Shown here in pieces: positions 1 through 42,000 of a DNA stretch of 42,000 nucleotides (within the stretch, counting starts at the first letter, position 1; every line of letters starts with the position of its first letter). The DNA is from Gammaproteobacteria bacterium (GTDB taxonomy: Bacteria > Pseudomonadota > Gammaproteobacteria > Steroidobacterales > Steroidobacteraceae). A program made the position numbers and the translations under genes. The notes under the pieces are model-generated. The model was given only the letters and a program-made list of their open reading frames with translations, ran no database searches and had not been told where the DNA came from. Location of the stretch: contig JAHFSF010000003.1 in the NCBI GenBank assembly GCA_023265875.1, positions 1 to 42,000 of the forward strand. Direction: 5' to 3'.

Positions 1-30
1 AGTCGGCCGGCTCGTTCGCTCAGCCGATCT

Positions 31-591
31 TTATTCGCGCACTCGCCGGCCGCCTGCCCCGCAACCTGCGCTGTGTCGCCGCAGCGGGAGGTCGAGGGCG
101 ACGAGGAAATACTCGAACAGGTAGTTGACCAGCGACAACTCGCTGTGCAGCCGATGGTCGGAATCGAGGATGTGCAGCGTCGCGGAATGCTCGCGCGCGA
201 AGCGAATGCTGTTCTCGACCGGCACCGCGTCGTCGCGCCAGCCGTGAACGATCGTCTTCGGGCAGGGCGCCGGTTTCGCGGTCAGTTGCTCGGTGCCGGG
301 CATGTAGAACGCAGGTGCCATCAGGAACAGGCCGCGCGCGTGCAGCAGCGCCGATGCGCAGGTCGCGACGTAGCCGCCCAGGCTCGACCCGACCAGCACG
401 AGGTCGCCGCGAAGGTCGCGGCAGAAACTCAGCAGCCGCGTCACCCGGTCGCGCGGGTCATTGACGCCACGATAGTCGACCGAGTCGGCATTCCAGCCTT
501 CGCTCTTCGCGACCTCGGCCATCGCCGAAATCTTGGTTCCCCACGGCCCGCTTTCCAGCCCGTGCGAGAACACCACATGCCGACTCGCCAT
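31..591 (-). CDS. YqiA/YcfP-like alpha/beta hydrolase
   Basis: This is a 186-residue small alpha/beta hydrolase of the UPF0227 (YqiA/YcfP) type, probably a cytoplasmic esterase of unknown substrate. The N-terminus MASRHVVFSHGLESGPWGTK carries the oxyanion 'HG' strand. GSSLGG, around residue 68, is the nucleophile elbow. The acid is probably the Asp pair in WRDDAVPV and the base His lies in the later DSDHRLH segment, so a full Ser-Asp-His triad is visible. The C-terminal 20 residues are Gly/Arg-rich and look like a non-conserved tail. The ATG start is supported by GGAG six bases upstream. The gene lies 33 bp downstream of the alkyltransferase-like gene on the same strand, so the two are probably cotranscribed. 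The family assignment is good; the function is unknown. Confidence 0.82.
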   Translation of the reverse strand: MASRHVVFSHGLESGPWGTKISAMAEVAKSEGWNADSVDYRGVNDPRDRVTRLLSFCRDLRGDLVLVGSSLGGYVATCASALLHARGLFLMAPAFYMPGTEQLTAKPAPCPKTIVHGWRDDAVPVENSIRFAREHSATLHILDSDHRLHSELSLVNYLFEYFLVALDLPLRRHSAGCGAGGRRVRE

Positions 592-624
592 TTTCCGCTC
601 CAGGACCGCGTCTGCGGGATGGTA

Positions 625-978
625 TCAGGCCCCGCGCGGCCGCCACAGCAGCGCATCGAGGTCATCCGCCAGCCCATGGCTTGCGAAATTCACGCGTCCG
701 TTGCGCAATCGCACGCCCTCCCGCTCAAGTCGCTCGCGCTGCAAGCGGTATGACGGGGAGCCGGGCGGAAAGCTGATCTTTCCACGCGCATTGACGACGC
801 GATGCCAGGGCAGTCTCAGGTGACCGGGCGCGACCTTCAGCGCATGCCCGACCAGCCGCGCGCGCCGTGGCAACCCCACCCGGCGCGCAATTCCGCCGTA
901 GCTTGCGACCTGCCCGCGCGGAATCTTCGCGACTTCCTTCCAGATACGCTCCAGCAGCTTGGGATCGGGGCCGGCCAT
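625..978 (-). CDS. Alkyltransferase-like protein (ATL, MGMT family without the acceptor Cys)
   Basis: This 117-residue protein is the DNA-binding half of the O6-methylguanine-DNA methyltransferase fold. It shows the winged-helix segment IPRGQVASYGGIARRVG and the recognition region RLVGHALKVAP. The active-site motif reads PWHRV (residues 57-61), not PCHRV, so the alkyl-accepting cysteine is replaced by Trp. That is the hallmark of ATL proteins, which bind O6-alkylguanine, do not repair it themselves, and hand the lesion to nucleotide excision repair. The ATG at 978 gives the usual ATL length of about 100-120 residues; the longer open frame upstream is antisense to the phospholipase gene. It is divergent from the phospholipase gene across 43 bp and probably cotranscribed with the hydrolase at 31-591. 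Confidence 0.92.
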   Translation of the reverse strand: MAGPDPKLLERIWKEVAKIPRGQVASYGGIARRVGLPRRARLVGHALKVAPGHLRLPWHRVVNARGKISFPPGSPSYRLQRERLEREGVRLRNGRVNFASHGLADDLDALLWRPRGA

Positions 979-1021
979 CGGCGGCGATTGTAAGCGCGGG
1001 TCGTGATATCGTCCTGCTGCC

Positions 1022-2788
1022 GTGGAAGCGCAGGACGAGCGGACGCAGGTCGACCCGAGGGCCAATCCCTGGGCGATGCTGGCCTCGCTGCCGCTGTTTT
1101 CCGGCCTCCCGAAGTCCGTCATCGACGCGGCAGTGGCCGAACTCGAGTGGCTTGCCCTGCCTGGCGGCGAGCTGCTGTTCCAGTCCGGCGCACCGGCTGA
1201 TTCCGTGTATTTCGTCGTCAGCGGCTGTCTCGGCGCATTCGGCCCGGGCGGTGAACTCGTGGGTCGCATCGCCGCCGGCGAAAGCGTCGGCGAAATGGGA
1301 CTGATCGCCGCGCGCCCACGCGCGGTGACGGTCCGGGCATTGCGCGATTCGGAGCTTGCGCGGCTGTCGTCGGGCACATTCGAACGCGTGCTGCTCTCCC
1401 ACCCAGAGGCAATACTGCGGTTGGCGAAGCTCTCGGTGGAACGGCTCCTTGAAAACGCCCCGCCGCGCAGTTCGGCGCCGGCCGCGCCGCGAACGATCGC
1501 GGTCATGCCGCGCGACCTGTCCATCGACGTCGTCGCCCTCACTTCCAGCCTGGCCGGGGCCCTTGCCCGGCCGGGCCGCGTTGACCTGGTCGGCCGCGAC
1601 CGGGCGGAAAGGCACAGCAGCCAGTGGTTCCATGAGGTCGAATCGCGCAATGACTTCGTCGTGTACGCCGCTGAGCCTGGCGACACGACGTGGACACAAC
1701 TGTGCATTCGCCAGGCGGATGTCCTGCTGCTGGCCGCTCGCGCGGGAGATGAAGCCGGACCATGGCCCGGCCTCGACCGGCACGCGCATGCTGCGCAACG
1801 CGCTGAGTTGCTGCTCCTTCACGACGACCGGGTCGCCTGCGGCACGGCAGCGCGCTGGCGCCGGTTCCTCCCAGCCGTGCCCTGCCATCACTTGCGGCGG
1901 CCCACCGACATGCCGCGCATCGTGCGCCTGATGACTCACCGGGGGGTCGGCCTCGTGCTGTCAGGCGGTGGGGCACGCGGATTCGCGCACCTGGGTGTGG
2001 TGCGCGCGCTGCGCGAGCACGGTGTGCCGATCGATCTCGTCGGCGGCACCAGCATGGGCGGGATCCTCGCCGCGGGCGTCGCGGCAGACTGGAGCGACAG
2101 GGAACTGGTCGACCGATTCCGGCGGTGTTTCGTCGACACCAACCCGCTCACCGACTTCACGTTGCCGCTGGTATCGCTCGTTTCAGGCCGCAAGGTCGGC
2201 CAGCTGCTGCGTCGCGAATTCGGTGACATCGACATCGAGGACCTGCCCCTGCCGTTCTTCTGTGTCTCGTCGAATCTGACCACCGGGCGCATTGCGGTCC
2301 ATGAGCGCGGTCCGCTGTGGCGCTGGCTGCGTGCTTCAGTTGCGATTCCCGGTGTCCTGCCGCCGGTATTTCACGGCGGCCAGGTATTCGTCGACGGCGG
2401 CACCATGAACAACCTGCCGGTAGACGTGATGCGCGCCCAGGGCCGTGGTCCGGTGATCGGCGTCGACGTCGGCACCGATCCGACGTTCACGACCGAGATC
2501 GAGGCGACCGAGGCGCCCTCGCTATGGAACCTGTTCGGGCGCAGGCGCGACCGGCGCAGGCGCCCGAATATCCTGCAGATCCTGTGGCGTGCGGGCATGG
2601 TCAACAGCACGACCGCGACGCAGCAGCGTCGCGCCCAAAGCGACATGCTGCTGATGCCGCCGCTCGCTTCGCTCGACTTGCTGGACTGGAAGGCTTTTGA
2701 GCGTGCGATCGAGATCGGCTACCGCCACGCCTGCGAACAGCTGACCGGCGCCATGCCGGAGGGATTGCGGCAGGCAATGTCGGCATGA
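1022..2788 (+). CDS. Cyclic-nucleotide-binding/patatin-like phospholipase (NTE/RssA type)
   Basis: This 588-residue protein has two parts. Residues about 15-140 are a cyclic-nucleotide-binding domain (LASLPLFSGLPKSVIDA, then a GESVGEMGLIA phosphate-binding-cassette-like loop). Residues about 305-580 are a patatin phospholipase domain. The oxyanion-hole motif GGGARG is at 315-320, the nucleophile motif GTSMG at 342-346 (Ser344) and the catalytic Asp at 458 in VDGGTMNNLP. The architecture matches bacterial homologues of neuropathy target esterase, which hydrolyse phospholipids or lysophospholipids, possibly under nucleotide control. The middle (about 150-300) is a weakly conserved linker. The start is GTG; an ATG 18 codons in is an alternative. 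Its stop overlaps the next ATG (ATGA), so it is translationally coupled to the hydantoinase-type gene. Nothing visible suggests the catalytic site is lost. Confidence 0.92.
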   Translation: MEAQDERTQVDPRANPWAMLASLPLFSGLPKSVIDAAVAELEWLALPGGELLFQSGAPADSVYFVVSGCLGAFGPGGELVGRIAAGESVGEMGLIAARPRAVTVRALRDSELARLSSGTFERVLLSHPEAILRLAKLSVERLLENAPPRSSAPAAPRTIAVMPRDLSIDVVALTSSLAGALARPGRVDLVGRDRAERHSSQWFHEVESRNDFVVYAAEPGDTTWTQLCIRQADVLLLAARAGDEAGPWPGLDRHAHAAQRAELLLLHDDRVACGTAARWRRFLPAVPCHHLRRPTDMPRIVRLMTHRGVGLVLSGGGARGFAHLGVVRALREHGVPIDLVGGTSMGGILAAGVAADWSDRELVDRFRRCFVDTNPLTDFTLPLVSLVSGRKVGQLLRREFGDIDIEDLPLPFFCVSSNLTTGRIAVHERGPLWRWLRASVAIPGVLPPVFHGGQVFVDGGTMNNLPVDVMRAQGRGPVIGVDVGTDPTFTTEIEATEAPSLWNLFGRRRDRRRRPNILQILWRAGMVNSTTATQQRRAQSDMLLMPPLASLDLLDWKAFERAIEIGYRHACEQLTGAMPEGLRQAMSA

Positions 2789-5700
2789 ATGCCGCGCGCG
2801 GCTGGCAATTCTGGATCGACCGCGGCGGCACTTTCACCGACCTGATTGCACGCACACCCGACGGGCGATTGATCGTCGACAAGCGGCTGTCCGAGGACTC
2901 CGCTGCGGATCGCGACCCCGGCATCGCGGGCATCCTGGAGATACTCCGCCACCACGGCGGGCCCGATGCCAGCATCGACGTGGTCCGCATCGGCACGACC
3001 GTCGCGACGAACGCGCTCCTCGAACGCCGCGGCGTGGCGACGGGGCTCGTCATCACGGCCGGGTTTCGCGACGCGCTCGCGATCGGTTACCAGAACCGTC
3101 CCGAACTGTTCCGGCTCCGGATCGAGCAGCCGCAGCCGCTGTATCGAGAGGTCATCGAGGCCGACGAACGGATCACGGCCGACGGCGAGGTGCTGCGTTC
3201 ATTGGACGGGCATCGACTCGCCGCCGATCTCGGAAATCTGCGCGCGGCCGGAATCGGCAGCGTCGCAATCGTGCTGATGCATGGCTACCGGTACCCGGAA
3301 CACGAGCAGCAGGCGACGCTGCTCGCGCGGCAGGCAGGGTTCAGCGAAGTCATCGCCTCGCATGAGTCATCACCGTTGATCCGGCTCGTCAGCCGTGGCG
3401 ACACGACGGTCGTCGACGCCTACCTGACGCCGCTGCTCGCCACTTACGCGCGCCAGTTCCGGGCCGGCCTCGGCGACCGGCATCGGGACGTGCGACTGCA
3501 GTTCATGCAGAGCAATGGTGGCCTGGTCGCGCCAGAGGCATTTCGCGCAGCGAATGCCGTCCTGTCCGGTCCGGCCGGTGGGCTCGTGGGCACTGCGCGC
3601 GCAGGCAGGGCGCTCGGGCGCTCGCGACTGATCGCCTTCGACATGGGCGGTACCTCGACCGATGTTTCGCTGTACGACGACGGCTGCCCGGAACGGTACG
3701 AGACCACGATCGCCGGCGTGCGCCTGCAGACTCCGATGATGAACATCCACACGGTTGCCGCCGGGGGTGGCTCCGTGCTGCATTTCCAGGGTGGACGCCT
3801 CCGGGTCGGCCCGCAGTCGGCCGGCGCCAATCCCGGCCCGGCGTGCTATCGCCGTGGTGGTCCGCTGACGGTCACGGATCTCCAGGTCTTGCTCGGTCGC
3901 ATCCGGCCAGACTACTTCCCGGCAGTGTTCGGCCCGCGCCACGACCTGCCACTCGACGACGAGACGGTTCGACTTCGATTCGAGGGACTCGCCGCCGAGG
4001 CACCGGCGAGCACGGGCGCGACTGTGACGGTCGAGGAACTCGCGTCAGGATTCCTCGATGTCGCGGTCGAAACGATGGCGCGCGCCATCCGCCATGTCTC
4101 GGTGCGCCAGGGCCACGATCCAGCGGATTTCGCGCTGTTCTGCTACGGCGGCGCGGCGCCGCAGCATGCCTGCCGCGTCGCCGCTGCGCTCGGCATCGCC
4201 GAGGTGTTGATCCATCCACTGGCAGGCGTCCTGTCAGCCTGGGGCATCGGGCTCGCCGACCGCAGGCTGCAGCGGCGGCAGAGCATCGAGCTGCCGCTTG
4301 CGGCGACGGCCCCCCGGTCGCTGGCGCGTGAACTCGACGCGATGTGCGAGGGGCTTCGTGACTCCCTGATCGCGCAGGGCGCAGAGGCGCGCGAGCTGCA
4401 ATCGACGCGGGTCGTCGAACTGCGCGCGCGGGGTACGGAGACGGCGCTCGGCGTTCCCCTCGATGAAGCGCCGCGCATGCTCGCCCGATTCGCCGACGAA
4501 TTCCACCGGCGGTTCGGATTTGCTCCCGACCTCGACGGCGTGGTGGTCGCGACACTGCGCGCCGAGGTTCTTGCGCCTGGCGAAGCCGCACCCGGAAGCG
4601 CGGCGCAACCCGGCTCGCCCCCGGTGACGATACGCGCTGGCTGCGCCCGGGCCTGGTTCGATGGCTGGCGCGAGATACCCGTCATCGATCGCACCGGCCC
4701 CGGCCTTGCGGGAATGATCGCGGGCCCCGCGCTGATCGTCGAGCCGAACTCGACGACCGTCGTCGAGCCGGGCTGGACCGCGCGCAGGCTCGAGGGTGGC
4801 GAACTGCTGCTGGCGCGCAGCGCCGCCGGCACGGCCGCCCTCGCGCCGCTCCGCGAGCCGGATCCGGCGCTGCTCGAGATCTACAACCACCGGTTCATGC
4901 AGGTCGCCGAGCAGATGGGCGCGGTGCTGCAGTCGACCGCCGTTTCGGTGAACATCCGCGAGCGGCTTGATTTCTCCTGCGCATTGTTCGACTCGCAGGG
5001 CGCGCTGATCGCAAACGCGCCGCACATGCCCGTGCACCTCGGCTCGATGGGCGCGAGTGTGCGTTCCGTGATCGAGCGCAATGCCGGTGAAATGCGCCCG
5101 GGTCGCGCCTGGATGCTGAATGACCCCTACGCCGGCGGCACGCACCTGCCGGACATCACCGTCGTGACTCCGGTCTTCGTGGATGGCGATGACGACCCGG
5201 CCTGCTATGTCGCCTCGCGCGCTCACCACGCCGACGTTGGCGGCATCACGCCGGGTTCGATGCCGCCGGACAGCTGCAGCATCGATCAGGAAGGCGTGCT
5301 GATCGACAATTTCCTGCTGGTGGATGGCGGTCGCCTGCGCGAGCCGGAATTGCTGGCATTGCTGGCCTCGGGGCCGTGGCCGGTACGCAATCCCGGCCAG
5401 AATGTCGCCGACCTGAAGTCCCAGCTCGCCGCCAATGCGCGCGGGCGCGCCGAATTCGAACGCCTGATCAGGCTCCACGGTCGCGGGCAGGTCGGCGCCT
5501 ACATGGCCCACGTGCAGGACAACGCCGAGGACCACGTGCGCGAAGTGATCGGGCGCTTGTCCGACGGCCATTATCGCTATGAGCTGGACGACGGCAGCGC
5601 GATCGAAGTCGCGGTGACGATCAACCGGTCGGCGCGCTCGGCCATCGTGGATTTCGCGGGAACTTCAGCGCAGGGTCCGGGGAATTTCAACGCACCGCGC

Positions 5701-6390
5701 GCGGTCTGCACGGCCGCCGTGCTATATGTGTTCCGCACGCTGATCGACGCCGACATACCGCTCAATGAGGGTTGCCTGCGCCCGCTCGACATCCGGGTCG
5801 CGCCCGGTTCGATGCTGAGTCCGTTGTGGCCGGCCGCGGTCGTCGCCGGCAATGTCGAGACGTCGCAGTGCATCGTCGACGCGCTGTACGGGGCGCTGGG
5901 CGCACTGGCCGCGTCGCAGGGCACGATGAACAACCTCACGTTTGGCGATGCCGGGCGACAGTATTACGAGACGATTGCCGGCGGCGCCGGTGCGGGACCG
6001 GGATTCGACGGCGCTTCCGGCGTGCACACGCACATGACCAATTCGCGGCTGACCGATCCTGAAGTGCTCGAGGCCCGCTATCCGGTGCTGGTCCGGGAAT
6101 TCCGCTACCGACGCGGATCCGGCGGCGCAGGCCGGCATCGCGGTGGCGACGGTCTGGTCCGGCACATCGAATTCCGCGCGCCGATGACCGCTTCCATCCT
6201 GTCGAACCATCGGCGCATTGCACCTTTTGGTCTCGCGGGCGGCAGCGATGGCGCAACCGGCATCAACCGGCTGAAGCTGGCGCGTGGCGGGACCCGGGAA
6301 CTGCCGGCGTGTGCCAGCGTCGAGGTGGAAACGGGCGACGCATTGGTCATCGAAACGCCCGGCGGCGGCGGTTACGGCAGGTGGCAGTGA
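2785..6390 (+). CDS. HyuA-HyuB fusion, 5-oxoprolinase/hydantoinase type
   Basis: This 1201-residue protein joins both subunits of ATP-dependent hydantoinase/5-oxoprolinase in one chain. Residues 1 to about 685 are HyuA: the N-terminal [11 protein letters not shown] nucleotide-binding loop, [14 protein letters not shown], and the actin-like [14 protein letters not shown]. Residues about 690-1200 are Hyu[40 protein letters not shown] and a glycine-rich [15 protein letters not shown] segment. Members hydrolyse a cyclic amide such as 5-oxoproline or hydantoin with ATP; the single-chain form of about 1200-1300 residues is typical of 5-oxoprolinase. I cannot fix the substrate from sequence. The ATG lies in an ATGA overlap with the phospholipase gene, and the stop overlaps a possible GTG start of the next gene, indicating one operon. 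Confidence 0.93.
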
Positions 6391-6410
6391 CGCACGACGA
6401 TGATTTTCAG

Positions 6411-9400
6411 ATGAATGCGACGGCGTCAGCGCGCGGCCTGCGGCTGCGTTGGCTGCGCTGGCTGGTCGGTGCCGCCATCGTCGCTGCGGTGATTGTCGCG
6501 GCGCTCAAGCTGTCCGAGGAACAGGAGATCTGGCGGCTGCTGCGCACCGCAGAGCCAGTCTGGATCCTGGTCGCGCTACTGGCCCAGCTCGGCACCTACC
6601 TTACGCAAGGCGAGATCTGGCGTATCGTCACACGCGCCGCCGGCCAGCCGCTGGCGCTCGGCGTCGCGGCAAAGCTGAGCCTCGCGAAGCTGTTCGTCGA
6701 CCAGGCCCTGCCGTCCAGCGGCATCAGTGGCACCGCATTGTTCGCCCGTGCACTGGAGCAGCGCGGGACGCCGCGGCCCGTGTTGATGGCGGCCGTATCC
6801 GTCAACCTCGTCTCGTATTTTGCCGCCTACGTCATCTGCCTGATCGCCGCGCTCGCGGCCTTGCTCCTCGAGGGGCATGCGAATGCGTTGATCCTCGTTT
6901 CCGGCATCCTGTTTGGCGCGGCTTCGATGCTGGTCATCAGCGCACTGCTCGCGTTGTCAGGTCGCGTCGGGCGGACCTTTGCGAACCGCGCGGCCCATTG
7001 GCCACTGCTGGGTCCGACCATGCGCCTGCTGACCGAGGCGGACCGACGCCTGTCTCATGAGCCGCGCTTGTTGGGGCTGGCCATCGCGCTACAACTGGCG
7101 ATCGTGCTGCTTGACGCCTTGACGGTATGGATGTTGCTCGCCGCGGTTGGCAGCTGGGCAGCGCCGGGCGCCGTGTTCGCAAGTTTCGTGATCTCGAGCA
7201 TGCTGCGGTCGATCAGCATTGTGCCCGGCGGACTGGGGATATTTGAGGCAGCATCGGTGTTGACGCTCAAGATTGCAGGCGTGCCGCTACCGGCCGCGCT
7301 GTCGGCAACCCTGATGTTCCGCGGCCTGAGCTTCTGGCTGCCGATGCTACCCGGCATGGTCCTGTCGCGCCGCGTTGCTGCGAATGGCCGTGTCGTTGCG
7401 CCGCAGGCCGTACCCGAAACATATTGGGCCAGGACCGCCGATGTCATCGCCGCTGGACTCGCGACGGCGCGTCGCGGTCTGTCGCAGCGGGAAGCTGCGC
7501 GGAGGCTCGAGTCCATCGGCCCGAACGAGTTCCGCGAGCACCGGAAAGCCACTCAGGGGTGGCTGCTCTGGAAGCAGATTCGCAGTCCGTTGCTGCTGTT
7601 GCTGGCGTTCGCGGCAGTGGTTTCCGCGGCTACCGGCGCGTGGCTGGACGCATCGATCGTCTTCGCGATTCTCGCCGCATCGGTCATCGTCGGATATTCG
7701 CGGGAACAACGCGCTGAGTCGGCGTTGGCAAGGCTCCGCTCGAGGATCGCAACGCGCACGGTCGTGCTTCGCGATGGCGAGCCGCGGCAGATTCCCGTGC
7801 GCGAGGTCGTGCCAGGCGACGTCGTGCAACTGTCGGCCGGCGCACTGGTTCCCGCCGACGCGCTGCTGTTCGAGGCCGCCGACCTGTTCGTCAACGAGGC
7901 ACTGCTGACCGGCGAGAGCTTTCCGGTCGAGAAGACGACGAAAGCCAGCGAGCCGGAGGCAGGCGTCGCCGCGCGACGCAATTGCGTGTTCCAGGGCACC
8001 AATGTCCGTAGCGGCAGCGCGCGTTGCCTGGTCGTCGCGACCGGTGCCAGCACGGAGTTCGGCGCGATCGCGCACCGCCTGGTGCTGCGTCCTCCCGAAA
8101 CCGAGTTCGAACGCGGGGTCCGGCGATTCGGCTACCTGCTGACGAGCACGATGCTGGCGATCGTGCTCGTCGTATTCGCGATCAATCTGATGCTTGGCCG
8201 GCCGCTGAGCGAGACCCTGCTGTTTTCGATCGCCCTGGCGGTCGGGCTGAGTCCGGAACTGCTGCCTGCGATCCTGAGCGTGAACCTCGCACGCGGCGCC
8301 CAGTTGCTGGCGGATCATGGCGTGCTGGTGCGCTCCCTGAACGCGATCGAGAATCTCGGCAGTATCGACATCCTGTGCACCGACAAGACCGGCACGTTGA
8401 CGGAAGGGATCGTGAGGCTGGATGGCGCCTGGGATGACGATGGCCTGGCGTCGCCGGAAATCGCGCGGCTCGCCGCCTGCAATGCCGCGCTGCAGACGGG
8501 GCTCGCAAATCCGCTCGACGAGGCGATCCTGCGCGCCGGTCCGGCGCCGGCGGGCGTCAGCAAGATCGCGGAAATCCCCTACGACTTCGTTCGCAAGCGC
8601 CTGAGCGTCGTCATGCGCGACGACGGTGTGATCCGCCTGGTGACCAAGGGCGCATTCGAAAGCGTGCTGGCCACCTGCACCAGGCTTCGGTCCGGTCAGC
8701 CGCTTGACGATATCGCGCGGGGCAAGTTGCTGGCGCGATACGAGGAGTGGGGCCGATCCGGCATCCGGACGCTGGCGGTCGCGGCCCGCGACATCGACTT
8801 GCGCGCCAGCTACGGGCGCAGCGACGAAGCCGCGCTCACGTTCATGGGATTCCTGACGTTCCTGGACCGGCCGCGGGACGGCACGCGGGAAGCGATCGTG
8901 ACGCTCCAGGGCCTCGGTGTTTCGATCAAGCTGATCACGGGTGACAACCGGCTCGTGGCCGCCCAGGTCGCCGGGGCGGTCGGCCTGCCGGCCGACCGCG
9001 TGATCACGGGCCGCCAGCTCGACGAGTTGCACGACCATGCGTTGTTGCGCGCTGCCGAGAATATCACCCTGTTCGCCGAGGTCGACCCGAACCAGAAGGA
9101 GCGCATCATCCAGGCGCTGCGCCGGTCCGGGCACGTCGTCGGCTTCCTCGGCGACGGAGTCAACGACGCGCCGGCAATGCACGCCGCCGACGTCAGCCTG
9201 TCCGTGGACACAGCCGTCGATGTCGCACGCGAGGCGGCCGATTTTGTGCTGCTCGACCGGGATCTCGAGGTCATCCGGCGCGGAATCGAGGAAGGACGCC
9301 GCACTTTCGCGAATACACTGAAATACATCCTGATGACGACCAGCGCGAATCTCGGCAACATGATCAGCATGGCGCTGGCGTCGCTGGTGCTGCCATTCCT

Positions 9401-9920
9401 GCCGCTGCTGGCCAGCCAGATCCTGCTCAACAATTTCCTGTCGGACCTGCCGGCATTCGGCCTTGCGACCGATACGGTCGATCGCGAACTCGTCGACAGG
9501 CCGCGGCGCTGGAGCATACCGTTCATCGGTCGCTTCATGATCGAGTTCGGACTCCTGAGTTCGCTGTTTGACTTCGCGACGTTCGGGGTCCTGCTGCTGG
9601 TCTTCATGGCGGACGCATCGCTGTTCCGTACCGGCTGGTTCCTCGAATCGCTGTTGAGCGAGCTCGTCATCGCGATCATCGTCAGGACTCGACGGCGGTT
9701 TTACCGCAGCCGGCCCGGTCAGCTGCTGCTGACCTCGACGCTCGGTGTCGCAGCACTCGCGATCGTCCTGCCTTACACGCCGATAGCGCCGCTGCTCGGC
9801 TTCGAGCCATTGCCCCCGGGCGTGCTGGCGGCGATCGTCGGAATCACGGCGCTTTACGCCATCGTCACCGAGTTCGCCAAGGGCCGGTTCTTCCGTTCAG
9901 CGGAACCCGCGCGGCTCTAG
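6411..9920 (+). CDS. LPG-synthase/YbhN-type membrane domain fused to P3B (MgtA-like) P-type ATPase
   Basis: This 1169-residue membrane protein has two distinct modules. Residues about 15-320 resemble the flippase-like membrane domain of lysylphosphatidylglycerol synthases and YbhN/AglD proteins, with several helices and segments such as ALPSSGISGTALFARAL and SISIVPGGLGIFEA. From about 335 there is a full P-type ATPase: TGES (500-503), phosphorylation motif DKTGTLT (Asp658), LITGDN and the hinge GDGVND (914-919). The M4 motif VGLSPELLPAI and the NNFLSDLPAFGLATD region in the membrane resemble the P3B magnesium importer MgtA. The catalytic residues are intact. ATG 6411 is chosen; GTG 6387, overlapping the upstream stop as GTGA, is an alternative, and neither has a strong Shine-Dalgarno. 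The stop overlaps the convergent sheath gene. Magnesium transport is an inference; the role of the N-terminal module is unknown. Confidence 0.88.
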   Translation: MNATASARGLRLRWLRWLVGAAIVAAVIVAALKLSEEQEIWRLLRTAEPVWILVALLAQLGTYLTQGEIWRIVTRAAGQPLALGVAAKLSLAKLFVDQALPSSGISGTALFARALEQRGTPRPVLMAAVSVNLVSYFAAYVICLIAALAALLLEGHANALILVSGILFGAASMLVISALLALSGRVGRTFANRAAHWPLLGPTMRLLTEADRRLSHEPRLLGLAIALQLAIVLLDALTVWMLLAAVGSWAAPGAVFASFVISSMLRSISIVPGGLGIFEAASVLTLKIAGVPLPAALSATLMFRGLSFWLPMLPGMVLSRRVAANGRVVAPQAVPETYWARTADVIAAGLATARRGLSQREAARRLESIGPNEFREHRKATQGWLLWKQIRSPLLLLLAFAAVVSAATGAWLDASIVFAILAASVIVGYSREQRAESALARLRSRIATRTVVLRDGEPRQIPVREVVPGDVVQLSAGALVPADALLFEAADLFVNEALLTGESFPVEKTTKASEPEAGVAARRNCVFQGTNVRSGSARCLVVATGASTEFGAIAHRLVLRPPETEFERGVRRFGYLLTSTMLAIVLVVFAINLMLGRPLSETLLFSIALAVGLSPELLPAILSVNLARGAQLLADHGVLVRSLNAIENLGSIDILCTDKTGTLTEGIVRLDGAWDDDGLASPEIARLAACNAALQTGLANPLDEAILRAGPAPAGVSKIAEIPYDFVRKRLSVVMRDDGVIRLVTKGAFESVLATCTRLRSGQPLDDIARGKLLARYEEWGRSGIRTLAVAARDIDLRASYGRSDEAALTFMGFLTFLDRPRDGTREAIVTLQGLGVSIKLITGDNRLVAAQVAGAVGLPADRVITGRQLDELHDHALLRAAENITLFAEVDPNQKERIIQALRRSGHVVGFLGDGVNDAPAMHAADVSLSVDTAVDVAREAADFVLLDRDLEVIRRGIEEGRRTFANTLKYILMTTSANLGNMISMALASLVLPFLPLLASQILLNNFLSDLPAFGLATDTVDRELVDRPRRWSIPFIGRFMIEFGLLSSLFDFATFGVLLLVFMADASLFRTGWFLESLLSELVIAIIVRTRRRFYRSRPGQLLLTSTLGVAALAIVLPYTPIAPLLGFEPLPPGVLAAIVGITALYAIVTEFAKGRFFRSAEPARL

Positions 9921-11539
9921 GTGCTGTGCGCGACCTGCAGTTCGAGTTTCTGAACCGCCTGCATGACGCCGGTGCCTGGCACACCGGTCAGGTTGGGGCT
10001 GACCGCCTGCACGCTGCTGCCGCCGGCCCGATGACTGACCAGATAGGCGTGGAATTCGCCGGTCCGCGCTGCCGCAAATCCGAACAACAGGTTCACGATG
10101 CCACGCTCGCGCTGGCGTTGGTGGTTGACCCGCTCGTCGCAAAGCACGAACCAGCGGTCACCCGGTTCGCGGCAGGTGAAGGCACCCCGCTGATCCAGCG
10201 AGGCGAGGAACGAACCCACCTGCGCCGCCGCGCGCCGCCACGTCACGGCATCGTTTGCTTCGAACAGCATCCAGCGCGTGCCGCGCTCGATGCTGTTGAT
10301 GATCATCAGCGACAACCGCCGCGCCGGCAGCGAGCGCCAGTCCGCCGCCGCGGCGCCCCGCCCGGCCAGCGTACAGGCGACCGGCGCCGCGCGCCCCGGC
10401 CTCCGGATCGTCTGCACCGTGTTGACGCCGCAGGCCGCGAGCCGCTGGCGGGCCTCGTCATCGACGGCGCACAGTGGCCGCAATCCCGGGCGCAGGACCG
10501 AATCCTCGCCGCAGTTCGTGGACCAGACCGGCGACTGCTCGGCCGCGCGTGACAGCGTGCCGGCCACGGCTCCGCAGGGAGCGAATGCCTCGAACCGGCC
10601 GCGCAACTTGTCGTAGCCGAGCAGCCTCGGGAAGAACATGCAGGCAGTGTCGCTCGGCAGCGGCCAGTTGCGCATTTCCCCGAGCGCCTTCGTGGCCGTG
10701 TCCCAGGCCAGCGGCGGGTCGACGAAGAGCAGCGCCCGGCGCTTGCGGCAATAGCGGTTGGCGACCAGCAGCGTGCTCGCACCGACGTCCGACTCGCGCG
10801 CGAGCGGCGGGATGCAGAGCAGGTTGAATATATCAACCGCTTCCAGCGCGAACAGGCCGGTGCTGCGGGCGGCGGAACCGATCAGGTCGTAGTCGGATAG
10901 CGGGCCGCCGTCATCACCATCCGGATTGGAGGTAACGTAACCGGCGATTCCGTGCGGGTCGTTGCGCGGCGTCTGTTCGGGGCGCACGGGCGGGACCGCG
11001 TTCACGACCTTCACCAGCTGTGACTCGGCGAGCACCGGGACGACGTAGCGCGCGGCTTCCGGCCGCACCGACAGCCGGCGGTAGATTTCCTGGTCCTCGA
11101 TGTGCTCGGAGCCCGGCGTACGCACGCGCTGCAGCACCAGGTTGAAGCGATCGTCCTCGTTGTCGCCGATGCCGTCATAGTCAACCGCGGCGCGGAGGAA
11201 TTCGCGCGTTCCCGGCGCCAGCGCCTGCAGCTCGAGCCCACCGGCGCCCGCCGGCAACTGCAGCGTGCAGCAGCGCGCGCCGTTTGCCACCCGCACGACG
11301 ACCGCTGCGCGGCCGCCATTTTCGAAATACTGTTCGACCGCATAGGAAAGCGTGCTCGGCTGCCAGAGGCCGCCGAACACGCGCTGGAAGTCCGTGAAAC
11401 TGGCGAGCGGCACCGGCCGGTTGACCGGCCCGCGCAGACTGCGGCCAACGAAGGCAGTGATCGCCGTCGGCGCTTCGGCAATGGCCTGCTCGAAACCGGC
11501 TTCTTCGTGGACCTGTATGCCGGCCAGTCTTTCCGCCAC
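9917..11539 (-). CDS. Phage-type contractile tail sheath protein (orphan)
   Basis: This 540-residue protein has the layout of contractile tail sheath proteins of phages and phage-like injection systems. At the N-terminus there is a PGVYVEE-like strand (LAGIQVHEE) followed by APTAITAFVGRSLRGPVNRP and FTDFQRVFGG. The centre carries the subtilisin-like sheath region (YFENGGRAAVVVRVANG, then LLFVDPPLAWDTATKALGEM). The conserved C-terminal domain includes RGTRWMLFEAND (FEAND at 426-430), GDRWFVLCDERVN and a beta-strand-rich end. The GTG start has GGGAG six bases upstream (11546-11550). No tube, baseplate, spike, terminase or integrase gene lies in the window; the neighbours are a P-type ATPase and an EamA transporter. 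The frame is intact, which argues against a decayed prophage scrap, but whether it works with a system elsewhere is unknown. Confidence 0.87.
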   Translation of the reverse strand: MAERLAGIQVHEEAGFEQAIAEAPTAITAFVGRSLRGPVNRPVPLASFTDFQRVFGGLWQPSTLSYAVEQYFENGGRAAVVVRVANGARCCTLQLPAGAGGLELQALAPGTREFLRAAVDYDGIGDNEDDRFNLVLQRVRTPGSEHIEDQEIYRRLSVRPEAARYVVPVLAESQLVKVVNAVPPVRPEQTPRNDPHGIAGYVTSNPDGDDGGPLSDYDLIGSAARSTGLFALEAVDIFNLLCIPPLARESDVGASTLLVANRYCRKRRALLFVDPPLAWDTATKALGEMRNWPLPSDTACMFFPRLLGYDKLRGRFEAFAPCGAVAGTLSRAAEQSPVWSTNCGEDSVLRPGLRPLCAVDDEARQRLAACGVNTVQTIRRPGRAAPVACTLAGRGAAAADWRSLPARRLSLMIINSIERGTRWMLFEANDAVTWRRAAAQVGSFLASLDQRGAFTCREPGDRWFVLCDERVNHQRQRERGIVNLLFGFAAARTGEFHAYLVSHRAGGSSVQAVSPNLTGVPGTGVMQAVQKLELQVAHST

Positions 11540-11644
11540 CGGATACTCCCCTGCGTTTGCCGCAGATTATCACAGGCAACCCGCGCGGGCCCGGCTGGCT
11601 TATGCTGCCGGGCCCCGGCATTCAGCGGCGATCCACGCAGACAG

Positions 11645-12577
11645 ATGCACCAGCACAGCGGCCAATGGCGGCTCGGTTTCATGTTCTCCCTGACCACCGC
11701 GATGTTGTGGGGACTGCTGCCGATCGCGCTGAAAATCGCGCTCACCGGCATGGATGCCTGGACGATCTCGTGGTGGCGATTTGTCTTTTCGCTGCTGGTG
11801 CTCGGCGCATACCTCGCGTGGCGCGGCCAGTTGCCGCGCCTGCGCGGCGTGCCTCGCGCAGCCTGGAGATTGTTCGCCATCGCGCTCACGACCCTGCTCG
11901 CGAATTACCTGCTGTACCTGATCGGGCTTGACCACACGTCGCCGTCGATCGCGCAGGTCGTCATCCAGCTCGCGCCGCTCTCGCTGCTGCTCGGAGGCGT
12001 GTTCGTGCTCCGCGAGCGATTCGCGCCGCGCCAGTGGCTTGGCTTCATCGTGCTCGGAACCGGACTTCTGCTGTTTTTCAATCGCCGCCTGCCGGAGCTC
12101 GCACAACCGGCCAAAGGCCTCGGCTTCGGCGTCGCGTTGATGGTCATTGCCGCAGTCGCATGGGGCATCTACGGACTGGCGCAGAAGCGCCTGCTCGAGG
12201 TGTTCACGTCACGCCAGGTGCTGTGGATGCTCTATGCCGGCGCGACGGTCGCGCTGCTGCCCGCGGCGACGCCATCCGCCGTGCTGGGCCTGGACCCGTT
12301 GCAGCTCGCGATGCTCGGATTCTGCTGCGCCAATACGGTGATCGCCTACGGCGCCTTTGGCGAGGCGCTGCACCATTGGGATGTCTCGCGCGTCAGCGCA
12401 ATGCTGTCCACTGCGCCGCTGGTCACGGTCGGTTCCATGTGGCTGATCGGACGCGCCGGCTGGGACCTGCTCCCGGCCGAGGGACTCAATGCCCTCAGCA
12501 TCATCGGCGCACTGGCCGTGGTTGCCGGATCGATGACCTGTGCACTCACCGCGCGCAGCGCGGTCACCGCACCATAG
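11645..12577 (+). CDS. EamA/DMT-superfamily transporter
   Basis: This 310-residue inner-membrane protein consists of two tandem EamA halves with about ten predicted helices. The first half begins with FMFSLTTAMLWGLLPIALK and includes the WWRFVFSLLVLGAYLAWRG segment; a second repeat starts near ALMVIAAVAWGIYGLAQK. The family exports or imports small metabolites such as amino acids, nucleobases or drugs, and the substrate cannot be predicted here. The ATG at 11645 sits directly before the N-terminal membrane segment; the longer open frame upstream is antisense to the sheath gene. The gene is divergent from the sheath gene across about 105 bp and convergent with the L,D-transpeptidase gene. Confidence 0.9.
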   Translation: MHQHSGQWRLGFMFSLTTAMLWGLLPIALKIALTGMDAWTISWWRFVFSLLVLGAYLAWRGQLPRLRGVPRAAWRLFAIALTTLLANYLLYLIGLDHTSPSIAQVVIQLAPLSLLLGGVFVLRERFAPRQWLGFIVLGTGLLLFFNRRLPELAQPAKGLGFGVALMVIAAVAWGIYGLAQKRLLEVFTSRQVLWMLYAGATVALLPAATPSAVLGLDPLQLAMLGFCCANTVIAYGAFGEALHHWDVSRVSAMLSTAPLVTVGSMWLIGRAGWDLLPAEGLNALSIIGALAVVAGSMTCALTARSAVTAP

Positions 12578-12603
12578 TATTCAACGGCAGCCGCGACCCC
12601 GGA

Positions 12604-13809
12604 TCAGGGGCTTGCGCTTTGCTGTACCGCACCGCTGGTGGCCGCCGGCTTGTGGAATTCCGGCTCACCGGCGTACTGGTCGTCGACCCCGTCCCAGGTC
12701 GCGCCCGGCGGGATCGCATTGCGGACCCGCGGTGCTTGCGCGATTCGCGCCTCGAGACCCGGATGGCTGGCCGGGGCGACCGGCGTCGCGATGCCGCGCG
12801 GCTTCGCGGCCGCCTGCCGGATTGCTTCCCAGTCAATCGAATCCGCCTGCGCCGCAATCTTCTTCCAGCGCACTGCGCCGGGCTTTGCGGCTTTCTGGCG
12901 CAGCGCCTTTGGCACGTCGGACCAGTCGCGCTGGTCGTCGTCCTGCGGTTCATAGGCCTGCACCAGCAGTTCCTGGCTACGCCAGCCGAGCAGGTAGGGC
13001 TGATTGACCACGGTCACTTTCGTTCCGATCGGCACGGTTTCGAACAGGCCCTCGATATCTTCCGGATACAGCCGGATGCAACCATGGCTCGCGCGCATGC
13101 CGACGCCGGGCGGCTTGTTGGTGCCGTGGATCAGGTAGCTCGGCCAGCCAAGCCGGAACAGGTGACGGCCCAGCGGATTCTCCGGGCCGGGTGGCACCTT
13201 GGCGGGCAGCGGGTCGCCGTCCTTTTCATGCTCCTGCCGCACCGACACGGGGGGGATCCAGACCGGGTCCTTGACGCGCGCGATGACCTTGGTGCTGCCT
13301 TCAGGCGTCGCCCAGCCGACCTTGCCGATGCCGATCGGATGCGTGATCACCTCGACCGGCGCGCCTTTTTCGTGCTTCGGGAAATAGTAGAGCCGCATGG
13401 CAGCGAGATTGAGCACCACGCCCTCGCGAGGCGCGTCCGGCAATACGAATTCCGTCGGCAGCACGATGGTCGTGCCCTCGCCCGGCAGCCAGGGATCCAC
13501 GCCCGGGTTCGCACGGGCGATTTCCGTGAAGCCGATGTTGAAGCGCCGGGCAATGTCGGTCAGCGTGTCCTCGTGACGCGCAATGGTTACCTGCAGATGG
13601 CCGACGACGTCCTGGTCCGGAGTGATGATGAACCGGTGGGTCGCCGTGCCGAGCGGCAGCTCGGGCGCCGGCGCGGGCGCCACGGCCGCCGGCTTCTGGG
13701 CGGATTTCGGCGGCTTGTGCCAGAGCGACCCGAATGGCGCGCAGGCCGCGACCGCGAGCAGCAACGCGGGCAGGATGAGCAGCGTAAAGCGCGGCACGGG
13801 GCGGCACAT
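12604..13809 (-). CDS. L,D-transpeptidase (ErfK/YbiS/YkuD type) lipoprotein
   Basis: This 401-residue exported protein begins with a lipoprotein signal (LLILPALLLAVAAC, lipobox ending in Cys23), then a Pro/Ala-rich linker. A LysM-like peptidoglycan-binding segment (HEDTLTDIARRFNIGFTEIA) spans about residues 75-120. The YkuD catalytic domain follows, with HGTNKPPGVGMRASHGCIRL carrying the invariant His and the nucleophile Cys244. The enzyme should form 3-3 crosslinks in peptidoglycan or attach lipoproteins to it in the periplasm. About 120 C-terminal residues lie beyond the catalytic domain, are rich in Ala/Pro/Lys, and have no motif I recognise. It is convergent with the EamA transporter and lies downstream of the M13 peptidase on the same strand, separated by 67 bp. 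Confidence 0.93.
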   Translation of the reverse strand: MCRPVPRFTLLILPALLLAVAACAPFGSLWHKPPKSAQKPAAVAPAPAPELPLGTATHRFIITPDQDVVGHLQVTIARHEDTLTDIARRFNIGFTEIARANPGVDPWLPGEGTTIVLPTEFVLPDAPREGVVLNLAAMRLYYFPKHEKGAPVEVITHPIGIGKVGWATPEGSTKVIARVKDPVWIPPVSVRQEHEKDGDPLPAKVPPGPENPLGRHLFRLGWPSYLIHGTNKPPGVGMRASHGCIRLYPEDIEGLFETVPIGTKVTVVNQPYLLGWRSQELLVQAYEPQDDDQRDWSDVPKALRQKAAKPGAVRWKKIAAQADSIDWEAIRQAAAKPRGIATPVAPASHPGLEARIAQAPRVRNAIPPGATWDGVDDQYAGEPEFHKPAATSGAVQQSASP

Positions 13810-13876
13810 GGCCCGGCATTATCCACGCAAAGCGCTGCCCGCCACCACCCTCCGGCAGCGATGCTGGCCTGAACCC

Positions 13877-15904
13877 CTACCAGATCCTCACGCGCTCAGC
13901 CGCCGGACGCCACAGCCGGTCGCCCTCCCGCACGCCGAAGGCCGCATAAAACTCGTCCATGTTGGCGACGACGCCATTGGCGCGGAATTCGCTGGGCGCA
14001 TGCGGATCCCCGAGCACGATTTCACGCATCAGCCCTTCGCGCCACTTCGTGCGCCACGCCTGCGCGTAACCCAGGAAAAAACGCTGCGCGCCGGTGTAGC
14101 CGTCAATGACCGGAGCCTCCGCCCCGGCCAGCGAATCGCGGTAAGCGCCGTAGGAAACTGCCGCTCCCGACAGGTCGCCGATATTCTCGCCGAGCGTGAG
14201 CTCGCCATTGACGTTGAGTCCCGGCAGTGCCGTGAAGGCAGAGTACTGCCGCACCAGCCCGTCCGCGCGCTGTTTGAATTTCTCGTTGTCCTCGGGCGTC
14301 CACCAGTCCCTGAGGTTGCCGTCACCGTCGTACTGGCGTCCCCGGTCGTCGAAGCCGTGGCTGATCTCATGGCCGATGACCGAGCCGATTGCGCCGTAGT
14401 TGACGGCATCGTCGGCCTGCATGTTGAACAGCGGCGGCTGCAGGAACGCGGCCGGGAACACGATTTCGTTGTTGGTTGGCAGGTAATAGGCGTTGACGGT
14501 CTGCGGCGTCATGAACCACTCGTCCGGATCCTTCGGCTGGCCGGCGCGCGCCGCCTGCCAGTTCCATTCGAACTGGTTGGCACGCATGACGTTGCCCAGC
14601 AGGTCGTCACGGTGGACCTCGAGCCCGGTGTAGTCACGCCACTTGTCCGGGTAGGCGATCTTGACGCGGATTTTCGCGAGCTTGGCATGGGCTTCTGCTC
14701 TGGTCGGCGCGCTCATCCAGTCGAGCGCATCGATGCCGCGATCGAATGCGGCCAGCAGGTTGCGGACCAGCTGGTCCATCCGCGCTTTTGCCTCGGGCGG
14801 GAAATGCCGCGCGACGTATTCGGCGCCGATTGCCTCGCCCATCGCGCCGTCCACCTCCTGGACTGCGCGCTTCCAGCGCGGCCGCAGGGTCTCGGTGCCG
14901 CGCAGCGTGCGCGAGTTGAAGTCGAAAGAAGCATCGACGAATGCCGCCGGCAACAGCCGCGCATAGGCGCCAATCGTCCGCACCTTCAGGTAATCCTTCC
15001 ACACCGCCAGGTCCGCCGAGCCCACGTAGCCGCCCAGCGCCGTCGCATAGGTCGGCTGGCGGATGATGAAGTCGCCCGGCGGCAGGCCGGATGCGGCATG
15101 GAACGCACGCCAGTCGAAGGCAGGCGCAAGCTGCGCCGCCGATTCGAGCCCATGGCGGTTATAGGTCGCGATGGGATCCCGGTTCTGGACCGGCGTCCAC
15201 TGGTCATGCGCCAGGCTGGTTTCGAGTTCCAGGATCTTCGCGGCGCGTCCAGCGCCGTCCTGTTCGCCGGCAAGCGTCAGGAGCTTCGCCAGATAGTCGA
15301 CATACTTGCGCCGGAATTCGACGTAGGTGGGCTCCTCTTTCAGGAAATAGTCGCGATCCGGCAGCCCGAGGCCCGACTGGCTGAAATACGCGACGTTATG
15401 GGTCGATTTGCGTGCATCGGGATAAACGTTGATGCCGATCGGCACATCGATGCCGAGGCCCTGCGCGCGGCCGAAGAATTCTGCGAGCGCCTGCGGGCCA
15501 TCGATCGCGGCAATCTCCGCAAACAGCGGTGCCAGCGGCGCGATGCCGCGCTCGTCGACCTGCTTTTCGTCCATGAAGCTCGTGTACATGTCGCCGAGCC
15601 GGCGCATCCCGGGTGCCGCCGCATCCCCGGCGGCGGCAGCCTCCAGCAGGATCACGTGCACGTCTTCCTGAGACTTCTCGAACAGCATGATGCCGATGCC
15701 CGCGCTTGCGTATTCCGCCGGGAATGGCGTGTTGGCAAGCCAGGTGCCGTTGACGTAGCGGAACAGGTCGTCCTGCGGGCGCACGTTCCTGTCCATCGCG
15801 GCAGAGTCGATGCCGGACACCTGCGTCTCGTCCGGGACCGCGGCCGCAGACCCGGCGGTCAGCGCGGCAAGCATCAGGACCTTCAATGCAGTGCGAAGGG
15901 ACAT
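13877..15904 (-). CDS. M13 (neprilysin/PepO) family zinc metallopeptidase
   Basis: This 675-residue exported endopeptidase has a Sec signal peptide (MSLRTALKVLMLAALTAGSA, cleavage probably after AAA near residue 20). The mature N-terminus has the M13 signature DDLFRYVNGTWL. The substrate-binding motif NAYYLPTNNEIVFPA precedes the zinc site HEISH (512-516), and the third ligand lies in GENIGDLSG. The protein ends RVRIW, matching the usual terminal Trp of the family. It should cleave short peptides in the periplasm. ATG 15904 is chosen because it starts the signal peptide and has GGGAGAG just upstream; the frame extends 28 codons further without a better start. Upstream of it lies a probable small RNA ending in a terminator at 15998-16026, so the peptidase probably has its own promoter in the 90 bp between. 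Confidence 0.94.
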   Translation of the reverse strand: MSLRTALKVLMLAALTAGSAAAVPDETQVSGIDSAAMDRNVRPQDDLFRYVNGTWLANTPFPAEYASAGIGIMLFEKSQEDVHVILLEAAAAGDAAAPGMRRLGDMYTSFMDEKQVDERGIAPLAPLFAEIAAIDGPQALAEFFGRAQGLGIDVPIGINVYPDARKSTHNVAYFSQSGLGLPDRDYFLKEEPTYVEFRRKYVDYLAKLLTLAGEQDGAGRAAKILELETSLAHDQWTPVQNRDPIATYNRHGLESAAQLAPAFDWRAFHAASGLPPGDFIIRQPTYATALGGYVGSADLAVWKDYLKVRTIGAYARLLPAAFVDASFDFNSRTLRGTETLRPRWKRAVQEVDGAMGEAIGAEYVARHFPPEAKARMDQLVRNLLAAFDRGIDALDWMSAPTRAEAHAKLAKIRVKIAYPDKWRDYTGLEVHRDDLLGNVMRANQFEWNWQAARAGQPKDPDEWFMTPQTVNAYYLPTNNEIVFPAAFLQPPLFNMQADDAVNYGAIGSVIGHEISHGFDDRGRQYDGDGNLRDWWTPEDNEKFKQRADGLVRQYSAFTALPGLNVNGELTLGENIGDLSGAAVSYGAYRDSLAGAEAPVIDGYTGAQRFFLGYAQAWRTKWREGLMREIVLGDPHAPSEFRANGVVANMDEFYAAFGVREGDRLWRPAAERVRIW

Positions 15905-15997
15905 CGCTTCTCTCCCGGCATTCGAGGGGCGCGCAGTATAAGGCAGCCTGCCGACCGGCAGGCTCCGCGGCGCGACGAAGCGTTCCACCGGCGGGAC

Positions 15998-16026
15998 AAA
16001 AAAAGCCCCGGGATTTCGCCCGGGGC
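15998..16026 (-). terminator. Rho-independent terminator (leftward)
   Basis: A perfect 8-bp stem, GCCCCGGG (16005-16012) with CCCGGGGC (16019-16026) and a six-base loop, is flanked on the plus strand by seven A (15998-16004). On the minus strand this reads as a GC hairpin followed by T7. It lies upstream of the M13 peptidase, so it ends a transcript that starts to its right, here assigned to the candidate small RNA. Confidence 0.85.
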
Positions 16027-16095
16027 CGGAAGAGCGGACATTCGGTGAAGGGAAGGAAGTCCGCTAGGGGATACTGACGCAGGAGGGAGAAACTT
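15998..16095 (-). ncRNA. Candidate small regulatory RNA with C-rich loops
   Basis: No gene explains a strong intrinsic terminator that reads leftward here, since the next gene to the right (greB) is on the plus strand. Read on the minus strand, the about 98-nt segment contains, in order: an unpaired pyrimidine stretch TTTCTCCCTCCTGCG; a stem AGCGGAC/GTCCGCT (16059-16065 with 16033-16039) whose 19-nt loop holds TTCCTTCCCTTCACC; and an 8-bp terminator hairpin followed by seven T. TAATCT at 16102-16107 could be a -10 box, giving a start near 16095; no convincing -35 is visible. C-rich loops complementary to Shine-Dalgarno sequences are known from Hfq-dependent RNAs, for example sX13 of Xanthomonas. 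Homology to sX13 is not claimed. It could instead be the leader of the peptidase gene ended by attenuation. Confidence 0.55.
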
Positions 16096-16206
16096 CTTTG
16101 CAGATTAGCCCCCGCCGCCGCCAGCGACTGTGAAACAGGGCACATTTTCGGGCGCATCCGGAACTGCCGTCCGCCGCCTCGAGGACGGTGGCAGGGCTGA
16201 CGAAGC

Positions 16207-16237
16207 TTTTCCATGCTGTGCTGGAAAACCTTATCAT
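16207..16237 (+). promoter_or_regulatory. Possible greB promoter with inverted repeat
   Basis: TATCAT (16232-16237) matches five of six bases of a sigma-70 -10 box, and TTTCCA (16208-16213) is a weak -35 at 18-bp spacing. The -35 lies inside a perfect 7-bp inverted repeat, TTTTCCA (16207-16213) and TGGAAAA (16222-16228), which could be an operator or simply a hairpin. The 363-bp gap 15905-16267 otherwise holds the small-RNA candidate; I see no gene in the rest. Confidence 0.35.
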
Positions 16238-16267
16238 TCAGCGAGTTGAAGACCCGGAATAACCGAC

Positions 16268-16774
16268 ATGCCAGGCCCCAGGCCACGACTCCGCAGCGGC
16301 TCCAAGTACGTGACGCCCGCGGGCGCAAGAAGGCTGCGCGCGGAGCTCGACCAGCTGTGGAAGGTCGAGCGACCGTCGGTCACGCAGGCGGTCGCCGAGG
16401 CCGCCGCCCAGGGTGATCGCTCGGAGAACGCCGAATACATCTACGGCAAACGCAGGCTGCGTGAAATCGACCGGCGCGTGCGATTCCTGCGCGAGCGGCT
16501 CGACGGGATGATCGTCGTGTCGCAACCACCCGGCGACCGGACGCGAGTGTTCTTCGGCGCATGGGTCACGATCGTCGACGGATCGGGCACGCGCCGGCGC
16601 CATCGCATCGTCGGCCCCGATGAATTCGACCAGGGAAGCGGTTACATCAGCATGGATTCGCCGCTTGGTCGTGCCCTGCTCGGCAAGCGCATCGGGGACG
16701 AGCTTGAAATCAAACTGCCGACCGGAACGATCAATGTGTCCGTGACATCGATCGTGTACCCGCCCCCCGACTGA
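16268..16774 (+). CDS. greB: Transcription elongation factor GreB
   Basis: This 168-residue protein is a Gre factor. The N-terminal coiled coil (about residues 12-85) carries the acidic tip region GDRSENAEYIYGKRRLREID, where the Asp-x-x-x-Glu pair coordinates the catalytic Mg2+ in the RNA polymerase active site. The C-terminal FKBP-like domain follows (VFFGAWVTIVDGSGTRRRHRIVG). The YIYGKRRLREIDRRVRFL form and the KYVTPAGARRL start favour GreB over GreA. It enters the secondary channel of backtracked polymerase and stimulates transcript cleavage. The ATG has GGAA nine bases upstream. It is transcribed alone and converges on the homospermidine synthase gene, 15 bp away. Confidence 0.93.
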   Translation: MPGPRPRLRSGSKYVTPAGARRLRAELDQLWKVERPSVTQAVAEAAAQGDRSENAEYIYGKRRLREIDRRVRFLRERLDGMIVVSQPPGDRTRVFFGAWVTIVDGSGTRRRHRIVGPDEFDQGSGYISMDSPLGRALLGKRIGDELEIKLPTGTINVSVTSIVYPPPD

Positions 16775-16789
16775 CCGACGCGAGCTGGC

Positions 16790-18208
16790 TCAGACGCGGA
16801 TATTCCTGAACTGCCAGGGATCGGCCTCGTCGAGGTCTTCCGGAAACAGCCGCCCGCGATCGAACAGCGGCGTCCAGTCGGTGTAACGGCCGACGACCGG
16901 CCCGAGATACGGCATGCAGATCTCGAGATTGCGGCGAAAGTCGATGTCATCCGGTTCGACGACGCCCATCGCCGGATTCTCGATGGCCCAGATCATGCCC
17001 GATAACGCCGAGACGGTGACCTGCAGCGACGTGGCGCTGTTATAGGGAGCGAGCTGGCGGGCCTCTCCGATCGAGAGCTGCGAGCCGTACCAGTAGGCGT
17101 TCTTCGCATGCCCGGCCAGCAGGACGCCGAGTTCGTCGAAGCCGGACGTGATGTCGTCCATCATGATCCGCTTGCTGTCCTGCTGGTGATAGTTGCGCCC
17201 GCAGAATTCGTGCACTGACAGCACCGCATTGTCGGATGGATGGTAGGCGTAGTGAACCGTGGGCCGGTAAACCGCACGGTCGTTCTGGCGGACCGTGAGG
17301 AAATCCGAAATCGAGATCGATTCGCCGTGCGTGATCAGGAAGCCGTGGAAATGCCCTGCCATTGGCGTCCACGTGCGCACGCGCGTCGCGCAGCCGGGCT
17401 GCACCAGGAAAATCGCGCTCTTGCGCCCGAAATCGTGCTGGCGACCGTCGCGCGGGAAATGCCGCTCGTGCGTGCCCCAGCCGAGCTCGGCGGGCTGGCT
17501 GCCCTCGCTGACAAAGCCGTCGACCGACCACGTATTCACGAATTCGCCCGGCATTTTCGGCCGGTTCGAAACCTGCGTGTCGCGTTCAGCGATGTGGATG
17601 ACCTTGACCCCGAGCTCCATCGCGAGCCTCGCCCACTCCTCGCGGTTCGCGGGTATCGCCGCGCTGTGGCCGGTGTCGGTTGCGACATCGAGCAGCGCCT
17701 GCTTGACGAAATGCGACACCAGGCCGGGGTTGGCGCCATGCGTCACGACCGCGGTCGGCCCGTTCCTGCAGGCCTTGGCGAGCTCGAGCACTTCCTCGCG
17801 CAGCGCGTAATTGGTCCGGCGGCTCGCCGGGATGTTCGGATCCGTGTAGCCGCCCGGCCAGGGCTCGATGCAGGTGTCGAGATACAGCGCACCTTTTTCA
17901 TGGCACAGTTTCATCAGCGCGATGCTGGATACATCGACCGACAGGTTCAGCAGGAAGTCGCCGCGCCCGACCAGCGGATCCAGCACATGACGGTAATTCT
18001 CGCGGGTCAGCGGGTGGTTGACGAACTTGATCCCGAAGGCTTCGGCCTCCTGGCGGCCCGCGTCGTCGGCAGTCACGATCGTGATGCGATCGGCCGTCAG
18101 GCCCCCGACATGGCGCATGATCAGGGGCAGGACACCCTGGCCAATGCTGCCGAAACCGATGAAAATCAGGCGGCCGGGGAAGTGCGTATGGATCGTGTGC
18201 TGGGTCAT
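16790..18208 (-). CDS. hss: Homospermidine synthase
   Basis: This 472-residue protein is a bacterial homospermidine synthase, which transfers a 4-aminobutyl group from one putrescine to another in an NAD-dependent reaction. The N-terminus has a Rossmann dinucleotide fold (RLIFIGFGSIGQGVLPL). Further family segments are LYLDTCIEPWPGGYTDP, VVTHGANPGLVSHFVKQAL, and RTWTPMAGHFHGFLITHGES. The length matches the family (about 470-480 residues). The gene is divergent from the YjdF-like gene across 88 bp. The nearby speA gene could supply agmatine as a precursor of putrescine, so the two suggest a homospermidine-based polyamine pool; the agmatine-to-putrescine enzymes are not in the window. Confidence 0.93.
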   Translation of the reverse strand: MTQHTIHTHFPGRLIFIGFGSIGQGVLPLIMRHVGGLTADRITIVTADDAGRQEAEAFGIKFVNHPLTRENYRHVLDPLVGRGDFLLNLSVDVSSIALMKLCHEKGALYLDTCIEPWPGGYTDPNIPASRRTNYALREEVLELAKACRNGPTAVVTHGANPGLVSHFVKQALLDVATDTGHSAAIPANREEWARLAMELGVKVIHIAERDTQVSNRPKMPGEFVNTWSVDGFVSEGSQPAELGWGTHERHFPRDGRQHDFGRKSAIFLVQPGCATRVRTWTPMAGHFHGFLITHGESISISDFLTVRQNDRAVYRPTVHYAYHPSDNAVLSVHEFCGRNYHQQDSKRIMMDDITSGFDELGVLLAGHAKNAYWYGSQLSIGEARQLAPYNSATSLQVTVSALSGMIWAIENPAMGVVEPDDIDFRRNLEICMPYLGPVVGRYTDWTPLFDRGRLFPEDLDEADPWQFRNIRV

Positions 18209-18296
18209 GATGCGAAATATTCCGGTTCAGTTCTCCGCGACGCGGCAGAATGTACCGTAAATCGCCCCGCTTGTGGCCGGCCACGGCGGGACAAGA

Positions 18297-18974
18297 ATGA
18301 AGAATGAGGCACGGGAGCAGGAGCAGGTGAGCGTGTTTGGGCGATCGTCGCCGTGGCGCTATCCGCTGGCGCTGCTTGCGGTATTCGGCGTGCTGTGGCT
18401 CGCGCTTGCGATCGACCCGGTCTTCCGGCAGGACTGGCTGCTCGAGAACGCTCTCGTATTCGTGTCGCTTCCGATCCTGGTGCTGACGGCACGCCGTTTG
18501 CGCTTCAGCAATTTCGTCTACACCTGCCTGTTCGTCTTTTTCTCTCTGCACGCGATCGGCGCGCATTACACCTATTCGCTGGTCCCGTACGACGAATGGT
18601 CCCGGATGCTGAGCGGTGCGTCGCTGAATGAGTCGCTCGGATTCGGGCGCAATCACTACGACCGGCTGATTCATTTTTTCTACGGATTGCTAGTCGCCCC
18701 TGCAGCGGTCGAGATCTTTGCGCACTACGGGCGATACCCGCGTGTCTGGGCGGCGCTATTCCCGGCCCTGTTCATGGCCTCGCACGCGGTCATCTATGAA
18801 TTGATCGAATGGGCCGCCGCAATCGTCTTCGGCGGCGACCTCGGCCAGGCCTACCTCGGCACCCAGGGCGACATCTGGGACGGGCAGAAGGACATGGCGT
18901 GCGCGCTCACCGGCACGGCGATCACGATCACCATCATGGCCGCGCTGGGGCGGTTGCCGGTCAGGCGACGCTAA
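18297..18974 (+). CDS. DUF2238/YjdF-like inner-membrane protein
   Basis: This 225-residue integral membrane protein has about six helices and resembles the DUF2238 family that includes E. coli YjdF. Visible family-like segments are IGAHYTYSLVPYD, NHYDRLIHFFYGLL, SHAVIYELIEW and a polar GTQGDIWDGQKDM loop with conserved acidic and aromatic residues. Its function is unknown. ATG 18297 is preferred over an in-frame GTG at 18273, which lies inside a perfect palindrome (GTGGCCGGCCAC, 18273-18284). The next gene starts 20 bp after the stop, so it is probably cotranscribed with the sulfurtransferase gene. Confidence 0.82.
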   Translation: MKNEAREQEQVSVFGRSSPWRYPLALLAVFGVLWLALAIDPVFRQDWLLENALVFVSLPILVLTARRLRFSNFVYTCLFVFFSLHAIGAHYTYSLVPYDEWSRMLSGASLNESLGFGRNHYDRLIHFFYGLLVAPAAVEIFAHYGRYPRVWAALFPALFMASHAVIYELIEWAAAIVFGGDLGQAYLGTQGDIWDGQKDMACALTGTAITITIMAALGRLPVRRR

Positions 18975-18994
18975 GCCCGGGCTGGCGGACGAAA

Positions 18995-19840
18995 ATGCCG
19001 TTTACGACACTGGTTTCCGCGGCTGAACTCGCGGCCCGGCTGGACGATCGCGACTGGCTGGTCGTCGATTGCCGGTTTGACCTGGCCGATCGCGACGCCG
19101 GATCGCGCGCCTGGCGCGCCGGCCACATCCCCGGCGCGATCCATGCCGACCTCGAGCGCGATCTTTCCGCGCCCGTGACTTCCGGCACCGGCCGCCATCC
19201 GCTGCCGCCGATCGATGCCTTCGTGGCGACGCTGTCGCGCTGGGGCGTCACTGGCGGCACGCAGGTCATCGCCTATGACGGCGGCAACAGCGCCTACGCG
19301 GCACGACTCTGGTGGATGCTGCGCTACATGGGCCACGATGCAGTCGCGGTGCTGGACGGGGGTTTCACCGCGTGGCTCGCGGAAGGCGGCCCGGTATCAA
19401 CCGGCCCGGTCGTGCCAGCGCCGGGGCGATTCGTCGCGCGGCTGCGACCGGAGATGCTCTGCGATACCCTCGGCGTTGCCGAGGCCCTCGCGCGTGGCGG
19501 ACTCGTCGTGGACGTGCGCGGTGCAGAGCGCTTCGCGGGCAAGGTGGAACCGCTGGATACCGTCGCCGGGCATGTCCCGGGCGCGGTGAACCTGCCGTTC
19601 ACGCTCAATCTCGACGCGAAAAACCGGTTCCGCCCGCCAGCGGAACTCGCGGAACTGTGGCGCACAGGCACGGGATTGGCCGGCAAATCCGCGCCCATCT
19701 GCATGTGCGGTTCAGGCGTGACCGCCTGCCAGGGCCTGCTGGCGCTCGAGATCGCGGGCCTGCCCGGTGCGCGGCTGTACGCGGGTTCGTGGAGCGAGTG
19801 GATCCGCGATCCTTCGCGGCCGGTCGCTCGCGACGGCTGA
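18995..19840 (+). CDS. sseA: 3-mercaptopyruvate/thiosulfate sulfurtransferase (two rhodanese domains)
   Basis: This 281-residue protein has two rhodanese domains, the first catalytically dead (residues about 5-135) and the second active (about 155-275). The active loop is CGSGVTA at 238-244 with Cys238 as the sulfur acceptor. That sequence is typical of mercaptopyruvate sulfurtransferases, whereas classical thiosulfate sulfurtransferases have CRKGVTA. The first domain shows VVDCRFDLAD and AGHIPGAIHADLERDLS, a pattern also typical of SseA. It is a soluble cytoplasmic enzyme of cysteine catabolism and sulfide production. The ATG lies 20 bp after the YjdF-like gene. The symbol is given by similarity; thiosulfate activity cannot be excluded. 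Confidence 0.9.
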   Translation: MPFTTLVSAAELAARLDDRDWLVVDCRFDLADRDAGSRAWRAGHIPGAIHADLERDLSAPVTSGTGRHPLPPIDAFVATLSRWGVTGGTQVIAYDGGNSAYAARLWWMLRYMGHDAVAVLDGGFTAWLAEGGPVSTGPVVPAPGRFVARLRPEMLCDTLGVAEALARGGLVVDVRGAERFAGKVEPLDTVAGHVPGAVNLPFTLNLDAKNRFRPPAELAELWRTGTGLAGKSAPICMCGSGVTACQGLLALEIAGLPGARLYAGSWSEWIRDPSRPVARDG

Positions 19841-19913
19841 TCCTGCCCGCATTTACATCAGCGCACGATCTGGTATCGTCCGCGCCCTGCGATCGTCAAA
19901 CAGGACCCGCGAA

Positions 19914-21866
19914 TTGGACAGCACGACGCGCGGTGCAGCGATTCCGCGGCCCTGGAGCATCGAAGACTCCAATGACCTGTATGCCGTGCGCTCCTGGGGC
20001 ACCGGCTATTTCGGCATCAACACCGCCGGCCACGTCGTCTGCCGCCCGGGCAGGGACGACACCCGCGAGATCGACGTGTACGAGGTCGTCCAGCAGCTCG
20101 GCGCCCGCGACCTGACGGCGCCGATGGTGCTGCGTTTCTCGGACATCCTGCGCGACCGGCTGCGCTCGCTGCACGACGCCTTCGCCGCGGCAATCGCCGA
20201 GAACGACTACCGGAACCGTTACGCGGCCGTGTTCCCGATCAAGGTCAACCAGCAGCGCCTGGTCGTCGAGGAAGTCTATCGCGGCAGCGCGGAACTCGGC
20301 TTTGGCCTCGAGTGCGGCTCCAAGCCCGAACTGCTTGCGGTCATGGCGATGACCGAGGACGCGCCGACGCGGCTGATCATCTGCAACGGCTTCAAGGACG
20401 ACAGTTACATCGAGGCCGTCATCCTCGCAACCAAGCTCGGCCGTTCCATCATCCCGGTGATCGAGAATTTCTCCGAGCTCGGCTACATCCTGCGTCACGC
20501 CGAAAAATACCAGGTGCGACCGAAGATCGGCGTGCGCGTCAAGCTGGCCGCCGAAGGCGCCGGCCGCTGGCGCGAATCGGCCGGTGACCGCTCCAAGTTC
20601 GGGCTGTTCACGACCGAGATCCTGGAGCTCGTCGAGGTGCTCCGCTCGCACGGCATGCTGGACTGCCTGAAGCTCGTGCACTGCCATCCGGGCTCGCAAC
20701 TGCACGACATCCGGCGGGTCAAGGATGCGGTCAACGAGCTCGCGCAGGTCTATGCGGAACTTGCGCGGCTCGGCGCGGGCCTCGAGTACATCGACGTCGG
20801 CGGCGGGCTCGGCATCGACTACGATGGCTCGCGCACCAACTTCGAGTCGTCCGCGAATTATTCACTGCGCGAGTACGCGAGCGACGTGGTTTACCGCGTC
20901 GCGAGCGTCTGCAATGCCCGTGGGTTGCCGCACCCGGTCATCATCAGCGAGTCGGGCCGCGCGATCGCGGCCCACCACAGCGTGCTGGTCTTCAACGTGC
21001 TGGGCGCCTCGCGCCTCGATGTGTTCAGCGCCCCGGATCGCGCAACCGCCGACAATGGCCGGCTGCCGCAGCCGGTAGCGGACCTGTTCGACGCGTACGC
21101 CAACGTCAGCGAGCGCCGGCTGGTCGAGTGCTGGCACGATGCGCAGCAGGCGCGCGAGCAGGCGCAGCAGATGTTCAGCCTCGGCTATCTCAACATCGAG
21201 ATGCGGAGCCTGGCCGAACGGTTGTACTGGGCCACCTGTGCCAGGGTCCGCGACCTCACACGCAGGCTTGGCCGCGTACCCGAGGAGCTTGAGGGACTCG
21301 AGGCGGTTCTGTCCGACACCTATTTCTGCAACATGTCGGTGTTCCAGTCGCTGCCCGACAGCTGGGCCATCGACCAGTTGTTTCCGATCATGCCTCTGCA
21401 CCGGCTGGACGAGCGGCCGTCGCGCGGCGCAGTGTTAGCCGACATCACCTGCGACTCGGACGGCAAGATCGACCGCTTCGTGTCGCTCAAGGACATCAAG
21501 CGCTCGCTCGAGGTCCACGAGCTCAGGGCCGGCGAAGATTACTTCCTGGCGGCGTTCCTGGTCGGCGCCTACCAGGAGACCCTCGGCGACCTGCACAACC
21601 TGTTCGGGGATACGCATGTGGTCCACATCCGGCTGGACGACGAGCACGGCTGGTGGATCGAGGAAATCGTCAAGGGCGACACGGCGAACAAGGTGCTCGG
21701 ATACATGCAATACGACACCGACGAGTTGTACCCGCGCTTCGCCCGCGACTGCGAGCGGGCCATGCGTGACGGCCGGCTGTCGGTCGCGGAAGGCCAGGCG
21801 CTGAAGCGTTTCTACGAATCGGAACTCGCCGGTTACACCTATCTGGAGCCGGACGGCTCCGCCTGA
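19914..21866 (+). CDS. speA: Biosynthetic arginine decarboxylase
   Basis: This 650-residue PLP enzyme converts arginine to agmatine, the first step of the arginine route to putrescine. The PLP lysine is Lys110 in the motif FPIKVNQQ; further signatures are LGFGLECGSKPELLAV, LVHCHPGSQ, IDVGGGLGIDYDGS, and HPVIISESGRAI. The C-terminal region has CDSDGKIDRFV and ends SELAGYTYLEPDGSA, as in SpeA. No ATG is available near the conserved start. TTG 19914 is chosen because AGGA lies eight bases upstream (19902-19905) and the length then matches SpeA (about 630-660). The alternative ATG at 19767 would overlap the sulfurtransferase gene by 74 bp. A homospermidine synthase gene lies nearby on the other strand. 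Confidence 0.94.
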   Translation: MDSTTRGAAIPRPWSIEDSNDLYAVRSWGTGYFGINTAGHVVCRPGRDDTREIDVYEVVQQLGARDLTAPMVLRFSDILRDRLRSLHDAFAAAIAENDYRNRYAAVFPIKVNQQRLVVEEVYRGSAELGFGLECGSKPELLAVMAMTEDAPTRLIICNGFKDDSYIEAVILATKLGRSIIPVIENFSELGYILRHAEKYQVRPKIGVRVKLAAEGAGRWRESAGDRSKFGLFTTEILELVEVLRSHGMLDCLKLVHCHPGSQLHDIRRVKDAVNELAQVYAELARLGAGLEYIDVGGGLGIDYDGSRTNFESSANYSLREYASDVVYRVASVCNARGLPHPVIISESGRAIAAHHSVLVFNVLGASRLDVFSAPDRATADNGRLPQPVADLFDAYANVSERRLVECWHDAQQAREQAQQMFSLGYLNIEMRSLAERLYWATCARVRDLTRRLGRVPEELEGLEAVLSDTYFCNMSVFQSLPDSWAIDQLFPIMPLHRLDERPSRGAVLADITCDSDGKIDRFVSLKDIKRSLEVHELRAGEDYFLAAFLVGAYQETLGDLHNLFGDTHVVHIRLDDEHGWWIEEIVKGDTANKVLGYMQYDTDELYPRFARDCERAMRDGRLSVAEGQALKRFYESELAGYTYLEPDGSA

Positions 21867-21970
21867 GGCCCCGCGCAGGCGCGGCGGGACCGCCCCAGTT
21901 CCGCATTGAGCGGCCTCTCCCGCCCGAGTATCGTGGGTCCCCGTTCCCCCCAGCCGCCCGGAGCTTCATC

Positions 21971-22849
21971 ATGCCTTCGTCGCGCACGCTGCTCGCCGCC
22001 TCCGCAATGACCGCGGTGCTGCTCACCGTCGGCTGCGCCAGTACCCGATCGGCGCCGGGCGCGAGCGCAGAACCACCCGTCAGCGATGCCGCGACGCTCG
22101 CCGCGATCGACCAGGCGCTGGCCGGCGATCACCGCTCTGCCGCGAATCGCGCGCGTGATCGCTATCGCCATCCGCAGGAGACGCTTGCGTTCTTCGGGCT
22201 GCGGCAGGAGATGACGGTCATGGAAGTGTGGCCGGGCGGCGGCGGCTGGTACACGGAAGTGCTGGCGCCGGTGTTGCGCGACCGGGGCCGCTACATCGCA
22301 GCCAGCTGGGATCCCAGGACGGACGCGAAATACGTCCAGGATGGCCTAAAGGCATTTGCCGGGAAACTCGCCTCGCGCCCGGATCTATACGGCAAGGCGA
22401 CGGTGACCGCGCTTGAGTACCCGAATGAAATGCGGCCCGTCCCGGACGGCAGCGTCGACATGGTGCTGACCTTCCGCAACCTGCACAACTGGATGGCGCG
22501 TGATGCCGAAGGCCATATGCTCACCGCGATGTACGCCGCGCTGAAGCCGGGCGGCATATTGGGCATCGTGGAGCACCGCGCAGCGGACGCCGTGGCGCAG
22601 GACCCGAGGGCCAAATCGGGTTACGTGCGCGAGGATTACGTCATTCAGCTCGTGACGGACGCTGGCTTCGAACTGATCGGGCGCAGCGAAATCAACGCCA
22701 ATCCCCGTGACACCAAGGACTATCCGCAAGGCGTCTGGTCGCTGCCGCCTACCTTTCGCGAGGGCGACGTGAATCGGGAGCGCTATGCCGCAATCGGCGA
22801 AAGCGATCGCCTCACCCTGCGTTTCCGCAAGCCGCCGGCGGGCCACTGA
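21971..22849 (+). CDS. Predicted lipoprotein-anchored SAM methyltransferase-fold protein
   Basis: This 292-residue protein starts with a signal peptide ending in a lipobox (AMTAVLLTVGCAST, Cys about residue 18), so it should be exported and lipid-anchored. From about residue 45 it resembles a class I methyltransferase fold: motif I is VMEVWPGGGGWYTEVLAP, then an acidic strand end near WDPRTDAKY, VDMVLTFRNLHNW at the motif IV position, and LKPGGILGIVEH as the post-motif strand. This matches the predicted-methyltransferase family often found with a signal peptide in proteobacteria (COG4798-like). SAM is not expected outside the cytoplasm, so the substrate and even the activity are unclear. The gene stands alone, 104 bp after speA, and converges on the helicase gene. 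Confidence 0.8.
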   Translation: MPSSRTLLAASAMTAVLLTVGCASTRSAPGASAEPPVSDAATLAAIDQALAGDHRSAANRARDRYRHPQETLAFFGLRQEMTVMEVWPGGGGWYTEVLAPVLRDRGRYIAASWDPRTDAKYVQDGLKAFAGKLASRPDLYGKATVTALEYPNEMRPVPDGSVDMVLTFRNLHNWMARDAEGHMLTAMYAALKPGGILGIVEHRAADAVAQDPRAKSGYVREDYVIQLVTDAGFELIGRSEINANPRDTKDYPQGVWSLPPTFREGDVNRERYAAIGESDRLTLRFRKPPAGH

Positions 22850-22869
22850 ATCGCTGAATCAGGGATTCC

Positions 22870-24960
22870 CTACCAGAGAGCCTTCAGGCGCGCGGCGACA
22901 TCGATGCGCGGAATGCCGGCTGCCACCACGGTAGCAACGGCGGCATCCGCTGCGTCCGGCCAGCCCGCGCAGTCGAGCGTCGCCAGCACGCTGGTGTCCA
23001 GGAAGCGGCTGCGCGCGCCATAGACATGACGGTCTCCGGCGCGCGATTGCTGCGTCACGTAATGGCGCAAGGGCTCGATCAGGTGCAGCTCGTCCCGGGC
23101 CCGGGTCATCGCGACATACAGCAGGCGCCGCTCCTCGTCGATGGCATCCGCGTTTCCTGCCGCGAACTCGGACGGGAAGTTGCCGTCCGTGACGTTCAGC
23201 AGGTAAACGGCGTCCCACTCCTGGCCCTTGGCCGAATGCACGGTCGACAGGATCAGGTAATCCTCGTCCAGCAATGGCGGACCCGCCAGGTCGCCGGTCG
23301 CGGCCGGCGGGTCGAGCGTCAATTCGCTCAGGAATCGCTCGCGGCTGCCGTATTGCGGCGCGAGCTGTTCCAGCATGGCAAGATCGGCCGCGCGCACGGC
23401 GGCTGATTCGTAGAGTCGGTCGAGCTGCGGCTCATACCATGCCCGCACCCTCTCCACCTGGCCGGGCCAGGCCGGGTGGGTGCCGGCCAATCCGGCCATC
23501 AGCATGGCAAACGCCGGCCACGCGCCGGCAGCGGCCGCCGGCGGATGGAATTCGGCGAGTGCAGGCATCCGGCAGGCCGCGGACTCGAATTGCTGCCAGC
23601 AGCGGGCAGCGTTCGACGGACCCATGCCGGGCAATAATTGCAGCACGCGAAACGCGGCCAGGCCGTTCCTGGGATTGTCGGCCCAGCGCAGGATCGCGAG
23701 CAGGTCCTTGACGTGCGCGGCCTCGAGAAATCGCAGGCCGCCGTATTTCACATAGGGGATATTCGCGCGCATCAACTCGATCTCGAGCCAGTCGCTGTGA
23801 TCGGCACTGCGGAACAGCACAGCCTGGCGGCGCAGCAATGTACCCGCCTCGCGCCGCTGCAACACCGCATTCACGACGTAATCGGCCTGCTGGCGATCGT
23901 CCACCACCGTCACCAGCCGCGGCCGGGCGCCGCCGCCGCGCTCCGCGATCAGCGTCTTGCGGTACTGGCGTGCGGCGCCGGCTATCAACGCGTTGGCCGC
24001 ATCCAGCACGGCCTGATTCGAGCGGTAGTTCCTCTCGAGCGCGATAACCGTCGCGCGCGGTTCGCAACGGCCGGGAAATTCCAGGATATTCTCGATCGAG
24101 GCGGCGCGGAATGAGTAGATCGCCTGCGCGTCATCGCCGACGACGGTAATGCCGGTGCCCCCGGGCTTCAGCGCGAGCACGATGTCCGCCTGCAGCCGGT
24201 TCACGTCCTGGTACTCGTCGACCAGCACGTGCTCAAAGCGGCCGCCGACTTCGGCGGCATGCGTGGGTTCGTGCATCAATGCATGCCAGTACAGCAGCAG
24301 GTCGTCGAAATCGAGCGCGGCGTTCGCCTGCTTGCGGTCGACATAGGCGCGAAACAGGCCGCGCAATTCCTCCACCCATTCCTCGCACCAGGCAAAGCTG
24401 CCGTGGAGCACTTCCTCCAGTCCGCGCCCGCTGTTGACCCGGTTCGAATAGATCGCGAGGCAAGTGTCCTTGCGCGGAAAGCGGCGCTTCTGCGCCGACA
24501 GCCCGCGCTCATGGCGCAGGAGGTCGATCAGGTCGGCGGAATCGCCGCGATCCAGCACGCTGAAATCCGGCGCCAGCCCGAGCGTCGCTGCATATTCCCG
24601 GAGCAGGCGGTTCGCAACCGAGTGAAAAGTGCCGGACCAGGGCATCGGCGGGGCCGGCGGCCGGCCCGAATTTCCGCGTTGCAATTCCTCCGCGACGATG
24701 TGCCGCACGCGACGCGTCATCTCGAGCGCCGCGCGGCGCGTGAACGTCAGCAGCAGGATATGCGCCGGGTCGACCCCTTCGATGACGAGACGCGCGACGC
24801 GATGCGCAATCGTCGCAGTCTTGCCGGTCCCGGCACCGGCGATGACGAGCAGGGCCGGCGCCGTAAAGGAGCCGCCCGTCTGCCGCCCGCCGAAGGTCGC
24901 TGCCTCGCGTTGAGCTGCATTCAGCCGCATTGGCCGGGGAACCGCGGTCATGGACGGCAT
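22870..24960 (-). CDS. UvrD/Rep-family ATP-dependent DNA helicase
   Basis: This roughly 696-residue superfamily 1A helicase has the motifs in order: Q-motif LNAAQREAA, Walker A AGAGTGKT (near residue 45), motif Ia LLTFTRRAA, motif II VDEYQDVN, motif III VVGDDAQAIYSFR, motif IV ERNYRSNQ, motif V STVHSAKGQEWDAVYLL, and motif VI LLYVAMTRARDELHL. It should unwind DNA 3'-5' in repair or replication restart. It is UvrD-like, but I do not call it uvrD because other paralogues share the motifs. The frame opens at 24984, but a LexA box (24973-24988) covers that ATG, so a start at 24960 or 24951 is more likely; neither has a clear Shine-Dalgarno. The C-terminus is shorter than E. coli UvrD and lacks its long basic tail. 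Confidence 0.9.
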   Translation of the reverse strand: MPSMTAVPRPMRLNAAQREAATFGGRQTGGSFTAPALLVIAGAGTGKTATIAHRVARLVIEGVDPAHILLLTFTRRAALEMTRRVRHIVAEELQRGNSGRPPAPPMPWSGTFHSVANRLLREYAATLGLAPDFSVLDRGDSADLIDLLRHERGLSAQKRRFPRKDTCLAIYSNRVNSGRGLEEVLHGSFAWCEEWVEELRGLFRAYVDRKQANAALDFDDLLLYWHALMHEPTHAAEVGGRFEHVLVDEYQDVNRLQADIVLALKPGGTGITVVGDDAQAIYSFRAASIENILEFPGRCEPRATVIALERNYRSNQAVLDAANALIAGAARQYRKTLIAERGGGARPRLVTVVDDRQQADYVVNAVLQRREAGTLLRRQAVLFRSADHSDWLEIELMRANIPYVKYGGLRFLEAAHVKDLLAILRWADNPRNGLAAFRVLQLLPGMGPSNAARCWQQFESAACRMPALAEFHPPAAAAGAWPAFAMLMAGLAGTHPAWPGQVERVRAWYEPQLDRLYESAAVRAADLAMLEQLAPQYGSRERFLSELTLDPPAATGDLAGPPLLDEDYLILSTVHSAKGQEWDAVYLLNVTDGNFPSEFAAGNADAIDEERRLLYVAMTRARDELHLIEPLRHYVTQQSRAGDRHVYGARSRFLDTSVLATLDCAGWPDAADAAVATVVAAGIPRIDVAARLKALW

Positions 24961-24972
24961 GGTATCGGGAGA

Positions 24973-24988
24973 CTGTATATACATCCAG
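24973..24988 (-). promoter_or_regulatory. LexA (SOS) box of the helicase gene
   Basis: Read on the minus strand, the 16 bases CTGGATGTATATACAG match 14 of 16 of the E. coli-type LexA consensus CTGT-(AT)4-ACAG; only positions 4 and 7 differ. It lies 13 bp upstream of the proposed helicase start, where a LexA operator overlapping the promoter would be expected. It is also 127 bp upstream of the divergent unknown gene at 25115 and could affect both. Confidence 0.7.
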
Positions 24989-25114
24989 TCCCAGGCGAGC
25001 CGCCCGGACGGGTCAGCGTCCCGCCGGCAGCCCGTTATGTGCAGCCGTTCTCGGATTGCCGGGAGCGGGTTCGATACCTTTTACAGCGGGATCCTGAGGG
25101 GAAAGCTGGCAGCG

Positions 25115-25486
25115 ATGGGTGACAAGGGCAAATTCAAGACGTTCTCGCCGTCGACGGACGCGAGTGATGAGCTCAAGTTCACGGAAGAGCAGCGCCTCGG
25201 TCCCGGCAAGATCGAGTTCGACGAGCTCGGCAACGCTGTCTGGGTGCCCGCCTCCACGGCTGCCGGCGAAGATACGCTGCGACGCCTGCTGGATGACCCG
25301 AACCTGACATTCAGCGATGAGTATTCGCGGGGAACCGTTCGCCCCGCCGAGAACAATCCGTTGGGACTGAAGAAGGGCTACGACCCCTACGACAGCGGCC
25401 TCCTGGCCAAGAAGGAATGGAAAAAGAAGAAGGACCTGAAGCGGCTTTCACAGTGGATCCAGAACCGCAAGTCTAAGCAGGACTGA
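25115..25486 (+). CDS. Conserved-looking small protein of unknown function
   Basis: This 123-residue soluble protein is not one I can name. It has no signal peptide or membrane segment. The N-terminal two thirds are acidic and polar (LGPGKIEFDELGNAVWVPAS, then EDTLRRLLDDPNLTFSDEYS). The C-terminus is strongly basic (KKEWKKKKDLKRLSQWIQNR), which suggests nucleic-acid or ribosome contact, as an inference only. A GAGGGG lies about 13 bases before the ATG, a long spacing; the frame is open further upstream but runs across the LexA box region. It is divergent from the SOS-controlled helicase across about 150 bp. Codon use looks like that of its neighbours. Confidence 0.72.
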   Translation: MGDKGKFKTFSPSTDASDELKFTEEQRLGPGKIEFDELGNAVWVPASTAAGEDTLRRLLDDPNLTFSDEYSRGTVRPAENNPLGLKKGYDPYDSGLLAKKEWKKKKDLKRLSQWIQNRKSKQD

Positions 25487-25550
25487 TCCGAACTGGTTGG
25501 TGCCGGGTCGTGGTTTCGTGGTTGTTCGGCGCCGATAGCTCACCATCAGC

Positions 25551-26579
25551 TCAGTCCTGCTGCCATTCGGCGCGGTAATTCCGGCCAAGCGAGATGATGC
25601 GCTCGAGCAGCGCCGGATATTCGATGCCATCGTGCCGCGCCGCGCTCGCGAAATCCTCCTCTTCCGCCAGGTTCGGATTGGCGTTTGCCTCGAGCACGAA
25701 TGGCGTTCCATCGGTGCGCACGCGGAAATCCATGCGTGCATATCCCGACAGGTGCAGCGCCCGGTAGATCCGCCGGGTCAGGCGGTTAAGTTGCCCGGCG
25801 AGTCCCGCCGGCACGTCAACGGCGGCGCCGGTCGTGATCCGGTGCCGCGCCTGGTAGGAACTGTCCCACTTGACGCGTCGGGTCGCGATCGCAGCGCTGC
25901 CATTCTTCAGCTCGCCAAACGACAATTCCCATGGGGTCAGCGTGCGGATCCTCCCGTTGCCGAGCACGCCGACATACAACTCGCGGCCCTCGATGAATTC
26001 CTCGACCAGCGCGTCGGACTTCGTGTGCTCGTGGATGAACTCGATGCGCTCGCGCAACCGCAAGGCGGCGTCGACGACCGAGGCCTGCGCGATCCCGAGC
26101 GAAGCGTCCTCGGTCGCGGACTTGACGAACAGGGGATAACGCAGGCGCGCCGGGATCCTTATCGCGTGACCGCGCTTGAACACGGCGAAGTGCGGCGTCC
26201 GGATGCGGTGGTAGGCCAGTATCTGCTTGCACAGTACCTTGTGGCGCGACAGCATCATGCCGCGCGGGTTACAACCCGTGTAGTGCTGGCGCAGCAACTC
26301 GAGGAAGGCAACGACGTGCTGGTCGTAGGTGACGATGCCGCCGAATTCCTCGAGCAGGTTGAAGCAGACCTGCGGCTGCCATTCGTGGATCACCGAACGC
26401 AACGCGCCCAGGCTGTCGCCTATTCCCAGCGGGCGCACATCATGTCCGTTCAGGCGCAACCGGGTGACGACGTCGAACTCGGTGCGGAACTCATCCGCCT
26501 CGCGCGTCGTGCAGTGGTCGAGCGTCTCCGGCGGAACCAGGCTCTCGTGGACGATCACCAGCACGCGCAGCCTCTTCAA
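25551..26579 (-). CDS. D-Ala-D-Ala ligase-like ATP-grasp protein
   Basis: This 342-residue protein is an ATP-grasp ligase of the D-alanine-D-alanine ligase superfamily. It has an N-terminal Rossmann-like part (LRVLVIVHESLVPPET), the central ATP-binding part (RYPLFVKSATEDASLGI, then DALVEEFIEGRELYVGVLG) and the C-terminal metal-binding strand FVLEANANPNLAEEEDFA with the conserved Glu and Asn-x-Asn. Such proteins join a carboxylate to an amine via an acylphosphate; the substrate here is unknown, and the operon context does not suggest cell-wall synthesis. The start is TTG overlapping the upstream stop (TTGA), indicating coupling; a GTG five codons later (26564) has AGAGG six bases ahead and is an alternative. 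It is the last gene of the operon with the M32 peptidase, ttcA and the phosphatase/ARH fusion. Confidence 0.87.
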   Translation of the reverse strand: MKRLRVLVIVHESLVPPETLDHCTTREADEFRTEFDVVTRLRLNGHDVRPLGIGDSLGALRSVIHEWQPQVCFNLLEEFGGIVTYDQHVVAFLELLRQHYTGCNPRGMMLSRHKVLCKQILAYHRIRTPHFAVFKRGHAIRIPARLRYPLFVKSATEDASLGIAQASVVDAALRLRERIEFIHEHTKSDALVEEFIEGRELYVGVLGNGRIRTLTPWELSFGELKNGSAAIATRRVKWDSSYQARHRITTGAAVDVPAGLAGQLNRLTRRIYRALHLSGYARMDFRVRTDGTPFVLEANANPNLAEEEDFASAARHDGIEYPALLERIISLGRNYRAEWQQD

Positions 26580-28078
26580 GTGGCCCGCCGCATTCTCTGG
26601 TCGAACAGCGTATCCGCCAGCGCCTCGATTTCCGCGCCGCGCGCAAGCGTGGCGCGCCAGCGCGCCGGCAGGGCCGCCGCGCCATAGTGCGCACCGGCAA
26701 GTTGCCCGACGATTGCCGCCGTCGTATCAGCGTCGCCGCCCAGGCCCGCCGCCGCCAGCAGGCAATCCCGCGGATTGCTGCCGCGCTCGAAGGCCCACAA
26801 CGCAGCCTGCAGCGCGGCGCTCGCGGCGTGCGTGCCGGTGAATATCGCCCGCGGTTTCTTGCCGCGCCATGAACCGGAGGCGATGTCCCGTATCCGCGGC
26901 TTCAGCGCGATCGAATCCCAGAGGCCCGGCCGCGGGCTGTAGAGCGGAGCCAGCAATTCGTCCCTGGCTGCGCCCCTGAGCGCCCCGGCAATCAGTCCCG
27001 CAAGGTAGCGCACGGCATCCACCGTCAGCGGCGCCTGGTGGGTGATGCGCGCGCAGTTGATCGCCGCCTCGACCGCCTGTCGCGTGTCTTCGCAGAAGAA
27101 AGCGACGGCCGGCCCGATCCGCGCCAGCGGTTCGGCGTCCGCATGCGCCGGGTCATGCGACCCCGCATAGGGATTGCCCGTCCACTGCGCGGTCGCGATC
27201 GCGCGGGCGGTGGCCATGCTCGCGCCGACGCAGGATCCGGTGCTCGACCAGTGTCCCTCCTGCCGCCATCGCTGGTAGCGCCGCAACTGGTCGGAGGCAT
27301 CGAATCCACCGCGCGCAACCAGGCTCTCGGCCAGGCACAGCGCCATCGCCGCCTTGTCGGCCCAGGCGCCGGCGGGAAGCGCGTGGGGGCCGCCACCGGC
27401 GAAATCATCGCGCGCGACGAACGTGCCAGCCCGCAGACCGCGCACCGCCTGGGCAAGCGCGTCGCCAGTCGCAAGGCCCAGCAACATTCCGCGAAACCGG
27501 TCGCGCATGTCCCCGGCCGGCGCCATCGCGGGCGGTGGCGCCGCAGCATGCGCCCGACCGGCGCGCCAGTCGCGCACGAAATCCGACTGCGCGGCGGTTT
27601 CGGGCACGGCCGGCCAGGAACGCGACCGCGCACTTTCCTGCCACAGTTCGTTCAGGCGCACCAATGCCGCGTCGCCGGACAGGCCGCCCTGCGCGAGCCA
27701 GCAACCGGCGACGAGATTCGTGCGGCCGATACCGGCACGGCAGTGCAGGTAGACGCGCCTGCCATTGGCCAGTGCCGCATCCAGCTGGTCCAGGATTCGT
27801 TCCATGTGGCCGGTCGACTCGGGCAAGCCGTGATCCTGGATCGGCATGCGCAGGTAGGTGACGGCACTGCCCGAGTCGGGCCGCGGCAGCAGCTTTTCGT
27901 ACTCTTCCACTTCCCCGGGTGCGGTCAGGTCCAGGAAGCAGTCGATGCCCGCATCGAGCAACTGGCGCAGCCGGTCGCGCGTCGCCTCGTCGCCGGGACC
28001 CGCGGGATACTCGCCTGCAAGGATGCGTCCCGGTTCCAGCCAGTAACTGTTCGGCAGTGGCCTCGGCAGTGGCGCCAC
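26576..28078 (-). CDS. Tyrosine/dual-specificity phosphatase fused to ADP-ribosylglycohydrolase-like domain
   Basis: This 500-residue protein has two enzyme-like domains. Residues about 10-175 are a dual-specificity/tyrosine phosphatase: the P-loop HCRAGIGRTN (Cys113, Arg119) is complete, and the likely general acid is the Asp in MPIQDHGLP. Residues 191-500 are an ADP-ribosylglycohydrolase (DraG/ARH) fold: RFRGMLLGLATGDALAQA at its start and GGDADTTAAIVGQLAG at its end. The first metal motif, normally W-T-D-D-T, reads WADKAAMAL, so one Asp and both Thr are lost, while the C-terminal D-x-D-T is kept. The second domain may be impaired or changed. GTG 28078 begins one base after the ttcA stop, and the end overlaps the ATP-grasp gene start. 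The longer upstream frame is a shadow of ttcA. Confidence 0.86.
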   Translation of the reverse strand: MAPLPRPLPNSYWLEPGRILAGEYPAGPGDEATRDRLRQLLDAGIDCFLDLTAPGEVEEYEKLLPRPDSGSAVTYLRMPIQDHGLPESTGHMERILDQLDAALANGRRVYLHCRAGIGRTNLVAGCWLAQGGLSGDAALVRLNELWQESARSRSWPAVPETAAQSDFVRDWRAGRAHAAAPPPAMAPAGDMRDRFRGMLLGLATGDALAQAVRGLRAGTFVARDDFAGGGPHALPAGAWADKAAMALCLAESLVARGGFDASDQLRRYQRWRQEGHWSSTGSCVGASMATARAIATAQWTGNPYAGSHDPAHADAEPLARIGPAVAFFCEDTRQAVEAAINCARITHQAPLTVDAVRYLAGLIAGALRGAARDELLAPLYSPRPGLWDSIALKPRIRDIASGSWRGKKPRAIFTGTHAASAALQAALWAFERGSNPRDCLLAAAGLGGDADTTAAIVGQLAGAHYGAAALPARWRATLARGAEIEALADTLFDQRMRRAT

Positions 28079-28079
28079 T

Positions 28080-28895
28080 TCAGCTACCGGGGCTGCCGGC
28101 CAATCGTTCGAGCGCGGCGAAATCGAAAGTGCGCACGTCAGCCAGCTGCGATGGTTCCACATTGCAGAGCGCCGTGAATATCGAGTCCACGCGCCCGGGA
28201 TGCTCGCGCTCCCAGTCGGCGAGCATCCGCCCGATGGCTTCGCGCTGCAGGTTCGGCTGTGAACCACAGAGCGTGCAGGGAATGATCGGGAATGCGCGCG
28301 CACGGGCATAGCGCGCGATTTCGCGCTCCGGCACGTAGCACAGCGGCCGGATCACGACATTGCTGCCGTCGTCGGACAGGAGCTTCGGCGGCATCGCCTT
28401 CAGGCGTCCGCCGTGGAACAGGTTCAGGAACAGCGTCTCGATGATGTCGTCGCGGTGGTGCCCCAGCGCAATCCGCGTGTAACCCCGTTCGCGGGCAAAC
28501 CGGTAGAGGGCGCCGCGGCGCAGCCTGCTGCACAAGCCGCATTGCGTGCGACCCTCGGGGATCACGCGGCGCACGACGCTGTAGGTGTCCTGCTCGATGA
28601 CGTGAAACGGAACCCCCATTCCATCGAGATATTCCGGCAGCACGCGCGCCGGGAAGCCCGGTTGTTTCTGGTCGAGGTTGACTGCGGCGAGTTCGAAGCG
28701 CACCGGTGCCGCGCGCTGCAGCGACAGCAGCATGTCGAGCAGCGTGTAGGAGTCCTTGCCGCCCGACAGGCAGACCATGACGCGGTCGCCGTCGCCGATC
28801 ATGTTGAAGTCCGCAATGGCCTTGCCGACCAGGCCGCGGAGCCTGGCGGCCAGGCGCCGGAAATTGGCCGAAGTTTCCCCGCGCAGCGGAATCAT
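28080..28895 (-). CDS. ttcA: tRNA 2-thiocytidine(32) synthetase TtcA
   Basis: This 271-residue protein adenylates and thiolates cytidine 32 of certain tRNAs. It has the PP-loop SGGKDS (residues 44-49), the first cysteine pair in [12 protein letters not shown] and the second in [13 protein letters not shown], which together hold the [4Fe-4S] cluster. [17 protein letters not shown] is the conserved central segment. Length and motifs fit the gammaproteobacterial TtcA group. It lies 9 bp after the M32 peptidase gene and is followed, after one base, by the phosphatase/ARH fusion, so it sits inside an operon. Cysteines and P-loop are all intact. Confidence 0.95.
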
Positions 28896-28904
28896 GCGCC
28901 CATT

Positions 28905-30407
28905 CTAGTTTTCGGTGATGTACTTGCGCTCGAGATAGCGCAGGAACGGCGCCGCCGACAGCGGCCGGTCAGTCGCGTGCTGGACGAGCTGTGGCACACC
29001 GAGCTTGGCGCCCATCGAATGCACCCTTTCCCGCAGCCACGCGAGCAGCCCGCTGAACTGCCCGGCGGCGATCTCGGCCTCGACGCCCGGATGGTCTTCC
29101 CTGATCGCCTCCCATAGCTGCCCGGCGATGACCGCGCCGACGCCGTATGACGGGAAATGACCGAAGGACCCGAGGGCCCAGTGAATGTCCTGCAGGCAGC
29201 CTTCCACATCCGAGACCGGCACCAGGCCCAGGCGATCCGCGGACAGGTCGTTCCAGGCGGCACGCAGGTCGCGCACCGCCAGATCGCCTGAAAACATCCG
29301 CCGTTCCAGCTCATAGCGCAGGCCGATGTGGGTCTGGTAGGTCAGTTCGTCCGCATCCATGCGGTTAGGCCCGCGCGCCACGCGATTCAGGTGACGGTAG
29401 AGGTTCTCGTCGGACCATTCCGCGCCCGCCGCACCATAGTGCGTTTCGAGCAGGGGCCGCAGCCAGGTCACGAACGCCCGGCTGCGGCCAACGATCATTT
29501 CCAGCAGCAGGGACTGGCTTTCCTCCAGCGCCATGCCGCGATCCTGGCCGACTGGCTGGTCTACCCATTCGGCCGGCAGGCCCAAGTCGTACAGCGCCTG
29601 GCCGGTTTCATGCAGCGCGCCGAGCAGGCCCTGCAATGGCTCCTTCAGCCGGAATTTTGCCGTGACGCGGATGTCGCCCGGTACGCCTTCGGTGAACGGA
29701 TGATCGCTCTCGTCGAAACGACCCCGGTCAAAAGGAAACCCGAGAGCCTTCATGACATCGAGGCAAAGTCCACGCTGGCGACTGGCCGAGAAACGCCCGT
29801 CGATCGTAGCCGCGGGCTTGTGGGCCTGCAGTTCGATCGCCTCAGTGACAAGTTCGGGGAGCCGTTGCGACAATTGTCCAAAGATCGCGTCGATATCCCT
29901 GGAAAGCAGCCCTGGCGTGAACTCATCGGCCAGGGCATCCCAGGGATCCAGTCCGAATCGCTGGGCCAGCAACTCGGCCTTGCTGCGCGCCAGCTTGACG
30001 ACCTCTTCCAGTTGCGGTGCGAGCACGCCGAAATCATTCTGTTCGCGCGCTTCGCGCCAGCGCACCTCGGCGCGCGCCACGGCCTTCGCGATGCGCGCGA
30101 CGAGCGATGGTGGCGTCGCAATCGCATGGTCCTGGAGCCGGCGCATTTCGCGCAGGTTGGCGCTCTGCCAGTCGGCCAGCGCGCGGGCATTGGCGTCGGC
30201 GCGGTCGAGCAGGCGCGAGATGCGCGGTGACACCAGCAGCGTATGGCACTCGATCTGCAGCGCGGCCAGCTGGTCGCCGCGGACGTCGGCGCTGCCGCGC
30301 GGCATCGTGACGGCCGCGTCCCAGCGCAGCAGCGCCAGCACCCCGCGAAATGCGTGCAGGCGCCGGAACTCCTGTTCGAGCTGCTGATAGGGCGTCGCCG
30401 TCGCCAT
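28905..30407 (-). CDS. M32 family (Taq-type) carboxypeptidase with altered zinc site
   Basis: This 500-residue protein has the length and motifs of M32 metallocarboxypeptidases: HPF in DHPFTEG, D-x-R-x-T in GDIRVTAKF, and G-x-x-Q-D-x-H-W in GCLQDIHWALG. The zinc motif, normally HEXXH, reads HETGQ (266-270): the second His ligand is Gln270. In the third-ligand segment, usually HESQS, the sequence is EESQS (295-299), so the ligand Glu296 stays but His is replaced. The enzyme may use a changed metal site, have low activity, or be a binding protein. The ATG at 30407 has GAGGAG about eight bases upstream; the 52-codon extension to 30563 would begin inside the promoter region. It is the first gene of the operon with ttcA, the phosphatase/ARH fusion and the ATP-grasp ligase. 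Confidence 0.9.
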   Translation of the reverse strand: MATATPYQQLEQEFRRLHAFRGVLALLRWDAAVTMPRGSADVRGDQLAALQIECHTLLVSPRISRLLDRADANARALADWQSANLREMRRLQDHAIATPPSLVARIAKAVARAEVRWREAREQNDFGVLAPQLEEVVKLARSKAELLAQRFGLDPWDALADEFTPGLLSRDIDAIFGQLSQRLPELVTEAIELQAHKPAATIDGRFSASRQRGLCLDVMKALGFPFDRGRFDESDHPFTEGVPGDIRVTAKFRLKEPLQGLLGALHETGQALYDLGLPAEWVDQPVGQDRGMALEESQSLLLEMIVGRSRAFVTWLRPLLETHYGAAGAEWSDENLYRHLNRVARGPNRMDADELTYQTHIGLRYELERRMFSGDLAVRDLRAAWNDLSADRLGLVPVSDVEGCLQDIHWALGSFGHFPSYGVGAVIAGQLWEAIREDHPGVEAEIAAGQFSGLLAWLRERVHSMGAKLGVPQLVQHATDRPLSAAPFLRYLERKYITEN

Positions 30408-30557
30408 TCCCGGACTCCTCCGCCCACGGGCCGGCGCCGGGAAATGCCGGCCAGGCCCCCGGCTCGGGCCGGGTTCGGGCATCCTCGATCGGGCGACCTG
30501 CGGCTGGATGACAGCCCCGGCCTCTCGAGCTGCGCCCGCAGGAACTGCGGGGCGGTT

Positions 30558-30574
30558 ATTCACTGTGAATTCTA
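30558..30574 (-). promoter_or_regulatory. Possible promoter and operator of the M32-ttcA operon
   Basis: On the minus strand TAGAAT (30569-30574) matches five of six bases of a -10 box. It overlaps a perfect 13-base palindrome ATTCAC-T-GTGAAT (30558-30570), where a repressor could bind. No good -35 is seen at normal spacing. The remaining gap (30408-30617) between the M32 and RND genes holds GC-rich sequence with no gene. Confidence 0.35.
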
Positions 30575-30617
30575 CCAGCCGGGGTTGCCGGCGCCCTGCG
30601 GCAATGGCACTATCTTC

Positions 30618-33600
30618 TTATTTTTCAGAAGCTTGAGATGAACCGTCGTGGCTTGACACCGGCGCCGGCGCCCCCGCCCGCAGCCGCTCGATCAGCCCCG
30701 CCAGATAGTGCGGCGAACGGTGCTCCCCTGCGAGCAGCGAATACACCGCCGGCACGGCGAACAGCGTCAGCAGCACGGCAATCGTCGTCCCGAAGAACAC
30801 GACGACCCCGATCGGCTCGCGCTGTTCCGACCCCGCGCCGGTCGCGAGCAGGAATGGTAGCGACCCGAATGCGGTGCAGAGGCTCGTCATCAGGACCGGG
30901 CGCAACCGGATCGTTGCCGCCCGCGTGACGGCCTCGACCCGCCCGAGGCCCTGGTCGCGCAACTGGTTGGCGAACTCGACGATCAGCACGCCGTTCTTCG
31001 CGGCAATCCCGATCAGCATGACCATCGCGATCTGGCTGAAGATGTTGAGTGACATCGGGCTTCCCGCCAGCCGGAACAGCGCGAGTCCCGTGACGGCACC
31101 GATCATGGCGAGCGGCACGGTCGTCATGATGACGGCCGGTTGCTTGAAGCTTTCGAACAGCGCAGCGAGCACCAGGAACACGACCGCGATCGCGAATACG
31201 AAGGTGGATCCGAACTGGCCCTGGGTGCGCTGGTACTCGCGTGATTCGCCATCGAAGGACAGGCGCGCTGCGGGCGGAAGTTCCGCCCGCACGAGCTCCT
31301 GGAAGTAGTCCACCGCCTCACCCATGGTGTAGCTCGGCGCGAGTCCGGCACTGATCGTGATGGAGCGCATGCGATCGAAGCGATTCAGCTGCATCGCTCC
31401 GGACGTCTCCGTCAGTTCCACCAGGTTCGACAGTGGCACGAGTTCGCCGCTGCGATCCGAACGGACGTAGAGATTCTGCAGGTCGGAGGGCACCACCCGG
31501 TCCCGCGCCTGGCCCTGCAGGATCACCTTGTACTCCCGGCCTCGATCCACGTAGGTCGTGACCACGCGCGATCCGAGCACCGTCTCCAGCGTGCGGCCGA
31601 CCGATTCCAGCGAAATGCCGAGTTCCGCGGCGCGGTCGCGGTCCACCGCCACGTCGATCTGCGGCTTGCGCTCGCGGAAGTTCGTTTCCACGCCCGTCAA
31701 CCCCGGATTCTGCTGGGCGAGATCCAGCAAGTGGTCGCTCCAGCCGGCCAGCGTCCGGTAATCAGGGCCGCCGATGACGACCTGCACCGGCCGGCCGAAA
31801 CCACGCGTGCTCAGGCCCTGCAGCGTGTAGATGCGGGCACGAACGCCAGGCAGCTCCTCGAACTGCGCGGTCAGGGATGCGGCAACCTCCATGGCGCTAC
31901 GCTCGCGATCGCGCCAGTCCTCGAGCAGGATGAATCCGCGGATCTCGTTGACCTCGGTCGTGCCGGTGGCGCCGCCGCTGCCAATCCGCATGATGAAGCG
32001 GCGGATGTCACCGTACCGCTGCTTCTCGCGGAACAGGATCTGCTCCGCCTCCAGCAGTTGCCGTTCTGTGTACTCGAGGCTTGCGCCTTCGGGAGCGTCA
32101 AGCTCGATGCGCACGAAGCCGAGGTCCCCCTGGGGCGCAAATTCGCGGGGCAGCGTACCGAGGGCGAGGCCAGCGAGGCCCACGAGCGCCAGCGTGCCGC
32201 CGATGATCAGCCATGGCCGGCCGAGCAGGATCCTCAGGCGGCGCTCGTACGACTGCGAAAGCAGGTGAAAGAAGCGGTCCAGTCGCCGCGCGAACGCGCC
32301 GCGCTGTTGTCCCTGCCGGAACAGTCGCGACGTCATTACCGGCGTCAACGTCAGCGCCACCAGCGCCGAGAACAGCACGGCCGACGCCAGCGTGAGGCCA
32401 AATTCGCGGAACAGGCGGCCGATGGCGCCAGGCAGGAACGAGATCGGCACGAATACCGAGATCAGCACCAGCGTGGTCGCGATGACGGCGAAGCCGATCT
32501 CGCGGCTGCCGTCGATCGCGGCCAGCAGCGGCGGCTGCCCCTGCTCGACGCGGCGGAAGATGTTCTCGAGCACGACGATTGCGTCGTCCACCACCAGGCC
32601 GATCGCCAGCACCAGGCCGAGCAGCGTCAGCACGTTGATCGAGTAGCCCATGACATCCATGAACATGAAGGTCGCAACGATCGAGATCGGGATGGTCACG
32701 GCCGGCACCAGCGTCGCCCGCACATTGCCGAGGAACAGGAAGATGATGAGCAGGACCACCGACATCGAAATGCCGAGCGCAATCACGACCTCGCGCAGCG
32801 ATGCGTTGATGGAATCGGCGCGGTCGATATTGATGGTCAGCGACATGCCCGCGGGCAGCCCGGGCCGGATTCGCTCCAGCGCCCGGTAGATCTGCTTCGC
32901 GACCTCGAGCGTATTTGCCTTCGACATCTGCTCGATGCCGAGGCTGACCCCGGGCAGGCCCATCGTACGGGACACGCTGCGCTCGTTCTCCGCGCCGAGT
33001 TCGACCCGCGCGACGTCGCCGAGCCGGACCAGGTAACCGTCCGGGCCGCGCCCGATCGACAGGCGACGGAAATCCTCGACCCGTGAAAGGCCGGTGTCCG
33101 TGCGCAATGCGAATTCGCGCTCGCTGGACTCGAGGCGACCTGCCGGCAGTTCGACATTCTCGCGCCGCAGTGAATCCTCGATGTCGGCGACCGTCAGCGC
33201 CCGCGCAGCCAGCGCCTGGCGGTCGATCCAGATCCGCACCGCCTGCCTGCGTGCACCGTTGATGGTGACCCGCGAGACACCGGGCGTAGCCGACAACTGG
33301 TCGATCAGCACCCGCTCGGCATAGTCGGTCAGTTCCAGCACCGACATGCGGTCACTGGACAGGTTGAGGTAAATGACCGCTTCGCCGATGGCCTCGGCCT
33401 TCTGGATTTCGGGCGGATCCGCCTCCTCCGGCAGTTCGTCGACGACGCGGCCGACGCGGTCGCGGATGTCGTTCGCGGCTCCGTCGACGTCCCGGTCAGA
33501 GCTGAACTCGACACTGATCGCCGAGTGACCGTCGCGCGAACTGGAACGCAGCGTTTCAATACCCTCGAGGCCCGCGATGCGATCTTCGATCACCTGCGTG

Positions 33601-33788
33601 ATCTTGTTCTCGACGATGGCAGCGCCAGCCCCGAGGTAATTGGTCTCGATCGACACGAATACCGGTTCCACCTCGGGGTATTCGCGGACGGCAAGTCGGG
33701 TCAGCGACACCAGGCCCAGGATCACCAGCAGCAGGCTGATGACCGTCGCAAACACCGGCCGCTTGATCGAGAGTTCCGAAAGCTTCAT
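30618..33788 (-). CDS. RND efflux transporter, HAE1/AcrB-MexB type
   Basis: This 1056-residue inner-membrane pump has the AcrB layout: helix 1 at the N-terminus (SIKRPVFATVISLLLVILGL), two large periplasmic loops and 12 helices. The proton-relay aspartates are in helix 4 (IGLVVDDAIVVLENIFRR). The later helices include VFLVLAALFESFKQPA and LIGIAAKNGVLIVEFANQL, both family signatures. It should export hydrophobic or amphipathic compounds with the membrane fusion protein encoded just upstream (12-bp gap). No TolC-like outer-membrane gene is in the window, so an unlinked one is probably used. Substrates cannot be predicted. Confidence 0.95.
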   Translation of the reverse strand: MKLSELSIKRPVFATVISLLLVILGLVSLTRLAVREYPEVEPVFVSIETNYLGAGAAIVENKITQVIEDRIAGLEGIETLRSSSRDGHSAISVEFSSDRDVDGAANDIRDRVGRVVDELPEEADPPEIQKAEAIGEAVIYLNLSSDRMSVLELTDYAERVLIDQLSATPGVSRVTINGARRQAVRIWIDRQALAARALTVADIEDSLRRENVELPAGRLESSEREFALRTDTGLSRVEDFRRLSIGRGPDGYLVRLGDVARVELGAENERSVSRTMGLPGVSLGIEQMSKANTLEVAKQIYRALERIRPGLPAGMSLTINIDRADSINASLREVVIALGISMSVVLLIIFLFLGNVRATLVPAVTIPISIVATFMFMDVMGYSINVLTLLGLVLAIGLVVDDAIVVLENIFRRVEQGQPPLLAAIDGSREIGFAVIATTLVLISVFVPISFLPGAIGRLFREFGLTLASAVLFSALVALTLTPVMTSRLFRQGQQRGAFARRLDRFFHLLSQSYERRLRILLGRPWLIIGGTLALVGLAGLALGTLPREFAPQGDLGFVRIELDAPEGASLEYTERQLLEAEQILFREKQRYGDIRRFIMRIGSGGATGTTEVNEIRGFILLEDWRDRERSAMEVAASLTAQFEELPGVRARIYTLQGLSTRGFGRPVQVVIGGPDYRTLAGWSDHLLDLAQQNPGLTGVETNFRERKPQIDVAVDRDRAAELGISLESVGRTLETVLGSRVVTTYVDRGREYKVILQGQARDRVVPSDLQNLYVRSDRSGELVPLSNLVELTETSGAMQLNRFDRMRSITISAGLAPSYTMGEAVDYFQELVRAELPPAARLSFDGESREYQRTQGQFGSTFVFAIAVVFLVLAALFESFKQPAVIMTTVPLAMIGAVTGLALFRLAGSPMSLNIFSQIAMVMLIGIAAKNGVLIVEFANQLRDQGLGRVEAVTRAATIRLRPVLMTSLCTAFGSLPFLLATGAGSEQREPIGVVVFFGTTIAVLLTLFAVPAVYSLLAGEHRSPHYLAGLIERLRAGAPAPVSSHDGSSQASEK

Positions 33789-33800
33789 CGGACGGGCCGG

Positions 33801-34865
33801 CTATTCCGCCGCGGCGGGCGCGGGTTTCAGCTCGTGGACGGAGCTGCCGTCGCGTATTTTCTGCGTGCCTTCGATGACGACGCGCTCGCCGGCCGCGACG
33901 CCGGCCAGTATTTCGACTTCACCTGGGCTGCGCCGGCCGATCGTGACGGTGCGGCGCAGCACGCGCCCGTCTGCGACGACAAATACGTAGACCGCGCCGC
34001 GCTCCGGCACCAGCGCCTGCTCCGGCACGACCAGGCCCGGCAGCGGCGCACGGCTGACGATCACGGTCAGGAACATGCCGGGCCGCAGGAGTCCTTCCGG
34101 ATTCGGCAGCCGGGCGCGCACCCGGATCGAGCGCGTGACCGGATCGACGCGGGAATCCACCGACTCCACGGCACCGTCGAACGATTCGTCCGGATAGGCA
34201 ATGCTCTTCGCGGCGACGGAGAGGCCTGGCTTCAGGATCGCGAGGAACGCTTCAGGCACGTCGAAGTCGAGCTTCATCGTGCGCGTGTCGTCGAGGGTGG
34301 TAATGACGGTCCCGGGGCTGACCAGGGCGCCGACGCTGACACGCCGCAGCCCCACCCTGCCGTCGAATGGCGCGCGTATCACGGTATCGGCGACGCGTGC
34401 CGCCGCCGCCGCGACTCGCGCCTCATTGCCTTTCAGCGTCGCTTCGATCTGCTCGAGCTGGGACTGCGAAACGGCCTGCTGCGTGAACAGACCGCGGCTG
34501 CGCTCGTAGGCGCTCCTGCTCTCGGCCAGTGCCGCCTCGGCCGCGGCAAGATCCGCCCGGTTCTGCGCACCGTCCAGTTCGATGAGCACTTCGCCACGGC
34601 GCACCCACTGGCCCTCGCCGAAGCGCACCGCGACCACCTTGTTCCCGGCCTTTGACGTGATATCGACCGCCTCGCTCGCATGCGCCGTGCCGAGCGCTTC
34701 CACCTGCACCGCAATCGGTTTCTGCTGCACCGGCACGGCGACGACCGCGACGGATTCCGGCCCGGCGCCGCTCCCGGCGGCATTGTTTGGCGCCTTCGCG
34801 CCGCAAGCCGCGGCCAGGCCGGTTGCCGCCAGGATCAGGGCGGTTCGTTGTAATGAGTGCCGCAT
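33801..34865 (-). CDS. RND efflux membrane fusion protein (HlyD/AcrA family) lipoprotein
   Basis: This 354-residue periplasmic adaptor has a lipoprotein signal (ALILAATGLAAACGAK, lipobox LAAAC). The order is the usual one for MFPs: first lipoyl half (AVDITSKAGNKVVAVRFGEG), alpha-helical hairpin (about residues 100-150, Ala/Glu-rich), second lipoyl half (VIRAPFDGRVGLRRVSVGA), beta-barrel and membrane-proximal part (VEILAGVAAGERVVIEGTQK). It links the RND pump encoded next to an outer-membrane channel. ATG 34865 is chosen because it begins the signal peptide; the frame continues upstream as a shadow of phaC. It lies 43 bp after phaC on the same strand and may be partly cotranscribed with the PHA synthase genes. 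Confidence 0.94.
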   Translation of the reverse strand: MRHSLQRTALILAATGLAAACGAKAPNNAAGSGAGPESVAVVAVPVQQKPIAVQVEALGTAHASEAVDITSKAGNKVVAVRFGEGQWVRRGEVLIELDGAQNRADLAAAEAALAESRSAYERSRGLFTQQAVSQSQLEQIEATLKGNEARVAAAAARVADTVIRAPFDGRVGLRRVSVGALVSPGTVITTLDDTRTMKLDFDVPEAFLAILKPGLSVAAKSIAYPDESFDGAVESVDSRVDPVTRSIRVRARLPNPEGLLRPGMFLTVIVSRAPLPGLVVPEQALVPERGAVYVFVVADGRVLRRTVTIGRRSPGEVEILAGVAAGERVVIEGTQKIRDGSSVHELKPAPAAAE

Positions 34866-34908
34866 GATGTTCTTGCCGATGCTAACCGATGGCCGGCCCG
34901 GCCGCCCG

Positions 34909-35970
34909 TCAGCGCCGCGCCAGCCACGCGGAGATCGTCCGCGGCAGCAGATCCTGCGCGCGACGGCTGACATAGATGCCGATGTGGCCCCCATCGAACT
35001 CGAAATCGGTGCAATCGCGGCTGCCGACGAGTTTCGCCAGCGGCAGCGATGCGGACCGGGGCACAAGGTGATCCTGGCTCGCGTAGATATTGAGCAGCGG
35101 GCAGGCGATGTTTCGCAGTTCGACGCGGCCTGCTCCGATCTCGAGGCCCCCGCGCACCAGGCGATTCTCCTGGAAGAACCAGCGGATGAACTGGGCGAAT
35201 GCCGCACCGGCCTGGTCCGGACTGTCCGCGATCCATTTCTCCATGCGCAGGAAGTTGGCGAGCGCCGCGGGATCATCGATGGAGTCCGCGACGCCCGCAT
35301 ATTTCTGGCTGCCGAGGCGCAAGGGCATCAACAACTGGAAGGCGGCGTTCAACAGCTCACCGGGGAAATTGCCGAGCACTTCGACCATCCGGTCCACGTC
35401 CATTCCGCGGACCCACTTCGACAGCAGGTTCTCGGGCGTCTGGAAATCCACGGGCGTGACCATCGTGATGAGATTGCGCACCCGCTCCGGAAACATTGCG
35501 GCGTGGCACAGCGATAGCGTGCCGCCCTGGCACACGCCCAGCAGGTTCACCGATGCAACACCCTGCGTGCGGCGCACATGGTCGATGCAACCGCCAAGAT
35601 AGCGCCGCACGTAATCGTCGAGTTCGAGGAAACGGTCGGCCCGATCGGGGTATCCCCATTCAATCAGGTAGACGTCGAGGCCCCGGGCAAGAAGTCCACG
35701 GATCAGCGAGCGATCCGGCTGCAAGTCCATCATCCACGGCCGGTTGACCAGCGCGTAACAGATCACGACTGGCGGGAGACCCGCGCCTCGCGCCTGCGGC
35801 CGGTAATGGTAGAGGACGGTCTTTTCGATCTGATGCACGGCATCGCGCGGCGTGCATCCTCCGGTGTCCGCTTCGACTGCGGCGAGGGCCTGCATCGCGA
35901 CCGTCATGCGTCCGGAAAATTCAGCCATCTCTTGCGCTGCGCGCGCCGGATCGATCGCGAGGTGCGTCAT
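34909..35970 (-). CDS. phaC: Class III poly(3-hydroxyalkanoate) synthase subunit PhaC
   Basis: This 353-residue protein is the catalytic subunit of the PhaEC PHA synthase, which polymerises (R)-3-hydroxyacyl-CoA at granule surfaces. The length (about 355) is that of class III, not class I or II (about 560-600). The nucleophile elbow is GVCQGG with Cys147; the Asp is in YASQDHLVP and the His in DGGHIGIYVS. The segment PVVICYALVNRPWMMDLQPD is characteristic of class III enzymes. ATG 35970 lies in an ATGA overlap with the phaE stop, so the subunits are translationally coupled. Confidence 0.95.
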   Translation of the reverse strand: MTHLAIDPARAAQEMAEFSGRMTVAMQALAAVEADTGGCTPRDAVHQIEKTVLYHYRPQARGAGLPPVVICYALVNRPWMMDLQPDRSLIRGLLARGLDVYLIEWGYPDRADRFLELDDYVRRYLGGCIDHVRRTQGVASVNLLGVCQGGTLSLCHAAMFPERVRNLITMVTPVDFQTPENLLSKWVRGMDVDRMVEVLGNFPGELLNAAFQLLMPLRLGSQKYAGVADSIDDPAALANFLRMEKWIADSPDQAGAAFAQFIRWFFQENRLVRGGLEIGAGRVELRNIACPLLNIYASQDHLVPRSASLPLAKLVGSRDCTDFEFDGGHIGIYVSRRAQDLLPRTISAWLARR

Positions 35971-36644
35971 GGCGGCGTCGCGTACCGCGCGCGGTCCGAT
36001 TCGAGCGCCAGGATCCGCCGGTGCAGCGCATGCAGGCGCTCGCCGATTGCATCGACCTGCGAGCGGGTCGGAAGTCCACAGGCGCGCGACCATTCCTCGG
36101 CCAGCCGTTGTTGTGCAGAGCGCAATTCAACCGTCGCCGCCATCAGCTCGACCAGGGCCGCGGCAAACTCTTCGCCCTGCGCCGCGTTCGCGTAGGCCTG
36201 CTCGCCGCAGTCGACCCAGAAATTGTGCAGTTCACGCAGGCTCGTGATCGCTGACGCGGACGCGTCCGCGGCGACGAGCGCCGCGAGCAGTCTTGCAAAG
36301 GCGTCCTCCGCCACCGCGGTCAGCAGTCCGCCGAACCGCTGCACCGCGCGCTGGCTCCGCGTCGTTGCGGCCACCAGTTCCCCATGGGATTCCTGGTGGA
36401 GGCGCCAGGGCCCGAACCACGGCATTGCCGCCGCGGATTCGGGCGCGCTTGCCTGCACGTAGAGTCGTTGATACCGCCCGACGATCGCCGTGCGCAGACC
36501 CTCGAGTCCCTCCCTCAGCCCCCTTGCTGCGGTGACCGGATCCCGATTGCCGCCTGCGCCGATGAGTCTCCAGAGTTCAGCTGTCAGGCTCAGCCAGTCG
36601 TCACCAAACTCCCGGAGACGGCTCAGAGCCGCAGCGTTATGCAT
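35967..36644 (-). CDS. phaE: Class III PHA synthase subunit PhaE (short form)
   Basis: This 225-residue, mostly helical protein lies directly upstream of, and overlaps, phaC, the usual place of PhaE. The central segment with SLRELHNFWVDCGEQAYANA resembles the conserved core of PhaE, and a C-terminal helical stretch (RSQVDAIGERLHALHRRIL) is typical. It is shorter than the PhaE of Allochromatium (about 360 residues), with the N-terminal part reduced. The subunit is needed for activity of class III synthases and has no catalytic residues. The assignment rests on motif resemblance and gene order. Confidence 0.85.
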   Translation of the reverse strand: MHNAAALSRLREFGDDWLSLTAELWRLIGAGGNRDPVTAARGLREGLEGLRTAIVGRYQRLYVQASAPESAAAMPWFGPWRLHQESHGELVAATTRSQRAVQRFGGLLTAVAEDAFARLLAALVAADASASAITSLRELHNFWVDCGEQAYANAAQGEEFAAALVELMAATVELRSAQQRLAEEWSRACGLPTRSQVDAIGERLHALHRRILALESDRARYATPP

Positions 36645-36741
36645 CGACGGCGGTTCCTGCGGCTAAATGCGTGCAACGCAAAACAAAGCTCCCTGAGTTG
36701 ACCCAAAGCACCGCGGTAAAAAGCGTCTTACATCGTTGTTT

Positions 36742-36761
36742 ATTATACGTTTCCACGAAAC
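36742..36761 (-). promoter_or_regulatory. phaE-phaC promoter with overlapping inverted repeat
   Basis: On the minus strand there is a perfect TATAAT at 36742-36747. Directly upstream, inside the spacer, is a perfect inverted repeat GTTTC-CAC-GAAAC (36749-36761), a possible operator. No clear -35 is present at 17 bp; TTGATG at 36761-36766 is too close. Transcription would start near 36735, about 90 bp before phaE. Confidence 0.45.
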
Positions 36762-36796
36762 ATCAACTGACCATCCGGCGCGATCGACAAGTTCTC

Positions 36797-36825
36797 TTGC
36801 ACTGCAATAAACATTGCGCTAGCAT
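36797..36825 (+). promoter_or_regulatory. Phasin promoter with PhaR-like box over the -35
   Basis: TTGCAC (36797-36802), a 17-bp spacer and TAGCAT (36820-36825) form a plausible sigma-70 promoter for the phasin gene. The -35 lies in a perfect palindrome TTGCA-C-TGCAA (36797-36807). PhaR of Paracoccus binds TGC-rich palindromes near phasin genes, and phaR is the next gene, so this is the likely PhaR operator by inference. Confidence 0.5.
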
Positions 36826-36871
36826 AGCCTCAATCTCAGTACCGCCACGAACCCCGTTAAGGATGCCAGAA

Positions 36872-37231
36872 ATGACCAGCCCAACATTCGATTTCACCTC
36901 TTTCCTGGATGCGAGCAAGAAGGCCTTCGCGCCTGCCGTCAAGTTCAACGAACTGACCATCCAGGGTTTCGAGCGCGTTGCGCGCCAGCAGTTTGCGTTC
37001 GCCGGCGAAGTGCTGGAGTTTTCGCTGCAGCAGCTGCAGGTTGCCACTTCCGCCAAGGATTTCAACGACCTGACGGCCAAGCAGATCGAGCTCGCCACGC
37101 AGTTTGCCGAGAAGGCGACGCAGCGTTCGCAGGACCTGGTCAAGCTGTCGACCGAGCACCAGGCCCAGCTCAGCAAGTGGTTCGATTCGGCTGTCGCCGA
37201 AAGCACCAAGACGGCCAAGAAAGCCGCCTGA
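36872..37231 (+). CDS. phaP: Phasin family protein (PHA granule coat)
   Basis: This 119-residue helical protein is a phasin. It starts TSPTFDFTSFLDASKKAFAP, has the core KFNELTIQGFERVARQQFAF and long amphipathic helices (residues about 30-110), and ends with a Lys/Ala-rich tail. Phasins coat PHA granules and limit their size. ATG 36872 is chosen because AAGGA at 36859-36863 is eight bases upstream of it, whereas that same AAGGA overlaps the earlier ATG at 36863. The gene is divergent from phaE-phaC, precedes phaR, and is followed by a strong terminator. Symbol by family and context. Confidence 0.9.
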   Translation: MTSPTFDFTSFLDASKKAFAPAVKFNELTIQGFERVARQQFAFAGEVLEFSLQQLQVATSAKDFNDLTAKQIELATQFAEKATQRSQDLVKLSTEHQAQLSKWFDSAVAESTKTAKKAA

Positions 37232-37255
37232 AGAATCTTTGACCCTCCCCCCTCG

Positions 37256-37289
37256 GGACGGCGCACCTGCGGGTCGCCGTCCTTTTTTT
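37256..37289 (+). terminator. Rho-independent terminator after the phasin gene
   Basis: GGACGGCG (37256-37263) pairs perfectly with CGCCGTCC (37275-37282), followed by seven T (37283-37289). It is 24 bp after the phasin stop and separates its transcript from phaR. Confidence 0.92.
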
Positions 37290-37367
37290 CGCCCGATAAT
37301 CGCTGCGATCGTGCGCTTTGCCGCAGTGCGATAACGCACTGCAGGATCATCCGGTACACTCCCGGCC

Positions 37368-37871
37368 ATGAGCCAGGAACGCCTGATCAAGAAGTACGCC
37401 AACCGGCGTCTCTACGACGCGTCGATCAGCAAGCACGTCACGCTCGAGGACATCCGCGACCTGATCGTCCGCGGCGAAAAGATCCGGGTTGTCGAGGACA
37501 AGAGCGGAGAAGACATCACGCGGCTGATCCTGCTGCAGGTGATCGCCGAGCAGGAGCAGTTCGGCAAGCCGATCCTGACGACGCAGCTGCTGGAGTCGAT
37601 CATTCGCTATTACGGCGGACCGATGCAGGATTTCATGGCGCGCTACCTGGAACAGAGCGTCGGGGCCTTCATGCGCCAGCAGGAAAGCGTCCAGCAGCAG
37701 ATCTCCCAGATGCTGACCAGCGCACCGCCGCCGATGAACGCGATCGCCGAACTGACCCGCCAGAACATGGAACTCTGGAACCGGATGCAGGAAGGGATGC
37801 TGTCGATGATGGTTGCGCCGCGCAAGGCGCAACCGACCGACGATCCGGGCAGCGGCGCCGCCAAGACCTAA
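37368..37871 (+). CDS. phaR: Polyhydroxyalkanoate synthesis repressor PhaR
   Basis: This 167-residue protein has the conserved PhaR N-terminal DNA-binding domain (RLIKKYANRRLYDASISKHV, then TLEDIRDLIVRGEKIRVVEDKSGEDIT) and the PHA-accumulation-regulator region ILLQVIAEQEQFGKPILTT. The C-terminal half is Gln/Met-rich and helical, the part thought to sense polymer. PhaR represses phasin genes until PHA appears and sequesters it. The palindrome at 36797-36807 in front of the phasin gene is its probable target. The gene is preceded by the phasin terminator and so has its own promoter. Its TAA is the first base triplet of a 54-bp palindrome. Confidence 0.95.
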   Translation: MSQERLIKKYANRRLYDASISKHVTLEDIRDLIVRGEKIRVVEDKSGEDITRLILLQVIAEQEQFGKPILTTQLLESIIRYYGGPMQDFMARYLEQSVGAFMRQQESVQQQISQMLTSAPPPMNAIAELTRQNMELWNRMQEGMLSMMVAPRKAQPTDDPGSGAAKT

Positions 37872-37922
37872 CAAGGGGACGCTACCCTTTTTCCGCCGGA
37901 AAAGGGTAGAGTCCCCTTGTTA
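37869..37922. repeat. 54-bp near-perfect palindrome between convergent genes (REP-like or bidirectional terminator)
   Basis: TAACAAGGGGAC (37869-37880) pairs with GTCCCCTTGTTA (37911-37922), then after a single G/A mismatch CTACCCTTTT (37882-37891) pairs with AAAAGGGTAG (37900-37909), leaving a short GC-rich loop. The element begins with the stop codon of phaR and ends with that of the Ada-like gene. The GGGGACGCTACCC core resembles repetitive extragenic palindromes associated with RAYT transposases in some proteobacteria, from memory. Each arm is followed by a T/A run suiting termination in both directions. Confidence 0.8.
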
Positions 37923-38765
37923 CGCGCCGGCGCTCGCCGCGTGCTCCCAGGCAAGCATTGCCCGCTTGCGCTCGACACCCCAGTGATATCCACCGAGTGC
38001 GCCGTCGCGGCGCAGGACGCGGTGGCACGGGATGAGCCAGGCGACCGGATTTGCACCGACCGCCTGCCCCACGGCACGGCTTGCTTTCGGCTGGCCGATT
38101 GCACGCGCGATTGCCGAATAGCTGGTCGGGCCGCGTGCCGCGAGCTCCAGCAGCGCCCGCCAGACCTTGACCTGGAAATTGGTGCCAGGCACGGACAAGA
38201 CGACCTCCCCGCTCCGATCGGTGAAAATCTGCGCAACCAGCGCGGCAATCGCACCGTCATCGCGTTCCAGCGTCGCGCGCGACCAGCGGTTTTTCAGCAC
38301 TGCAAGCGCGGCCGCGTCGGATCCATCCACGAACACCAGATGAACCACGCCTCGCGCTGACAGCGCTGCGTGAACTCGACCGAAGGGCGATGCGGCATAA
38401 CCATGACGAAGCCGGATGCCGAGGCCGCCCGTCTTGTATTCGCCCGGCGTAACCGCCTCGAAGCTGACGAACAGGTCGTGCAGCCTGCCGCCGCCCGACA
38501 GGCCGGCCGCCCAGGCCGCTGCCAGCACGGAGCCGCGCTCATCCAGTTCCTGCTTCGCGACAGACAACGCAACCGTGCGCAGGTACCGCGTCGGCGACAG
38601 GCCCGCCCAGCGGCGGAATTCACGCGAGAAATGAAAGACACTGAGTCCGGCCACGCGCGCAAGCTCATCGAGTCCCGGCTGGCGATCGTGATGGCGATCG
38701 ATGTGGGCGATGACGCGCTCCATCCGGCGGTAGCTGGCGCACTCGACCTGTGTTTCCTGTCTCAT
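37920..38765 (-). CDS. AraC-type regulator/O6-methylguanine-DNA methyltransferase (Ada-like)
   Basis: This 281-residue protein has an AraC helix-turn-helix domain at residues about 13-112 (LDELARVAGLSVFHFSREFRRW, then ALSVAKQELDERGSVLAAAWAAG) and an MGMT domain at about 120-275 with the active-site PCHRV (Cys247). It lacks the N-terminal Cys-rich methylphosphotriester domain of E. coli Ada, so it can repair O6-alkylguanine but has no methylphosphotriester switch of the Ada type. The LNG-like GGYHWGVERKR segment after the active site is as expected. With the ATL gene at 625-978 the window holds two MGMT-fold proteins, one with the acceptor Cys and one without. It converges on phaR. Confidence 0.93.
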   Translation of the reverse strand: MRQETQVECASYRRMERVIAHIDRHHDRQPGLDELARVAGLSVFHFSREFRRWAGLSPTRYLRTVALSVAKQELDERGSVLAAAWAAGLSGGGRLHDLFVSFEAVTPGEYKTGGLGIRLRHGYAASPFGRVHAALSARGVVHLVFVDGSDAAALAVLKNRWSRATLERDDGAIAALVAQIFTDRSGEVVLSVPGTNFQVKVWRALLELAARGPTSYSAIARAIGQPKASRAVGQAVGANPVAWLIPCHRVLRRDGALGGYHWGVERKRAMLAWEHAASAGA

Positions 38766-38822
38766 ATGATCGCTAGATTGCAGCCGGCGCCCGATGCCGA
38801 CAACCCGGTTCTTGCTGTTCTT

Positions 38823-39308
38823 TCAGCCTTGCTTGCGGTGCCTGCCCAGGATGTCGTCAACGGAAATCGTGCCGGTTTCATCGAAGGGAATCGAGCGCAG
38901 GATTCCGAGCCGCGTGGACAGCTTGCCCTTCAGGCGATACGCGACGGTCTTGCGGGACTCGCGGTCACCGCCGGCAATCCGCAGCAGTGCGGAGGCGGCA
39001 TTGGCCGTGACGATCATGTCGAACTCGGCCTCGCCACGGGCCGGCACCGTGAACTCGCGCGCCGATACCCCGTGAGCGAATGGCTCGCCTGCCAGTTCCA
39101 CGTCGATATCCAGGCCCTTGACCGGCAGCTCCAGGTTATTTGGATTCTGCACGCGCAACCGAACTGCCAGACGCTGCTCGAACAGACCCGTTTCCAGGGC
39201 CTTGAGACCGACAAAGGACACTCTGGGAGTCTCCATGTGGGTCGAGAGTCCCGCGCAGCCGACCAGCAGCAGGGACAGTGCCAGCGTCGAGGTGCTAAAT
39301 CGCGTCAT
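38823..39308 (-). CDS. LEA14/WHy-type lipoprotein
   Basis: This 161-residue exported protein has a lipoprotein signal (TSTLALSLLLVGCAGLS, lipobox LVGC). The rest is one LEA type 2 (WHy) domain: VSFVGLKALETGLFEQRLAV, then the Asn-Pro signature VQNPNNLELPVKGLDIDVEL, then VTAN and KGKLSTRLGILRSIPFDETG. WHy proteins are linked to stress or desiccation tolerance; the molecular role in bacteria is unclear. It lies 57 bp downstream of no other gene on its strand and is divergent from the PadR gene across about 110 bp, so it is probably monocistronic. Confidence 0.87.
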   Translation of the reverse strand: MTRFSTSTLALSLLLVGCAGLSTHMETPRVSFVGLKALETGLFEQRLAVRLRVQNPNNLELPVKGLDIDVELAGEPFAHGVSAREFTVPARGEAEFDMIVTANAASALLRIAGGDRESRKTVAYRLKGKLSTRLGILRSIPFDETGTISVDDILGRHRKQG

Positions 39309-39354
39309 CAGGGCATCTTATCGGAGCGCCGGCGCCCAATGGCTGTCTTGCCGC

Positions 39355-39414
39355 TTGACTAGTATTAAGTTAGTAGTATTATTTGATGCCTAATGATACG
39401 AAACCAGTAGGCAT
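39355..39414 (+). promoter_or_regulatory. Promoter and operator-like repeats of the PadR operon
   Basis: TTGACT (39355-39360), a 16-bp spacer and TATTAT (39377-39382) form a strong sigma-70 promoter, unusually AT-rich for this window. TAGTATTA is repeated at 39360-39367 and 39374-39381. Downstream, ATGCCTA (39386-39392) and TAGGCAT (39408-39414) form a perfect 7-bp inverted repeat ending just before the GTG start. An autoregulatory PadR site is likely by inference. Confidence 0.6.
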
Positions 39415-39416
39415 TC

Positions 39417-39824
39417 GTGACTCCAGTGACCGGCGCAATCGCAGGCGATGAACAGGCTGAACAGGAGCGGCTGTCGCAGAAGTTCCAGCGAGAACTCAAT
39501 GCCGGGCTGGTCGGCCTCGTCCTGCTCGCGGTGCTCGACCAGGCGGGCGAGGATCTTTACGGCTACCAGATCGCCAAGCGCCTGCAGCAGCTCGCGGATG
39601 GCGGCTCGCCGGTCAAGCAGGGCGCGCTGTATCCGGTGCTGCGCCAGTTGTCGGCGAATGCCCTGCTGGTGAGCAGGATCGTGCCGTCCTATTCTGGCCC
39701 GCAGCGGCGCTATTACCGGATCACGGAAGCGGGGCGCAGGACGCTGGCCGAGTGGCGCGGAATCTGGCGCAGCACGCGTAATTTTGTCGACGGCTTCACG
39801 GAGTCCAAGGGAGCATTGTCATGA
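39417..39824 (+). CDS. PadR family transcriptional regulator
   Basis: This 135-residue protein has the PadR winged helix: LVGLVLLAVLDQAGEDLYGYQIAKRL, the recognition region GGSPVKQGALYPVLRQLSAN, the wing (SYSGPQRRYYRITEAGRRTL) and a final helix for dimerisation. PadR proteins typically repress their own operon, which here includes the adjacent membrane protein. The GTG start is set by the adjacent inverted repeat and the position of the conserved domain; an N-terminal extension of about 20 residues precedes the HTH. The stop overlaps the ATG of the next gene (ATGA). Confidence 0.9.
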   Translation: MTPVTGAIAGDEQAEQERLSQKFQRELNAGLVGLVLLAVLDQAGEDLYGYQIAKRLQQLADGGSPVKQGALYPVLRQLSANALLVSRIVPSYSGPQRRYYRITEAGRRTLAEWRGIWRSTRNFVDGFTESKGALS

Positions 39825-40741
39825 ACGACCGGACCGCCCCACGCTCGATAGAGCAATATCTCGCGGCCTTGAAAGAAGCGCTCGCCGGCGAAGACCCGGC
39901 GCTCGTGCAGGACGCGCTCTATGACGCCGAGGAATACCTGCGCGCCGAGGTCGCCGCGAATCCCGAACGCAACGAAGCGGATACGCTTGAACTGATCGCC
40001 AGCACCTACGGCGCGCCGGATGAGGTCGCCGCGGCCTATCGCACCACCGAGAAGCAGCTGCGCACCGCGCTCGCACCGCCGCCGCGTAAGCCGTCCCGGA
40101 CAGCGCTCGGCCGGTTCTTCGGCGTCTATGGAGATTCCCGCACCTGGACCGCCCTTTTCTTCATGTTGCTGTCGCTGGTGACTGGCATTGTCTATTTCAC
40201 GGCGACGATCACCGGCCTGTCCCTGTCGGCAGGACTCCTGGTGCTGATCATCGGCATTCCCTTCTTCCTGCTCTTTGTCGGCTTCACGCGCGTGCTGGCG
40301 CTCGCCGAAGGCCGCTTGATCGAAGGGCTGCTGGGCGAGCGGATGCCGCGCCGGCCGGTTTATCCCAGCAAGGGCATGCCGATCGGCACGCGGATCAAGG
40401 AGATGCTGACGGACCGGCGCACCTGGACGACGATGTTCTATTTCCTGGTGATGCTGCCGCTCGGAATCCTGTATTTCACGATTGCGATCACCGGCGTCAC
40501 GGCCGGGCTCGGCCTCGTTTTCGGCTCGATTGCAGGCCTGTTGCTGGAGGCCGGCGTCGGCTCTGGTGGCATCAGCATCGACGACAGCATCTACATGACG
40601 CCGTCGCCCGTGCTCGCGCCGGTTGTGTTAGCGCTCGGCGTCCTGCTGCTGACTTGCGTGCTCCATCTGGTGCGGGGCATCGGCCACGTCCACGGGAATT
40701 TCGCCAAGCACCTGCTGGTCGCCCGCGCGGACCCGGCCTGA
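39821..40741 (+). CDS. HAAS/DUF1700-type membrane protein with duplicated sensor-like region
   Basis: This 306-residue protein has an N-terminal soluble HAAS-like helical domain (IEQYLAALKEALAGEDPALV, then ADTLELIASTYGAPDEVAAAYR) followed by four or more helices of the 'putative sensor' kind. The membrane part contains two similar blocks: DSRTWTALFFMLLSLVTGIV (with YFTATITG) and DRRTWTTMFYFLVMLPLGIL (with YFTIAITG), an internal duplication. Genes of this kind follow PadR genes in many bacteria, and the pair is thought to respond to envelope or drug stress. It is translationally coupled to the PadR gene by ATGA and followed 16 bp later by an exported protein. Function unknown. Confidence 0.83.
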   Translation: MNDRTAPRSIEQYLAALKEALAGEDPALVQDALYDAEEYLRAEVAANPERNEADTLELIASTYGAPDEVAAAYRTTEKQLRTALAPPPRKPSRTALGRFFGVYGDSRTWTALFFMLLSLVTGIVYFTATITGLSLSAGLLVLIIGIPFFLLFVGFTRVLALAEGRLIEGLLGERMPRRPVYPSKGMPIGTRIKEMLTDRRTWTTMFYFLVMLPLGILYFTIAITGVTAGLGLVFGSIAGLLLEAGVGSGGISIDDSIYMTPSPVLAPVVLALGVLLLTCVLHLVRGIGHVHGNFAKHLLVARADPA

Positions 40742-40757
40742 AACGGTCCACCTGCGA

Positions 40758-41345
40758 ATGATGCCAGTGATCGCATTCCTCCTGCTTGCGCAAGCTGCGA
40801 TGGTTCCCGCTCCCACGGCCGTGGCTGGAGCACAGCCGAAGGACCCTTGCCTGCCGGGTGAAGGCGGGTTCCTCACCATGCAGCTTCGCGGCAGCATCGA
40901 GGCCGAAGTGGATTGGCGCGGCGCCGGCCTCCGCTGCACGGGCATGGCCCGCCCCGACGGTCTCGGCCTGCGGCTCCGCTTCTCGGGCCAGCTGCCGGGA
41001 TCCGGCGAGCTCGCCATCGTCTTCGCGGCGCCCGAACTCGGCATGGGGGTCTCGGCGCGCGGCGTGCCGGTCAACGTGACGCTGCTGGACGACGCCGGGC
41101 AGCATATCTACGGTACACGCGGCGACGGTCGCTGCACTTTTGATGAAGTTGATCAGCAAGCCCTGACGGACGCGTCACTGCCACCGCGGAGCTTCCGGGT
41201 CAGCGCGCGTGGCTTCTGCACGGTGCCCGCGCGCGCCGTTGACGGCGATGGCGCTGTACTGCTGACGCGATTCGATTTCGCCGGGATCGTAACCTTTGCA
41301 GGCGCTGATGGCGCGCCGGCGGCACCCGATAAGCCATTGAAATGA
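40758..41345 (+). CDS. Exported protein of unknown function
   Basis: This 195-residue protein has a Sec signal (PVIAFLLLAQAAMVPAPTAV, cleavage probably near AVAGA). The mature part is beta-rich, with four Cys, among them DPCLPGEGG, LRCTGMARP, GRCTFDEVD and RGFCTVPAR, which could form two disulfides. I recognise no family. Its ATG is followed at once by a second ATG; both are possible starts. It lies 16 bp after the sensor-like gene and its stop overlaps the DUF192 gene (ATGA), so it belongs to the same run and its product probably works in the periplasm beside the DUF192 protein. Confidence 0.75.
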   Translation: MMPVIAFLLLAQAAMVPAPTAVAGAQPKDPCLPGEGGFLTMQLRGSIEAEVDWRGAGLRCTGMARPDGLGLRLRFSGQLPGSGELAIVFAAPELGMGVSARGVPVNVTLLDDAGQHIYGTRGDGRCTFDEVDQQALTDASLPPRSFRVSARGFCTVPARAVDGDGAVLLTRFDFAGIVTFAGADGAPAAPDKPLK

Positions 41346-41854
41346 AACATCTTATCGCCGTCCTCAGCTTGGCGGTGATTTGCGCCGGGGCCGCGCAGGC
41401 GCTGGGCCAGCGCGCGCCTGCGACTTTGGCGGGCTTGCCCCAGGTCGAGCTCCGGGTCATCACGGCCAGGGGCGAGCACAAATTCCAGGTCTGGATCGCC
41501 GAAAACGAGCAAAGCCGTGCGCAGGGATTGATGTTTATCAAGGAGTTAGCGGCCAACCAGGGCATGTTGTTCCTGTTCGACCGGCCCCGGTTCACGTCCT
41601 TCTGGATGAAAAATACCTACCTGTCGCTGGACATCATCTTCATTGACCCGGCGGGACTCGTCGTCAATGTCGCAAAGGACACGACGCCCCTGTCGATCGA
41701 GTCCGTCGAATCGGCAGCCCCGGTGACGGCTGTGCTTGAGCTCAATGCCGGCACGGCCGAGCGCATCGGGCTCAAAGCCCGCGACCGCATACGGTTCGTC
41801 GCCCCGCACAATCAGGCGTCACCGCCACCGGCCAGCACGCTTCCAGGGTCCTGA
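41342..41854 (+). CDS. DUF192 family exported protein
   Basis: This 170-residue protein has a Sec signal (KHLIAVLSLAVICAGAAQA, cleavage near AQA-LG) and a DUF192 domain: VWIAENEQSRAQGLMFIKEL, MLFLFDRPRFTSFWMKNTYL and SLDIIFIDPAGLVVNV, then VTAVLELNAGTAERIGLKARD. DUF192 proteins are small beta-barrel-like secreted proteins of unknown biochemical role. Translationally coupled to the preceding exported protein by ATGA. A hairpin plausible as terminator follows at 41949. Confidence 0.92.
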   Translation: MKHLIAVLSLAVICAGAAQALGQRAPATLAGLPQVELRVITARGEHKFQVWIAENEQSRAQGLMFIKELAANQGMLFLFDRPRFTSFWMKNTYLSLDIIFIDPAGLVVNVAKDTTPLSIESVESAAPVTAVLELNAGTAERIGLKARDRIRFVAPHNQASPPPASTLPGS

Positions 41855-41948
41855 CTGTCTCTTTTCTGCAACGAACGGCAGGCTGTTGCGCCGGTCGTCA
41901 ATAACGCTATCCGGCTGTCACACGATGCTTGTTTTCAGGCTGAAATCG

Positions 41949-41976
41949 CGGGCTGGATTTCCGGCCCGTTTGTTGT
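41949..41976 (+). terminator. Possible terminator of the DUF192 operon
   Basis: CGGGCTGG (41949-41956) can pair with CCGGCCCG (41961-41968), with one G-T pair and a four-base loop, followed by the T-rich TTTGTTGT. It lies 95 bp after the DUF192 stop; no gene is seen between 41855 and 42000. Confidence 0.5.
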
Positions 41977-42000
41977 CAATTGGCTACAGGTGTTGCAGAA

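What the first reader, a model, noticed from the sequence alone, without database searches (positions are those of the whole stretch)
6411..9920. Flippase-like membrane module fused to an intact P3B-type ATPase
Seen: an LPG-synthase/YbhN-like helical domain of about 300 residues joined in one frame to a P-type ATPase with TGES, DKTGTLT and GDGVND all intact. Known: the two modules normally occur in separate proteins, one moving lipid-linked molecules and one pumping Mg2+. Inference: the pump may drive or sense transport through the lipid module, for example coupling cation state to lipid head-group handling. The operon with a patatin phospholipase (1022-2788) fits a lipid link.
Basis: partly seen in the sequence, partly recalled or inferred. 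Interest (0 to 1): 0.75.

Follow-up and report, generated by a model that had tools for sequence, protein, structure and literature searches.

The report
Lipid flippase fused to magnesium pump
One gene encodes a membrane protein in which a phospholipid-moving module is joined to a magnesium-importing pump; the same pair recurs, fused or as neighbouring genes, in many distant bacteria, which points to a shared job linking membrane lipids and magnesium uptake.

Summary
One uninterrupted 1169-residue frame (6411-9920) joins an MprF-type phospholipid-translocase domain (LPG_synthase_TM, residues 17-315) to a complete MgtA-type Mg2+ pump (TIGR01524, above cut-off). It is no assembly error: 19 further genomes carry the intact fusion, among them Azotobacter vinelandii, Pseudomonas, Peristeroidobacter, Myxococcus and Anaeromyxobacter. 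In other bacteria the two modules are separate adjacent genes, in every order and orientation; 29 control loci of the same Pfam family had no such pump beside them. Fused flippase domains fall in one clade, their pumps in several (one clade rejected, p 9e-92): one flippase type was combined with different MgtA lineages. The predicted flippase fold matches MprF (Z 20-22, next 6) and keeps its gate pair and head-group acid; the pump keeps its close Mg2+ ligands. The patatin/HyuAB neighbours have no match in 80 related loci. Most likely the flippase module scrambles phospholipid and supplies or retains the anionic lipids that MgtA needs; this coupling is inferred. ATP-driven flipping is unsupported: MprF is reported to need no energy, and three Pseudomonas strains keep the flippase under purifying selection without the pump half. 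A new combination of known parts, rare in evenly drawn samples.

The parts
6411..9920 (+). fused flippase-MgtA gene, 1169 aa from the ATG at 6411
6459..7355 (+). LPG_synthase_TM / MprF subdomain-1-like lipid translocase domain (residues 17-315)
   Evidence: Pfam; AlphaFold model and PDB comparisons
7113..7115 (+). D235, equivalent of RtMprF D234 (lipid head-group acid)
   Evidence: alignments; invariant in 34 flippase domains
7245..7247 (+). E279, equivalent of RtMprF gate residue E280
7320..7322 (+). R304, equivalent of RtMprF gate residue R304
7377..7421 (+). short linker (about residues 323-337) between the two modules; residues 326-332 have pLDDT under 50
7422..7625 (+). Cation_ATPase_N (residues 338-405)
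7746..8315 (+). E1-E2_ATPase / actuator region (residues 446-635); TGES at 7908-7919
8364..9191 (+). P/N catalytic domain (residues 652-927); DKTGTLT at 8382-8402, GDGVND at 9150-9167
9357..9359 (+). N983, equivalent of the MgtA M5 Mg2+ ligand N706 (numbering of PMC13174805)
   Evidence: alignment; invariant in 32 pumps
9396..9881 (+). Cation_ATPase_C (residues 996-1157); Mg2+-site equivalents S1050, D1054 (M7) and S1080, S1083 (M8)
1022..2788 (+). neighbour: NTE-type patatin phospholipase with cNMP-binding domain; no match in the related loci
   Evidence: 0 of 80 loci
2785..6390 (+). neighbour: HyuA-HyuB (hydantoinase/oxoprolinase) in one frame, ends 20 bases before the fusion; no match in the related loci
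   Evidence: 0 of 80 loci

Best explanation
A two-module inner-membrane protein. The C-terminal module is an MgtA-type (P3B) Mg2+ importer. The N-terminal module is an MprF-subdomain-1-type phospholipid translocase tethered by about 15 residues to the pump's N-terminus, in the place where E. coli MgtA has a disordered, lipid-binding tail. Most likely the translocase passively scrambles phospholipid between leaflets beside the pump. That would keep anionic lipid (PG, cardiolipin), which MgtA needs for activity, available around the pump and rebalance the leaflets when Mg2+ is scarce. ATP drives Mg2+ import only. Shown here: domain content, intact catalytic motifs and close Mg2+ ligands, predicted MprF fold with conserved gate residues, recurrent fusion and gene adjacency. 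Reported elsewhere: MgtA's dependence on anionic lipid; energy-independent scrambling by P. aeruginosa MprF. Inferred: that this module scrambles lipid, which lipid it moves, and that this tunes the pump.
For: Fusion intact in the window and 19 other genomes. Of 80 flippase loci kept (of 210 relatives found), 13 are fused, 1 is fused with a broken frame, 18 have a separate MgtA-like pump with at most 1.3 kb between the matched stretches (17 of them at most 468 bp), 2 have a pump fragment next to them, 3 have a pump within 6 kb. Control: 0 of 29 other PF03706 loci (the best-scoring matches of a 56-genome class sample, flanks up to 1.5 kb) have such a pump. Among the 18, four pumps lie upstream and five downstream on the same strand, seven are divergent and two convergent, so one inherited operon does not explain the pairing. 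Pumps of fused proteins sit in at least four places of the tree, one clade rejected, while all fused flippase domains lie in one 25-row clade with SH-aLRT 100. Fold: six MprF chains at Z 20.1-21.8, next chain 6.0. D235, E279 and R304 invariant in 34. N983, S1050 and D1054 invariant in 32 pumps including E. coli MgtA, S1080 in at least 90%. Detergent-purified MgtA regains ATPase activity with PG (30-fold) and cardiolipin (100-fold) (PMC4758953 section 7); cardiolipin is modelled at M7 next to Lys764 (PMC13174805 passages), which is R1041 here. E. coli YbhN of the same domain family is reported near cardiolipin-synthesis genes (PMC11980842 passage citing a preprint).
Against: No activity was measured and no lipid substrate is known; PMC8131360 (passage) argues that PG and cardiolipin would not bind well in MprF's inner cavity. 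43 of the 80 loci show no MgtA-like pump nearby (several contigs are short), and of 29 of these 43 genomes that I searched, 14 have no TIGR01524 match at E <= 1e-150, so the module also exists without MgtA. Where the pump half is missing in three Pseudomonas strains the flippase stays under purifying selection (dN/dS 0.057-0.085). Evenly drawn samples show rarity: only the window is fused among 369 class genomes and among 59 near relatives; 1 of 30 phylum-sample MgtA loci has the flippase beside it. The aromatic cardiolipin contact Trp768 is Glu here, and both tyrosines of MprF's YRXXY motif are replaced.
Confidence: 0.5

Rival explanations
1. The pump's ATP cycle drives or gates lipid translocation through the N-module: an ATP-coupled lipid flippase or Mg2+-lipid co-transporter.
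For: Covalent link with a short linker; the same flippase lineage joined to several pump lineages.
Against: P. [quoted passage not shown] flippase kept under selection where the pump half is missing; separate-gene pairs in all orientations do not look like an obligate energy-coupled machine; the pump is below the P4 lipid-flippase model's cut-off (TIGR01652 61.5 bits, cut-off 431.25).
Confidence: 0.12
2. The N-module is mainly a membrane anchor, assembly or lipid-binding regulator of the pump, in place of MgtA's lipid-binding N-terminal tail, and no longer moves lipid.
For: It sits where E. coli MgtA has a poorly conserved tail reported as disordered and binding anionic vesicles (PMC10925321 passages); MprF's YRXXY tyrosines are lost.
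Against: Gate pair and head-group acid invariant in 34 sequences; stand-alone relatives persist under strong purifying selection; the whole MprF subdomain-1 helix layout is predicted.
Confidence: 0.18
3. The two modules act independently in one stress response (low Mg2+ or membrane stress); linkage and fusion only secure co-expression.
For: Several separate pairs on plasmids lie among universal stress proteins, BON-domain proteins, alcohol dehydrogenase or Hsp20; Cpn60 or Usp genes near two Pseudomonas fusions examined (L088, L090).
Against: Does not by itself explain covalent fusion with pumps of at least four tree positions.
Confidence: 0.18
4. Sequencing or assembly artefact joining two genes near 7400.
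For: The window comes from a 222-contig draft genome.
Against: Same architecture in 19 other genomes, one of them titled a complete sequence.
Confidence: 0.02

Closest known systems
MgtA, Mg2+-transporting P3B ATPase (TIGR01524; PDB 8uy7, 9byb)
   Same: Whole pump: 749 bits (cut-off 610.75), catalytic motifs, gating Glu (E616), Mg2+-site N983, S1050, D1054, S1080; full model matches 8uy8 at TM 0.86 of the target.
   Different: Carries an N-terminal flippase module; Mg2+-site S702 is Ala and T824 is Ser; the window pump lies in a clade apart from E. coli MgtA.
MprF flippase subdomain 1 (PDB 6lvf, 7duw, 9goe, 7f47)
   Same: Fold over about residues 9-328 (Z 20.1-21.8), helix layout TM1-2, 3a/3b, 4-6, 7a/7b, 8, D/E/R equivalents of D234, E280, R304.
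   Different: No synthase domain in the protein; the pump follows where MprF has subdomain 2 (RtMprF 334-530 per PMC8131360 passage); YRXXY not kept.
PplT / LPG_synthase_TM proteins, incl. YbhN and fusions to other enzymes (Hauser et al. 2022 preprint, known here only as cited in PMC11980842)
   Same: Same domain family as the citing passage treats it: the MprF transport domain is often fused to lipid-modifying enzymes.
   Different: Partners named in that passage are O-antigen ligases and glycosyltransferases; the preprint itself was not readable, so it may list P-type ATPases.

Membership tests
MgtA Mg2+ P-type ATPase (TIGR01524) | score above the curated equivalog cut-off | tested here: met
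   749 bits, cut-off 610.75; four other fusions tested score 735-829
MgtA Mg2+ P-type ATPase (TIGR01524) | catalytic motifs TGES, DKTGT, GDGxND | tested here: met
   residues 500, 658, 914
MgtA Mg2+ P-type ATPase (TIGR01524) | M5/M7/M8 Mg2+-coordinating residues (N706, D777, S821 close; S702, S773, T824 further off; PMC13174805 passages) | tested here: met
   the three close ligands (N983, D1054, S1080) and S773 (S1050) kept; of the further ones S702 is Ala and T824 is Ser
MgtA Mg2+ P-type ATPase (TIGR01524) | Mg2+ import activity | not testable with these tools
   -
LPG_synthase_TM (PF03706) translocase domain | Pfam gathering score over the full model | tested here: met
   120.6 bits, cut-off 33.4, positions 1-302 of 302
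LPG_synthase_TM (PF03706) translocase domain | MprF subdomain-1 fold and gate pair | tested here: met
LPG_synthase_TM (PF03706) translocase domain | lipid translocation activity | not testable with these tools
MprF (bifunctional flippase/synthetase, NF033480) | aminoacyl-PG synthase domain in the same protein and NF033480 cut-off | tested here: not met
   no LPG_synthase_C among the Pfam hits; 71.7 bits, cut-off 600
P4 lipid-flippase ATPase (TIGR01652) | score above curated cut-off | tested here: not met
   61.5 bits, cut-off 431.25

The most novel reading that the evidence does not exclude
A lipid-gated Mg2+ import machine: the MgtA cycle and the tethered scramblase are conformationally coupled, so that anionic phospholipid carrying Mg2+ is passed between leaflets as the pump turns over. 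This would be a mechanistic union of ion pumping and lipid translocation in one polypeptide, assembled repeatedly in evolution.
Probability: 0.12. Interest if true: 0.85.

Novelty: new variant of a known kind. Interest (0 to 1): 0.6.

Why it matters
MgtA is strongly dependent on anionic lipids; how its lipid surroundings are controlled is, to my knowledge, open, and many MprF-type translocase domains have no assigned task (also recalled). A recurrent fusion and gene pair of exactly these two modules gives a direct, testable link: a single polypeptide in which lipid scrambling and Mg2+ uptake can be measured and uncoupled by point mutants. It also suggests a function for a subgroup of stand-alone flippase-like proteins found beside mgtA, for example on Sphingobium and Sphingomonas plasmids.

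Tried and rejected
Assembly error: rejected by 19 other genomes with the fusion.

Patatin/HyuAB as functional partners: tblastn of both (and of two other window neighbours) found no match in the 80 related loci (flanks of at most 6 kb). Pfam on a few chosen neighbours of fused genes gave varied genes: PEP-synthase-like in Peristeroidobacter, alpha-amylase in Azotobacter, Cpn60 in P. veronii, universal stress proteins in Pseudomonas sp. UMAB-08.

Regulatory RNA (M-box or mgtA leader): no Rfam match at gathering score in the window or in 11 related loci searched, 9 of the 13 fused ones plus L126 and L109.

First genome-contig scan with a single window sequence found no relative; the profile A1 did. 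A profile search of PDB sequences with A1 found nothing at E <= 0.1, so the MprF relation rests on NCBIfam (below MprF's own cut-off), fold (103, 106) and hhalign (104; probability 91.6 global, 88.1 local).

AU test of a single clade for fused flippase domains did not finish in two runs. The pump tree is a 'quick' tree with two long branches meeting (L012, L159); the AU p-value carries that caveat, and the group was chosen for its architecture. L083 was labelled 'adjacent' by the script and relabelled 'fused' by hand on the evidence; L097 was relabelled 'fused, broken'. In one search one control row (L185) was dropped as too short, and the labels of L113 and L117 were set to 'adjacent' by hand. 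For one search I gave 29 of the 43 genomes without a linked pump.

Plasmid counter-examples: of 16 plasmid records with the flippase I looked at seven; Rhizobium sp. NLR16a has no mgtA within 8 kb of it, and in Rubrobacter a flippase relative sits beside a lysyltransferase-domain gene, with mgtA about 12 kb away.

Literature: no paper on such a fusion among the listings (open PMC library only; of the two papers I looked into PMC8131360, and did not open PMC7997004). The most relevant preprint (Hauser 2022) is not held.
Full report
WHAT IS THERE. The frame 6309-9920 (+) is open; the ATG at 6411, 20 bases after the stop of the HyuAB-like gene, gives 1169 residues. Pfam assigns LPG_synthase_TM to residues 17-315 and P-type ATPase domains to 338-1157, all above their cut-offs. 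NCBIfam scores the pump as a Mg2+-translocating P-type ATPase (TIGR01524, 749 bits, cut-off 610.75) and the N-terminus as flippase-like (TIGR00374, 64.8 bits, cut-off 43.2); MprF as a whole (71.7 of 600) and the P4 lipid flippase (61.5 of 431.25) are not met. The host is a draft genome of 2.31 Mb in 222 contigs, 77.5% complete. Elsewhere it has a separate gene with an aminoacyl-PG synthase domain (C200; a weak flippase-domain match lies in the same open frame length) and a second, 35% identical cation pump (C197).

FOLD AND RESIDUES. AlphaFold2 with 42 rows gives mean pLDDT 87.3 and pTM 0.70 for the whole protein; the linker residues 326-332 are below 50. Foldseek ranks E. coli MgtA first (8uy8, TM 0.86 of the target). 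For the N-module alone (pLDDT 88.3, pTM 0.83) all 6 chains at E <= 0.001 are MprF, and the second aligner gives these Z 20.1-21.8 with the next chain at 6.0. Its helices repeat the layout described for MprF subdomain 1: TM1-2, 3a/3b, 4-6, 7a/7b, 8 (PMC8131360, passages). Alignments place D235, E279 and R304 on RtMprF D234 (head-group acid) and the E280-R304 gate; the step from the R. etli chain to RtMprF numbers uses an offset of 2 that I read off the residues named in the paper. All three are invariant in 34 flippase domains. MprF's YRXXY tyrosines are not kept. In the pump, N983, D1054 and S1080 match the three close Mg2+ ligands and S1050 a further one; S702 is Ala and T824 is Ser here (numbering of PMC13174805 passages; my index offset of +7 rests on the catalytic Asp361). 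N983, S1050 and D1054 are invariant in 32 pumps including E. coli MgtA, and S1080 is kept in at least 90%.

RECURRENCE. A profile of ten flippase domains found 210 relatives in the genome collection, of which the best 80 were kept. In 13 the MgtA-like pump follows in the same frame: Myxococcus xanthus AM003, Peristeroidobacter soli, Anaeromyxobacter oryzisoli, a Gammaproteobacterium MAG, Azotobacter vinelandii CA and eight Pseudomonas strains. P. corrugata has the same fusion with a broken frame. A further 18 have a separate pump with at most 1.3 kb between the matched stretches (17 at most 468 bp): same strand with the pump upstream (4) or downstream (5), divergent (7), convergent (2); 2 have a pump fragment next to them and 3 have a pump within 6 kb; 43 have none of these, some on short contigs, three of them with a more distant P-type ATPase of 29-32% identity nearby. 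On plasmids, Sphingomonas panacis has mgtA and the flippase gene overlapping by 4 bases, and three Sphingobium plasmids have them divergent; in Ensifer they lie about 8 kb apart; in Rhizobium sp. NLR16a there is no mgtA within 8 kb. That makes 19 other genomes with an intact fusion.

RARITY AND CONTROLS. Evenly drawn samples show the fusion to be rare: among 59 near relatives and 369 genomes of the class only the window is fused; two of the three strongest other class matches have a separate pump beside the flippase (L070 divergent, L071 same strand 11 bp apart), the third has none in 18 kb (L069). Of 29 other LPG_synthase_TM loci, the best-scoring ones of 56 class genomes, none has an MgtA-like pump in flanks of up to 1.5 kb. 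From the pump side, 1 of 30 best TIGR01524 loci of a 249-genome phylum sample has the flippase beside it. So adjacency marks this flippase subgroup, not MgtA at large. Of the 29 genomes (of 43) with an unlinked flippase that I searched, 14 have a TIGR01524 pump above cut-off elsewhere, against 35 of 249 in the phylum sample; the two sets are not matched for taxonomy, so this is only suggestive.

HISTORY. All 14 fused flippase domains (and the broken one) lie in one 25-row clade with SH-aLRT 100; of the other ten rows one is adjacent to a pump and nine have none nearby, one of these (L121) being cut by its contig end. Their pumps do not group: the window and Peristeroidobacter, Pseudomonas plus Azotobacter, the two Myxococcota, and the Gammaproteobacterium MAG sit apart (at least 4 changes), and holding the 15 pumps as one clade is rejected (p 8.7e-92; quick tree, long branches present). 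One flippase lineage has thus been combined with several MgtA lineages, or has exchanged its pump. In Pseudomonas sp. MWU13-2105, MWU13-2100 and FEN, which nest among the fused Pseudomonas rows, the flippase half stands alone; the locus of MWU13-2105 and FEN aligns with the fused locus of P. veronii on both sides of the missing pump half, and dN/dS among the three flippase domains is 0.057-0.085. Loss of the pump half before the three parted is the simplest reading. All three genomes have one or two MgtA genes elsewhere.

MECHANISM. MgtA regains ATPase activity with PG (30-fold) and cardiolipin (100-fold) (PMC4758953, section 7), cardiolipin is modelled on M7 by the Mg2+ site (PMC13174805, passages), and the N-terminal tail in isolation is reported to be disordered and to bind anionic vesicles (PMC10925321, passages). 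P. [quoted passage not shown] against this, PMC8131360 (passage) argues that PG and cardiolipin suit MprF's inner cavity poorly. The plainest reading is that a passive phospholipid translocase, held at the pump's N-terminus or made beside it, controls the anionic lipid around MgtA or rebalances the leaflets under low Mg2+. The helix count puts the N-module's C-terminus on the cytoplasmic side if its N-terminus is cytoplasmic, which fits MgtA's cytoplasmic N-terminus (inference). ATP-driven lipid movement is possible but unsupported.

NOVELTY. Both families are known. PMC11980842 cites a preprint on fusions of this translocase domain to other enzymes (passages and reference list; preprint not held). 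Eight searches of the open PMC library listed no paper that I recognised as describing a fusion with a P-type ATPase, which does not exclude one elsewhere.

Noticed in passing
9917-11539 (-): 540-aa protein overlapping the fusion's stop by 4 bases on the other strand; weak phage tail sheath C-terminal match (20.8 bits, below the 26.9 cut-off).
   Followed up: no
26576-28309 (-): One frame with an ADP-ribosylglycohydrolase domain and a DSP-type phosphatase domain: another unusual-looking domain pair.
   Followed up: no
2785-6390 (+): HyuA and HyuB homologues in one 1201-aa frame, overlapping the patatin gene by 4 bases.
   Followed up: no
L035:8725-9087 and L036:11164-11733: In two genomes of the same family only fragments were found: flippase residues 238-322 at 59% identity and pump residues 971-1163 at 62%; they look like relics of lost copies.
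   Followed up: partly
L089, L092, L095: Pseudomonas strains with the pump half of the fusion missing and the flippase half retained, dN/dS 0.057-0.085.
   Followed up: yes
L068, L075, L076, L079, L080: Plasmid flippase/mgtA pairs lie among genes for universal stress proteins, BON-domain proteins, alcohol dehydrogenase, Hsp20 or phosphoketolase, in varying sets.
   Followed up: partly
L104, L123, L160: Flippase relatives near P-type ATPases only 29-32% identical to this pump; the flippase may partner other pump classes.
   Followed up: no
   Followed up: partly
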